Origin: Roseofilum halophilum BLCC-M91
GTDB taxonomy: Bacteria; Cyanobacteriota; Cyanobacteriia; Cyanobacteriales; Desertifilaceae
Direction of reading: 5' to 3'
Length of the DNA: 49,980 bases
NCBI RefSeq assembly: GCF_030068445.1
Contig: NZ_JAQPOK010000155.1
Span: 1 to 49,980 of the forward strand
The position numbers and the translations under genes were made by a program. The notes beneath the pieces were generated by a model. It worked only from the letters and a program-made list of their open reading frames with translations, ran no database searches and was not told where the DNA came from. Shown in pieces: positions 1-49,980 of this stretch. The first letter of the stretch is position 1, and every line of letters begins with the position of its first letter.

Positions 1-407
1 CGAATGGCTAAGGGTTCTTTACATTTGGCTAAATAGATTTGACCTTCTTTGAACTTGAATGCGGATTTGGTAAACTCAGCACTCCCTCCTTGGTGTTTTT
101 TCTTGAAGTTGGGATATTTGGCACGCGCGGCAAAAAAGTTGGTAAATGCGGTTTGTAGGTGTCTTAACCCCTGTTGCAAGGGGACACAACTGACTTCGTT
201 TAAGAAATCTAACTCTTCTTGTTTTTTCCAGGCGGTCAACAGAGAAGATGTTTGAGCGTAATCGATTCTTTCTTGTCGTTGATACCAAGCCTGAGTTCTT
301 TCATGGAGCGCTTTGTTGTAAACTAATCTTACACAACCCAAAGTTCGCCGCAATAGGGACTCTTGCTCTAAGGTTGGGTAAAATCGGTAGTTAAATGCTC
401 TTTCCAT
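1..407 (-). CDS. tnpB: TnpB/OrfB-type nuclease of an IS200/IS605 element (N-terminal part, cut by window edge)
   Basis: The minus strand is open from an ATG at 407 to the window edge, giving 135 residues with no stop. The start MERAFNYRFYPT, followed by a segment like LRRTLGCVRLVYNKAL and later AKYPNFKKKHQGGSAEFT, is the typical N-terminal half of OrfB/TnpB proteins (helix-turn-helix and wedge region). TnpB is an RNA-guided DNA nuclease that accompanies IS200/IS605 transposons. The RuvC-like catalytic part and zinc finger would lie to the left, outside the window, as would the guide RNA that usually overlaps the 3' end of the gene. Whether the gene is intact cannot be judged. No TnpA (Y1 transposase) is visible on this side. 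Confidence 0.85.
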   Translation of the reverse strand, partial: MERAFNYRFYPTLEQESLLRRTLGCVRLVYNKALHERTQAWYQRQERIDYAQTSSLLTAWKKQEELDFLNEVSCVPLQQGLRHLQTAFTNFFAARAKYPNFKKKHQGGSAEFTKSAFKFKEGQIYLAKCKEPLAI

Positions 408-472
408 GTTGGAGTCAAAGGATTTTTTACAGGGTAGCACCTAAGATGTAATTGTGGTAGCCTATGGTTAGT

Positions 473-498
473 AAAGCCCCCCTGGAAGGGCGGGGTTT
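473..498. repeat. Imperfect hairpin upstream of tnpB, possible element end
   Basis: AAA-G-CCCC-CCT pairs with AGG-GC-GGGG-TTT around a GGA loop. GC-rich hairpins of this kind occur at ends of cyanobacterial IS200/IS605 elements. It lies 66 bases upstream of the tnpB start and 18 bases before the next gene, so it could be the left end of the element. The rest of 408-515 shows no gene. Confidence 0.35.
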
Positions 499-515
499 CA
501 GACCCAATTTTTCTG

Positions 516-1970
516 ATGAAAAGACGAGATATACTGCGCTGGGGAGCCTCAGCCGCTCTGGGATGGAGTGCAACTTCTGTATTGAATGCCTGTCGCCGCT
601 TGTCCCCCCCTTCTGCCGTTCAATTATCCCTGGAAGCCACTCGCGGTTCCCAATCGGCAAGTATTGTAGGAACTGATGCTTATCACTTTCTCAAAGACGT
701 AGGCAAAAGATTTTCTGGTACGACTCTACGATTGGTAATAGAAGATGTACCGGGTGTAAGAGTCGCTCGCGAATTAATGCAAACCGAATTCACTCCCCTA
801 ACGGGAATCGATGTGCAATGGGATCTACTTCCCCTCCATCGCGTTTTAGGACGAATTGAGCAAGATATCGCCAGAGAAGCCGGAACCTATGACATCATGT
901 ATTGGGATCAGGCTTGGATTGGTCGTTTTCTTGAGGTTGGGGTCAATCCTAAAGAACTGCTGGAAAACAGCGAGCTGCGATATCCGAACTACAACTTTGA
1001 GGACTTTTTCCCCTCTTTAGTTGCCCATGTTTCCTCTTATCAAGGACAGTTGGCTGCTATCCCCTATGATATCCCCATATTTATCATGTTCTACCGCCCC
1101 GATATTTTGGAAGAATTGGGGTTATCTGTGCCGACGACGATGGCAGATTACTTGGGGACGATGCAAAAGATTAGCGAAGCCAAAGCACCGCAAGTCTATG
1201 GAACAGTCGGCCAGTGGAAGCTAGAGCATTACAGCTTGTTTTGTAATATGACGGCTTGGTTGTGGGCACATGGTGGATCGACCTATTATGCCAATGGAGA
1301 GCCAGCCATTAATGACGATCGCGCGATCGCCGCCCTAGAATATATGCTGGCTCAACGGCAATACGCTCCCCCCGAAGCCATAACCTGGGACTGGGATGGG
1401 GAAGCAGAAGCTTTTCGCCAAGGTCGCGCCGCCCTGTTTATCTCTTGGGGAGAAAGGTTTCCCTGGTTTGAAGGTTCACCTGGCTCCCAAATTTCTGGAA
1501 GAGTAGCCGTTGCTCCTTGTCCCCAAGAAATTCTCCTGCGTCCAAAGAGTGAATGCAGCTTTGGAGAAGTTCCAGGAATTAGCAATCAAGGGGGCAGCAG
1601 TTTGGCCCTGTCTCGTTACAGCAAAAATAAAGATGCAGCCTGGGTGTTTTTGCAATGGCTCACCAGTGCCGATATTCTCACCCGCACGGCGATTCTAGCT
1701 AAAACCAACAGCACTCGCCGCAGCACCTATAGAGATCCTCGATTGCAAGCGGGGTTTGGAGATAATCCCCAAGTTACCAATTATTTTCAGGTTACCCTAG
1801 ATGCTATTGAAAATCGCATGGGAACGGAACCCCACCATCCTAATTGGATTAACTTGGGTTTCGATCGCTTCCCTGTAGAGCTGGGAAAACTAATGACCGA
1901 CCAACAGAGCATCAAAACTACCCTAAACAATATGGCAGAAGCGGCTGCCAGAGCAACAGAAACCTTCTAA
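516..1970 (+). CDS. Extracellular solute-binding lipoprotein (ABC-type, family 1/8)
   Basis: A 484-residue protein whose N-terminus has twin arginines (MKRRDILRWG), a short hydrophobic stretch and a lipobox-like LNAC near residue 26. This suggests a lipid-anchored periplasmic protein, possibly exported by Tat. The body resembles sugar/polyol-type periplasmic binding proteins (segments such as YDIMYWDQAWIGRFLEVG and IPIFIMFYRPDILEELGL, with a later AAWVFLQWLTS). No permease or ATPase gene is adjacent. Instead the next gene, 9 bases downstream, is a sensor kinase with a periplasmic domain. I infer that the protein presents a ligand to that kinase, though a remote transporter partner is not excluded. 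The ATG at 516 has no obvious Shine-Dalgarno sequence and was chosen because it preserves the signal sequence. Confidence 0.8.
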   Translation: MKRRDILRWGASAALGWSATSVLNACRRLSPPSAVQLSLEATRGSQSASIVGTDAYHFLKDVGKRFSGTTLRLVIEDVPGVRVARELMQTEFTPLTGIDVQWDLLPLHRVLGRIEQDIAREAGTYDIMYWDQAWIGRFLEVGVNPKELLENSELRYPNYNFEDFFPSLVAHVSSYQGQLAAIPYDIPIFIMFYRPDILEELGLSVPTTMADYLGTMQKISEAKAPQVYGTVGQWKLEHYSLFCNMTAWLWAHGGSTYYANGEPAINDDRAIAALEYMLAQRQYAPPEAITWDWDGEAEAFRQGRAALFISWGERFPWFEGSPGSQISGRVAVAPCPQEILLRPKSECSFGEVPGISNQGGSSLALSRYSKNKDAAWVFLQWLTSADILTRTAILAKTNSTRRSTYRDPRLQAGFGDNPQVTNYFQVTLDAIENRMGTEPHHPNWINLGFDRFPVELGKLMTDQQSIKTTLNNMAEAAARATETF

Positions 1971-1979
1971 GACCAAACC

Positions 1980-4727
1980 ATGAAAGCTCCTCCTGGGAAT
2001 ATTGGCTCACGAATTGAGCGTTTTTTTTATCAGTACAGTTTACGCCATCAACTTTTAGGCGTATTTTGCTTCATTGCCCTGACTCCCCTTGCGGGCTTCG
2101 CTTGGTGGAATTACACCAGTACGCGCACCGCCTTGATTGCATCGGCCAATCAATCCCTGAATGCGGCCGCATCCCAAACGGCTGCCACCCTGGATGCCTT
2201 CATGCGCATCAATTTAACGGTTATTTTTACCGAAGCGCAACAGGAAATCCTGGCCGCCTATCTACAAGCCACACCCAGCCCGGCTGAAACTCTGAAAGAG
2301 CAGGCCCTCAATACCTTAAATAGTTTAATCGCCAAAGATAAAGTTTTCTTGGTTTCCTCCGCTCTGCTCGATACCGAGGGCAAGAATCTCCTCGATACCC
2401 AGTCCTCTCAGATGGGACGAGATGAGTCCAATCGCGACTATTTCCAAATTGCCCTAGAAACGGGTGAGCCTTTTGTTTCTAATGTAGAATTTTCTGAAGT
2501 TGACGGTCAGCCTTATTTATATTTCAGCCAATCGATCCGCGATCGCCAAACCGGAGAAGTCGTTGGCGTGCTTCGCAGTCAATATAGCGCGGCTAAACTC
2601 CAATATCTGATCCTCGAAAGTAATAATTTAGCCGGTTCTTTTTCCTTTCCTATTCTGCTTGATGAGTATAATTTGCGCTTGGCCCAAGGCTATCGAGATG
2701 ATGGCAGCCTGCCTCAAGAAATTCTATTTCGATTTCTCGCTCCTGTCGAACCCGAAACCCTTGAGCAGTTACAAGAAACTTCTCGCTTGCCCGCTTCCCT
2801 CCCAGAAGAGAGTGCCACTCAACTAACAGAATTTGACAAATTGGCGGCCGATTTTAACCCCGATCGCCCCGACTTCAGTACCATTCTTTCTCAACAGCAG
2901 CAAATAGAGTATGCTGGCGCGATCCAACTGAGCCAAATTCAACCTTGGAAGATCGCCTATTTGCGTCCGAAATCCGTTTTTCTGCAACCGATAGATATTC
3001 AAACTCGCCATAACCTCCTGCTGGGTTTGGGAACCACTCTTGCCGCCCTTGGTGTAGGGTTTGGCATGGCGAATGTAATTGCTTCTCCCATTCAACGCTT
3101 GACCGAGACTGCCAAGCAAATCGCCGAGGGGAATTTAAGCGCCCGTGCAGACATGGAATCGCGCAGTGAAATTGGTCAATTGGCTCGCGCGTTCAATACC
3201 ATGACGGCGCAGTTGCGATCGGCGATCGATACCCTAGAAGAAAAAGTGCAAGAACGCACCCTAGAATTAGAAGTCGCCAAAGAAGCCGCCGACAATGCCA
3301 ACCAAGCCAAAAGCGAATTTTTGGCCAACATGAGCCACGAATTAAGAACCCCCCTCAACGGTGTTCTCGGCTACGCCCAAATTTTAGGACGCTCCAAAAC
3401 TCTCTCCGACGCAGACAGCAAGGGCGTGAATATCATTCACCAATGCGGTTCTCACTTGCTGACGTTGATTAACGATGTCTTAGATCTCTCCAAAATTGAA
3501 GCTCGCAAACTGGAGTTGAATCCCACTGCCATTCATTTGCCCTCCATCTTGCAAAGTGTGGTGGAAATGTGCAGAATTAAAGCCGAACAAAAAGGAATTA
3601 ACTTCATTTATCAGCCCAGCTCTCGCCTGCCGGAGGGCGTGAAAGCCGATGAAAAGCGCCTGCGACAGGTGTTAATCAATCTGTTGGGCAATGCGATTAA
3701 ATTTACCGATCGCGGTGCGGTGACTCTGCGGATCGATGTTCTCGACGAGTCCGAAACCAGTGTCACACTCTTGTTCCAAGCGATCGACACTGGAGTTGGC
3801 ATTGCCGAAACCGATCTGAGCAAACTCTTCCAAGCCTTTGAACAGGTGGGCGATCGCCACAAACAATCCGAAGGAACTGGGTTAGGACTAGCCATTTCCC
3901 AGCAAATTGTCGGCTTAATGGGTAGCACCATTGAAGTCACCAGCCAATTCGGTAAGGGCAGCGAATTTTCCTTTTCGGTGTGCTTTCCCCTAGCTTTAGA
4001 CTGGGCAGAACAACAGATCGGTTGGGAAGGAAGCGATAATGCTCGACATCCCAGGCGCGATCGCATCATCGGCTACCAGGGAGAGCCGCGCACAATTCTC
4101 GTGGTGGACGATCGCTGGGAAAATCGCACCGTTGTCTCGAATTTACTCGCACCCCTTGGCCTTAAAACCGTCGAAGCCGAAAACGGTTGCGAAGGCTTAG
4201 AAAAACTGCGGGAGGCACAAATCGATTTAGTCGTCACCGACCTCGTTATGCCCGTGATGGATGGTTTTGAGTTCCTTCACCAGATCCGCAGTTCTCAGGA
4301 CTTGCAGCATCACCAAGTAATTGTCTCTTCCGCATCCGTCACCCAAATGGATCGCTATCAAGCGATCGATGTCGGCGGCAATTACTTCATCGGCAAACCC
4401 ATCAATGGGCGAGAGTTATTATCCGCGATCGGGGAATGCTTGGATTTGCGATGGATTTATGAAGAGCAAGAGAATACGGATGTAGCTCCCGGAAAGTCAA
4501 GCCAAATGGTTCTGCCAGCACCTGCCATCCTCACTACCTTATTAGATTTGGCCCAGCAAGATCGGGTCAAAGATTTATGTGAGTCCCTCGAAGAACTGGC
4601 TCGGAACGATTCCACTTATATCCCTTTTGCCCAACCCTTACTCGATCTGGCCAACCAATTTGCAACTGAGGAAATTGAAGATATCCTACAACAATATCTC
4701 AGCGAAGGAGGCTCTCATGGACAATAA
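1980..4727 (+). CDS. Membrane hybrid histidine kinase (Cache-like sensor, HAMP, HisKA, HATPase, REC)
   Basis: A 915-residue kinase. Visible order: first membrane helix about residues 25-45; an extracytoplasmic Cache/PDC-like sensor region about 46-345; second helix about 345-368; HAMP about 368-420; a short coiled coil; HisKA with the H-box SHELRTPLN (His453); HATPase with an N-box, DTGVGI and GTGLGLAI; and a receiver domain about 703-820 with the acidic pair in VVDD and the likely phospho-acceptor Asp754 in [13 protein letters not shown] tail of about 90 residues follows. The gene starts 9 bases after the binding-protein gene and overlaps the next kinase gene by 11 bases, so the three are very probably one transcript. 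The ligand is unknown. Confidence 0.9.
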
Positions 4728-6009
4728 AGCCGAAATTTTAGCCATTGACGATACGCCAGCCAATTTGCGAGTGGTAGCTGATGTGTTATCTCCTGCGGGC
4801 TATACGGTGGCGACTGTAACCAATGGCGATCGGGCGATCAAGCGCTTACAAAACTATATTCCCGATCTCATCCTCCTGGATATTCAGATGCCCGGCATGG
4901 ATGGATTTGAAACCTGTCGAAAAATTAAGGAAAATCCCCATACTGCCAACATTCCCATCATTTTTCTGACTGCCCTATCCGATGACAAGAGCATTAGCAA
5001 AGGATTTGACTTGGGAGCGGTGGATTACATTACCAAACCCTTTCGCGAGGTGGAAATGCTGGCACGAGTGAAAACCCATTTACAGTTGCGAAACTTCATG
5101 GCACAACTGGAGCAACAAGTCCAGCAGCGCACGGCTGATTTAACCCAGGCGTTGGAAAAATTGCGATCGTCACAAATGCAATTGGTTCAACAGGAAAAAA
5201 TGGCCACCTTGGGGAATCTCGTCGCTGGTGTTGCTCATGAAATTAACAATCCTTTGGGGTTTATTGGGGGCAATCTCAGTATGCTTCAGGAATGTCTGGT
5301 CGATCTGACGGAAATTGTTAAAGGCTATCGCCAAGCATATCCGGAACCAAGTCCTCAACTGGCAGAAGCAATTCAAGAAGTGGATCTCGATTTTTTGCTG
5401 GAGGATATTCCCAAAAATATTGCTTCTATGGAAAAAGGAGTAAAACGAATTGCTAATATTAGTACATCTTTGCGAACCTTTTCCCGCACGGATACGGAGG
5501 TCAAAACCGAGTTTCATTTACATGAGGGTCTTGACAGTACATTACTTATCTTAAAATACCGCCTGAAAGCCAACGATAAACGCCCCGCTATTGAAATCGT
5601 GAAAAATTATGGCGATATTCCGGAAATAAAATGCTATCCAGGTCAAATCAATCAAGTTTTTATGAATATATTAGCCAATGCGATCGATGCTCTCGAAGAA
5701 AAGACTAAATCAAAAACATTTCAAGAGATAGAAAAAAACAATAATTGTATCACTCTTTCCACAGAGATAAGCACAGATAAAAAGGATATAATCGTTAGAA
5801 TTATGGACAATGGAATGGGAATGCCCTTATCCGTACAAGAAAAAATATTTGAGCAGGGATTTACGACTAAGGAAGTCGGGAAAGGAACGGGATTGGGCAT
5901 GGCGATCGCCTGTGATATTGTCACAGAAAAACATGGTGGAAAAATTACCTGTTCTTCAGAATTGGGACAAGGCACTGAATTTGTAATTTCCCTTCCTTTT
6001 CATGAGTAA
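4717..6009 (+). CDS. Response regulator-histidine kinase (REC + HisKA + HATPase)
   Basis: A soluble 430-residue protein. The N-terminal receiver has the acidic pair in AIDDTPAN, Asp55 in [13 protein letters not shown] and the conserved Lys in YITKPF. A coiled coil of about 120-165 follows ([19 protein letters not shown]). The kinase core has the H-box [11 protein letters not shown] with His174, an N-box ([15 protein letters not shown]), MDNGMGM and GTGLGMAI. The start at 4717 is preferred because AAGGAG lies 6 bases upstream and the receiver begins directly after it; a longer in-frame start at 4579 would add residues overlapping the previous gene. The HEINNPLG-type box with an N-terminal receiver is common in cyanobacterial relay proteins. 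It probably takes phosphate from the upstream hybrid kinase. Confidence 0.9.
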
Positions 6010-6140
6010 TCAGTAATCACTAATCAGTAATCTCCCCTATCCCCCCATCTCCCCATCCCCCCACCCATCCTATCCGGTTGCTTTGTGTCCCCTTTATCCG
6101 GAAAATAGAGGTTAACCCAAATCAAGGCTCACTAGGGATT

Positions 6141-6827
6141 ATGGCTTTAGACTATTCAGATATTGATATTGCTGACTATATCGAACATTCCCTGTTGCAT
6201 CCAACAGCAACCCCGGAGCAGGTGCAACAATGGTGCGAACAGGCAATGGCGATGAATTTTCCTACAGTTTGTGTATCTCCGGTTTACGTGCGGCAAACGG
6301 CGGATATCTTGCAGGGAAAACCGACTAAAGTGTGTACGGTGATTGGCTTTCCCACTGGCGCAACAACCCCAGGGGTAAAGCTCTATGAAGCGCAAGAAGC
6401 GGTTGAGCATGGAGCCGTAGAATTGGATGTGGTGATGAATATTGGTTTACTGAAGGCGGGCAAAACGGAAGAAGTGCATCGGGAAATGGCCCAAATTTGT
6501 GAGGAAACGGGGCAAACGGTGAAGGGGATTTTGGAGATGACGGTGTTAACGGAGGCGGAAAAACGATTAGCCGCAGAGCTTTGTTTAGATGCGGGGGTGG
6601 CGTTCTTGAAAACGAGTACGGGTTGGCAAGGGGGGGCAACGGTGGAGGATGTGAAGGTGTTGAAGTCTATTAGCCGTGGGAATGTGGGGATTAAAGCTTC
6701 TGGTGGCATTCGGAATTTAGAACAAGCTTATGCCTTAATTGAGGCTGGAGCAACCCGGTTAGGGACTTCACGGGGGATGATGTTAATTGAGGAGCGCGAT
6801 CGGGCGCTTCGCCCTGGTAATGGGTAA
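6141..6827 (+). CDS. deoC: Deoxyribose-phosphate aldolase
   Basis: A 228-residue class I aldolase that cleaves 2-deoxyribose 5-phosphate to glyceraldehyde 3-phosphate and acetaldehyde in nucleoside catabolism. Family signatures are VCVSPVYV near the N-terminus, [23 protein letters not shown], the Schiff-base lysine in FLKTSTGW (Lys157) and the second lysine in [10 protein letters not shown]. The start [16 protein letters not shown] at 6141 fits homologue N-termini; an in-frame TTG at 6078 would add 21 residues and is less likely. About 130 bases of C-rich filler with short TAATCAG-type repeats separate it from the kinase operon. The C-terminus ends in a somewhat unusual [10 protein letters not shown]. 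Confidence 0.93.
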
Positions 6828-6914
6828 CAAGCTGTGATGGGGGGATAGGGGGATAGGGTTTTAAACCACCCTCTGCCAGGCGATCGCCCTAACTAACCCA
6901 GTGGACTGTATCAG

Positions 6915-7310
6915 CTATGGTGAATATGGGGGCAATGAATCGATATTCCCTAAAGCAAAATTCAGCATTTCTTCCCCCTGAGATAGCAGTTGTTCCACAT
7001 CAGTTTCTGAAATATCAAGTTCGGTATTGTAATCGGCTCTTAATCGGATTCTTTCCGCATCAATGAGATAGCGATGTAGCTCAACGGGAATGCGGTTCGT
7101 GCGAGCAAATATCCTACCGAAAGCAGCGATAACGGCTGAATGTTTAGAGTAGGACAACCCCTCGCCTTCTAAAAATGCTGTGGCAATGTAAAACATAGCG
7201 TAGTAAGTGCGCGATGCCGCAAAATCAGGAAAACCTTTACGGTTTAATTCTCTGGCAGCTTGTAGACTGCGAGTCGCTTTTTCTAGCAATTTTTGTTGTT
7301 CCGGTGTCAT
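6915..7310 (-). CDS. HEPN-domain protein (partner of the MNT protein)
   Basis: A 131-residue all-helical protein with the HEPN pattern: an N-terminal helix with KATRSLQAARELNRKG, then FAASRTYYAMFYIATAFL, then YSKHSAVIAAFGRIF. HEPN proteins of this class pair with minimal nucleotidyltransferases as toxin/antitoxin-like modules; in several characterised pairs the HEPN member is an RNase and the MNT member adenylylates it. The start is an ATG at 7310, which overlaps the stop of the MNT gene by 4 bases (ATGA), showing translational coupling. The classic Rx4-6H RNase motif is not clearly seen, so activity as a toxin is not assured. Confidence 0.85.
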   Translation of the reverse strand: MTPEQQKLLEKATRSLQAARELNRKGFPDFAASRTYYAMFYIATAFLEGEGLSYSKHSAVIAAFGRIFARTNRIPVELHRYLIDAERIRLRADYNTELDISETDVEQLLSQGEEMLNFALGNIDSLPPYSP

Positions 7311-7630
7311 AGGGGTATTCCTTCTTTGCGGATGTTACGAAAGAAGCTATTGTTATACTCTTGGAATTGGCGACTGCTGACCAAAGCGCAGCTTATCAAC
7401 GTATTATGTTCTAAGCATAAATCGGCAATTGTTTGGCTAATTCTGTTGCTCTCTTTAGAGTATTGGAAGTCTTGTTTCAGGATAATTAAAAGATCGATAT
7501 CTGAGTCAGGTTCTGCATCACCTCTTGCTTGAGAACCATAGAGAATGATTTGGTCAATTTGCTGGCCATACAGGGTTTTCAGTCCTTGACAGGTTTCGTT
7601 TAATATGGTGTTAAGAGTTTCTTTTCTCAT
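7307..7630 (-). CDS. Minimal nucleotidyltransferase (MNT), HEPN partner
   Basis: A 107-residue protein of the pol-beta nucleotidyltransferase fold. It carries the hallmark GSQARGDAEPDSDIDLLI, in which GS binds the nucleotide and the DxD aspartates hold metal. I place the start at the ATG at 7630 (MRKETLN); a 54-base upstream extension is open but has no family support. The 4-base overlap with the HEPN gene indicates a co-translated pair. A 71-bp mobile-type repeat lies 44 bases upstream of the start and may contain or interrupt the promoter. Confidence 0.88.
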   Translation of the reverse strand: MRKETLNTILNETCQGLKTLYGQQIDQIILYGSQARGDAEPDSDIDLLIILKQDFQYSKESNRISQTIADLCLEHNTLISCALVSSRQFQEYNNSFFRNIRKEGIPL

Positions 7631-7673
7631 CTTTGATTTGAACCCTGTAATTAGTCTAATGATAACACTTATC

Positions 7674-7744
7674 GATCCCCCCAACCCCCCTTAAAAAAGG
7701 GGGGCAGTAAAAGTCCCCCTTTTTAAGGGGGATTTAGGGGGATC
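7674..7744. repeat. 71-bp GATCCCCC palindromic miniature repeat, copy 1
   Basis: The repeat is bounded by GATCCCCC and GGGGGATC and holds two internal hairpins (CCCCCCTTAAAAAAGGGGGG and CCCCCTTTTTAAGGGGG). A second copy of the same length and orientation, differing at only a few positions, is at 12632-12702. The left half of the sequence can fold as a terminator. The last codons and the stop codon of the STAND gene at 7734 are formed by this repeat. Confidence 0.9.
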
Positions 7745-9116
7745 GTTCCAACTGTTCGTCATTGTCGTGCGAAGCGCTATAGTGTTGAATGATGGGTTCT
7801 AGAATCAACTGGAAGTGTTTAGAGTCTAGAGATGTTTGAATTAAGCCCCGTTTTCTTAAAGAGTAAATGTTGGCTAACAGATTGAATTCTGAGGGGAATG
7901 GTTCTGAAGGAATATTAGACAGATCGCTGATGTCCTCTTGATGAGCTAAGTAGGATAACAAAGATTTTTCTGAGGGAGATAAGCGCTGGTAATGTTCTAT
8001 GATGATGAGTTCTATATCGCCTAAAAATAGGTTTGGATAGGATAAGAATTGGGCGACGCTACCGTTAAATAGGTCTTGGATCGTCGCAGCAATAATGTTA
8101 AGCCATGAGGGGTTTTGACTGTAGCGGTTGATGAGTTCTAACCATTGCTCTGGATCGCTTAATCCTTTGTTTTTTAAGAGTTCTTGCGCGAGTTGGACAG
8201 AACCGGATAATAATAGGCTATGACAAGGACGGTTTTCTGCTTCGAGGGTAGCTATTTCTGGGGGTTGTTCCCAACTGAGAATCAGTAAGCAACTGTTGTG
8301 GGGCGATCGCCCAATATCTTGCAGCAGTTTACCAAAATTCTGGTATTCGGGTAAGTAGCGCCCAACGAGTTCTCCAGGGGTGAGGGTTTCCTGGAAGTCG
8401 TCGAGGATAATGAAGCAACGGTGCGATCGCAAGTAGTCGAGTAGTGCGCGATGTTCGGTTGCGTCTCCTTGGGAGAGGAATTGGATCAAGTCGGTGGTGA
8501 GGGCGTTAAGATTGGGGAAGGTGCGGTGACTATACCAGATTAGGCGATCGAAATGCTCTGCGATATCGTCTACGAGTTGGGTTGCGAGGGCTGTTTTTCC
8601 CATTCCTGATAACCCATAGATGGTGATAATGGCGCTATTTTCGTTGAGTATCCAGTGTTTGAGCGTGTTGAGTTCCTCTGTGCGGTGGGGATAGAGGCGA
8701 TCGTATTTGGGGATGTGGGTGCGATCGTGAATTTTATTTGGTTGATTGATTATAGAATTTAATTCCTTTTTTCCAGTTTCACCACAATTCAATTGTTCTC
8801 CACAAACATTGATATTGTATGAAACATGATTACTATTACTAATATGTGCATGGTTAGCAATATAGTATCTTTGCATTGCAGCACGCAAATTTGACTTATT
8901 AACTTTTTCCTCCAACTCTTCCGATAAAAACTTGTACAACTCACCCGCCACCCTTTTCACATTTACTTCAGTACAGTGATAATTATCCGCAATTTGTTTA
9001 TATTTTTGACCATTCCAAACCCCAATTAACACAGCTTGTTGCAGGCTATTTAGGTGGGAGCCAGTTTTAGCAAGCACTAATTTATCAGCCCAGGCGAGGA
9101 CTTCCTTGACATTCAT
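7734..9116 (-). CDS. STAND/NB-ARC-type NTPase with N-terminal helix-turn-helix-like domain, probably truncated
   Basis: A 460-residue protein. Residues about 1-90 form a helical DNA-binding-like domain (AVLIGVWNGQKYKQIADNYHCT) of the kind fused to cyanobacterial NB-ARC proteins. The P-loop GLSGMGKTALATQL follows at about 170 and Walker B CFIILDDFQETL at about 240. A winged-helix-like region follows (LSPSEKSLLSYLAHQEDIS). STAND NTPases act as signal switches, often in defence or regulation, and usually carry C-terminal sensor repeats (WD40, TPR). None are present here: the frame ends in RSP-stop, and these last codons lie inside the 71-bp repeat. I infer that an insertion removed the sensor region, but a natural short form is possible. 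It is divergent from the argG-like gene. Confidence 0.85.
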   Translation of the reverse strand: MNVKEVLAWADKLVLAKTGSHLNSLQQAVLIGVWNGQKYKQIADNYHCTEVNVKRVAGELYKFLSEELEEKVNKSNLRAAMQRYYIANHAHISNSNHVSYNINVCGEQLNCGETGKKELNSIINQPNKIHDRTHIPKYDRLYPHRTEELNTLKHWILNENSAIITIYGLSGMGKTALATQLVDDIAEHFDRLIWYSHRTFPNLNALTTDLIQFLSQGDATEHRALLDYLRSHRCFIILDDFQETLTPGELVGRYLPEYQNFGKLLQDIGRSPHNSCLLILSWEQPPEIATLEAENRPCHSLLLSGSVQLAQELLKNKGLSDPEQWLELINRYSQNPSWLNIIAATIQDLFNGSVAQFLSYPNLFLGDIELIIIEHYQRLSPSEKSLLSYLAHQEDISDLSNIPSEPFPSEFNLLANIYSLRKRGLIQTSLDSKHFQLILEPIIQHYSASHDNDEQLERSP

Positions 9117-9134
9117 CAGAGATACATATATGAG

Positions 9135-9179
9135 TTTTGCAATTTTACTACTTTTTTAACCCTTTTGCAACCTTTTGCA
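9135..9179. promoter_or_regulatory. Three TTTTGCA iterations in a divergent intergenic region
   Basis: TTTTGCA occurs at 9135-9141, 9163-9169 and 9173-9179; the last two sit in tandem 10-mers (CCTTTTGCAA, CCTTTTGCAG), one helical turn apart. They lie 19-63 bases upstream of the STAND gene start, in the 208-bp AT-rich gap shared with the argG-like gene. They could be an operator, for example for the HTH-like domain of the STAND protein. A possible -10 (TATAAA, 9270-9275) for the argG-like gene lies further right, without a clear -35. Confidence 0.35.
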
Positions 9180-9324
9180 GCTAAATTAGACTTTTGGTTA
9201 CTAATGAAGACTTTTTAAAAACGTTTAACTCTGCACTTGGTTATACTTTTTTTTGCTTTACAAGTTCATTATAAATGTTTATTCTTAAAGTAAGTCGCTT
9301 CCATCTGACTATCAGGAGAAAAAA

Positions 9325-10545
9325 ATGAGTCAACAATTAATAGAACAAATTAAAACTATTCAGCTTCAACCAGCTAAGAAAGTTGCCCTAGCATATTCTG
9401 GAGGTTTAGATTCAACCCTTTGTATCAAGCTACTTCAAAATTTTTATCATACAGAACAAGTTTTATTAATTAATGTAAATGTTGGGCAAGGTGCAGTTGA
9501 AATAGAAAAAGCTCGCACTCAAGCTTCATCGCTAGATCTAGATGTAATACACCTTGACGCGGAGGAGGAATTTCTGTCTGAGTGGGTTAGCAAAGCTATC
9601 AAAGCCAACTCTAGCTATGGAGGTTATCCACTTGCTACTGCAATGACACGCCATTTAATTGCCAAAAAAGTGACTGAAATTGCCTTAGAACACAAGTGTG
9701 ATGCAGTTTCAGAAGGAACGACGGGGAAGAGCAATGACCAATTTAGAATGAGAAACACCTTTGAGCTATTTGGATCTGGAATCAGAACAATTCAACCAAT
9801 CAGAGAATTTGATTTATCTCGTGTCGATGAAAAACAACTAGCAGAATACTTTGGAATAGCCTACTACGAGGCTATGTTTGGTGGAGATGATAAAACAATT
9901 TGGTGTCGATCAATTGCTAGTGGAGCTATTACCAGCCTAGATCAAATACCACCTGATGTGTGGATTTGGTATGTTCCGATTGAACAGGCAAAAGATGAAT
10001 CAACCTATCTTGATATAGAATTTTCAAACGGTATTCCTATTGCTGTTGACAATAAAGAAATGTCACTCAAGGAAATTCTTAACCACTTGAATACTGTAGG
10101 CGGCCAAAATGGAATTGGGTTTATTGATACTTGGGAGCAAGACGTTATTGATGTAAAATCTCGCGAATTTTACGAGGCTCCAGGAGCAGTGATTATATTA
10201 GAAGCACATAAAAATCTAGAGCGTGTTTGTTTTCCAAAAGATGAATTAAGATTTAAAGAAACGGTAGACTCTGAATGGGCACGGTTAGTTTTCAATGGTG
10301 ATTGGTTTCACCCATTAAAAGCAGACTTAGATGCGTTTATTGATAAATCTCAAGAAGCTATAACTGGAAAAGTAAGGCTGATGATTTACAAGGGAAGTAT
10401 TCGTGTAATTGAATGTACCTCAAAATATTCTCTTTACAAACCAGAGATTAGAGCTTTACAAAGTAGAGGATTCGATCAGCGTATTTGTGGGCCTGCTGCC
10501 GAGCTAAAAGCTCTTCCATACAGAATACTAGCAATGAGGAAGTAG
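9325..10545 (+). CDS. Argininosuccinate synthase-like ATP-pyrophosphatase (divergent ArgG paralogue)
   Basis: The 406-residue length equals that of typical ArgG. ArgG joins citrulline and aspartate with ATP to give argininosuccinate. The PP-loop AYSGGLDST (SGGLDS at residues 25-30), the YPLATAMTRHL segment, TGKSNDQFR, CRSIASG and SREFYEAPGA all align with ArgG landmarks. The Asn/Asp/Arg of the GKxNDQxR loop and the Tyr of YEAP, known substrate contacts in ArgG, are kept. ARP of the usual TALARP is changed to TRH, and SIE to SIA. The gene is AT-rich, lacks HIP1 sites, and is 58 bases upstream of a radical SAM gene, which suggests transfer and a specialised substrate rather than the housekeeping arginine step. 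AGGAGA precedes the ATG by 5 bases. The true substrate is unknown. Confidence 0.8.
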   Translation: MSQQLIEQIKTIQLQPAKKVALAYSGGLDSTLCIKLLQNFYHTEQVLLINVNVGQGAVEIEKARTQASSLDLDVIHLDAEEEFLSEWVSKAIKANSSYGGYPLATAMTRHLIAKKVTEIALEHKCDAVSEGTTGKSNDQFRMRNTFELFGSGIRTIQPIREFDLSRVDEKQLAEYFGIAYYEAMFGGDDKTIWCRSIASGAITSLDQIPPDVWIWYVPIEQAKDESTYLDIEFSNGIPIAVDNKEMSLKEILNHLNTVGGQNGIGFIDTWEQDVIDVKSREFYEAPGAVIILEAHKNLERVCFPKDELRFKETVDSEWARLVFNGDWFHPLKADLDAFIDKSQEAITGKVRLMIYKGSIRVIECTSKYSLYKPEIRALQSRGFDQRICGPAAELKALPYRILAMRK

Positions 10546-10603
10546 AACCCTCTTGAAAAAGTAACCGAATAATTTTTTAGACTTTTCATGGGAGGTAAGG
10601 ATA

Positions 10604-12019
10604 ATGTCAAATTCTAGTCTTGCGACTAAGGCAGCAAGAAGGCTTGCCTCGCTTCCCCTGAAGCAAATTAGAGAAGCTGGTATATGGCGAGATCGCTCTT
10701 CATATTTCCTGAATATTGCTTATCCTTCAATGCAAGCGATGGAAACAATTTCTTGTGCTGATGTCTATCCATACGAAGTGAATAAGTGTGACCAAAAAAC
10801 TGTTGCTCTATACATCCATATACCATTTTGCACTTCAGAATGTTACTACTGCCATTACTACAAGCAATTTGGCAGATCTCCTGAGCAAGTAGATACATAC
10901 TTAGATGCTATTGAGCAAGAACTCATCATACACAAAGAGCGTTTCGGTAAGATATATGCTGCGTCTGTATATGTTGGTGGTGGTACACCTAGTTACATGA
11001 CTGCATATCAAGTAGATCGGCTATTTCAGGTTGTCAATAATTATATCACCTTGCTTCCCAAAGCAGAAGTTTCTTTTGAAATTCATCCTGAAAACGGAAC
11101 TCTAGAAAAACTCAGGATTCTAGGAGAACAAGGTGTTAATCGAATTAATATTGGAGTTGAAAGCTTTAATGATACTCTTTTGGTTTCAGAAAATAGAAGG
11201 CACACTGCTTCAGAAGCAGTAGAGACTTTTGAAAGGGCAAGAGCGCTAGGTTTTGAAAATATTAATCTCGATCTTATCTATGGACTTAAAGATCAAAAGG
11301 TTTTCATGTGGGAAGAAAGTTTAAGTAAAGTTGCTCAACTGCTTCCGGCATCAACAACAATGTATTATTTAAGGCTAAAGCGGGGGACTCCCGAATTTAA
11401 GCTTTGGAAAAAAAGTCCTGAAACCTTCCCTTCTGATGAAGACTTGTTGTTGATGCACGCGATGAGCTTTGAAAAAATGGAGGGTGAGTTAGGTTATATA
11501 CAAAATCCTGTTGACTGGTTTATAAAAGATGACTTTTACTTCCATACATATCAAGACTTCAATTGGCGAAGAAGTGATGAGGTAGAACTTTTAGGAATTG
11601 GAGCATCATCTTACTCCTATGTAAATGGCTGGCAGTATTACAATATTAATGACGTAAAACTTTATCAAGAATTTATCGCAAAAAAAACTTTGCCAATTTG
11701 GAAGGGAGAGTTTCTCAGTAATGAGGAACGCATGAGAAGAACAGTTATGCTTGGACTCAAGATGGGCATTGATCGAGAGTTGTTCTATACAACTTATGAA
11801 ACTGACGTTTTAGAAATATGTACCCAGACTTGGGAAGAGCTTTCATCGCTAGAACTTATTGATATTAACCACAAATATATTAACTTAACTTACCTAGGCA
11901 AACTATTTGCAGATGAAGTTGGACAAAAGTTCTATTCAGATGATATGAAGAGAAGAATGGCACTCGTCGATCCAGATCTGGTTTCAACAACGTGGCCTAA
12001 ATTCAATCCTTATAGGTAA
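10604..12019 (+). CDS. HemW/HemN-like radical SAM enzyme
   Basis: A 471-residue protein with the radical SAM cluster motif CTSECYYC (Cys76, Cys80, Cys83; CxxxCxxC), GGGTPSYM for SAM contact, INIGVES, NLDLIYGL and a C-terminal HemN-type domain (about 330-450). HemW-like enzymes include heme chaperones, coproporphyrinogen dehydrogenases and the methylases or cyclopropanases of natural product pathways. An N-terminal extension of about 60 residues precedes the barrel, unlike housekeeping HemW of about 380-400 residues. GGAGGT lies 7 bases upstream of the ATG. It probably shares a transcript with the argG-like gene; both are AT-rich and without HIP1 sites. I infer a two-enzyme biosynthetic cassette but cannot name the product. 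Confidence 0.82.
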   Translation: MSNSSLATKAARRLASLPLKQIREAGIWRDRSSYFLNIAYPSMQAMETISCADVYPYEVNKCDQKTVALYIHIPFCTSECYYCHYYKQFGRSPEQVDTYLDAIEQELIIHKERFGKIYAASVYVGGGTPSYMTAYQVDRLFQVVNNYITLLPKAEVSFEIHPENGTLEKLRILGEQGVNRINIGVESFNDTLLVSENRRHTASEAVETFERARALGFENINLDLIYGLKDQKVFMWEESLSKVAQLLPASTTMYYLRLKRGTPEFKLWKKSPETFPSDEDLLLMHAMSFEKMEGELGYIQNPVDWFIKDDFYFHTYQDFNWRRSDEVELLGIGASSYSYVNGWQYYNINDVKLYQEFIAKKTLPIWKGEFLSNEERMRRTVMLGLKMGIDRELFYTTYETDVLEICTQTWEELSSLELIDINHKYINLTYLGKLFADEVGQKFYSDDMKRRMALVDPDLVSTTWPKFNPYR

Positions 12020-12078
12020 AAAATTTAAAAGTTCAACAGCCGCTAAATTAGTAATGGGCGAAGTATCGCTGATAACAA

Positions 12079-12324
12079 TCATAGACGACCGAGAGCTTGC
12101 AAGGTTTTCATATCCTCTTCAAATTCTTCAACATCATAATGAATGCAAATACCGCGACTAGCAATTTCTTTCTGAAACTCTAACAAGTGCATCCCGGCTA
12201 AATGACGCGCTTTGCCTATACTAATTCTGTCTTGTTGGAAGAGCAGAATTGCAATCTCCAGCTTCAACTGTGCTTCGGACATTTCGGCAGCTTTGAGAAT
12301 ATCATCTGGAATGAGGACAGCCAT
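12079..12324 (-). CDS. UPF0175 family small protein (antitoxin-like)
   Basis: An 81-residue protein matching UPF0175: IPDDILKAAEMSEAQLKLEIAILLFQ, then GKARHLAGMHLLEFQKEIASRGI, then a Tyr-containing acidic tail. Members are predicted DNA-binding antitoxins, often beside a PIN-domain (DUF3368) toxin. No such toxin gene is seen here. The gene begins 2 bases after the stop of the DUF433 gene, and a strong GGAGGT at 12333-12338 lies inside the end of that upstream gene. Confidence 0.85.
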   Translation of the reverse strand: MAVLIPDDILKAAEMSEAQLKLEIAILLFQQDRISIGKARHLAGMHLLEFQKEIASRGICIHYDVEEFEEDMKTLQALGRL

Positions 12325-12326
12325 GT

Positions 12327-12530
12327 TTAGTTACCTCCTGAATGGTTTAGAATCGATCGCACCTGCTCCTGACTCAAGGGTGGATAATCGGCTACAATTT
12401 GTTCTACTGTGACTCCCTCTGCCAAGTTATCTAAGATTACAGAAACCATAATCCGAGTTCCTTTTATACAAGGCTTCCCATGACAAATATTGGGGTTAAT
12501 CTCAAGGTGTTCTTGCCAATTGTTCATCAT
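12327..12530 (-). CDS. DUF433 family small protein (antitoxin-like)
   Basis: A 67-residue protein with the DUF433 core: INPNICHGKPCIKGTRI, VILDNLAEGVTVEQIVADYP and QVRSIL. The family is a helix-turn-helix-like antitoxin usually encoded just before a DUF5615 (PIN-like) toxin. Here the next gene is UPF0175 instead, so two antitoxin-type genes stand in tandem without a visible toxin. Two Met codons (12530, 12527) compete as start. The 248 bases from 12531 to 12778 hold only the second copy of the 71-bp repeat and the recO upstream region. Confidence 0.88.
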   Translation of the reverse strand: MMNNWQEHLEINPNICHGKPCIKGTRIMVSVILDNLAEGVTVEQIVADYPPLSQEQVRSILNHSGGN

Positions 12531-12631
12531 TTACTTTATCAATCCGTAATCTTCATGATAGCCTAATCTAGGGCGATCGCCGACCTAAGAAAGAATATAC
12601 AGCAGTTTTCTTTCTCTGTGCCCTGCATTTC

Positions 12632-12702
12632 GATCCCCCCAACCCCCCTTAAAAAGGGGGGCAGTATAAAGTCCCCCTTTTCAAGGGGGATTTAGGGGGA
12701 TC
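12632..12702. repeat. 71-bp GATCCCCC palindromic miniature repeat, copy 2
   Basis: Same length, boundaries (GATCCCCC to GGGGGATC), two-hairpin layout and orientation as 7674-7744. It stands between the DUF433 gene and recO, 77 bases before the recO start. With copy 1 it forms a direct repeat pair 4,958 bases apart that encloses the STAND, argG-like, HemW-like and antitoxin genes. Confidence 0.9.
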
Positions 12703-12778
12703 TTGTGCCTGTACCTCAACCGCCCAAAGTGCTGTAAACCTAGAATCATCTTTGTTCTCTCGGACTCTCTTAAGATTT

Positions 12779-13627
12779 ATGAGTCAAACCTATAAGGCGA
12801 CGGGTATTAATTTGAAGGGAATGCCGATGGGGGAATCCGATCGCCTATTAACGGTGTTAACTTTTGAATTTGGCCTCATTCGGGCGATCGCCCCCGGAGC
12901 GAGAAAAGCGAAATCGAGTTTGGGGGGACGCAGTGGGCTGTTTGTGGTGAATGAGTTGTTGGTGGTGAAGGGGCGATCGCTCGATAAAATTATTCAAGCG
13001 CAAACGATTAAATCCTATCCTAAATTAAGTCAACATTTACTCAAACTCACAGCCAGCCAATATTTAGCCGAATTAGCCCTCTGTCAAGCCTTGAGTAATG
13101 GCTCCCAAAGTGACCTCTACGATCTACTGCTTCTCCACCTCGATCGCCTGGAAGCCAGCAGTCTCAATCTTACTTTACCCCATCTGATCCAAGGAACCTT
13201 TCACCTGCTGGCTCTGGCGGGGATTGCGCCCCAAGTGCAGCATTGTTGCCGCACCGGAAAGGCGATCGCGCCTAATTTCCAAGATCCCCAGTGGCAAATC
13301 CAATTTAACATCGCCTCCGGTGGTCTTGTCAGCCAGGAAAAAGAGCCACAAGCCTTTCAGGTTAAGGAATCTGGCGGTTCCTATCAGGTGCGAAATTTAG
13401 CCAAAAAATCCCCCCAAACCCAAGCATTTTCCCTCAACGCCAGCCAATTATGGACGCTCCAGCATCTAGCGGGGCCAGAACTCCCTAAACTAGAACAAGG
13501 AACAGAAAATCTCTGGCCTTCCCTAGAACATCTCCTGCGTGCCTATGCCCAATATCATTTCGATCGCCCGATCCGAGCAGCAACGCTCATGGAACCTTGC
13601 CTGGCCAACTTGCCCAAAGATCCCTGA
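12779..13627 (+). CDS. recO: DNA repair protein RecO
   Basis: A 282-residue protein. The N-terminal OB-fold has the RecO pattern YKATGINLKGMPMGESDRLLTVLTFEFG and APGARKAKSSLGG, and a helical C-terminal domain follows. RecO loads RecA onto SSB-coated DNA together with RecR. The zinc-finger cysteines of other RecO proteins are reduced here to HCCRTGKAI near residue 158. The ATG at 12779 (MSQTYKATG) fits the family; the in-frame start at 12752 adds 9 unlikely residues. Several HIP1 sites lie within the gene, unlike the island just upstream. Confidence 0.9.
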   Translation: MSQTYKATGINLKGMPMGESDRLLTVLTFEFGLIRAIAPGARKAKSSLGGRSGLFVVNELLVVKGRSLDKIIQAQTIKSYPKLSQHLLKLTASQYLAELALCQALSNGSQSDLYDLLLLHLDRLEASSLNLTLPHLIQGTFHLLALAGIAPQVQHCCRTGKAIAPNFQDPQWQIQFNIASGGLVSQEKEPQAFQVKESGGSYQVRNLAKKSPQTQAFSLNASQLWTLQHLAGPELPKLEQGTENLWPSLEHLLRAYAQYHFDRPIRAATLMEPCLANLPKDP

Positions 13628-13685
13628 AGTTTACAGCATTTTTATACATTTTAACTAGCGACCATTACCCAGTTCGCCATTGCCT

Positions 13686-15065
13686 ATGTCCTTATCCAAA
13701 ACTGATATAAAAGTAACCCCCCAAACCCCTACCCCTAATTCTGCTCCACCCTCCCCTAGCCTGGGTGCAGTGCTAAAGAACCGCAATTTTCTCACCCTGT
13801 GGAGTGGTCAAGTATTTTCCCAGTTAGCCGATAAGGTCTATCTGGTGTTAATGATTGCCATTATTACCAGCCGCTTTGAACAACAGGGACAAACCATTAG
13901 CGGTTGGGTTTCGGCGATCATGATTGCCTTTACCATTCCGGCGGTTCTGTTTGGCTCCTTAGCCGGTGTATTTGTAGATCGCTGGCCGAAAAAATCCGTC
14001 TTGGTGCTGACAAACTTGCTCCGGGGAGCCTTTGTCCTCACCATTCCCCTATGTCTGAGCCTCTCTACAGGAATAGATTTGGCGATCGATATTCCCCTAG
14101 GGTTTGCTTTGCTCTTAGGGATTACCTTTGTCGTCTCTACCCTAACCCAATTCTTTGCCCCGGCTGAACAATCCATTATCCCCCTAATTGTCAAGCGCCA
14201 TCTGCTCCTGCCGGCCAATTCCCTCTATACTTCCACCATGATGGCCTCCATTATCTTGGGATTTGCCCTGGGAGACCCGCTTCTAGACCTGGCCAGCCAC
14301 CTGATTAGCCCGATTTTAGGCAATGGCGAACTGGGTAAAGAATTCTTGGTGGGAGGCGGTTATCTGCTGGCCGGTGTGATTTTATTGGTGGTGAATACCA
14401 AGGAAAATACTTATCCTCCCGACCACGAACATCCCCATGTTTTCCAGGATCTGCGGGATGGATTGAACGTTTTGCGCGATCGCCATCGGGTTCGCAATGC
14501 GATTTTACAACTGATTATTCTCTCCTGCATTTTTGCCGCTTTAGCCGTGTTAGCCGTTCGTATTGCGGAACTGATTCCCAATCTCGAAGCGTCGCAATTT
14601 GGCTTTTTATTAGCCATTGGCGGTCTCGGCCTGGGCATTAGTGCTGCTGTCGTGGGAGAATTTGGCCATCGTTGGGCCTCGAATGCCCAATTGAGTCTGA
14701 TCGGATCGATGGGTATGGCTGGCTCCCTGTTAGGTTTGTCATTTACAGTTCAATCTTTGGGATGGTCTCTATTTTGGATTGGTCTGTTAGGTGCATCGGC
14801 CGCGTTCATTGGCATTCCCATGCAAACTACGATCCAATCGCAAACGCCCGAAGCAATGCGGGGTAAGGTTTTTGGCTTGCAAAATAACGCCATTAATATT
14901 GCTTTGAGTTTTCCTCTGGCTTTGGTGAGTGTGGCAGAAGCATGGCTAGGAATTCAGTCGGTTTTACTGGCTTTAGCGGCTTTGGTCTTCGCAGGGGGAG
15001 TCTCAACCTGGTATATTTCCCGTACAGGAGGTCGGGATCAATGGCCATCGTCTCCTACCCGATAA
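13686..15065 (+). CDS. MFS transporter
   Basis: A 459-residue membrane protein with about 10-12 hydrophobic segments and the MFS start NFLTLWSGQVFSQLADKVYLVLM, then LFGSLAGVFVDRWPKKSVLV, which contains the loop 2-3 motif. A proline/threonine-rich tail of about 35 residues precedes the first helix. Related cyanobacterial proteins are annotated as MFS efflux permeases of unknown substrate. I prefer the ATG at 13686 over the TTG at 13680. It ends 87 bases before a glycosyltransferase gene on the same strand. Confidence 0.88.
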   Translation: MSLSKTDIKVTPQTPTPNSAPPSPSLGAVLKNRNFLTLWSGQVFSQLADKVYLVLMIAIITSRFEQQGQTISGWVSAIMIAFTIPAVLFGSLAGVFVDRWPKKSVLVLTNLLRGAFVLTIPLCLSLSTGIDLAIDIPLGFALLLGITFVVSTLTQFFAPAEQSIIPLIVKRHLLLPANSLYTSTMMASIILGFALGDPLLDLASHLISPILGNGELGKEFLVGGGYLLAGVILLVVNTKENTYPPDHEHPHVFQDLRDGLNVLRDRHRVRNAILQLIILSCIFAALAVLAVRIAELIPNLEASQFGFLLAIGGLGLGISAAVVGEFGHRWASNAQLSLIGSMGMAGSLLGLSFTVQSLGWSLFWIGLLGASAAFIGIPMQTTIQSQTPEAMRGKVFGLQNNAINIALSFPLALVSVAEAWLGIQSVLLALAALVFAGGVSTWYISRTGGRDQWPSSPTR

Positions 15066-15152
15066 TTTTGGGCATCCTTGGTGCGATATGGCAGTTTGGG
15101 CTGCACAAGACCCTCTATCTCCCCATCTCCCTATCCCCTTTTTGGCACTTGA

Positions 15153-16340
15153 ATGCATATCGCTTGGCTTGGTAAAAAATCTCCGTTCTGTGGTAATGTC
15201 ACTTATTCCCGTGAGGTGACCAATGCGTTGCTTGACCGGGGACATCAGGTGAGCTTTTTTCATTTTGCCTCGGAGGATGGGGTGGCAGAACTGCTATCGA
15301 ATGGCGATCGCGGGTCTCCGGAAGGATGGCCCGATTGTCCGGAAGTGCCGATTCCTTGTTTGTATAAATCGACGATTTATACGATTCCGACGTTCAGTTC
15401 GTCTAAGGTTTTAGCGCGATCGCTCCATTCTTTGCAACCGGATCTGGTTCATGCGTCGTTAACTCTGTCTCCTCTGGATTTTTTGTTGCCGGAAATCTGC
15501 CAAGATTTGGATTTACCTTTGGTGGCTACGTTTCATCCGGCCTTTGACCGCAAATTACGCAATTTTTCTTCGGGAACTCAACAACTGACCTATCAACTCT
15601 ATGCCCCTTGTTTGGCTAATTATGATAAAACGATTGTGTTTTCCCAGATTCAGCGCGAGATTCTGATTAAACTGGGGGTTCCCAAATCGAAGGTGGTGGT
15701 GATTCCGAATGGGGTGGATGCGCTGAAATATTCCCCCGGCCCCTCTTTGATTAAGCAGGATTTGCAGGCGGAGCGGTTATTTTTGTATCAAGGACGGATT
15801 GCGATCGAGAAAAATGTAGAATCTTTGCTCAAGGCTTGGAGGATGGCAGACTTGGGGCCGGGGTGCAAATTGGCGATCGTCGGCACGGGCCCCCTGAAGA
15901 GTTCCTTAAAAGCCTCCTATGGTACAGAACAGGGGGTGATTTGGTTGGGCTTTATTGGCGATGAGCAGCGACGGATCGAGATATTACGGGGAACAGATGT
16001 GTTTATTCTTCCTTCTTTTGTGGAGGGGTTATCCCTGTCTCTGTTGGAGTCCATGGCCTGCGGAACGGCTTGTATGGCAACGGATGTGGGCGCAGATGGT
16101 GAGGTGTTGGAAAAGGGAGCCGGGGTGATTTTGAATGCCAATCGAGTTACCACTGAGTTACAAACCTTGCTTCCCTTGTTTCGAGACCATCCGGAATTAA
16201 GTATTATGCTGGGACAAAAGGCGCGGCAACGGGTACTAGAGCGCTATACCCTGAATCGGAATATTTCTCAGGTGGAACAGCTTTATGATGAGGTGATTAA
16301 ACAGGGTAATGATGCTGCTTATGGGAGTTTGGTGAATTAA
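15153..16340 (+). CDS. Glycosyltransferase family 4 (GT-B fold)
   Basis: A 395-residue protein beginning MHIAWLGKKSPFCGNVTYSREVTNALLDRGHQVSFF, split here as the acceptor-side Rossmann domain. The donor-side half has VVVIPNGVDALKYSP, LFLYQGRIAIEKNVESLLKAW, LAIVGTGPLK and the EX7E-type region PSFVEGLSLSLLESMACG, all GT4 hallmarks. The acceptor is unknown; lipid or polysaccharide glycosylation is possible. It is followed by a convergent M1 peptidase gene with a likely bidirectional terminator in the 180-base gap. Confidence 0.9.
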   Translation: MHIAWLGKKSPFCGNVTYSREVTNALLDRGHQVSFFHFASEDGVAELLSNGDRGSPEGWPDCPEVPIPCLYKSTIYTIPTFSSSKVLARSLHSLQPDLVHASLTLSPLDFLLPEICQDLDLPLVATFHPAFDRKLRNFSSGTQQLTYQLYAPCLANYDKTIVFSQIQREILIKLGVPKSKVVVIPNGVDALKYSPGPSLIKQDLQAERLFLYQGRIAIEKNVESLLKAWRMADLGPGCKLAIVGTGPLKSSLKASYGTEQGVIWLGFIGDEQRRIEILRGTDVFILPSFVEGLSLSLLESMACGTACMATDVGADGEVLEKGAGVILNANRVTTELQTLLPLFRDHPELSIMLGQKARQRVLERYTLNRNISQVEQLYDEVIKQGNDAAYGSLVN

Positions 16341-16463
16341 GGGGACTCCAGAGTATCGGGATCGATATTTATAGTCTATTGAAATAGCACTAAATCGGTT
16401 GGTTTTGGCGATCGCCGGATGCAAGAAACCGAGTTCTTCAACCCATACCTTCACCCTTTTCTC

Positions 16464-16496
16464 GTAGGTTGGGTTGAGAAACGAAACCCAACCTAC
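16464..16496. terminator. Inverted repeat between convergent genes, likely bidirectional terminator
   Basis: GTAGGTTGGGTT pairs perfectly with AACCCAACCTAC around a 9-base loop. It lies between the converging GT4 and M1 peptidase genes. This GTAGGTTGGGTT palindrome is, from memory, a dispersed cyanobacterial repeat, so it may be a repeat used as terminator. Confidence 0.65.
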
Positions 16497-16520
16497 AAAT
16501 CATTGAATCTAATTAAGGAG

Positions 16521-19130
16521 CTAGGATTCTTTGGCTTCTAAGGCTTCGACCCGACTTTTTAAGGTTTGATTGGTTTTCTTCAACTGCTCCATCTCTTGTC
16601 GTAGGGTCTCTATAGCGCTATCAGAGCCGATCGCCTTCTGCACCTTTTGCACAGCTTCTTCTGCTCGACGTTGCACCCGGCCATCTGGGGTTGAAGCGGC
16701 GATCGCCTGTAAAATCTCCATCGCTTTTGCCGTTTTCATCCCTCCCAAAGCCTGGATCGTCGCCATTTGCGTCAGGAAAAAGGATTCGGCCGATAGACTC
16801 TCTAACCGCGCTAACACCTGTTCCACCTGGGCTTCATCTTGACCAGAGGAGGCCGTACCTAAAGCACGAATAGCACTTAAACGCAGAGCTTGAGGAATAC
16901 CAGCCTGAGTATAGTCGAGGATGACCTCTAGGGCCCCTTGAGAACGATGCATTTGACTTAATCCGGCGATCGCCCCACTGCGAACCACCTCATTCCAACC
17001 GGCCTTGGTTTCCAACACCTTCTTGAGCAGTTTAACCGCCTTACGAGGTTTCGGGGTATGCTCATCCTTAATTGCGGCGATCGCCCCCACTGCCCTAGCA
17101 GCAGCCGCTTCTACCTGATAAGACGGATCGCCATTGACCAAAACCGACTTCAGCACCTTATAACTCGCCTTAGTTTTGATCTTCCCTAACGCCTCAATCA
17201 CCGTCTTGCGAACCCTCGCATCCCCATCTTTCAAACCCGGCAACAAAGCCTCAAACCCCTGATCTAGGCGAATTTTACCCAAACCCTTGGCAATTTCCAC
17301 CCGTACCCCCCAAAAGGCTTCGGTTTTCAGCGCTTCAGCCAAAGCCTTCACCACCGGTAACGTGGCTTTCTTAACTAAAGCGCTAATGGCGTAAATCCGA
17401 GAAATGGGGTCAGGATCGTAACACAACTGAGCCTTTAATTCAGGCACAGGATACTCTAAAACCACAGTTTTCAGATAGCAATTGCCCACATCAAAACTGA
17501 TAAAACTGGGCTTCTCCTCTAACGGAAAATAAAAACTTTCTTCCCGTTGATGAATTCTCACCGTATGGGAGTCGATCGCCACCTCCGGCTTTTGACCTTC
17601 TTTCTCTGATGGCACAACCGAGCCAAAACCGATGGGAATGTTCAAATCAAATAAAGCTTTTTCATCATCTTTGGCTTGGGTCTGCACCACCGTCACCTTC
17701 GCCAGCTTATGGTCGCGATCCCAACTGTAACTGACCTTAAAATCGGGATGCCCCCCGCGATAGACATATTGATCGAATAAAAACAGCAGATTGCGCCCCG
17801 TCGCTTCTTCAACCGCTCGCAATAAATCCACAGTTTCTACGGTACTGTGAGCATGATTGCGGACAAAGGTTTGCATCGCCTTCAAAAATAAATCATCCCC
17901 CAATTCTGCCCGCATCATATGATAGACACAGGCTCCTTTTTCGTACAAATGGCGGTCATAGAGTTCGATTGGCTCCCGATAGACATGGGTGACGATGGGG
18001 CGACGGTAGCGGGTTTTATCCTCTTGTATATAATTGCGGGCTTCTCTCAAGTAATAATAGGCAGCATCCTCTGCGCCATATTCGTGTTCTGTCCACAGCA
18101 CCTCACAATAGGAAGCCATCCCTTCCTTGATCCAAGCATGAGACCAATGTTTAATTACCACTAAGTCCCCAAACCATTGGTGAGCCAGTTCATGGGCGAC
18201 TAAACTTTCGGTGAAGGGATGATCGAGTAAGGAGCGTTTATCAAGTAAACAGCGATCGGTTAACAGGGTTGTTGAGGTATTTTCCATGCCCCCAAAGATA
18301 AAATCAGCGACACAAACTTGGGCATATTTGGGATAGGGATAGGGATAATCAAAGATGTTACTAAAAAAGTCGATCATTCGGGGCGTTTTGCCCATGCTTC
18401 TCTGACCATCATCTTTGCGGCTTTTCTCCACGTAATAAGTGACGGGTTTATCTTGCCATCGATCTTTGATTTCTACGAATTCCCCCACAGCTAGAGTGAT
18501 TAAATAGGTGGGATGAACTTCTTTTTGAAACCAGTGATAGATCTTGGTTTTGCCTTGAGTTTGGGTGTCGATCAGTTCCCCATTGGAAATAGCCATAAAT
18601 TTAGCCGGGACTTGTACGCGAATTTCGGAAGTCGAGAGTTGTCCGGGATAGTCGAGACAGGGGAACCAGTAACGGGAGTCTTCATCTTCTCCCTGAGTCC
18701 AAACTTGGATGGGTTTGTCGGGATAGTGAGCATCGGGATGAATGAAATAGAGTCCTCTTTGGGGATGTTCGACGCGATAGGTAATTTGGATTTCTAGGGT
18801 TTGTTCGGCTTGGGTAGGGGGGTCTAGATGGATGTGAAGTTGTTGACCATTGTAGTCAAAATTTTGGGTTTTGTGGTTGATTTTGACACTCTCTATGATT
18901 AGATCTACTGCATCTAGAGTGAGGGTTTCAATACCGTTACGAATGGGTTTGAGATGGAGAGTACAGGAACCGCTATATCGAGATTTGGGAATATCTAAGA
19001 CTAAATCTAGGAAAATATGTTCGACTTGTCCGGGGCGATCGGGGGTATAGTGGGGATAGGAGCCGGGAAGTGCAAAGGATTTATGCTTGGGTTTTTCGCC
19101 ATCGAGGAAGGATTGCAATAGTTCAGACAT
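16521..19130 (-). CDS. M1 family zinc aminopeptidase with C-terminal HEAT repeats
   Basis: An 869-residue protein. The N-terminal beta domain is followed by the catalytic domain with the exopeptidase motif GGMENTSTT (about residue 280) and the zinc motif HELAHQWFGDLV with the downstream KEGMASYCE glutamate. From about residue 560 the chain turns into helical HEAT/PBS-type repeats (GLKDGDARVRKTVIEALGKI, AAARAVGAIAA) and ends in a short coiled coil (LRQEMEQLKKTNQTLKSRVEALEAKES). The enzyme removes N-terminal residues from peptides. The C-terminal HEAT region replaces the ERAP1-like domain of E. coli PepN and may bind partners. No signal peptide is visible. Confidence 0.93.
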   Translation of the reverse strand: MSELLQSFLDGEKPKHKSFALPGSYPHYTPDRPGQVEHIFLDLVLDIPKSRYSGSCTLHLKPIRNGIETLTLDAVDLIIESVKINHKTQNFDYNGQQLHIHLDPPTQAEQTLEIQITYRVEHPQRGLYFIHPDAHYPDKPIQVWTQGEDEDSRYWFPCLDYPGQLSTSEIRVQVPAKFMAISNGELIDTQTQGKTKIYHWFQKEVHPTYLITLAVGEFVEIKDRWQDKPVTYYVEKSRKDDGQRSMGKTPRMIDFFSNIFDYPYPYPKYAQVCVADFIFGGMENTSTTLLTDRCLLDKRSLLDHPFTESLVAHELAHQWFGDLVVIKHWSHAWIKEGMASYCEVLWTEHEYGAEDAAYYYLREARNYIQEDKTRYRRPIVTHVYREPIELYDRHLYEKGACVYHMMRAELGDDLFLKAMQTFVRNHAHSTVETVDLLRAVEEATGRNLLFLFDQYVYRGGHPDFKVSYSWDRDHKLAKVTVVQTQAKDDEKALFDLNIPIGFGSVVPSEKEGQKPEVAIDSHTVRIHQREESFYFPLEEKPSFISFDVGNCYLKTVVLEYPVPELKAQLCYDPDPISRIYAISALVKKATLPVVKALAEALKTEAFWGVRVEIAKGLGKIRLDQGFEALLPGLKDGDARVRKTVIEALGKIKTKASYKVLKSVLVNGDPSYQVEAAAARAVGAIAAIKDEHTPKPRKAVKLLKKVLETKAGWNEVVRSGAIAGLSQMHRSQGALEVILDYTQAGIPQALRLSAIRALGTASSGQDEAQVEQVLARLESLSAESFFLTQMATIQALGGMKTAKAMEILQAIAASTPDGRVQRRAEEAVQKVQKAIGSDSAIETLRQEMEQLKKTNQTLKSRVEALEAKES

Positions 19131-19213
19131 GCAGTTACGGATTAAATTAGGAGCAATTTTTTAGTTTAATACAGTTTTTAGGGTTTGGAAAATTTACTGA
19201 GGAAAACTAATCT

Positions 19214-20323
19214 ATGAGTCAGTCTTCTATTGGTATCGGTATTGTGGGCACAGGATTTGGTCAAAAAGTCCATATCCCTGCTTTTAAGCATCACCATCGT
19301 ACTCAAGTGGTAGCAGTGTATCATCGGGATCTAGGGACTGCTGAGAAGATCGCCGCCGAACATCAAATTCCCCATGCTGTAGATACCGTAGAGGCGATCG
19401 CCCAATTACCAGAGGTAGAAGCGGTTAGTATTTCTACCCCGCCCTTTTTACACTACGAAATGGCGAAAACGGTTCTGAAGGCGAAAAAACATCTATTGCT
19501 GGAAAAACCGACCACCCTATCTGTTGAGTCGGCCCAAGACCTTTATCAATTGGCACAAGCTCAAGGCGTTGTGGCAGCGATGGATTTTGAATTCCGCTTT
19601 GTCCCCCCATGGCAAAGAGTTAAAGAACTGCTTGCTGATAATTATGTGGGGGAAAAACGGTTCATTAAAATTGATTGGTTGGCTCCCTCTCGCTCCGATC
19701 CGAATCGTCCTTGGAATTGGTATTCCCAAAAAGAGAAAGGAGGCGGAGCATTAGGGGCGATTGGTTCCCATACATTTGACTATATTTCCTGGCTATTTGG
19801 AGACATCAAGCGGCTATCGGCTCGCTTGAGTACCGCCATTAGCCAGCGCCGAGATCCGACGACGGGAGAACTCAAACTGGTAGACGCAGATGATACGGGG
19901 TTATTGATGCTCGAACTCGCTGATGGTACACTTTGTCAAGTCTCCCTCAGTTCGATCGCCTATCAAGGACGGGGGCATTGGGTAGAAGTGTATGGCGATC
20001 GCGCAACCCTAATTTTAGGCAGTTCCAATCAAAAAGATTATATCTATGGCTTTACCCTGCAAGGAGCCAAATTTGGCGAACCTTTGAGCCAACTAGAAAT
20101 TCCCCAACGCCTAGAGTTTCCCCAAACTCACCCCGATGGACGCATTACCGCATTGATGCGCGTGGTGGATGCTTGGGTAGAAACGATAGAAAACCCTTCT
20201 GCTCAACCCACTGTTCCCACCCTGCGAGAAGGGGTATACTCCCAACTGTTGATGGATTTAACCCATCAATCCCATAAGACAAACCGTTGGGTCGAAGTTC
20301 CCCGGCGATCGGATTTGATTTAA
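19214..20323 (+). CDS. Gfo/Idh/MocA-family NAD(P)-dependent oxidoreductase
   Basis: A 369-residue protein with the Rossmann start GIGIVGTGFGQKVHIPAFK, VEAVSISTPPFLHYEMAKTVL and the family motif HLLLEKPTTLS, whose EKP lysine is catalytic. A C-terminal beta domain follows (GALGAIGSHTFDYISWLFGD). The substrate is probably a sugar or related compound and is not deducible. It is 25 bases upstream of the CpcF-like lyase gene on the same strand, so the two are probably co-transcribed. Relatives of biliverdin reductase share this fold, but the specific BvdR features are not evident. Confidence 0.88.
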   Translation: MSQSSIGIGIVGTGFGQKVHIPAFKHHHRTQVVAVYHRDLGTAEKIAAEHQIPHAVDTVEAIAQLPEVEAVSISTPPFLHYEMAKTVLKAKKHLLLEKPTTLSVESAQDLYQLAQAQGVVAAMDFEFRFVPPWQRVKELLADNYVGEKRFIKIDWLAPSRSDPNRPWNWYSQKEKGGGALGAIGSHTFDYISWLFGDIKRLSARLSTAISQRRDPTTGELKLVDADDTGLLMLELADGTLCQVSLSSIAYQGRGHWVEVYGDRATLILGSSNQKDYIYGFTLQGAKFGEPLSQLEIPQRLEFPQTHPDGRITALMRVVDAWVETIENPSAQPTVPTLREGVYSQLLMDLTHQSHKTNRWVEVPRRSDLI

Positions 20324-20348
20324 CTTTTGCCCATCACTTGAAATTGCT

Positions 20349-21002
20349 ATGACAACCTCTGTTTCCTCCTTATCCAGTCTTCTTGAGGCGATCGAAAAAG
20401 CCGACTCCTCCGATCGCCTCATCAATGCAGTAGAAGACTTAGCCGCCGCCCAAATTCCCGAATCTGCCCCCACCCTCATTCAAGTCCTCAGTTATAACAA
20501 CCCTGGAGCCGCCGTTGCTGCGGTTGATGGCTTAATTGCCCTAGGAGATTTAGCCGTCAATGACTTACTCCAACTGCTTGATAATTACAACTACGGGGGA
20601 CGAGCTTGGGCCATTCGCGCCCTAGCCGGAATTGGTCACCCTCACGCTTTAGAAACCTTGCTCGACGCTGCCACCACGGACTTTTCCATGAGTGTCCGTC
20701 GGGGGGCTGCCAGGGGACTCGGTACGATCCAATGGTCAAAATTGCCCGCTAATGAGGTTCCTGCGGCCCAAGAGCGCGTGATGAAAACCTTATTTCAAGT
20801 CACCGAAGATCCTGAATGGGTGGTGCGCTATGCTGCTGTTGTGGGTTTAGGGTCTCTAGGGGAAAGCATCGATCCGAGTCTCTACCCAAAAATTATTCAT
20901 CACCTACAGCAACTTCAAGACCCGGAAGAAGAGCCAAGCGTTCGCGCACGTACTCAATGGGCGATTCAATGTCTGAAAGAAAAAAAGAGCGATCGCCCAT
21001 AA
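20349..21002 (+). CDS. HEAT-repeat phycobilin lyase-like protein (CpcF type)
   Basis: A 217-residue protein made of HEAT/PBS-lyase repeats (NNPGAAVAAVDGLIALGDLA, YNYGGRAWAIRALAGIGHPH, SVRRGAARGLGTI). Length and repeat pattern fit CpcF, which with CpcE attaches phycocyanobilin to the alpha subunit of phycocyanin; NblB-like and other lyase-family proteins look similar. No cpcE or phycocyanin genes are adjacent, so the assignment to cpcF rests on family resemblance alone. pcyA, which makes the bilin, lies about 10 kb away. Confidence 0.75.
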   Translation: MTTSVSSLSSLLEAIEKADSSDRLINAVEDLAAAQIPESAPTLIQVLSYNNPGAAVAAVDGLIALGDLAVNDLLQLLDNYNYGGRAWAIRALAGIGHPHALETLLDAATTDFSMSVRRGAARGLGTIQWSKLPANEVPAAQERVMKTLFQVTEDPEWVVRYAAVVGLGSLGESIDPSLYPKIIHHLQQLQDPEEEPSVRARTQWAIQCLKEKKSDRP

Positions 21003-21027
21003 ATCAGGCGTTTCAATCAAGCGCTTG

Positions 21028-21624
21028 TTAGTCGAGCTTTTCGCCGCTAATAATAAACATGGGATTGACGGCGGCAAAAACCTGATACATGCCCCGTTTT
21101 TCCAAACGATTGACCCCAGACTGAACGACTTCGATGTTGCGGACTTGGAGCTGGGCAAAGCCTTCGGAGAGGGCATATAAACTTTCTAAGGATGCGGCAG
21201 TGGCAACAATTCGCCCTTCTGGGAGTAACAAATTCCAGACCGCTTCTAAAATCGGTCTAACGGAGCGTCCCCCTTCCATACAAACCCGATGGGGAGGCAG
21301 GGTAATTTCCTGTAAACAGTCGGGGGCGCTGCCTTCAATAATGTCTACATTCTGGACTTCAAAGCGATCGCAATTTCGACGAATTAAGCTGGCTACCTCA
21401 TGATCGCGCTCGACGGCAAAAATTCGTCCTTCCGGACACAATAACCCAGTTTCCACAGGAATTGTCCCCGTTCCTGCGCCAATGTCCCACAACACGGAAT
21501 CTTTGCGTAACCGCATAGCCGAAATCAACAATAACCGGATCTCCCGTTTACTTAAGGGAATACCAGGCAACCGCTCAAACAGATCGTCAGGGATACCGGG
21601 AGAAACAAAGGGCCAAAGAGACAT
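21028..21624 (-). CDS. cbiT: Precorrin-6Y C15-methyltransferase/decarboxylase, CbiT type
   Basis: A 198-residue SAM-dependent methyltransferase. The N-terminal GIPLSKREIRLLLISAMRL, glycine-rich loop WDIGAGTGTIPVE and acidic residue in FAVERDHEVASLIRRN are typical of CbiT, which methylates C15 and decarboxylates in corrin (cobalamin) synthesis. The partner CbiE domain is not fused and not adjacent. Its 3' end converges on the CpcF-like gene with a 25-base gap. A short AATTAAA heptamer run (about 21630-21655) lies just upstream of the start. Confidence 0.87.
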   Translation of the reverse strand: MSLWPFVSPGIPDDLFERLPGIPLSKREIRLLLISAMRLRKDSVLWDIGAGTGTIPVETGLLCPEGRIFAVERDHEVASLIRRNCDRFEVQNVDIIEGSAPDCLQEITLPPHRVCMEGGRSVRPILEAVWNLLLPEGRIVATAASLESLYALSEGFAQLQVRNIEVVQSGVNRLEKRGMYQVFAAVNPMFIISGEKLD

Positions 21625-21696
21625 AAGATCAATTAAAAATTAAAAATTAAAAATGGGTCTGGCTTGGGGTCACCATTGCCCATTTCACCCAATTTT

Positions 21697-23181
21697 CTAT
21701 TGTCTCACAACTTTTAAGGTTTTCAGGGTGGGATCGCTACACCCGGTGATTGTCCCTCCCAGGGATAACACCTGTTGCAGATAGTCTAAAGCAGACATAT
21801 TAATCATTTCACCGGGCATGATGGCGGGAATTCCCGGAGGATAGGGACAAATGATTTCCGCACAAATGCGCTCATCGGTTTGTTCGAGGGGTAAGGTTTC
21901 GGTCTGGGAGAAAAAGGCTTGACGGGGAGAAAGGGAAGGAGTAATTAAAAAGGAGGAAGGATGGACAAATAAACATTCTTCTTGCCATCGTTGTAAGACC
22001 GTAGGATGGGAGTCAAATTGATGAGTTCCTGGGGTGTGGCAAACCTGGGATAACCCTTGCACCAATTGCTCGATATCGTTCTGAGTATTACCCAAACTAA
22101 TAATAAAGGTTAAATATTGGGCAGAGGGCAATTCAGCAATTACGCCATGGCGATCGTGCAAAAGCTTGTCTACTTCGTAGCCAGTCAAGCCACAACCACT
22201 CACTTTCACACTTAAGCGAGTGGGATCTAAGGCCATAAATCCCCGACTGATTTTGGCTTCTAAAATGGCTAATTGGGGAAGGGTTTTCAGGTTTTGTTTA
22301 GCCCGTTGTGCTAAGTCTAAAGTTTGGGAAATCAGCACTTCTCCTTGCACAGCCATTTGCTGACGAGCAGCATCTAAAGAAGCGAGCAGTAAATAACTGG
22401 GGCTGGTAGACTGGACGAGTTGAAGCGATCGCCGAATGGCTTGGGGATCGATCCGCGACCCCTTCAGATGGAGCATCGAGGCTTGGGTCATGGCTCCGAG
22501 AACCTTATGAATCGATTGAATACTCACATCTGCCCCACAGGATAGGGCTGAAGGCGGTAAATCTTCATGGAAGTGAAAATGGGGGCCATGGGCCTCATCC
22601 ACAATCAAGGGAATATTATATTCATGACATAACTTGGCGATCGCCCCCACATCCCCACAAACCCCCTGATAAGTCGGATAAACCATCATCACCGCCTTCG
22701 CATCCGGATGTTGGGTCAACGCCTTCTCAATGGACATCGGCGTAACACTATTGACCATATCCCAATCCGGGTCGTACTCCGGATTAACAAAAATTGGCAT
22801 CGCTCCAGAGAGAATTAACCCAGAAATCGCCGAACTATGAATATTTCGGGGTAGAATAATCTTCTCGCCACTGGTACAAGTCGCCAAAATTGCAGCGATC
22901 GCACCGGCAGTCGAACCATTGACCAAAAACCAGGTTCGATCTGCACCAAACGCTTGGGCAGCCAAATCTTGCGCTTCTCGGATCGCCCCCTCTGGAGCAT
23001 ACAAATTATCCAGATCGGGCAATTCCGGTAAATCCGCTTGAAACACCAAACTCCCGAATAAATCCGCCAAAGGGCGAGAAATACCCACTCCCCGTTTATG
23101 GCCGGGCGTATAAAACGGAGCATGAGCGTGAGTCGCATAGTGCCGGAGTGCATCTAAAATTGGGGTTTTGGCTTGAGACAC
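21697..23181 (-). CDS. Orn/Lys/Arg decarboxylase family PLP enzyme
   Basis: About 494 residues. FYTPGHKRGVGISRPLADLFG, DLPELPDLDNLYAPEGAI, the segment VDEAHGPHFHFH and the PLP lysine in SIHKVLGAMTQASML are signatures of the group III decarboxylase fold. Cyanobacterial members are annotated as lysine, arginine or ornithine decarboxylases; substrate choice cannot be read here. The frame is open to a TTG at 23205, but the GTG at 23181 has AGGA 8 bases upstream and begins MSQAKTPILDALRH, which I prefer. It is divergent from ychF with a gap of about 100 bases. Confidence 0.9.
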   Translation of the reverse strand: MSQAKTPILDALRHYATHAHAPFYTPGHKRGVGISRPLADLFGSLVFQADLPELPDLDNLYAPEGAIREAQDLAAQAFGADRTWFLVNGSTAGAIAAILATCTSGEKIILPRNIHSSAISGLILSGAMPIFVNPEYDPDWDMVNSVTPMSIEKALTQHPDAKAVMMVYPTYQGVCGDVGAIAKLCHEYNIPLIVDEAHGPHFHFHEDLPPSALSCGADVSIQSIHKVLGAMTQASMLHLKGSRIDPQAIRRSLQLVQSTSPSYLLLASLDAARQQMAVQGEVLISQTLDLAQRAKQNLKTLPQLAILEAKISRGFMALDPTRLSVKVSGCGLTGYEVDKLLHDRHGVIAELPSAQYLTFIISLGNTQNDIEQLVQGLSQVCHTPGTHQFDSHPTVLQRWQEECLFVHPSSFLITPSLSPRQAFFSQTETLPLEQTDERICAEIICPYPPGIPAIMPGEMINMSALDYLQQVLSLGGTITGCSDPTLKTLKVVRQ

Positions 23182-23278
23182 TTTGGTAAATCCTATAACT
23201 TTCAATCAACCCAGTTGGCGATTGGGTACACACTTAAATCAACTTGACAACCTGAAACTTCATTAACAAACTCCACTA

Positions 23279-24370
23279 ATGCTCAGAGCTGGAATTGTTG
23301 GACTGCCCAATGTGGGCAAATCTACGTTATTTAACGCCTTAGTCGCCAATGCTAAAGCACAGGCGGCTAATTTTCCATTTTGTACGATCGAACCCAATGT
23401 CGGGGTGGTTGCCGTCCCCGATGAACGCCTTTCGGTGTTGGCTAAACTTTCCCAATCTGAACAAATCGTTCCCACGCGAATGGAATTTGTTGATATTGCA
23501 GGGTTAGTCCAAGGAGCCAGTCAAGGTGAAGGCCTCGGTAACCAGTTTTTAGCCAATATTCGCGAAGTAGATGCCATTGTGCATGTCGTTCGATGCTTTG
23601 AAAATGATGATATCATTCATGTTTCCGGTTCTGTTGATCCCAGTCGGGATATTGAGGTAATTAATCTAGAATTGGCCCTAGCCGATCTCGCTCAAGTAGA
23701 ACGGCGCTTAGACCGCGCTCGTAAGCAAGCGAGGGGAAACAAGGACGCTTTGGTAGAAGTGAGCGCCCTAGAAAAGCTGATGGAAGTCTTAAATGAGGGG
23801 CAATCTGCCCGTTTAGCGCCCTTAAGCGAGGAGGAATTCGACAGCGTTAAAGGCCTAGGGCTGTTGAGTGCCAAACCGATTATTTACGCGGCCAATGTGT
23901 CTGAAGATGATTTAGCTGAGGGGAATGCATGGGTAGAACAGGTCAAAAAAATTGCTGCCCAAGAAACCGCCGAGGTGGTGAGGATTTCAGCCCAAGTGGA
24001 ATCGGAGTTAATCGAACTGCCCCCAGAAGACCGGGATGATTTTCTTGCCAGTTTGGGTGTAGAAGAGGGCGGCCTGAAGTCCTTGATTCGCGCCACCTAT
24101 AGCCTGTTAGGGTTACGGACTTACTTGACTACCGGCCCCAAGGAAACCCGCGCTTGGACAATTAAAGCAGGGATGACAGCTCCCCAAGCGGCGGGAGTGA
24201 TTCATTCCGATTTTGAGCGGGGCTTTATTCGCTCAGAAACCATTGCTTATCCGGATTTGGTCAGTAGCGGTTCTATGAATGCGGCCAAGGAAAAAGGATG
24301 GGTACGCAGTGAGGGGAAAGAGTATGTGGTGCAAGAAGGGGATGTGATGTTATTCCGGTTTAATGTTTAA
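23279..24370 (+). CDS. ychF: Ribosome-associated ATPase/GTPase YchF
   Basis: A 363-residue protein of the Obg family. It has the P-loop [14 protein letters not shown], the G2/G3 region [22 protein letters not shown], a coiled-coil insert and a C-terminal TGS domain ([28 protein letters not shown]). YchF binds ribosomes and prefers ATP over GTP. The gene begins at the ATG at 23279 and its length agrees with the family (about 363). Confidence 0.97.
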
Positions 24371-24460
24371 GTTGGGTGAACCAAACATTATCCATGACCA
24401 GCGCCCAGCGCTATAGGATAGATCACAAGTCTGCTTGTGTTGCGTTTTCTCCGTTTAAAA

Positions 24461-24847
24461 ATGACCCAATCTAATTCTAGCGATCGCCAGCCCTCCGAGT
24501 CCCAACCTGACTCCAAACCGGAACTTTCCTTAAACCCCCCTAGGGTTCAACGGCCCAAGCGCCCGGAAATTGTGCAAAGACCCCAAAGACCCCAGTCCTC
24601 GGCTAAACCAGAACGAGGGTCTCGAACCCCTAAACCCCGTAAATCCCATGATGCTCCCAAACTGCCGAAAATAGAGCAACCGGAGCCAGTGCCTGAATAT
24701 GGAGAACGGAAAGCTGGCGATCGGATTGTCTTGCCCTACAGTGGTAGAAGTGTCGAGATTAGCCACTTTTATGAAAGTGCCGGCCACTGGTACGCGGTCT
24801 TTGAAGTCGGTTGTGTTCGGGTGGATTTATTAGAAAAATCCTCTTAA
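24461..24847 (+). CDS. Conserved hypothetical protein, disordered proline-rich N-terminus
   Basis: A 128-residue protein. Residues 1-75 are rich in Pro, Ser, Arg and Lys (repeated RPQRP and PKRPE patterns) and probably disordered and basic. The last 50 residues form a compact domain with GDRIVLPYSGRSVEISHFY, GHWYAVFEVGCVRVDLLEKS. I do not recognise a function. The ATG at 24461 is preferred over an in-frame TTG at 24437. A promoter and probable small RNA follow directly. Confidence 0.7.
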   Translation: MTQSNSSDRQPSESQPDSKPELSLNPPRVQRPKRPEIVQRPQRPQSSAKPERGSRTPKPRKSHDAPKLPKIEQPEPVPEYGERKAGDRIVLPYSGRSVEISHFYESAGHWYAVFEVGCVRVDLLEKSS

Positions 24848-24851
24848 CCCC

Positions 24852-24879
24852 TTGACAAGCGATCGAGATGTGATAAACT
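24852..24879 (+). promoter_or_regulatory. Sigma70-type promoter for a probable small RNA
   Basis: A perfect -35 TTGACA (24852-24857) and a -10 TAAACT (24874-24879) are separated by 16 bases, a HIP1-like GCGATCG lying in the spacer. It points at the stable hairpin RNA that ends near 24964, not at a protein gene: no start codon follows with a useful frame before the hairpin. Confidence 0.7.
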
Positions 24880-24885
24880 GTGGTT

Positions 24886-24964
24886 GGTGGTGAGGAGTAA
24901 AGTGAAAGGAAAACGCGCTTGGGGTCGAAACACGGCCAGACTCCCAGGCGCTTTTCCTTTTTCT
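24886..24964 (+). ncRNA. Probable small RNA of about 80 nt ending in a Rho-independent terminator
   Basis: Downstream of the promoter the transcript would have a G-rich single-stranded leader (GGTGAGGAGTAAAG) and then a long hairpin. The arm 24905-24923 pairs with 24943-24962 through 18 base pairs with one bulged C, and the 3' arm ends in a T-rich tract (TTTTCCTTTTTCTT). The loop contains TCGAAACACGGCCAGACT. It is not Yfr1, whose conserved ACUCCUCAC core is absent. The leader GAGGAG could pair with ribosome binding sites. It could also be a leader or terminator of the preceding gene, but the strong promoter argues for an independent RNA. Confidence 0.55.
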
Positions 24965-25076
24965 TCAAGATTTTAACTATACAAAAAATATCTTAAGTCC
25001 AGGTGGGTAAGTGAAAGCAATCCATTAGAATCCAGTATGAGGATAATGGATAAATAGTTTTTGTGGCGATCGCCCT

Positions 25077-25508
25077 ATGACCGAACCAACCCAAACCCTA
25101 CCCCCTAACTTAGAGAAAATCGTTAAACGCTTCCAACGCTGTCAAGACCCGAAGCGTCGAATTGAGCAATTAATCGACTACGCCAAGAAATTACCCCCCT
25201 TTCCAGACGCGGATAAGGTGGATGAAAATAAAGTCCCCGGTTGTGTCTCCCAAGTGTATGTCACCGCAACCCTAGAAGAGGGAAAACTGCACTATCAAGC
25301 CGACTCAGATGCCCAACTAACCAAGGGCTTAGTGGCCTTGCTCGTGAGAGGATTAGAGGGGTTAACCCCGGAAGAAGTGACCCATCTCTCCGCCGACTTT
25401 ATCAAAGATACCGGACTAGAGGTAAACCTAACGCCATCAAGGGCCAATGGATTTTACAACATCTTTGAGACCATGAAGAAAAAGGCGATCGCCGCTAGTA
25501 CGCCATAG
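25077..25508 (+). CDS. sufE: Cysteine desulfuration protein SufE
   Basis: A 143-residue protein with the SufE pattern: IVKRFQRCQDPKRRIEQLIDYAKKLP, the sulfur-accepting cysteine in VPGCVSQVYV, ADSDAQLTKGLVALLV and ANGFYNIFETMKKKA. SufE takes persulfide sulfur from SufS and feeds iron-sulfur cluster assembly. No suf operon genes are adjacent. A HIP1 palindrome abuts the start codon. Confidence 0.95.
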   Translation: MTEPTQTLPPNLEKIVKRFQRCQDPKRRIEQLIDYAKKLPPFPDADKVDENKVPGCVSQVYVTATLEEGKLHYQADSDAQLTKGLVALLVRGLEGLTPEEVTHLSADFIKDTGLEVNLTPSRANGFYNIFETMKKKAIAASTP

Positions 25509-25583
25509 GAAGGCAAAAAACTGGGTTTTAGCCTGTTCTTGATGAACACTCCCCGGTCTAAAAATGGTAGCGTTTGTGTAATG

Positions 25584-25601
25584 AAGGGCGATCGCCCTTT
25601 T
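25584..25601 (+). terminator. Palindrome with T tail around a HIP1 site, possible sufE terminator
   Basis: AAGGGCGATCGCCCTT is a perfect 16-base palindrome followed by T residues. It is nested inside a longer inverted repeat, GTAGCGTTT (25567-25575) and AAACGCTAC (25619-25627). As an RNA it could form an 8-pair stem only if the centre opens, so the terminator role is moderate. Confidence 0.4.
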
Positions 25602-25664
25602 ACCTCTCTCCCCTCTGGAAACGCTACAGTAGAGGAATAGAATCATACCCAGGATAACCAGAAG

Positions 25665-26222
25665 ATGCGATCGCCACTACCTCTACTCACCATTGAAGAG
25701 TATCTGCACGGCGAAGCAGATAGCCCCGTTCGCCATGAATACCTGGGCGGGCACATCTTTGCTATGGCAGGTGCAAGTGAAGAACACAATCTCATTGCGG
25801 GAAATCTTCTTGCCCTATTGCGTCCCCATCTGCGAGGAACTGACTGTCGGGTATTTATGTCCGACATGAAAGTTCAAATTCAAGACCATATTTTTTACTA
25901 TCCCGACTTGCTCGTAACCTGCAACCGGAAAGACAACCATCGGTACTTCAAAACTCAGCCCAACCCGATCGTTGAAATCCTTTCCCAAAGCACAGAAAGC
26001 CTTGACCGACGAGAAAAACTCACCAACTATCAAAAACTAGAAAGCCTAAAAGAATACATTCTCGTCTCCCAAGATAAAATCCAAGTTGAAATCTATCGCC
26101 AAGACACTCCTGGCAATTGGACAGTACAAATTTTAGAAGCAGAAAGTGAATTAACCTTAGAATCAGTGGGACTAACCCTGACCATGGCACAAATCTACGA
26201 AGATGTCTTCAACCTGGGATGA
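25665..26222 (+). CDS. Uma2-family (DUF820) restriction-endonuclease-fold protein
   Basis: A 185-residue protein: LTIEEYLHGEADSPVRHEYLGGHIFAMAGASEEHN at the start, YPDLLVTCNR with the acidic residue of the PD-(D/E)XK core, and VEILSQSTESLDRREKLTNYQKL, matching Uma2/DUF820. The family is very numerous in cyanobacteria; its biological role is unclear. It ends 1 base before the convergent trmD. Core acidic residues appear intact. Confidence 0.92.
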   Translation: MRSPLPLLTIEEYLHGEADSPVRHEYLGGHIFAMAGASEEHNLIAGNLLALLRPHLRGTDCRVFMSDMKVQIQDHIFYYPDLLVTCNRKDNHRYFKTQPNPIVEILSQSTESLDRREKLTNYQKLESLKEYILVSQDKIQVEIYRQDTPGNWTVQILEAESELTLESVGLTLTMAQIYEDVFNLG

Positions 26223-26223
26223 C

Positions 26224-26928
26224 CTATCGTTTTTGAGTTTTTCCTTGCTCCAACCACGCCTCATACAAATCCGGCCGTCGTTCTTTCGTCCGCTCCACCT
26301 GCTGCTCATAGCGCCATTGGGCAATTTGGCCATGATCCCCAGAAAGCAACACATCCGGAACCCTCTGGCCCCGAAACTCAGCCGGTCGCGTATAGTGGGG
26401 ATAATCCAACAACCCCTGCTCAAAACTCTCCGCCTTCAAAGACTCCTGCTTTCCCACCGTCCCCGGTAACAGCCGCATCACCCCATTGAGCAGCGCCAGA
26501 GCCGGAATTTCACCCCCCGTCAGCACAAAATCCCCCAAAGACACCTCGCGAGTCACCAGACTTAATACCCGCTCATCTATGCCCTCATAATGGCCGCAAA
26601 TCATCACCAACTGCTCATACTCCCTCGCCCAGAGCTTAAATAATCCCTGTTCCAGAGGCTCTCCCTGGGGAGTCATCAATAGCACCTCCCGGCGAGCCAA
26701 CACCGGCAAAGATTCTACTGCCGCAAAAATCGGTTCCGGCTTAATCACCATCCCCACCCCACCCCCATAAGGTTCATCATCTACCTTATGGTGCTTATCA
26801 GTGGTAAAATCGCGGGGATTGGTCAAATAAACCTGAGCAATGTTTTTGGCAAGGGCCTTGCCCAACAATCCTGAACTCAGGGGGGACGTGAAAAAATCAG
26901 GAAACAGTGTAATGAGATCGAATCGCAA
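26224..26928 (-). CDS. trmD: tRNA (guanine-N1)-methyltransferase TrmD
   Basis: A 234-residue SPOUT enzyme that methylates G37 of tRNAs. It has RFDLITLFPDFFTSPLSSG, DEPYGGGVGMV, CGHYEGIDERV and the knot region SLGDFVLTGGEIPALAL. The start is a TTG at 26928; AGGAG lies 7 bases upstream and the encoded MRFDLITLFP equals the usual TrmD start, so the rare start codon is well supported. The rplS/rimM neighbours found in many bacteria are absent. Confidence 0.96.
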   Translation of the reverse strand: MRFDLITLFPDFFTSPLSSGLLGKALAKNIAQVYLTNPRDFTTDKHHKVDDEPYGGGVGMVIKPEPIFAAVESLPVLARREVLLMTPQGEPLEQGLFKLWAREYEQLVMICGHYEGIDERVLSLVTREVSLGDFVLTGGEIPALALLNGVMRLLPGTVGKQESLKAESFEQGLLDYPHYTRPAEFRGQRVPDVLLSGDHGQIAQWRYEQQVERTKERRPDLYEAWLEQGKTQKR

Positions 26929-27145
26929 GAGTGACTCCTATTCAACTGAACTAGCATCACAGAGAGCAGATTTCCCCGTGATTAGATTATGTATTGGCCA
27001 TTAAGCTATAGCATAGAAGATACCCGAAATCCCAGAGGTTGAAGGTCTAAAGGGTTGAACTCCTCAACCCATTTGCTAGTCCCTTGTTGACCGTTTCAGA
27101 AGAGAATTGTTTTTTAAACCCTCTCTTCTAAGCCCATAAGTCACC

Positions 27146-28045
27146 ATGATGTGTAAAGTCAGTTCCATGTTAAAGTTTCAATCCCAACCCCAATCGCCAC
27201 AGGCTCCTCGATCGACCAAAACCTCGATTATGATCATTGGCGGAGCAGAAGACAAAATTCATGGTCGAGAAATTTTGCAAACCTTTTTTAATCGCTCTGG
27301 GGCGAAAGAGGCCAAACTAGGGATTATCCCCTCAGCCTCTCGCGAACCCTTACTGGTGGGCGATCGCTACCGCAGCATCTTTAGCGACATGGGCGCTAAA
27401 GATATCATGGTCTTTGACATTCGAGACCGGGAAAGTGCCAGCGCCTCCCAATGGCAAACCTTTCTCGAAGAGTGTACCGGAGTGTTCATGACTGGAGGGG
27501 ATCAACTGCGTCTATGTGGACTATTGGCTGATACCCCCGTCATGGAAACCGTGCGCCAAAAAGCCTTAGCCGGTGAAATTACTCTGGCCGGAACCAGCGC
27601 CGGGGCCGCTGTTATGGGAGAATATATGATTGCTGGCGGCGGTAGTGGTGAATCACCCAATCGTTCCCTGGTGGATGTGACCACCGGATTGGCGATCGTG
27701 CCCCAACTGCTCGTCGATCAACACTTCCATAACCGCAATCGTATGGCCCGCCTAATCAGCGCCATATCTGCCTACTCAGACCGCATCGGCATCGGTATAG
27801 ATGAAGATACCTGCGTCATCGTCGAAGGTGATGGACTCCTATCCGTGATTGGCAAAGGAACCGTCACCATTGTCGATCCCGGCGATCTCCTCTTTAACAA
27901 CGAACACACCGTTGGCGCAACCGATCCCCTAAGCGTCTGTAACCTCAAAGTTCACATTCTTTGTCATGGAGGACGCTACAATATGCACTCAAGAGAAATT
28001 ATTATCGATCCAGGTCAAACCGGAAACCTACAAATATCGAGTTAA
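27146..28045 (+). CDS. cphB: Cyanophycinase
   Basis: Up to 299 residues. CphB is a serine exopeptidase that degrades cyanophycin to beta-Asp-Arg dipeptides. It shows IMIIGGAEDKIHGREIL, PSASREPLLVGDRYRSIF, the nucleophile motif GTSAGAAVMG (Ser151 from this start) and VDQHFHNRNRMARLISAI. The family body begins near residue 28, so the first residues (MMCKVSSMLKFQSQ) are poorly conserved and the ATG at 27167 is also possible. It stands 169 bases upstream of cphA on the same strand, the usual cphB-cphA order. The 217-base gap before it contains two small hairpins (GGGTTGA/TCAACCC and AGAAGAGA/TCTCTTCT). Confidence 0.96.
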   Translation: MMCKVSSMLKFQSQPQSPQAPRSTKTSIMIIGGAEDKIHGREILQTFFNRSGAKEAKLGIIPSASREPLLVGDRYRSIFSDMGAKDIMVFDIRDRESASASQWQTFLEECTGVFMTGGDQLRLCGLLADTPVMETVRQKALAGEITLAGTSAGAAVMGEYMIAGGGSGESPNRSLVDVTTGLAIVPQLLVDQHFHNRNRMARLISAISAYSDRIGIGIDEDTCVIVEGDGLLSVIGKGTVTIVDPGDLLFNNEHTVGATDPLSVCNLKVHILCHGGRYNMHSREIIIDPGQTGNLQISS

Positions 28046-28214
28046 ATCCCCAGAACTGTCCAATGTGAACAGTTTCCTATCCACTTTACCCTTCATGCTT
28101 ACCAGAGGGTAGAATCAGGATGTCAAAATCCTTAACTAACAGCCTGTATCAACCTGTCTGCCATAGCAGCCTGCCTTCCTTAGCATCCCTAGCATTGCGC
28201 GATCGATCTGCCCC

Positions 28215-30839
28215 ATGAAAATCCTCAGAACCCTAACCTTACGTGGCCCTAATTACTGGAGTATTCGCCGAACTCAATTGGTGATCCTACGCCTAGATTT
28301 AGAAGACCTCGCTGAAAGACCCTCAAACACGATTTCCGGTTTCTATGAAGGACTCACCCAAGCCCTACCCAGTTTAGTCGAACATTATTGTTCCCCAGGA
28401 TGTCGGGGAGGATTCCTCAAACGAGTTCAAGAAGGCACATACATGGGCCATATTGTCGAGCATGTAGCCCTAGAACTGCAAACCCTGGCCGGAATGAGTG
28501 TTGGCTTTGGTCGTACCCGTGAAACCGCCGATTCAGGTATTTATCAAGTCGTTTTTGAATACCTGGATGAAAAAGCGGGTCGATATGCCGGTAGAGCTGC
28601 CGTCCGTTTGTGCCAAAGCATTGTGGAAACCGGGCGTTATCCCCTGTCGGAATTAGAACAAGATTTACAAGACTTACGAGAACTGTGGGCAGATGCGGCC
28701 CTGGGGCCATCTACCGATGTCCTGGTTAAAGAAGCCGAAGCCCGTAACATTCCTTGGATGAAACTCAATGCCCGATTCATGATTCAATTGGGCTATGGAG
28801 CTTATCAAAAACGGATTCAAGCGACCCTGAGTAATCTCACCGGAATTTTGGGTGTAGAACTCGCTTGTGATAAAGAAGGAACCAAAAAAATTCTCCGGGA
28901 TGCTGGGATTCCCGTCCCCAGAGGAACGGTGATTGAATACCTCGATGAGCTAGAAGATGCCATTGATGAAGTCGGTGGTTATCCCCTGGTGATTAAACCC
29001 CTCGATGGTAACCATGGTCGTGGCATTACCATCAATGTTAAATCCTACGAAGAAGCAGAACTTGCCTACGATGATGCCAGTTCTGCCTCTAAAACCCGTC
29101 GGGTGATTGTAGAACGATATTATGAAGGCAATGACCATCGGGTTCTGGTGGTTAATGGTAAAGTCGTGGCAGTAGCTGAACGAGTGCCGGCCCATGTGGT
29201 GGGTGATGGAAAATCAACCATTGGTGAATTAATCGAAGAAACCAACCGAGACCCGAACCGAGGCCAAGGCCATGATAATGTCCTGACTCGGATTGAAATT
29301 GACCGCAACAGCATGAACTTGCTAGAGCGGCAAGGTTATACCCTTGACAGTGTGCCCAGAAAAGATGAAATGTGTATGCTCCGGGCAACTGCTAACCTTA
29401 GCACAGGGGGTGTGGCCATTGACCGCACGGATGAAATTCATCCGGAAAATATATGGTTAGCGGAACGGGTGGTGAAAAGTATTGGTCTGGATATCGCGGG
29501 TATTGATATCGTGACCTCTGATATTAGCCGGCCCCTGCGGGAAACCGATAGCGTGATTGTAGAAGTGAACGCGGCTCCCGGCTTTAGAATGCACGCAGCG
29601 CCAAGTTATGGGCTACCTCGGAATATTGCGGCTCCGGTGATGGATATGCTCTTTCCCGCCGATGCTCCATCCCGTGTGCCGATTTTTGCTCTGACGGGGA
29701 CGAATGGGAAGACGACAACTACCCGTTTGACGGCCCATATTATGAAACAAACGGGCAAAGTGGTGGGATATACGACTACTGATGGCACGTATATCGGTGA
29801 TTATTTGGTGGAGCCGGGGGATAATACGGGGCCGCAAAGTGCGGAATTGATCCTTAAAGACCCCACGGTAGAAATTGCGGTTTTAGAAACCGCTCGCGGG
29901 GGCATCCTGCGGAGTGGACTGGCGTTCGATCGCTCGGATGTGGGGGTAGTCCTAAATGTTGCAGCCGATCATTTAGGGCTGGGAGATATCAATACCATTG
30001 AACAAATGGCCCAAGTCAAAGCGGTGGTGGCTGAAACGGTTAAACCGGATGGCTATGCGGTGCTGAATGCTGACGATCCCCTGGTTTGTGCCATGGCAGA
30101 CCGGTTAAAATGCAAGATTGCCTATTTTGCCATGGAATCGGATAACCAGGTGGTGAAACGACATACGGAAAAAGGCGGTATCGCGGCAATTTATGATGAT
30201 GGCGATTTACTGATCCTCAAAGGAGAATGGAAAATGAGGATCGCTAAGGCGGTGGATATCCCCATGACTATGAAGGGGATGGCTCCGTTTATGATCGCTA
30301 ATGCCTTAGCTGCTAGTTTGGCCGCGTTTGTTCAGGGGGTGAGTCTGGATCGGATTCGGGCTGCTTTAGATACGTTTGAGGCTTCATCGAGTCAAACCCC
30401 AGGACGGATGAATTTATTCGAGATTAAAGACTATAGTGCTTTGATCGATTACGCCCATAATGCCCATAGTTATAAAGCGTTAGGGGAATTTGTGAAAAAT
30501 TGGCCGGGAGAGCGCATCGGTGTGGTCGGTGGCCCTGGAGACCGCAGGGATGAGGATTTTATTCTCCTCGGCGAGCTGTCGGCGGAGATATTTGACCGGG
30601 TGATTATCAAAGAGGATGATGATACCCGTGGCCGGCCTCGCTCAGATGCGGCGGATTTAATTGCTAAGGGGATTGAAAATGGCGATCGCCAGTGCAAGTA
30701 CGAGATTATTCTCGATGAAACCGATGCCATTAATACAGCCCTAGATTCCGCTCCCAAGGAGAGCTTAGTGGTGATTTTGCCCGAAAGCGTCTCACGGGCA
30801 ATTGGCTTAATTGAGAGCCGCTTACCGTCTAAAGACTAG
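28215..30839 (+). CDS. cphA: Cyanophycin synthetase
   Basis: An 874-residue enzyme that builds the storage polymer multi-L-arginyl-poly-L-aspartate from Asp, Arg and ATP. The N-terminal domain (about 1-160) is followed by an ATP-grasp domain (about 220-480; DAGIPVPRGTVIEYLDEL, VIKPLDGNHGRGITINV) that adds aspartate. The Mur-ligase-like domain (about 490-870) has the P-loop GTNGKTTTTRLTAH near residue 494, ARGGILRSGLAFDRSDVGVV and DYAHNAHSYKALGEF, and adds arginine. Length equals the family's. Its stop overlaps the end of the convergent tatA by a few bases. Confidence 0.98.
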   Translation: MKILRTLTLRGPNYWSIRRTQLVILRLDLEDLAERPSNTISGFYEGLTQALPSLVEHYCSPGCRGGFLKRVQEGTYMGHIVEHVALELQTLAGMSVGFGRTRETADSGIYQVVFEYLDEKAGRYAGRAAVRLCQSIVETGRYPLSELEQDLQDLRELWADAALGPSTDVLVKEAEARNIPWMKLNARFMIQLGYGAYQKRIQATLSNLTGILGVELACDKEGTKKILRDAGIPVPRGTVIEYLDELEDAIDEVGGYPLVIKPLDGNHGRGITINVKSYEEAELAYDDASSASKTRRVIVERYYEGNDHRVLVVNGKVVAVAERVPAHVVGDGKSTIGELIEETNRDPNRGQGHDNVLTRIEIDRNSMNLLERQGYTLDSVPRKDEMCMLRATANLSTGGVAIDRTDEIHPENIWLAERVVKSIGLDIAGIDIVTSDISRPLRETDSVIVEVNAAPGFRMHAAPSYGLPRNIAAPVMDMLFPADAPSRVPIFALTGTNGKTTTTRLTAHIMKQTGKVVGYTTTDGTYIGDYLVEPGDNTGPQSAELILKDPTVEIAVLETARGGILRSGLAFDRSDVGVVLNVAADHLGLGDINTIEQMAQVKAVVAETVKPDGYAVLNADDPLVCAMADRLKCKIAYFAMESDNQVVKRHTEKGGIAAIYDDGDLLILKGEWKMRIAKAVDIPMTMKGMAPFMIANALAASLAAFVQGVSLDRIRAALDTFEASSSQTPGRMNLFEIKDYSALIDYAHNAHSYKALGEFVKNWPGERIGVVGGPGDRRDEDFILLGELSAEIFDRVIIKEDDDTRGRPRSDAADLIAKGIENGDRQCKYEIILDETDAINTALDSAPKESLVVILPESVSRAIGLIESRLPSKD

Positions 30840-31033
30840 GAGGGTGGAGAGTCTGAGGGGTTGGCTTCAGCCGTGGAGTCACCCTCTGATTCGGGTTCAT
30901 TGTTCATTTCTGCCTTAAATCCACGAATGGTTTTGCCCATGGCTCTACCCATTTCGGGGATTTTTTTGGGCCCAAAAATGAGCAGGGCGACTACAGCAAT
31001 AACGCCGATTTCTGGTAATCCGAGACCAAACAT
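30836..31033 (-). CDS. tatA: Twin-arginine translocase subunit TatA/E
   Basis: A 65-residue protein: a short N-terminus, one membrane helix (LGLPEIGVIAVVALLIF), the hinge FGPKKIPEMGRAMGKTIRGFK amphipathic segment, and an acidic tail (EPESEGDSTAEANPSD). It forms the pore part of the Tat system in cytoplasmic or thylakoid membranes. The ATG at 31033 is chosen because AGGA lies 7 bases upstream and MFGLG is the standard TatA start; an upstream ATG at 31075 would add 14 non-family residues. Confidence 0.93.
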   Translation of the reverse strand: MFGLGLPEIGVIAVVALLIFGPKKIPEMGRAMGKTIRGFKAEMNNEPESEGDSTAEANPSDSPPS

Positions 31034-31168
31034 AGGGGTTTCCTGAGCGATAGAGTGAGGGGTTACTGCTGCCAATTCTAGGTGATGGCTTTTGGCAGAT
31101 CGAGCAACCTGGTATACTGATATGCTTAAAGGTTAGCATCCTTTGGAAGTCCCTTGCTGATGTCTTGA

Positions 31169-31936
31169 ATGGGTGAAAGTCTGGTTATGGAAAAAGTGGT
31201 ATTGAGAGAACAACAACATCCCCTGATTCGGCAGTTGGCCGATACCCTAGAGCGGGTTTGGAAAACCCATCTGGATCTTGAACCCTATGATTTGCCTGGA
31301 GAGTTGGGCTATGTGGAGGGACGACTCGAAGGGGAAAAGCTAACGATTGAAAATCAATGTTATCAAACGCCTCAGTTTCGCAAAATTCATTTGGAGTTGG
31401 CGAAGTTGGGCCAGGGTTTGGATATTCTCCATTGCGTGATGTTTCCGCGACCGAATTATAATTTGCCCATGTTTGGTTGCGATTTGGTGGGGGGTAAGGG
31501 CCAGATTAGTGCGGCGATCGCCGATTTGTCTCCGGTGAGTCCGAACCGAACTTTGCCAGATTCCTATTATCAGGCCCTGCAATCTTTACCTAAACCGGAG
31601 TTTGCCCAACCTCGCCAACTTCCCCCTTGGGCAGAGATCTTTTCTGAGTTTTGTGTATTTATTCGACCGGCAAATGAAGCCGAAGAGACTCAGTTTCTTC
31701 AACGGGTAGAGGTGTTGATGAAGATTCATTGCGCCCAAGCCACAGCCGCCCAACCGGTTTCAGCCGGAGAACAGAAGACGATTTTAGCCGGTCAACGCTA
31801 TTACTGCACCCAACAACAACAGAATGATAAGACCCGCCGAGTGTTAGAAAAGGCATTTGGCCGGGAATGGGCAGACAATTATATGAATAAGGTGTTGTTT
31901 GATTACGTGGAAACTCCGGAAGATTGCGTAGTTTAA
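31169..31936 (+). CDS. pcyA: Phycocyanobilin:ferredoxin oxidoreductase
   Basis: A 255-residue enzyme that reduces biliverdin IXalpha by four electrons to phycocyanobilin, the bilin of phycobilisomes and phytochromes. [54 protein letters not shown] and [12 protein letters not shown] mark the family. With the start at 31169 the catalytic residues fall at Glu76, His88 and Asp105, the same numbers as in the Synechocystis enzyme. A second ATG at 31187 is possible. It is divergent from tatA. Confidence 0.97.
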
Positions 31937-31952
31937 TTGACCTTAGTCAGGG

Positions 31953-32471
31953 CTAAGTTTCGGACTTGAGATAGGCTTGGATCGCCTGAAGTTCAGTCTC
32001 GGTAAGAGCGGTACGGCGATGGACTTCTTTGAGAAAGCGTAGTCCCTCCCAGAGTTCTAGACCTTGGTGGCGACAGAGATAGGCAAGACAGACGGTGGGC
32101 GATCGCTCTATAGCGGCAAAGCAATGGATGTACAAAGATTCTCCTTGCTCTAGGGTTTCTTGAACTCGCTTAACGGCTTCGCCTAAGTCTTCGGGTGTCA
32201 ATGGCTCTTGATAGTGGCTATCGGGTAGGGGATAGCACAGACAATGGAATTGATCCCTAAATTCGGGCAGGATCGATCCCTCCGTTTCTGGACAGAGGGA
32301 TAAAATAGCTTGAATCTGTTCTTCTTGTAGACGGGCATAATGATTTTTATGGATCGGCAGGGGGCCGATCGCCAATTTTCCCGGTAAAACCCAATGACAA
32401 CAAAATCGATCTTTACGGTTTAAAGGTTGCCCTGGGGACTTTTGGATTAGTTTTTTCCAGAATGAAATCAC
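31953..32471 (-). CDS. Dual-specificity/protein tyrosine phosphatase-like protein
   Basis: A 172-residue protein with the phosphatase loop HCFAAIERSPTVCLAYLC (Cys-x5-Arg), preceded by an aspartate-containing segment (YPLPDSHYQEPLTPEDL) that could hold the general acid. Residues 1-30 are basic. The start is GTG at 32471. It lies convergent to pcyA and divergent from the polysaccharide-export operon; a role in dephosphorylating the BY-kinase pathway nearby would be speculation. Confidence 0.82.
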   Translation of the reverse strand: MISFWKKLIQKSPGQPLNRKDRFCCHWVLPGKLAIGPLPIHKNHYARLQEEQIQAILSLCPETEGSILPEFRDQFHCLCYPLPDSHYQEPLTPEDLGEAVKRVQETLEQGESLYIHCFAAIERSPTVCLAYLCRHQGLELWEGLRFLKEVHRRTALTETELQAIQAYLKSET

Positions 32472-32632
32472 GATAATCGATAAGTTTTAGATCATGAGTA
32501 TAATCAAGGGAAGGTAAGAAACCTCCGGAATTTCAGTCGCTAAAGGTGATGTAGTAATCGTCAACACCCTTGGCGGGTTGAGTGTTACACTATATGCCCA
32601 TAGTATAGGGTTGAATCTTTAAAAAAGCATAT

Positions 32633-34138
32633 ATGGCTAAGTCGATGATGACACAGGCGATCGCCCAGGAAAAGAAAAAGTTAGGCCCCTTAAAAACGAA
32701 GAGAAGAAAAACTACATGGGCACAAGCCATACGATCGGCGGGAGCGATCGCCTTGGCTGGTTGTCTCACCTGGAGTAGTTTCCCCTCCCTAGTCTTGGCT
32801 CAAAGCCCAAACGCCCCGGTATCTACGCCCTTGGCAGTGGATGAGGGATATACCTTGGGAGCAGGCGATCGGCTTAAAGTCGATATCTTTAACGTCCCCG
32901 AATATAGCGGCGAATTTTTAGTCTTATCCGATGGCTCTCTCAATTTACCCCTCGTCGGAGCCGTTCAAGTTCAGGGCTTAACTTTTCCCCAAGCCTCTGA
33001 TAAAATAGCTACAGTCATGTCTCGTTATCTGCGGAACCCAATTGTCACCCTCAGCCTGATCGGGGTGCGCCCTGTTAAAGTCGGGATTGCCGGAGAAGTC
33101 TATAGTCCTGGCGTATACTCCATGTCCTTAAGCGGCAATGAAGAAGTGGCCTTACCCACTGTTACCCGTGTAATTGATTTAGCTGGAGGAATTACCCAAG
33201 CCGCAGATATCCGCCGAATTCAAGTACGGCGCACCCGTCCCAGTCAACCGGGCAGCGATCAGATTATTACCGTCGATCTGTGGAAATTATTACAAACTGC
33301 CGATCTCAGTCAAGACATCTTACTCAGAGATGGCGATAGTATTTTTATTCCCACCGCCACCGATGTAAATCTACAAGAAAGTAGTCTTTTAGCCAATGCC
33401 AGCTTTGCTGGTGCAGACTCAGGGCCCTTAAAAGTGGCAGTAGTGGGTGAAGTCAAACGACCGGGCCCCTATACGATCGATAATAACTCAGAAGAGAATG
33501 ATGTAACCGTTACTGCCGCCATTCAATCAGCCGGTGGGATCACAGAACAAGCCGATATTCGCAATATTCAAGTGCGCCGGTTAACGAAATCGGGAAGAGA
33601 GCAAACGATTGATATCGATTTGTGGAAACTGCTTCAAGAAGGGGATGTGCGCCAGGATCTGCCCCTACAAGAAGGAGATACCATTGTCATTGGTACGGCA
33701 ACTGAACTGAGTCCAGATGAAGCCACGGAACTAGCCTCAACCAGCTTTTCGCCAGAATTGATTAACGTTAATATTGTCGGAGAAGTCATCCAACCGGGTA
33801 GAGTAGAAATCCCCCCTAATACCCCTTTAGCCCAGGCCCTATTAGTGGCAGGAGGCTTTAATAACAATGCCAAAGAACGTTCCGTGGAATTAGTCCGTCT
33901 GAATCCGAATGGGACAGTGACGAAGCGACAAGTTTCTATTGACTTTAGTCGAGCGCTGGATGAAGAGAATAACCCCGCTTTGCGTAATAACGATACAATT
34001 ATTGTATCTCCATCGCGGGTCGCTGAGTTTGGCAATGCCTTAAATCCAGTGTTTAGAGTCATAAGCACTGTAGGCGGAATCTTTTCGATTCCCAGAACAG
34101 TGTATCGTTTATTTGATGGTTTATTCGATGGTTTCTAA
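32633..34138 (+). CDS. Wza-like polysaccharide export protein (SLBB domains)
   Basis: A 501-residue secreted protein. A long basic N-terminus with a hydrophobic stretch (AGAIALAGCLTWSSFPSLVLAQ) acts as signal peptide to about residue 60. The export domain follows (YTLGAGDRLKVDIFNVPEYSG, LSDGSLNLPLVGAVQVQGLT), then three SLBB-type repeats opening with AGEVYSPGVYS, VGEVKRPGPYT and VGEVIQPGRVE. It should form the outer-membrane or periplasmic channel for exopolysaccharide. Two of the repeats share the segment IQVRR...DLWKLLQ, an internal duplication. It is followed after 87 bases by the Wzc-like gene. Confidence 0.92.
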   Translation: MAKSMMTQAIAQEKKKLGPLKTKRRKTTWAQAIRSAGAIALAGCLTWSSFPSLVLAQSPNAPVSTPLAVDEGYTLGAGDRLKVDIFNVPEYSGEFLVLSDGSLNLPLVGAVQVQGLTFPQASDKIATVMSRYLRNPIVTLSLIGVRPVKVGIAGEVYSPGVYSMSLSGNEEVALPTVTRVIDLAGGITQAADIRRIQVRRTRPSQPGSDQIITVDLWKLLQTADLSQDILLRDGDSIFIPTATDVNLQESSLLANASFAGADSGPLKVAVVGEVKRPGPYTIDNNSEENDVTVTAAIQSAGGITEQADIRNIQVRRLTKSGREQTIDIDLWKLLQEGDVRQDLPLQEGDTIVIGTATELSPDEATELASTSFSPELINVNIVGEVIQPGRVEIPPNTPLAQALLVAGGFNNNAKERSVELVRLNPNGTVTKRQVSIDFSRALDEENNPALRNNDTIIVSPSRVAEFGNALNPVFRVISTVGGIFSIPRTVYRLFDGLFDGF

Positions 34139-34225
34139 TCACTTTTTTAATTGAATTGATAAAATAATGCTCCTCAGCCATCAGTTTTATTGCTACACTG
34201 CTGTCAATTGAGAGGTTCTGAATCC

Positions 34226-36544
34226 ATGCAAGCTGGTACTCCCCCTAAATCGAATCAAAACGGACATAACCCAAATGGAAATGGCCACAACGGAAATGGC
34301 CACAACGGGTATAAGCCCTATCCGGTTGTCATGCCTGCTCTTCCTAATGCATCGGAGACGGAGGAATTTGATCCGAAGCAGTTATTGGCGATTATTCGCA
34401 GACGTTGGCTGCCACTGGCAGGAGTGGCGATCGCCGTTACCGGAGCAATCTGGGCCTGGACGCTCACCCGTCCCCCGGTTTACCAATCTAATTTCCGCAT
34501 GTTGGTCGAACCCATTTCCGAAGATGATGGGTCTAAAGAATTATTACGGTTAGGCTTGGGGCCAAGCTTTGATTATGCTACTCAAATTGAAGTGTTGCGA
34601 TCGCCCACTCTGCTAGAACCCCTAGTGCGAGAACTCCAACAAACCTATCCCGATATGAGTTATGGGGAATTGGTGGGTAATTTAACGATTCAACAGGCCC
34701 TGGGTGACCAAGAACGATACACCAAGATCTTAAATATCTCCTTCCAAGGAGACGATCCTCAAAAAATTAAAGACGTTTTAGATACCTTACTCACAGGATA
34801 TTCCTTGTATGGAATTCAACTCAGGCAATTGAGTATTCAACGGGTGGTGCAATTTGTAGAAGAACAACTACCCGTCATCCGCGAGCAAGTCAACTCATAC
34901 CAAGCCGAACTAGAAACCTTTCGAGAACAACATAGCGTCATCGATCCAGAATTTAGAGGCAACGATATTACTCGCTTGCTCACGGACATTAACAAACAAC
35001 AAAAAGAAGCACAAGCAAAACTAGCAGAACTACAATCGCTCTATGTCGTCCTGCAAAGACAACTAGGAGCCTCTCCAGAACAAGCCTTAGCGGGAGCTGC
35101 CCTCAGTGAATCCACTCGATATCAACAACTGCTCAATCAACTCCTAGAAATAGAAACCAAGATAGCCGAAGAATCCGTTCGGTTTCAACCCGATAGCCCC
35201 AACATTAAAGCCCTCCTAGAGCGACGGCAAAATCTATTACCCCTGATTGACCGAGAAGCTCAACGGGTTGTTGGCGATAAGGGTATCCCTAGCAATGGCG
35301 GCCAGCTTGCTCCCATTTCCGTAGGCTTGAGTAAACAACTCGTAGACACAACCAATCAGATCCAAGTCCTACAAGTTCGCCTCTCTGCCTTAGCCCAAGT
35401 TGAAACTCGCCTCAAAGAAGAATTTTCCATTATTCCGGGTTTAGCCAGAGAATATACGGATATTCAACTGAAACTAGAAGTCGCCACCCAAAGTCTGGCC
35501 CGACTCCTAGAAACTCGGCAAACCTTACAACTCGAAGCCGCCCAAAAATCCGTATCTTGGGAAGTTCTTTCTGAACCTTTCCAACCCGGAGCGCCCATCT
35601 CTCCCAATGTCCCCCGTAATATAGTCTTAGGTCTCTTTGCCGGAACCTTAATGGGATTAGGTGCAGCCTTACTGTCTGAACAACTCGATAACGCTTTCCA
35701 CTCCACCAACGACCTCAAAGATATGACGGGTTTACCCCTATTAGGGATTATTCCCTTTAAGCGGGGCTTAAAACCCATTAGTGCCCCAGAAACCGTTAGA
35801 GCTAAAGTAGCGGCCGGTTCGGATCATGAACCCACTCCCGAACAAACGCCAAAACGTCCTCTTAATCTCAGTTTAGGCTCTAAGGGCACTTACTATAACT
35901 CTTCCCCCTTCCTAGAATCCTTCCGCTCTCTATACACCAATATTCGCTTTCTCAGTTCCGATACGCCCATCCGTTCCCTGGTGATTAGCTCCTGTTTGCC
36001 CATGGAAGGGAAATCGACTGTATCGATTAATTTAGCGCGATCGGCCGCCGCCATGGGTCAACGGGTTCTATTGGTTGATGCCGACTTACGTCATCCCATT
36101 CTCCATAGTCGGTTAGGACTACCCAATTTGCGGGGATTAAGCAATATCATTACCAGTGAAATTGACCCCCATGAAGTCATTCACGCTGTTGAAGATCATT
36201 TTTATATGCTCACCTCCGGTCAAGTGCCTCCCGATCCGATTAAGCTATTATCCTCTCGAAAAATGCAGCATCTGATCGAACAATTCCAAACAGAATACGA
36301 TCTCGTCATTTACGATACTCCTCCCAGTTTAGGATTAGCGGATGGTAGTCTGCTGGCGAAGCGTTCCGATGGCATTCTTCTAGTCGTTGCCCTAGGAAAA
36401 ACCGGGCGTTCTGAACTCAATCAAGTCTTAGATAACCTCAAAATGTCCTATGTATCGGTTCTGGGCATTATTGCTAATGGAGTTAAAGGGTTTGCTTCCG
36501 GTGTAGATTACTATTACCGAAGCTATACCCCCAATAAAGACTAA
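34226..36544 (+). CDS. Wzc-like polysaccharide co-polymerase with tyrosine-kinase domain
   Basis: A 772-residue protein. An Asn/Gly-rich tail with repeated GHNGNGHN lies before the first membrane helix (WLPLAGVAIAVTGAIWAWTL). A long periplasmic coiled coil follows, then a second helix (NIVLGLFAGTLMGLGAALL, about 465-485), then the BY-kinase domain with P-loop LPMEGKSTVSINLA, Walker A' LLVDADLRHP and Walker B LVIYDTPPS. The Tyr-rich C-terminus (DYYYRSY) is the expected autophosphorylation site. It regulates chain length and polymerisation with Wza/Wzy. I chose the ATG at 34226 (GAGAGG upstream) over a TTG at 34190. Confidence 0.93.
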   Translation: MQAGTPPKSNQNGHNPNGNGHNGNGHNGYKPYPVVMPALPNASETEEFDPKQLLAIIRRRWLPLAGVAIAVTGAIWAWTLTRPPVYQSNFRMLVEPISEDDGSKELLRLGLGPSFDYATQIEVLRSPTLLEPLVRELQQTYPDMSYGELVGNLTIQQALGDQERYTKILNISFQGDDPQKIKDVLDTLLTGYSLYGIQLRQLSIQRVVQFVEEQLPVIREQVNSYQAELETFREQHSVIDPEFRGNDITRLLTDINKQQKEAQAKLAELQSLYVVLQRQLGASPEQALAGAALSESTRYQQLLNQLLEIETKIAEESVRFQPDSPNIKALLERRQNLLPLIDREAQRVVGDKGIPSNGGQLAPISVGLSKQLVDTTNQIQVLQVRLSALAQVETRLKEEFSIIPGLAREYTDIQLKLEVATQSLARLLETRQTLQLEAAQKSVSWEVLSEPFQPGAPISPNVPRNIVLGLFAGTLMGLGAALLSEQLDNAFHSTNDLKDMTGLPLLGIIPFKRGLKPISAPETVRAKVAAGSDHEPTPEQTPKRPLNLSLGSKGTYYNSSPFLESFRSLYTNIRFLSSDTPIRSLVISSCLPMEGKSTVSINLARSAAAMGQRVLLVDADLRHPILHSRLGLPNLRGLSNIITSEIDPHEVIHAVEDHFYMLTSGQVPPDPIKLLSSRKMQHLIEQFQTEYDLVIYDTPPSLGLADGSLLAKRSDGILLVVALGKTGRSELNQVLDNLKMSYVSVLGIIANGVKGFASGVDYYYRSYTPNKD

Positions 36545-36634
36545 GGGGTTTAACATGGATTCAAATCAGCAAGACATCAACCCTCAATAAACTTGTTGGT
36601 TGATGTTTGGGGAGGTTGGACTGTCGAGGGAAAC

Positions 36635-37969
36635 CTAAAACTCTTTGAACTTCACTAGCCTTCCCATGTTGAGTTTTATGTTCCATTCCGGAGCAACCGT
36701 TAAGACTTCTCCGTATTGTTGGGCAATCCGTTCTGGGGTGAAGTGGGTTTCGAGATAACGACGGCCTTGACGGCCCATCAATTCAGTTTTTTCCCGATTA
36801 GCTGCTAGATCTTTTATGAATTGGGCTAACCCTTCGGAGTCTCCATTATCAAATGCTTTGCCAAAATTGACTTCTGATAACATTTGCCGGAGATAGGAAT
36901 GGGGTTCACAAATAGCAGCAACTGCGCGACCCGCAGCTAGAATTCCATAGAGCTTACTCGGAGCAACCAAACCCTCCATACCGGGGCTAATGCTGACTAA
37001 GGACAGGTCACAGGCTGTGAGGGAGTAGGGTAAGCATTCTTTGTCTTGATAGGGTAAAAAAGTAATCTGATTTAAGCCCAAAACTCTGGCTTGTTCTTGA
37101 CAGGCTTGATATTTAGCTCCATTGCCAATAAAGACAAAGTGGATGGGTTCATTTTTCAGGTGTTGGGCTGCACTGAGAATGGTGTCCATATCATGGCAGC
37201 GTCCCATATTGCCTGAGTAGAGAACACAGAATTTTTCGACTAGATTATGTTGATGGGCAAACCAGTTTTCGGATTTAGGAATGGGGACAATATGATGGGG
37301 ATCTGCCCAACTGTGAATCACAGCGACTCGCTCGGCAATATCGGGACATTGGGCAAGCACTCGGTTTTTCATGCTTGAACTGAGAACAATCACTGATTTG
37401 GCTCTGCGCCAAACTAAGCGATTGACTTTATTCCAAAGCTCGACTAATTTATGCTTTCTGGAAATAACTTTGAGTTCTACAGCTACATCTGGATATAGAT
37501 CGTAAATGAGGCAAACATAGGGAACGCCAAAACAGAGGTTGGCTAAATAGCCCAATAGGGGTAGGAAGGGCGGGGCAGTTGTCACTAATAAGACATCTCC
37601 GCGACTGGCTGTTTTTAGCAAGTGGAGTCCAGCGCGTAGGCAGAAAATGAGGCCATTGATCGCTTTGCCTCGGATGCGTTGTGATAGGATTCGGGTGGTG
37701 CGCGATCGCCGAACAGATAAATGCTCATTTTCTTCTGAGGTAGGAGCATCTTCTTGCCCAAAGGCGTATCCTGGCTGTCCAGTAAAAATATGAACTTTCA
37801 TCCCCTGACGACCCAGTTGATGGGCGAGTTCTTCAATCAGTTGCCCCGTGGCTGCATAATCAGGAGGATAATATTGAGTTAATATGGACAACCTTGTTGA
37901 ATAGGATGCCTTTTTACCATTTTGGCTCGTATTGATTACGCTTAGATTCTGAGTAAAAGAGCGATGCAA
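36635..37969 (-). CDS. Glycosyltransferase family 4 (WcaI/WbuB-like)
   Basis: A 444-residue protein with an N-terminal RLSILTQYYPPDYAATGQLIEELAHQL typical of WcaI-like exopolysaccharide transferases, here split before the GQPGYAFG segment. The C-terminal half has VLYSGNMGRCHDMDTIL, FVFIGNGAKYQACQ and VAPSKLYGILAAGRAV. The start is a TTG at 37969, and about 26 residues precede the conserved start, so it is uncertain. A -10-like TATAAT (37997-38002, minus strand) lies upstream. It converges on the Wzc-like gene and belongs by context to the same polysaccharide locus. Confidence 0.88.
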   Translation of the reverse strand: MHRSFTQNLSVINTSQNGKKASYSTRLSILTQYYPPDYAATGQLIEELAHQLGRQGMKVHIFTGQPGYAFGQEDAPTSEENEHLSVRRSRTTRILSQRIRGKAINGLIFCLRAGLHLLKTASRGDVLLVTTAPPFLPLLGYLANLCFGVPYVCLIYDLYPDVAVELKVISRKHKLVELWNKVNRLVWRRAKSVIVLSSSMKNRVLAQCPDIAERVAVIHSWADPHHIVPIPKSENWFAHQHNLVEKFCVLYSGNMGRCHDMDTILSAAQHLKNEPIHFVFIGNGAKYQACQEQARVLGLNQITFLPYQDKECLPYSLTACDLSLVSISPGMEGLVAPSKLYGILAAGRAVAAICEPHSYLRQMLSEVNFGKAFDNGDSEGLAQFIKDLAANREKTELMGRQGRRYLETHFTPERIAQQYGEVLTVAPEWNIKLNMGRLVKFKEF

Positions 37970-38094
37970 TTTAAAGTCCTCCTCAACAAGGATAATGATT
38001 ATATTCTCTTTGCTTGGGTTGCTTCGTTTTGGCTATAATAGACTTCACAGGGTCTGTTCCCAATTCCAGTTAAAAGCGCTCGATTTAGGATAAT

Positions 38095-39087
38095 TTATTT
38101 AACACAGGATGGCAACCGATCTCCCAGTTGCAGATTTTGACAGATCAGAGTAGCTACCGCTTGATTGCCTTGTTCATTGAGGTGTACGCTATCCCGAAAG
38201 AAGCTATCGATGACCGATGGACTTAAAGTAGACCAAGCTTGGTAAACATCAACAACCGGGATTGTTTCTGATTTTAACAATGCTAAAAATTCTGGGTAAT
38301 AGGGTGGTGTTTGAGCATCGGGAATCAGATCAAATCGATTGGGGGTAAATACCACCATAACTGGAATATCTTGAGCGCGAATAAAACGAATCATTACCTG
38401 AAGAGTGTTCATGTTTTCGGTAAACTGTTCTTCGGGTTTAACTTGTGATTGAGGAATTTCTGAGCTGGGGGCATTTAAGGGGAGATAACCTTGAATTCTG
38501 GGCCAAGCATAACGACTCCAAGCTTCTGAAATTGCCAACATTGGGGGACGATCGGGAAAGTGAATTGATCCTACGGCATCACTGGTACTGGTCGGTTGAA
38601 CTAAGTCATGAACTCCGATTTGTAAAATTACTAAATCGCTGTCAAAAACACCAAATTTTCGGAGATATCCCCATTGATTTCCTAGTCCCCAAGATCCAGA
38701 TGAAGCATTGAGAATTTCTAGTTGAAAACCCGAATTTTGAAGTTTAATTTCAAGTTTTTCAGAAATAATATCCGATTGATCGATGGGATTTCCACCATTT
38801 AAAACTGAATCCCCAATCATCAAAATTCGTAAAGTTCCTGGAGGTTTTTCCGGAGTAATGGGATCGGAGCGTTGAGAATATTGGTTATAAATAATAGTTC
38901 TGCCAAACCGCCATAGGTCTTGGTTGGGTTGAAAACGGTATCCTGTTTCGGTATCAGCTTGTACCAGGGCTGGATTTCCTAAGCCAAAACCGAGTCTTAA
39001 AATGGTTTCGGTCATTAGAAAAAATGCTAAAATTGCCAGAGGAATTCGATAGAGAGATCTTTTTGGAAAAAGATGGGAAAATTTCAT
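38095..39087 (-). CDS. SGNH/GDSL-family hydrolase, membrane-anchored
   Basis: A 330-residue protein with one N-terminal membrane helix (IPLAILAFFLMTETILRLGFG), then the block I motif LMIGDSVLNGG (nucleophile Ser), an Asn/Gly segment and the block V DSVHLNEQG with the catalytic Asp-x-x-His. Fold members remove or add acyl groups on polysaccharides. Its place beside exopolysaccharide genes suggests action on the polymer, but this is inference. Confidence 0.8.
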   Translation of the reverse strand: MKFSHLFPKRSLYRIPLAILAFFLMTETILRLGFGLGNPALVQADTETGYRFQPNQDLWRFGRTIIYNQYSQRSDPITPEKPPGTLRILMIGDSVLNGGNPIDQSDIISEKLEIKLQNSGFQLEILNASSGSWGLGNQWGYLRKFGVFDSDLVILQIGVHDLVQPTSTSDAVGSIHFPDRPPMLAISEAWSRYAWPRIQGYLPLNAPSSEIPQSQVKPEEQFTENMNTLQVMIRFIRAQDIPVMVVFTPNRFDLIPDAQTPPYYPEFLALLKSETIPVVDVYQAWSTLSPSVIDSFFRDSVHLNEQGNQAVATLICQNLQLGDRLPSCVK

Positions 39088-39137
39088 AAATTAAAGATTA
39101 CTTTTTAATCTAATTAATTCAGGATACCCTGTTTTTT

Positions 39138-39863
39138 CTAGATATTGTTTGTGCAAACCCAAATTACGGTACTATTAAATAAGTTTCCCAAAAGAGGGAA
39201 GGGAGAAAACATTTTTTTCTGAATGTTTAGTTTGTTATTCAATAAGGTTTCTAAGCCTCGATAGTCAAACCCTTTGTGGGCGCGATAGGATGATTTTTGG
39301 GCGTGGGATGAGGGGAAGCTTTTGCAATCCCAAAGAATGGCGGCCGAAAAGAGTTCTTTCGGGGTGTAGCGCTCATAGCCATATCCGCCTTTTAGGTTCG
39401 CCAGATAGCGTCCCGTTTGTTTAACGAATAGGGAGGGGCCAACTTCAATGGGGACGGAAATTACGATTTTGGCGTTGGGTTTACAGAGGGGTAAAATGGT
39501 GTCGAGAATAGGGGCAGGATCGGGGACATGCTCTAGGGTTTCGGTGCAAAAAACCAGGTCTAGACTTTGGGGAGTAATTAGGGTCTGGGTTTCTGAGGGC
39601 AGACCGAATTTAAATCCGGGAATATCTCTTAAGGTTTCTTGAGATGCGGCGAGCATATCGGGGGAAATATCAATACCAAAACCGGATTGAATGAAGCCTT
39701 GTTCATAGGCCGATCGCAGCAACCACCCATCGCCGCATCCATAATCCAAGGCACAGGGATACTTTTGGTTTCCTAGGGCATTAAGAACGGCTTGAAATCG
39801 AGATTTATGGGCGACGCGAGTGAGGGTATTTCCTTTTTCTAGAAGACGCTCTGAGTAGGACAT
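39138..39863 (-). CDS. Class I SAM-dependent methyltransferase
   Basis: A 241-residue protein with the SAM motif ALDYGCGDGWLLRSAYEQG, a GIDISPDMLAA acidic segment and DLVFCTETLEHVPDP, all standard for the class I fold (methyltransf_11/23). The substrate is unknown. It is 50 bases upstream of the SGNH hydrolase gene on the same strand, so both may be in one polysaccharide-decoration unit. Confidence 0.88.
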   Translation of the reverse strand: MSYSERLLEKGNTLTRVAHKSRFQAVLNALGNQKYPCALDYGCGDGWLLRSAYEQGFIQSGFGIDISPDMLAASQETLRDIPGFKFGLPSETQTLITPQSLDLVFCTETLEHVPDPAPILDTILPLCKPNAKIVISVPIEVGPSLFVKQTGRYLANLKGGYGYERYTPKELFSAAILWDCKSFPSSHAQKSSYRAHKGFDYRGLETLLNNKLNIQKKMFSPFPLLGNLFNSTVIWVCTNNI

Positions 39864-39927
39864 AAAGGTAAGGTGATTTGGGTTAGGGATGGAAACGGGA
39901 TGGGGATTGAGTTTTAAGTTTAGGTTA

Positions 39928-40149
39928 GTGTATCACAAGGGGTGGAACTGTACGGGTATCCCAGGTTTGGGGGAAGTAGTAGCACAATCTACCGCTCCTC
40001 AAGGTTAGTCTACAGAAGAGTTACAAGTTATTCCTGAATTACCCCGATCGCGATCGCTTTCAGGAGACTCAGGTCTACGCCATGCCATAGAAGTGGCTAA
40101 AATAATCGTCAACTATAGCTTTAATATCTTCAATCTGGCTACCCTATAG
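39928..40149 (+). pseudogene. Possible gene remnant with one internal stop
   Basis: In the 343-base gap between the methyltransferase and acyltransferase genes, one frame from GTG at 39928 to TAG at 40149 reads as 73 residues broken only by TAG at 40006. The second half (STEELQVIPELPRSRS, then GLRHAIEVAKIIVNY) looks protein-like. No family is recognised and the reading could be chance. Nothing else is evident in the gap apart from a HIP1-like site near the acyltransferase start. Confidence 0.22.
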
Positions 40150-40206
40150 GGGGCGATCGCCGCCCTCAGAACCCCAAAAACCCCAAGCCAACTCTATCCC
40201 AGCACC

Positions 40207-41574
40207 ATGTCTGAATCCATCATCGATCGCATTCAACCCCCCCTAGAACACATCCCCCCCCAATTCAATCCCCTTGCTCTCAAAGGCGTACAACTCATTC
40301 TCCCCTTTTGGTTACGCACCCAGTGTCAAATCACCCAAATTCATACCCACAACACCCTCACCCTCGCCCAACTCTATCATCAATTTCAGCAACAGCAAAT
40401 CCGCCTCATTCTCGCCTTTCGCCATCCCAGCACCTATGACCCCTATTCCATGGCTCATTTACTCTGGAAGGCCGTACCGCAAGCCGCCAAACAGCATAAA
40501 ATCCCCCTAAAATCCCCCGTTCATACCCATTTTATGTACGATCGCGGGATTGCCATTTGGGCCGGAAAACTTGCCAGCACCATCTTTTCCCAACTGGGGG
40601 GTACATCCATCCAGCGCGGAAAACTCGACCGAGAGGGTCTAAAATGCGCCCGATCTTTACTCCTTGACGGTCGTTTTCCCCTCACCTTAGCTCCCGAAGG
40701 AGGAGTTAACGACCATAGCGAACTCATGAGTCCCTTAGAACCCGGAGTGGCTCAACTCGGATTTTGGTGTGTAGAAGATCTGCAAAAAGCCAACCGTTCC
40801 CAAAAAGTCGCCATTCTTCCCATCGGCATTCGCTACTCTTTCCCCCAACCCCCATGGGAACAACTCGATCGGCTCTTAAATGACCTGGAACAGGATTTAA
40901 GCTTACCGCCCTTGAGCAGCAATTCCCCAGACAATATCACCCAAGCTCGGTATACTCGACTCCTGAGAATTGGCGAAAGCTTACTCTCCTTAATGGAATC
41001 CTTTTACCGCCAATTTTATGATGTCAAATTTGAAGAACTGCCAGACGTAGAAGACCCGAATCAAAACTTCTCTCAACGGCTAAACCGGTTGCTCGAAAAC
41101 GCCCTTCAAGTCTCTGAAAGCTACTTTAAAACCCAACCCAAAGGATCGTTTCTTGACCGGTGTCGCCGCTTAGAACAAGCAGGTTGGGAACGGATTTATC
41201 GCTCAGATATTGAACGTTTATCTCCCGTAGAATCAGGGCTAGGCAATTGGGTTGCCGAAGAAGCCAGTTTACGCATGGGACATATGCGAATGGTGGAGCG
41301 GGTTTGTGCAGTGACCGGGAAATATGTGCGGGAAAAACCGACCGCAGAACGATTTGCCGAAACTTTATTAATTTTGTGGAAAACGATCGCCTGGATTAAA
41401 ACTGGAAAAGCCGATACTCGCCCCAATTTAGGAGAACTAGAAACCACCCTGACTGTGGGAGAGCCATTATGGGTTAACGATCGATGGGAAGATTACCAAA
41501 ACAGCCGCCGTCAAGCGGTTTCTAGCTTAACTCAGGATTTGCAAGTTTCCTTGGAAAAATTAATGATTTCCTAA
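40207..41574 (+). CDS. 1-acylglycerol-3-phosphate acyltransferase-like (PlsC family)
   Basis: A 455-residue protein. The acyltransferase motif I appears as RHPSTYDPYSMAH (H-x4-D), and motif III as TLAPEGGVNDHS. Between them FMYDRGIAIWAG and GGTSIQRGKLDREGL carry the substrate-binding arginine region. The C-terminal half (about 210-455) has no recognised domain and lengthens the protein well beyond the usual 200-250 residues of PlsC. No membrane helix is obvious. It probably acts in glycerolipid synthesis. Confidence 0.82.
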   Translation: MSESIIDRIQPPLEHIPPQFNPLALKGVQLILPFWLRTQCQITQIHTHNTLTLAQLYHQFQQQQIRLILAFRHPSTYDPYSMAHLLWKAVPQAAKQHKIPLKSPVHTHFMYDRGIAIWAGKLASTIFSQLGGTSIQRGKLDREGLKCARSLLLDGRFPLTLAPEGGVNDHSELMSPLEPGVAQLGFWCVEDLQKANRSQKVAILPIGIRYSFPQPPWEQLDRLLNDLEQDLSLPPLSSNSPDNITQARYTRLLRIGESLLSLMESFYRQFYDVKFEELPDVEDPNQNFSQRLNRLLENALQVSESYFKTQPKGSFLDRCRRLEQAGWERIYRSDIERLSPVESGLGNWVAEEASLRMGHMRMVERVCAVTGKYVREKPTAERFAETLLILWKTIAWIKTGKADTRPNLGELETTLTVGEPLWVNDRWEDYQNSRRQAVSSLTQDLQVSLEKLMIS

Positions 41575-41673
41575 TGTTAATTCGTACCCAAAGATACTTT
41601 ATAGGATTGCCCTCTATAACCTTCTTTGCTATACTCCCTAGCAACATTTAGGTTATATAAACTGTAAACAACT

Positions 41674-42264
41674 ATGACTGTTCAAGGCGAACAATTTAGA
41701 TTTTCAGCAGGTGATAAACTCCATTTAGTCCGTTCTATACCCTCTCAAAAGTCAGAATCAACTTCAGAATCGGGGTATTTTGATTACTTTGCCTATGGGT
41801 CGTGCATGTGTCCTGTAGATCTTCAGCGCACCCTAAAAGAGCCAACTTATCCTTATATTGTTGGACAAGCGACGTTGCGCGGATATCGGCTTGGATTTTA
41901 TCGTCGTTCCTTAAAACGTAATTGTGGCGCTTTAGATGTGGTTCCCGATGCACAAAGATCGGTAGAGGGGGTGCTTTATCGACTGCCTTGGCGGTTAAGT
42001 GAGTTGCTGGATATTCGGGAAGAAATTCCCCGCAATGGCTATCGTCATGAAACGGTGGAAGTATCCTGTCAGGGAAAGCTGTACAAAAATGTTCGTACCT
42101 ATGTGGTAGTGGACAAGTTACCGGAAGAATTGGCTCCCAATGATTGGTATTTTAATGTGGTAATGCGGGGTGCAATTACTTGTGGCTTACCGGAACAGTA
42201 TTGTTGGGATTTATTTAACCATATGCATCGCCTGCAAGCGACTCAGTTGAGGCGATCGGCTTAG
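41674..42264 (+). CDS. Gamma-glutamylcyclotransferase-like protein (AIG2/GGCT fold)
   Basis: A 196-residue protein. The fold's N-terminal motif appears as YFAYGSCMCPVDLQRTL, followed by GYRLGFYRRSLKRNCGALDVVPD, GVLYRLPWRLSELLDIREE with a likely catalytic glutamate, and NVRTYVVVDK. Members convert gamma-glutamyl amines or peptides to pyroglutamate. About 25 extra residues precede the core. The substrate is not deducible. Confidence 0.85.
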   Translation: MTVQGEQFRFSAGDKLHLVRSIPSQKSESTSESGYFDYFAYGSCMCPVDLQRTLKEPTYPYIVGQATLRGYRLGFYRRSLKRNCGALDVVPDAQRSVEGVLYRLPWRLSELLDIREEIPRNGYRHETVEVSCQGKLYKNVRTYVVVDKLPEELAPNDWYFNVVMRGAITCGLPEQYCWDLFNHMHRLQATQLRRSA

Positions 42265-42299
42265 GGAGATGGGGGAATGGGGGGATAGGGAAAAGACTC

Positions 42300-42320
42300 T
42301 ATTACCCATTACCCATTACC
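42300..42320. repeat. Short heptamer run (CCCATTA), minus-strand form of TAATGGG
   Basis: ATTACCCATTACCCATTACC is nearly three units of the heptamer. The same repeat appears on the opposite strand at 43449-43487 and 49858-49885. Confidence 0.8.
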
Positions 42321-42323
42321 TAT

Positions 42324-43349
42324 TTATTTCAGTTCAAAGCTAGTTCCGCGATAACATCCTTGAAAAGAGGTTAGGGGAATTTGCGTCCGGTGTTGTAATT
42401 GAGCCACTAAGGATTGACTATTAGCGGTGGCGGATGCTTCGCCCCAATTGTAATCAATCATGCCCAACATATTGCCGGTTTGGTAATAGCTGTATTCTTC
42501 TACGGGAATGCCTTTTACACCGGTAATGGTTTGGTCATAATAGCCATTAATGATAATTTTCTCGATTTTCACACCTGGAGCGATGCTAATGTTCCATTGT
42601 ACGGGTTCGTAGGCGGAGAGGGCGAGGGTGATGGGCCGATCGCGTCTTTCAACCCGAATATCAATTTGTCCGGTGGGATGATAAGCACCACTGTGATCCC
42701 AGCGAGCTTCATAGACGCTAATCAAGTGTAATTCTTCCTCGCCAACTCCACGAGCTACATATCCGGAAAAATCGCCTGTTCCTCCAATACCGCAGCTATA
42801 ACCGGGACTAAAGGTGGTGGGGGTTTGCTCTTGTAGTCTGGGTTTGAGCCATGTCCAAGCGGCAAACCCAAGTCCAGCGACTAACACCACCCCTACACCC
42901 ACGGGGAGAACGGTTTTCAGTAAACGTGCTGCGTCAGACTGACCCCATTGATTGAAGGTTTGTTTTAGGGTTTCTGCGGTATCTTGAATGGGGTTGGTAT
43001 TGCCATCAAGTTGGGCGAGTAGGCGCAAGCTTTCGGGGTTATCGAGTAGGCTTTGAATGGCTGTACCTTCACCGACATAAAACTGGCGGGACGTGCGATC
43101 GAGTAGGAGCCAATTTTCTTCTTCTTCCAGATGGTAGGGTTCGATGATGGAGTGAACTTCCCCATGCTGGAGAAAGACTTGCCAGGCGATGGCATGGCCT
43201 GCGCCCACATCATCGCCATCGGTATACATCAGTTGCCCAATATCGCTATCCCAGTGCCAGGCAACCCAACGGCGATCGCCCGTATAACCAAGGGATTTTT
43301 CTAACTGTGTATGGGCGGTGAGATTAATCCGTTCAACTAATTTAGACAT
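42324..43349 (-). CDS. Conserved hypothetical membrane protein
   Basis: A 341-residue protein I do not recognise. Residues 1-120 form a cytosolic-looking alpha/beta region (DRRWVAWHWDSDIGQLMYTDGDD, VGEGTAIQSLLDNPE). One membrane helix lies near 155-175 (LPVGVGVVLVAGLGFAAWTWL). The C-terminal part (about 180-341) is beta-rich and would be outside (SCGIGGTGDFSGYVARGVG, HPTGQIDIRVERR). Two conserved-looking cysteines near the start and end of the outer domain might form a disulfide. Neighbours give no clear clue. Confidence 0.7.
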   Translation of the reverse strand: MSKLVERINLTAHTQLEKSLGYTGDRRWVAWHWDSDIGQLMYTDGDDVGAGHAIAWQVFLQHGEVHSIIEPYHLEEEENWLLLDRTSRQFYVGEGTAIQSLLDNPESLRLLAQLDGNTNPIQDTAETLKQTFNQWGQSDAARLLKTVLPVGVGVVLVAGLGFAAWTWLKPRLQEQTPTTFSPGYSCGIGGTGDFSGYVARGVGEEELHLISVYEARWDHSGAYHPTGQIDIRVERRDRPITLALSAYEPVQWNISIAPGVKIEKIIINGYYDQTITGVKGIPVEEYSYYQTGNMLGMIDYNWGEASATANSQSLVAQLQHRTQIPLTSFQGCYRGTSFELK

Positions 43350-43448
43350 AATGATGAGAGTTGTGGGGTAAGGACTTGGCTTTGTTATACGGTAACCTTT
43401 CCTTCTTTCCGGGCCAAGTGTGGGGTCAATTAAAAATGATAGCGCTAG

Positions 43449-43487
43449 TAATGGGTAATGGGTAATGGGTAATGGGTAATGGGTAAT
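43449..43487. repeat. Tandem heptamer TAATGGG, five copies plus TAAT
   Basis: Five exact TAATGGG units in the gap between the hypothetical membrane protein gene and the GvpL/F gene. It is a short tandemly repeated repetitive sequence of the kind known from cyanobacteria. Copy number is likely to vary between strains. Confidence 0.95.
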
Positions 43488-43538
43488 TGGAGTCTATCCA
43501 TGTAAGGGTATGATCGCGGGGATGGGTTAGGGACGATC

Positions 43539-44249
43539 ATGTATACTTACGCCTTGATGAAAAGACCGGAAACGGCTCTAGAACTGCCTCCAGGATTGGT
43601 TGGTGATTTAGAGCTGGTGGGTACTGGGCAGTTAGCGGCAATTACTGAGCCACGAATCTCGCCGACTAAAATGGAGGCGCTGGTGCAAGACGATCGCCTT
43701 TTAGAGCAAGCCTATATTCATTATGGGGTCGTGGTCTGTGATTTATTTGCCAAGACTACGATTTTACCTCTGAAATTCTACCATTGTTTTCGCGATCGCC
43801 CGGCCCTAGAAGAGCATCTCACTGCCCATCAAGACCAATATCTGACAACCCTCAATACTTTAGACGGGAAAGGGGAATATATCTTAAAAGCCTTTCCCAA
43901 ACCCTTAGAGCTTCCCCCTTTAGACAAGGAACAAAAGGGTAAAGCCTATTTTCTGGCCAAAAAACGCCGGTATCAGCAGCAGCAAGAGTATCAAAACCAA
44001 CAAGATTTACAATGGGAAACGCTGACAGAGCAAGTGTTAGCCCTGTATCCGGAGGCTGTTATTCCTGAATCCCAAGACGAAAAACGAGAACTGTTTTGGT
44101 TAGGAGACAAGAATGGGCGATCGCTGTTAGAAAAACACCTCTTCACTTGGCAAGAACTTTGCCCAGATTGGGATTTAAACTTGAGCGATCCCATTCCACC
44201 CTACGATTTTCTAGGGATCTTGAACACTCTCCCTGATGATTTGGGATGA
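43539..44249 (+). CDS. GvpL/GvpF-family protein (orphan)
   Basis: A 236-residue protein with the GvpL/F pattern: MYTYALMKRP start, LAAITEPRISP, EQAYIHYGVVVCDLFAKTTILPLKFYHCF and FRDRPALEEHL. GvpF/L proteins help initiate gas vesicle assembly. No gvpA, gvpC, gvpN or other gas vesicle gene is within the window, so this may be a stand-alone member with another role. Its last 39 bases overlap the 3' end of the convergent DUF3084 gene. Confidence 0.87.
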   Translation: MYTYALMKRPETALELPPGLVGDLELVGTGQLAAITEPRISPTKMEALVQDDRLLEQAYIHYGVVVCDLFAKTTILPLKFYHCFRDRPALEEHLTAHQDQYLTTLNTLDGKGEYILKAFPKPLELPPLDKEQKGKAYFLAKKRRYQQQQEYQNQQDLQWETLTEQVLALYPEAVIPESQDEKRELFWLGDKNGRSLLEKHLFTWQELCPDWDLNLSDPIPPYDFLGILNTLPDDLG

Positions 44250-45716
44250 AGTGCGAAAGACTTCCTCATTCTCTTCAAAAGCGACCAAATCAATCCGCAG
44301 TGGGCCGGCTGTATAGGTAGTTTCCGAGGCGATGGCTTGAATAGTGATTCGGGTGGGATTAGCTTGAATTTTCTGCACAAAATTCATCAAGGTTTCTGGC
44401 GACCCATCGCCCACTTGTAAACGGCTTTCTAAAATCCCACCTCGACGGGCCCGAAAGCGACAAGATTCAATCAAAATTCCAATTTGTTCGATTAATTCCT
44501 CTTCACTCATGGTCGCGCCATTGGTTATCCCAGTGGCGATCACTTCTCCGGATTCAAACACGACTTGATTTAAGGCGACATCGGCAAAAATTTCCACATT
44601 CGATTCGCCACGAATATAGTTTCCTGCTGAGAGCAGACGAACCACATATTCTTGACCATCAGCAATTCGTTCTTTTAACCGTTCCACCTGGTCTGTCGTC
44701 ACTTCAATCACTTGCTCATTCAGTTCTCCCGTGCCTGGTTTGACCTGTTCTCTAGCATATTGATTAGCAATGTCTAATAACCGATTAACCACTTGTACAG
44801 ATCCTTGAGGATCGAGAATTTCTACCACCGCAGAAGCCAAGATTTGTCCCCGCAATAAAGCCAAGTTTCCTTGCCGTAAATCTTGATAATCTTGATAATA
44901 TCGCTCAAAAATTCTGACTTGGCGCTCTAAAAATTTCTGTTGATTTTCGAGTTCTTTTAATCGCTCCTCTCGCTCTTCAATGACTTGATTGCGATCCTCA
45001 ATTTCCCGATCGCGGTTTTCGATCTCCTCATCACGCTGGGCAATCAACTCATTGCGTTCAGCAATTTCCTCATCTCGTTGTGCAATTTGGGACTTGACCT
45101 CATTTTGCTGACGAATCAACTCTTCCCGCTCGGATCTCAGTTGCTCTAATTCTGACCGTAGCGTTTCGGTTTGAACGTTGACTCTTTGCAGTTGATCTTG
45201 GGCTTGTTGAAATTTCCCCATCACCTCCCGTAATTGAACTTGGGTGTTCTCAAAATTGGCTTGAATGTCCCTTAACTGGGCTTGAGTTTTTTCCAAGTTT
45301 TCCTCGGTGGCCGATTTTTGGGCAATCACCGTCTGCAAACTGGCATTGAGATTATCTAAATTTTCTTGTACCAGTTCCCGTTCTGCTCGTGCCTGAGCGA
45401 GGTCAATTTCAATCTGTGCCTTTTGCGCTTGGGTAGATTGGAGTTCTCGACGAGCTTGACGCAGTTTACGCTGGGTTTCATCGTATTCAAAAATCCCTCG
45501 GCGCAAAGGCTGACTCATGGCAAAGAGAATGCCTAGGGTTGACCCAGAAATCAAAGTACCCGTAACAATGGTTACTAAAACGGCGGTTTGTCGGGGGCGA
45601 AGATTAAATAAACTTAACCTGGCTTTACCCACCTTTGTCCCCAGGCGATCGCCCAGGGTAGCGAGTAAACCCCCTAAAAACAAAATCGAGACAATCAGAA
45701 TAATGCCAATAGTCAT
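44211..45716 (-). CDS. DUF3084 coiled-coil membrane protein
   Basis: A 501-residue protein. Two membrane helices at the start (IILIVSILFLGGLLATLG and AVLVTIVTGTLISGSTLGILFA) are followed by a coiled coil of about 75-300 with near-repeats such as EERNELIAQRDEEIENRDREI-like units, and then a beta-containing DUF3084 domain (about 300-501). The family is found mainly in cyanobacteria and its function is unknown. It is downstream of ntcA on the same strand with a gap of about 95 bases, so the two might be co-expressed. Confidence 0.9.
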   Translation of the reverse strand: MTIGIILIVSILFLGGLLATLGDRLGTKVGKARLSLFNLRPRQTAVLVTIVTGTLISGSTLGILFAMSQPLRRGIFEYDETQRKLRQARRELQSTQAQKAQIEIDLAQARAERELVQENLDNLNASLQTVIAQKSATEENLEKTQAQLRDIQANFENTQVQLREVMGKFQQAQDQLQRVNVQTETLRSELEQLRSEREELIRQQNEVKSQIAQRDEEIAERNELIAQRDEEIENRDREIEDRNQVIEEREERLKELENQQKFLERQVRIFERYYQDYQDLRQGNLALLRGQILASAVVEILDPQGSVQVVNRLLDIANQYAREQVKPGTGELNEQVIEVTTDQVERLKERIADGQEYVVRLLSAGNYIRGESNVEIFADVALNQVVFESGEVIATGITNGATMSEEELIEQIGILIESCRFRARRGGILESRLQVGDGSPETLMNFVQKIQANPTRITIQAIASETTYTAGPLRIDLVAFEENEEVFRTSSQIIRESVQDP

Positions 45717-45810
45717 GGGTAGCTAGAGACAATCCAAGATCCAGATATAGCCTAGCCCATCAGAGTAAAGGCGATCGCCTAAAGCGTCAGAATTCACATC
45801 ACTGTTCAAG

Positions 45811-46482
45811 TTAAGCAAACTGTTGACTCAGAACCACTGGATTATGTACCGTAATCTTCTTCTTATGGATAGAAATCATTTTTTCGGCGCGTAAATCACC
45901 GAGCAAACGGGTAACCGTCACTCGTGTCGAACCGATCGCCTCGGCGATCGCCTGATGAGAGAGTTTGAGATCGATGGTAATGCCATCCTCGGAAGGAACT
46001 CCAAAATCTCGACACAAAATCAACAAAAAACTCACCAGTCGCGATCCCATATCCCGATGAGCCAAAGTCTCAATCATCATCTCCGTTTGTAAGATCCGAG
46101 AAGAAAGACCTTGCAGCATCACCATCGACAGCTCTGGATTTTGTTTAATCGTCTTCTCTACCCGATCGATCGGCAGAGAAAGCAATTCCACCGGAGTAAA
46201 CGCCACAGCATGATAGAATCGGTCGGAACGATGGCCCGTAATTAAGGACAACACCCCAAAGACACTATTTTCCCGCAGTAGGGCTACGGTAATTTCCTCT
46301 CCAGCCTCATAAACTCTAGAGAGCTTCACCGCTCCTTTGAGCAGGAAATAAACCCGCTCGGCTGGATCGCCCGGAAAAAAGATGGTTTTACCACGCTCAA
46401 AGCTTTCCACCACTGGAGGAAAACCACCGCCACTCATTTGGCGAAACATAGCCGCTAGGGATTTGTCATCACTGAGTACCAT
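45811..46482 (-). CDS. ntcA: Global nitrogen regulator NtcA
   Basis: A 223-residue CRP-family activator/repressor that binds 2-oxoglutarate and GTA-N8-TAC sites under low nitrogen. The cyclic-nucleotide-like fold has [39 protein letters not shown] and [21 protein letters not shown]; the DNA-recognition helix is [22 protein letters not shown], split here at the usual HTH. Length and motifs match NtcA of other cyanobacteria almost exactly. The cyanophycin genes in the same window are typical of the nitrogen economy it controls. Confidence 0.98.
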
Positions 46483-46570
46483 ATTGCTTTACTTCGTAAT
46501 GTGTGACTGTGCGATCGCGATAGCGTTGCGGAGCAATCTCGCTCTCCAACCAAGTGATCTGGTGAGCAGT

Positions 46571-46584
46571 GTATCACCTTCCAC
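46571..46584. promoter_or_regulatory. Near-consensus NtcA box upstream of ntcA
   Basis: Read on the minus strand (the ntcA direction) the site is GTG-N8-TAC, one base off the NtcA consensus GTA-N8-TAC. It lies about 90 bases upstream of the ntcA start in the 340-base ntcA/fabI gap. Auto-regulation of ntcA is known in several cyanobacteria, but no matching -10 (TAN3T) at 22 bases is clear here. Confidence 0.28.
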
Positions 46585-46758
46585 CACTGACCTTAAAACA
46601 AATTTAACGGAGTTTTTAAATAAAAGTGTTATCTTCATCCCGGATGGATTGGTATGAGTTTAACTAATCTAGACCCATTTGTGGAAAACTCGACCCTAAA
46701 AAATCTCTGCCCACCCAGATCGGGCAGTCAGTCTGTATGAGATGATGCCAATAGACCT

Positions 46759-46783
46759 AAAAGAGTGCATGATGCGCTCTTTT
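46759..46783. promoter_or_regulatory. 25-bp near-perfect palindrome upstream of fabI
   Basis: AAAAGAG-T-GCAT-G-ATGC-G-CTCTTTT is symmetric except for one T/G position. It ends 40 bases before the fabI start. It could be a dimer-binding operator or a 5' leader hairpin with a T-rich right side. The rest of the 340-base ntcA/fabI gap holds only promoters that I cannot place firmly. Confidence 0.4.
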
Positions 46784-46822
46784 GGGATATCTTAGCTAGA
46801 TTCTATTGACGATCAAACCATC

Positions 46823-47599
46823 ATGCTCAATTTAACTGGAAAAAACGCGCTCATTTTAGGAGTTGCCAATAACCGCTCCATCGCTTGGGGAATTACCCAA
46901 CAACTCCATCAAGCGGGAGCTAACTTAGGAATTACCTATTTACCTGACGAAAAAGACCGCTACCGCAAAAAAGTCCAAGATTTAGTCTCTCCCCTCAATC
47001 CCAGCCTATTTATGCCCTGTGATGTGCAAAACGACGATCAGGTGGCCGAGATGTTCGAGACGGTGAAAAAAGAATGGGGCCATATCGATATTCTGATTCA
47101 TTCTTTGGCCTTTGCTGGTAAAGATGAACTCACGGGAGACTTTAGCGAGACCACGCGCTCCGGGTTTCTCAAGGCCATGGAAATTAGCACCTATTCTTTA
47201 ACTCAGTTGTGCGCTCAAGCCAAAACCTGCATGGCTGAAGGGGGTTCGATTGTTACCCTGAGCTATTTGGGTGGCGTAAAGGTCATTCCCAATTACAATG
47301 TCATGGGTATAGCCAAATCAGGTTTGGAAATGAGTGTGCGCTATTTGGCTGCTGAATTGGGGCCGAAAAATATTCGCGTGAATGCTATTTCTTCTGGGCC
47401 CATTCGCACGTTGGCTTCTTCAGCCGTGGGGGGGATTTTGGATATGATTAAGCATGTGGAAGAAATTGCTCCCCTACGACGGACAGTGACGCAAACGGAA
47501 GTGGGAAATACGGCTGCGTTTCTTTGTAGTGACTTAGCTAGTGGGATTACGGGGCAAGTCATCTATGTGGATGCTGGATATGAAATTATGGGCATGTGA
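46823..47599 (+). CDS. fabI: Enoyl-[acyl-carrier-protein] reductase (NADH)
   Basis: A 258-residue short-chain dehydrogenase-type enzyme for the last step of fatty-acid elongation. It has MLNLTGKNALILGVANNRSIAWGI with the FabI-specific nucleotide loop, IDILIHSLAFAGKDEL, and the catalytic Tyr-x6-Lys in NYNVMGIAKSGLEMS, then NAISSGPIRTLASSAV and a C-terminal GQVIYVDAGYEIMGM. It lies opposite ntcA and converges on the contractile-tail operon, leaving 49 bases before that operon's last stop. Confidence 0.97.
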   Translation: MLNLTGKNALILGVANNRSIAWGITQQLHQAGANLGITYLPDEKDRYRKKVQDLVSPLNPSLFMPCDVQNDDQVAEMFETVKKEWGHIDILIHSLAFAGKDELTGDFSETTRSGFLKAMEISTYSLTQLCAQAKTCMAEGGSIVTLSYLGGVKVIPNYNVMGIAKSGLEMSVRYLAAELGPKNIRVNAISSGPIRTLASSAVGGILDMIKHVEEIAPLRRTVTQTEVGNTAAFLCSDLASGITGQVIYVDAGYEIMGM

Positions 47600-47648
47600 T
47601 CGGAGTGAATCGTTGACCGTGGCAAGGTCAAAAGCGAGGATCGCAATT

Positions 47649-47801
47649 TTATTCAGGATTTAGCATCTCGGCAATTTGTACGACCCATTGCTGACGCTCC
47701 TGATGGTCTAAGGCTAAAATTTCGGCCCTCGACCAGTGAAAATGAAAGGCGATAAAGGCTACCTCCCGATACAACTGGGGTAGGGGGTAGCCGGTTGCTC
47801 C
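47649..47801 (-). CDS. DUF6760-like tail protein segment, probably made by -1 frameshift from the upstream chaperone gene
   Basis: This frame encodes GATGYPLPQLYREVAF, then IAFHFHWSRAEILALDHQER and QQWVVQIAEMLNPE, about 50 residues. From memory it resembles the small DUF6760 proteins of contractile injection clusters. There is no ATG, GTG or usable TTG upstream in frame: the frame is closed by TAA about 40 bases before this point, and only an ATT lies between. It overlaps the end of the chaperone gene in the -1 frame. At the junction, a run of five G (47800-47804) is followed 7 bases later by a 10-bp stem (47786-47792 with 47757-47763, plus 3 inner pairs). This suggests a fusion protein made by ribosomal slippage. 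A rare ATT start is the alternative. Confidence 0.65.
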   Translation of the reverse strand, partial: GATGYPLPQLYREVAFIAFHFHWSRAEILALDHQERQQWVVQIAEMLNPE

Positions 47802-48115
47802 CCCGACATCCCTAATTCTGCCTCCCCAGGGTTAATGCTGTTGTAGAGATCGAGGAGGTAGTCTAAATCGATCAGAAACAAGTTTTCTAAGGCTTCTGGG
47901 GTGACTAAGGGGAGTGTACCCAGTTCGACTATGGTGCGCGAGAGCATGACGAGAGGGCGATAATCGGGGTATTCGGAGAGGTTCGGGTGGCGATCGCCAA
48001 TTATCTCATCATTCCCCGTTGCCAAACGGATCGCTCCTTCTCGATGTACAGTTCCTTCCTCATCCACCAGCCCTTTCGGTAAGACAAACCCAAACCCCAT
48101 GGAATCATCACTCAT
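47759..48115 (-). CDS. Phage-tail assembly chaperone-like protein (TAC_7/gp41 type), second copy
   Basis: A 118-residue protein. Its core (FVLPKGLVDEEGTVHREGAIRLA, then NDEII, LVMLSRTIVELGTL, ENLFLIDLDYLLDLYNSIN) matches the preceding gene in order and spacing, showing tandem duplication. It resembles tail assembly chaperones of Mu gp41/P2 E type and the equivalent proteins of contractile injection systems. The last 16 residues (MSGEQPATPYPSCIGR) have no counterpart in the first copy and lie over the alternative frame, so they are probably only read when no frameshift occurs. It overlaps the first copy by 8 bases. Confidence 0.75.
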   Translation of the reverse strand: MSDDSMGFGFVLPKGLVDEEGTVHREGAIRLATGNDEIIGDRHPNLSEYPDYRPLVMLSRTIVELGTLPLVTPEALENLFLIDLDYLLDLYNSINPGEAELGMSGEQPATPYPSCIGR

Positions 48116-48413
48116 TCTCTACCGGTTCCAACTCATTAATCTGACGATAAAAATCCTGAAGATAACCTAAATCTACAGCAAACATATTTTCTACCACTGC
48201 CGGGGAAATTTCCTGTAGGGTTCCCAACTGCACAATCACCCGCGCCAAAATAATCACCGTCGCATAAGCCGGATTATCCATCACCCTCGGATCGCGCATG
48301 GGGATAATTTCATCCATAGCGCGAGATAAGCGCATCCGTCCCTGACGGTGCAGATTTCCATCGGAGTCTAAATAGCCTTTCGGCAACGTAAAATCAAACT
48401 CAGTTTGCAGCAT
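48108..48413 (-). CDS. Phage-tail assembly chaperone-like protein (TAC_7/gp41 type), first copy
   Basis: A 101-residue protein: FDFTLPKGYLDSDGNLHRQGRMRLS, then DEIIPMRDPRV, IILARVIVQLGTLQEIS, VENMFAVDLGYLQDFYRQINEL. In phages such proteins coat the tape measure during tail assembly. No clear Shine-Dalgarno is seen. Its ending NE-stop overlaps the next ATG, pointing to coupled translation. I place it in the tail family from the LPKG...DEII...LGTL pattern and from its neighbours; a search would be needed to settle the family. Confidence 0.75.
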   Translation of the reverse strand: MLQTEFDFTLPKGYLDSDGNLHRQGRMRLSRAMDEIIPMRDPRVMDNPAYATVIILARVIVQLGTLQEISPAVVENMFAVDLGYLQDFYRQINELEPVENE

Positions 48414-48463
48414 ATCATTTTTAATTTTTTCGGCTGTCGCCTTTACTGAAAATTTTTAATTGT

Positions 48464-49066
48464 TTACGGCGGCGAAATTCGCTTAAACACCTCACAAGCC
48501 ATTTCCAACTCTTCACAAGCAAGTTCGGAACTCGAAGCCGTATTATCCGTGACACTATAGCTGATCGGCCAAGCATTTTCAAACTGAAACAGAGCGCCAA
48601 TATCCCCATTCTGACGATAAACGGCGATCGATCCATTACGGCGCTGTTTAGCCCAATCCCCCTCTTGCACCGCATTCAACCAATTCCAGAGGGTTTCCGA
48701 ACCACTTAACCCCCGTCTAAGACTAATATTATCAATCGTTGTTTTAGCCCCAGGAAGTTTAGAGGTATAGAGCATTCCCCGCTTGGCTTTGCCCCAAGGT
48801 TCCGGGAAAACTTCCGTAAATTCAACGACTTCTTGAGAAACTTTGAAGCCTTTACACTCCATAAATAACCCATCCACCCCATCCTTAGAGCCATCTAAAT
48901 ATAACTCCACATAAAACCGACAAGCCGTTAAAATTTCCGCCAAGTCCCGTTGAATTGCAAAGGCATCTTTGCCCCGACTCGAAAATCGAGAAGAGATATT
49001 AGAGCGTTGTCTACTCGGTTGGCGTTGGGATCGATTCAGATTGGGAAAACGAGAAAACATAGGCAT
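48464..49066 (-). CDS. Contractile-tail tube protein, T4 gp19-like, with basic N-terminal extension
   Basis: A 200-residue protein. From about residue 40 it follows the gp19 tube fold: ILTACRFYVELYLDGS, FMECKGFKVSQEVVEFTEVF, LPGAKTTIDNISLRRGLSGSETLWNWL, IAVYRQNGDIGALFQFENAWPISY. The first 40 residues are rich in Arg, Ser and Asn (FPNLNRSQRQPSRQRSN), unlike the other tube gene. A longer second tube-like protein often serves as the adaptor between tube and spike in injection systems (Afp5 type). The ATG at 49066 is preferred to a TTG at 49078. It is 50 bases upstream of the first chaperone gene. Confidence 0.82.
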   Translation of the reverse strand: MPMFSRFPNLNRSQRQPSRQRSNISSRFSSRGKDAFAIQRDLAEILTACRFYVELYLDGSKDGVDGLFMECKGFKVSQEVVEFTEVFPEPWGKAKRGMLYTSKLPGAKTTIDNISLRRGLSGSETLWNWLNAVQEGDWAKQRRNGSIAVYRQNGDIGALFQFENAWPISYSVTDNTASSSELACEELEMACEVFKRISPP

Positions 49067-49085
49067 AATTAAGATCAAATCTACT

Positions 49086-49116
49086 GGTAGGGGCGGGTTT
49101 CAAACCCGCCCCTACC
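49086..49116. repeat. 31-bp perfect palindrome between the two tube genes
   Basis: GGTAGGGGCGGGTTT is followed by one C and its exact complement, AAACCCGCCCCTACC. The palindrome lies in the 73-base gap between the tube genes. It may be a dispersed repeat or an intra-operon hairpin that attenuates or stabilises the mRNA. Confidence 0.9.
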
Positions 49117-49139
49117 CTGTATTTCATCATCTTCCTGAA

Positions 49140-49640
49140 TTATACGGCTGGTGCTGGTGCTATGCTGGTTCCTTCCGTTGGCACTTTTCTAATCCCCGTA
49201 TGGCTAATTTCTATGGTTTCCTTGAATAAATCTGCGCTATCTGCGCCCGCCTGAGTTGTGGTATATTTTGCGGGGATAGCTTGTATTATATTGTACCTCG
49301 CCCCTTCCGTTCCATCCTGCTTATAGATCACTAAAGAAGCATCTCCAGAATCTGCCACAGCATTTGTTGTTCCCCCAGTCATGGATGAGGGATGAGAGCT
49401 GGTATACCAGTTAATTAGAGCATCATTTTCGACGGTTGTCACAAACTCTAAGGTCATATTCTCATAGCTGACATGAGAAGGGGTAATTTGGGTTCCAGCC
49501 GCCACATTTTTCCCGGCATAAATGGCTTGTCCTTCGGCTGCGGGTTCAATGCTCATGGAAATGCCACTGACTTTTTGTAATTGTAGGGTGGTAATGCCCT
49601 TCAATTCAAAATAAAACCGGGCTTGGGTCAAATACTCCAT
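49140..49640 (-). CDS. Contractile-tail tube protein, T4 gp19-like
   Basis: A 166-residue protein: YLTQARFYFELKGITTLQLQKVSGISM, PSHVSYENMTLEFVTTVENDALINWY, ASLVIYKQDGTEGARYNIIQAIPAKY and FKETIEISHTGIRKV, the gp19/Hcp-like tube pattern found in contractile injection systems. It lacks the basic extension of the next gene, so it is probably the main inner-tube subunit. AGGAG lies 8 bases upstream of the ATG at 49640. The sheath, spike, baseplate and AAA genes are not in the window and should lie beyond 49980 or elsewhere. Confidence 0.85.
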   Translation of the reverse strand: MEYLTQARFYFELKGITTLQLQKVSGISMSIEPAAEGQAIYAGKNVAAGTQITPSHVSYENMTLEFVTTVENDALINWYTSSHPSSMTGGTTNAVADSGDASLVIYKQDGTEGARYNIIQAIPAKYTTTQAGADSADLFKETIEISHTGIRKVPTEGTSIAPAPAV

Positions 49641-49761
49641 GGTTCACTCTCCTGTTAAGATAGTTATGATGAGATGGAAAAAGGTACAGAGGTTAAGATT
49701 CTAGTGCCGTGATACAGGCAATTGGGAACTTTGTATTTTGGGTAATGCGAGCATCTTGCTC

Positions 49762-49846
49762 GCTAGAGAAAGGTACGGAGCAATATGCTCGCTAGAGAAA
49801 GGTACGGAGCAATACAGCGCTAGAGAAAGGCACGGAGCAATACAGC
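49762..49846. repeat. Three tandem copies of a 28/29-bp unit
   Basis: Units begin GCTAGAGAAAGGTACGGAGC at 49762, 49791 and 49819 (29, 28 and 28 bases), differing at the 3' end (AATATGCTC or AATACAGC) and at one T/C. No spacers lie between them, so this is not a CRISPR array. It sits in the 340-base stretch upstream of the tube operon. Confidence 0.9.
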
Positions 49847-49857
49847 GCTTCGCGCGG

Positions 49858-49885
49858 TAATGGGTAATGGGTAATGGGTAATGGG
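49858..49885. repeat. Tandem heptamer TAATGGG, four copies
   Basis: Four exact TAATGGG units follow the 28-bp repeats. The same heptamer is at 43449-43487. Apart from these repeats, 49641-49980 holds no supported gene. Confidence 0.95.
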
Positions 49886-49980
49886 AAAACCATTTTTTAC
49901 GCTAGAGTGCCCATTCTTCAGGCTTTTCATGGGACAACACTCTCAAGGAACATTTCGATTACTGTACCTCATAACATCGA

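Follow-up and report, generated by a model that had tools for sequence, protein, structure and literature searches.

The tail assembly chaperone gene examined here very likely carries a programmed -1 frameshift like that of P2 E/E', retained in cellular contractile injection systems, by which the chaperone would be joined to a DUF6760 extension. Frameshifting of this kind has so far been described for phage tails. What we infer, from sequence alone, is very probably a known kind of frameshift that is very widely conserved and that occurs in a cellular machine with its own signal. The sequence layout, homology, conservation, freezing of codons and compensatory changes in a downstream stem are shown by the data below; the tests for a slippery sequence, a covarying downstream structure and an overlapping -1 reading frame without its own start were each met.

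The window, by which we mean the whole stretch of DNA analysed, is 49,980 nt from Roseofilum halophilum BLCC-M91. The 0 frame of the locus encodes a tail assembly chaperone of 118 aa (47759-48115, minus strand) that matched phrog_508, "tail assembly chaperone," at E = 3.8e-5. The -1 frame encodes the DUF6760 extension (47649-47804, minus strand), which matched PF20546 at E = 2.6e-12 (47.1 bits against a cut-off of 27). An initial annotation had described the two frames as a tail assembly chaperone and a DUF6760-like domain, and both identities held. Its count of 50 residues for the -1 continuation held only in part; there are 51 residues plus a stop when counted from the first Gly. The -1 frame is open from 47831 to a TAA at 47651-47649, and another TAA lies directly upstream of 47831. 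No ATG or GTG was present in this frame ahead of the conserved domain; an ATT is located upstream of the slip site and a single TTG (47774) lies within the domain. The claim that the frame is closed upstream by TAA and has no normal start was thus upheld.

A second chaperone paralogue without a DUF6760 extension (48108-48413, minus strand; TAC profile, 133 bits) has a stop codon that overlaps the start of the gene with the putative frameshift. Two tail tube proteins (Phage_T4_gp19) are encoded at 48464-49078 (PF06841, E = 6.6e-24) and 49140-49640 (PF06841, E = 8.8e-19), both on the minus strand. Only these two tube genes fit within the contig, which stops at 49980; the rest of the injection cluster is outside. 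A locus of the same genus (L296) has three tube genes, a sheath, a Pvc16-type protein and an AAA ATPase beside the DUF6760 locus, and we therefore regard the window locus as part of a contractile injection cluster.

The slip heptamer is G_GGG_GAG (47798-47804, minus strand), with 0-frame codons GGG GAG, and is kept across relatives. Its run of five Gs (47800-47804) is read TCG GGG GAG in the 0 frame. A spacer of 7 nt (47793-47799), in the same register throughout alignment A5 (below), separates the G run from a stem on the same strand, in which the 5' arm GGCTACC (47786-47792) and an inner CCC (47783-47785) pair with the 3' arm GGTAGCC (47757-47763) and an inner GGG (47765-47767), leaving a bulged A at 47764. 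The 0-frame stop TAG (47759-47761, minus strand) lies inside the 3' arm. The positions initially assigned to the chaperone reading frame, G run, spacer, stem, bulged A and 0-frame stop all held to the base.

Folding of the 42-nt hairpin gave -17.9 kcal/mol with a z score of -3.16. The z score of a 57-nt segment was only -0.70, which is unremarkable, and in same-genus locus L033 the minimum-energy fold differed from the hairpin (z 0.03), with only the centroid corresponding to it. The energy results are mixed, and the evidence for the hairpin is conservation, not folding energy. An Rfam scan of 47500-48500 returned nothing but one sub-threshold match away from the junction. This was a RAGATH-32 match at 48163-48243 on the minus strand, inside the first chaperone gene (21.8 bits against a cut-off of 41.8), and is likely due to chance.

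Relatives were gathered by DUF6760 protein similarity and not by means of the G run. The domain was present in 139 of 388 genomes of the window's order, where matches were taken down to E = 5.0e-8 and weaker ones (e.g., G052, G143, G187 and G346) were left out; G038 entered the set later, as L175. Left out were L010 and L027, which duplicate L039 and L046, L145, whose domain is truncated, and a second L128 fragment. A further search contributed only the six loci that were not already in the set (L159, L166, L167, L170, L171 and L175). Of 35 plasmid records, 19 were used; the other 16 came from two species that the set already covered. From 576 named genome loci, the 80 best by protein similarity were taken, and another search added 18. 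The 148 within-order loci and 123 others made 271 loci, with 252 junctions distinct by 120 nt. One locus outside the counts, L298 (G165:C403), has GGGGGA, a chaperone in the 0 frame and the stem. Loci from the window's order were placed with the cyanobacteria; phylum labels were taken from record titles, and misbinning is possible since several are metagenome bins. The sampling is without Bacteroidota systems (AlgoCIS, MAC) and PVC/AFP.

The same layout was found in 233 of the 252 distinct junctions, hereafter the main class, which was defined by a G run no shorter than five at the codon pair of the slip site, a chaperone in the 0 frame and a 0 frame open through the site; DUF6760 follows in the -1 frame. 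These junctions come from 11 bacterial phyla (cyanobacteria and ten others), one archaeal bin and 8 viral-labelled contigs. Cyanobacteria account for 151, Actinomycetota for 24, Chloroflexota for 20 and Pseudomonadota for 18, with 3 each from Nitrospirota and Deltaproteobacteria-type records and one each from Bacillota, Spirochaetota, Gemmatimonadota, Acidobacteriota, Planctomycetota and a Methanophagales archaeal bin. The same slip site also occurs in plasmid records. A cyanobacterial injection system, as initially suggested, was correct but too narrow a scope, as the signal spans many phyla.

GGGGGAR, with the 0-frame pair GGG GAR, was the site in 201/233 main-class junctions, and the rest mostly had longer G runs; the run was exactly five Gs in 198/233 and six to eight in 35/233. 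In 201/233 the 0-frame stop started 7 or 10 bases downstream of the site's first base; it comes later in the window, where it falls inside the stem. Among the 148 unique within-order loci in which the start of the domain is complete, GGGGGA sat exactly at its first two codons in 139 and one codon earlier in four more. The remaining five were four in-frame fusions without a G run (L040-L043) and L122 (GGAAAA). Alignment of the junction in related clusters had been proposed as a check of the frameshift; the G run, spacer and stem were kept in the relatives, and start codons mostly were not.

Selection at the RNA level was apparent from the codons. In main-class junctions outside Actinomycetota, Gly0 was GGG in 203/209. 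Tyr5 was TAC in 203/208 compared to 31% elsewhere in the same genes, Glu13 was GAG in 206/209 compared to 33%, and Val14 was GTA in 198/202 compared to 24%. This freezing persisted in the 178 junctions whose 0 frame stops at or before the first stem base (TAC in 172, GAG in 176 and GTA in 169), and dual coding therefore does not explain it. Residue 4 was an NGC codon (Gly, Ser, Cys or Arg) in 205/209 junctions; the presence of Gly or Ser there is partly explained by the first base of the stem often being shared with the 0-frame stop.

The six core pairs of the stem form in 148/151 cyanobacterial junctions and in 48/50 other main-class junctions, counts that leave out Actinomycetota and viral-labelled contigs. 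Compensatory change from C-G to U-A was observed in L124 and L274, and in L188 (Treponema) two pairs were swapped with changes of Tyr to Arg and Val to Ala in the protein. Alignment A5 held 74 of 86 selected rows, twelve having been removed by hand (L002, L005, L006, L185, L186, L198, L199, L218, L246, L262, L263 and L266); one of these, Rhizobium L185, breaks a core pair. Across the 74 sequences, 8 of 12 stem pairs had changed on both sides, and the covariation score was reached by 0 of 500 shuffles and exceeded that of every slid register. Counting further pair types, which was one of the five measures of covariation, gave no excess over shuffles (202/500). The shuffle counts are not probabilities because the sequences are related. 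RNAalifold recovered the core stem unaided. Among the 24 actinobacterial junctions, 4 form the main stem, 13 form a shifted stem and 7 form neither; the shifted stem pairs GTACGC with GCGTAC in those 13 distinct junctions and reaches 10 bp in L268.

Start codons in the -1 frame were scarce. From 20 codons before the site to residue 8, 129/233 junctions had no ATG, GTG or TTG at all. The -1 reading frame opens no more than two codons before the slip site in 17 junctions, and directly at the G run in L104, L131 and L150; in L104, where it opens at GGGGGA, none of these start codons is among the first ten. An ATG or GTG at residue 2-3 was found in 19/24 actinobacterial, 15/151 cyanobacterial and 2/20 Chloroflexota junctions, and coupled or ordinary initiation is therefore possible in those junctions. 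In Actinomycetota this codon adjoins or overlaps the 0-frame stop, and only 4/24 junctions there lack any ATG, GTG or TTG. A normal start codon with a Shine-Dalgarno sequence in homologues had been named in advance as a result that would refute the frameshift; a codon that could serve as an ordinary start is present in those 19 actinobacterial junctions, and 129/233 junctions overall have none nearby.

Current annotation treats the chaperone and DUF6760 as two genes. RefSeq places the DUF6760 start directly after the slip site, at ATA in L180 (Nostoc UHCC 0926) and at ATT in L183 (Pseudanabaena ABRG5-3), at position 1507 in both. For L189, no DUF6760 gene is listed, in an incomplete gene table.

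By profile comparison, the DUF6760 domain is a homologue of the P2 E' extension. A profile of 31 DUF6760 members aligned with the P2 E' extension by hhalign (probability 92.4, E = 5e-7), and Phage_P2_GpE was matched by 11 of the 31 members (best 6.7e-4), not including that of the window. The likeness to P2 E/E' noted initially is thereby extended to homology of the extension. The chaperone part of P2 E did not align with the chaperone profile by hhalign (probability 0.2). Of 30 scanned chaperone members, 28 matched phrog_508 and 13 gave a weak match to Phage_TAC_7 (best E = 0.0011), with none for the window protein. A search of phage records by tblastn with one query found no DUF6760 match, and blastn of the 60-nt junction against plasmids returned nothing.

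As here, the order in phage P2 is sheath, tube, and chaperone with extension, and the E' record is annotated as made by a -1 frameshift, as we propose for DUF6760. The annotated P2 shift site, in contrast, follows six Ts, whereas a frozen G run and stem are present here, in cellular injection systems. Conserved -1 shifts have reportedly been found in the lambda G/GT, P2 E/E' and Mu gp41 chaperones (Xu, Hendrix and Duda 2004). Lambda G/GT likewise pairs a short chaperone with a -1 extended form, but lambda is a siphophage and its slip site is other than G_GGG_GAR. The lambda slip site is G_GGA_AAG. Neither lambda form is present in mature virions (PMC5009743). GGGGGAA sites (the "fivetwo" motif) occur in chaperone genes of SEA-PHAGES phages, for which G-U re-pairing has been proposed (PMC10885494). 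These share the slip motif and the re-pairing idea with our junctions; however, they are phage genes, and the passages bearing on them mention neither DUF6760 nor a conserved stem. In E. coli, the strongest heptamers are X_XX.A_AA.G (PMC4066793), unlike G_GGG_GAR.

The contractile injection systems of Anabaena, Streptomyces and Algoriphagus have the same cluster type (sheath, tubes, Pvc16-like cap and AAA ATPase in L296). The words "frameshift" and "chaperone" were absent from the searched main text of PMC8894136, PMC10066040 and PMC8894135. We also considered whether DUF6760 might be the spike plug of these systems (Cis6/Alg6). This identity is unsupported, because a PDB sequence search with DUF6760 and the chaperone gave no contractile injection system chain at E<=1. 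Such an absence may be what is expected of assembly factors missing from the finished particle, but it proves little.

We propose that two proteins would be made from one start. Most ribosomes would read the chaperone to its own stop; some would pause at the hairpin, and the tRNAs on GGG GAR would slip one base back to GGG GGA. This would be a tandem slippage in which tRNA-Gly re-pairs on GGG and tRNA-Glu re-pairs on GGA through a G-U pair at the middle position, as suggested for the phage GGGGGAA sites in PMC10885494. The shifted ribosomes would continue into DUF6760 and yield a chaperone-DUF6760 fusion. By analogy with lambda G/GT and P2 E/E', the short and long forms may act together in tail assembly, with the shared part as chaperone and the extension bringing in a further component of the tail, for example the tube. 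Sequence comparison supports the -1 frameshift that was first suggested, yet there is no translation evidence; that ribosomes shift, how often they do so and what the two forms do are all inferred.

There is more than one possible alternative. DUF6760 could be a separate small protein with a normal or rare start, coupled to the chaperone stop. In favor of this are the ATG or GTG at residue 2-3 in most actinobacterial junctions, the listing of DUF6760 as genes of its own in RefSeq, and the Haloferax and L286-L292 junctions, which resemble separate genes. Against it, no ATG, GTG or TTG is nearby in 129/233 junctions or in the first ten codons of L104, and a separate start leaves both the frozen G run and the frozen downstream stem unexplained. 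As a general explanation it is very unlikely, but in Actinomycetota coupled initiation stays a serious possibility. Slippage during transcription of the G run, with bases added or dropped and the frames thereby joined in a share of the mRNAs, is also very unlikely. The G run is kept and has six to eight Gs in 35/233 junctions, but there are just five in 198/233, and the stem at a fixed distance, together with Glu as the next 0-frame codon in 201/233, fits ribosomal slippage better. The splitting of a single gene by misassembly, an indel or pseudogene formation is all but excluded even though in-frame fusions exist (L040-L043), because the -1 layout is shared by 233/252 junctions and five same-genus genomes (L033-L037), and the indel restoring a single frame that had been named as a refuting result is thereby ruled out for the window.

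Ribosomal -1 frameshifting thus remains our preferred reading. In a bolder form of it, which we consider likely, the element of G run and hairpin predates the spread of these machines across phyla, the stem has been kept at the cost of conserved amino acids, and DUF6760, instead of being free, completes a pair of chaperones controlling length or assembly that is bypassed only where chaperone duplication permits in-frame fusion of one copy.

The 19 junctions outside the main class were three fusions, L122, L182, six with problem chaperones, L286-L292 and L293. In the fusions, chaperone and DUF6760 are joined in frame and the G run is gone (L040-L043, from G037, G192, G060 and G136; 3 distinct junctions in two lineages). 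All four fused loci adjoin an unfused chaperone paralogue, which is consistent with a need for both forms. That fusion requires a paralogue is not established. The link is suggestive only, because just two lineages are involved, at least two chaperone matches occur in 86/271 loci, and any paralogue outside the fetched flanks would have escaped notice. Loss of the stem in every in-frame fusion was only partly true; L040 and L042 keep it, L041 has a G-U pair and L043 has lost it. L122 has GGAAAAG in place of the G run, and L293/L294 have G_GGA_AAG in the 0 frame at or near the junction. In L105, L112, L128, L171, L190 and L271 the G run is present, but the chaperone was not found, is interrupted or N-masked, or lies in a different frame. 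Haloferax (L182), an archaeon, and seven viral-labelled junctions (L286-L292) have no G run, and their chaperone frame ends before or at the domain start; their DUF6760-like proteins are likely separate genes.

In the open-access literature searched, preprints excluded, there was no report of a -1 frameshift in cellular injection systems. Where frameshifts were mentioned, the context was a phage, the title of a reference or a mutation in an unrelated toxin gene, and papers within this literature without such a report included PMC12998442, PMC11566945, PMC3711429, PMC13222765, PMC10269795, PMC8718954, PMC9022992, PMC8528098 and PMC11915804. How cellular injection systems control their length, and which chaperones assemble them, is poorly defined. 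If our reading is true, knock-outs, heterologous expression and engineered systems that alter or recode the junction would be left without one of the two assembly factors, and the phage-tail frameshift would be a general feature of cellular machines, testable in Anabaena and Streptomyces.

Some minor observations were made among the relatives. A truncated second DUF6760 copy (L145, in G055) lies approximately 1.5 kb from an intact copy, and the DUF6760 frame of L128 (G221) is broken by a stop. Many relatives (e.g., L003 and L039) have a CPxC zinc-ribbon-like C terminus of the chaperone just before the slip site; this tail is absent from the window's own genus, and Zn_ribbon_4 was matched by 7/30 chaperones.
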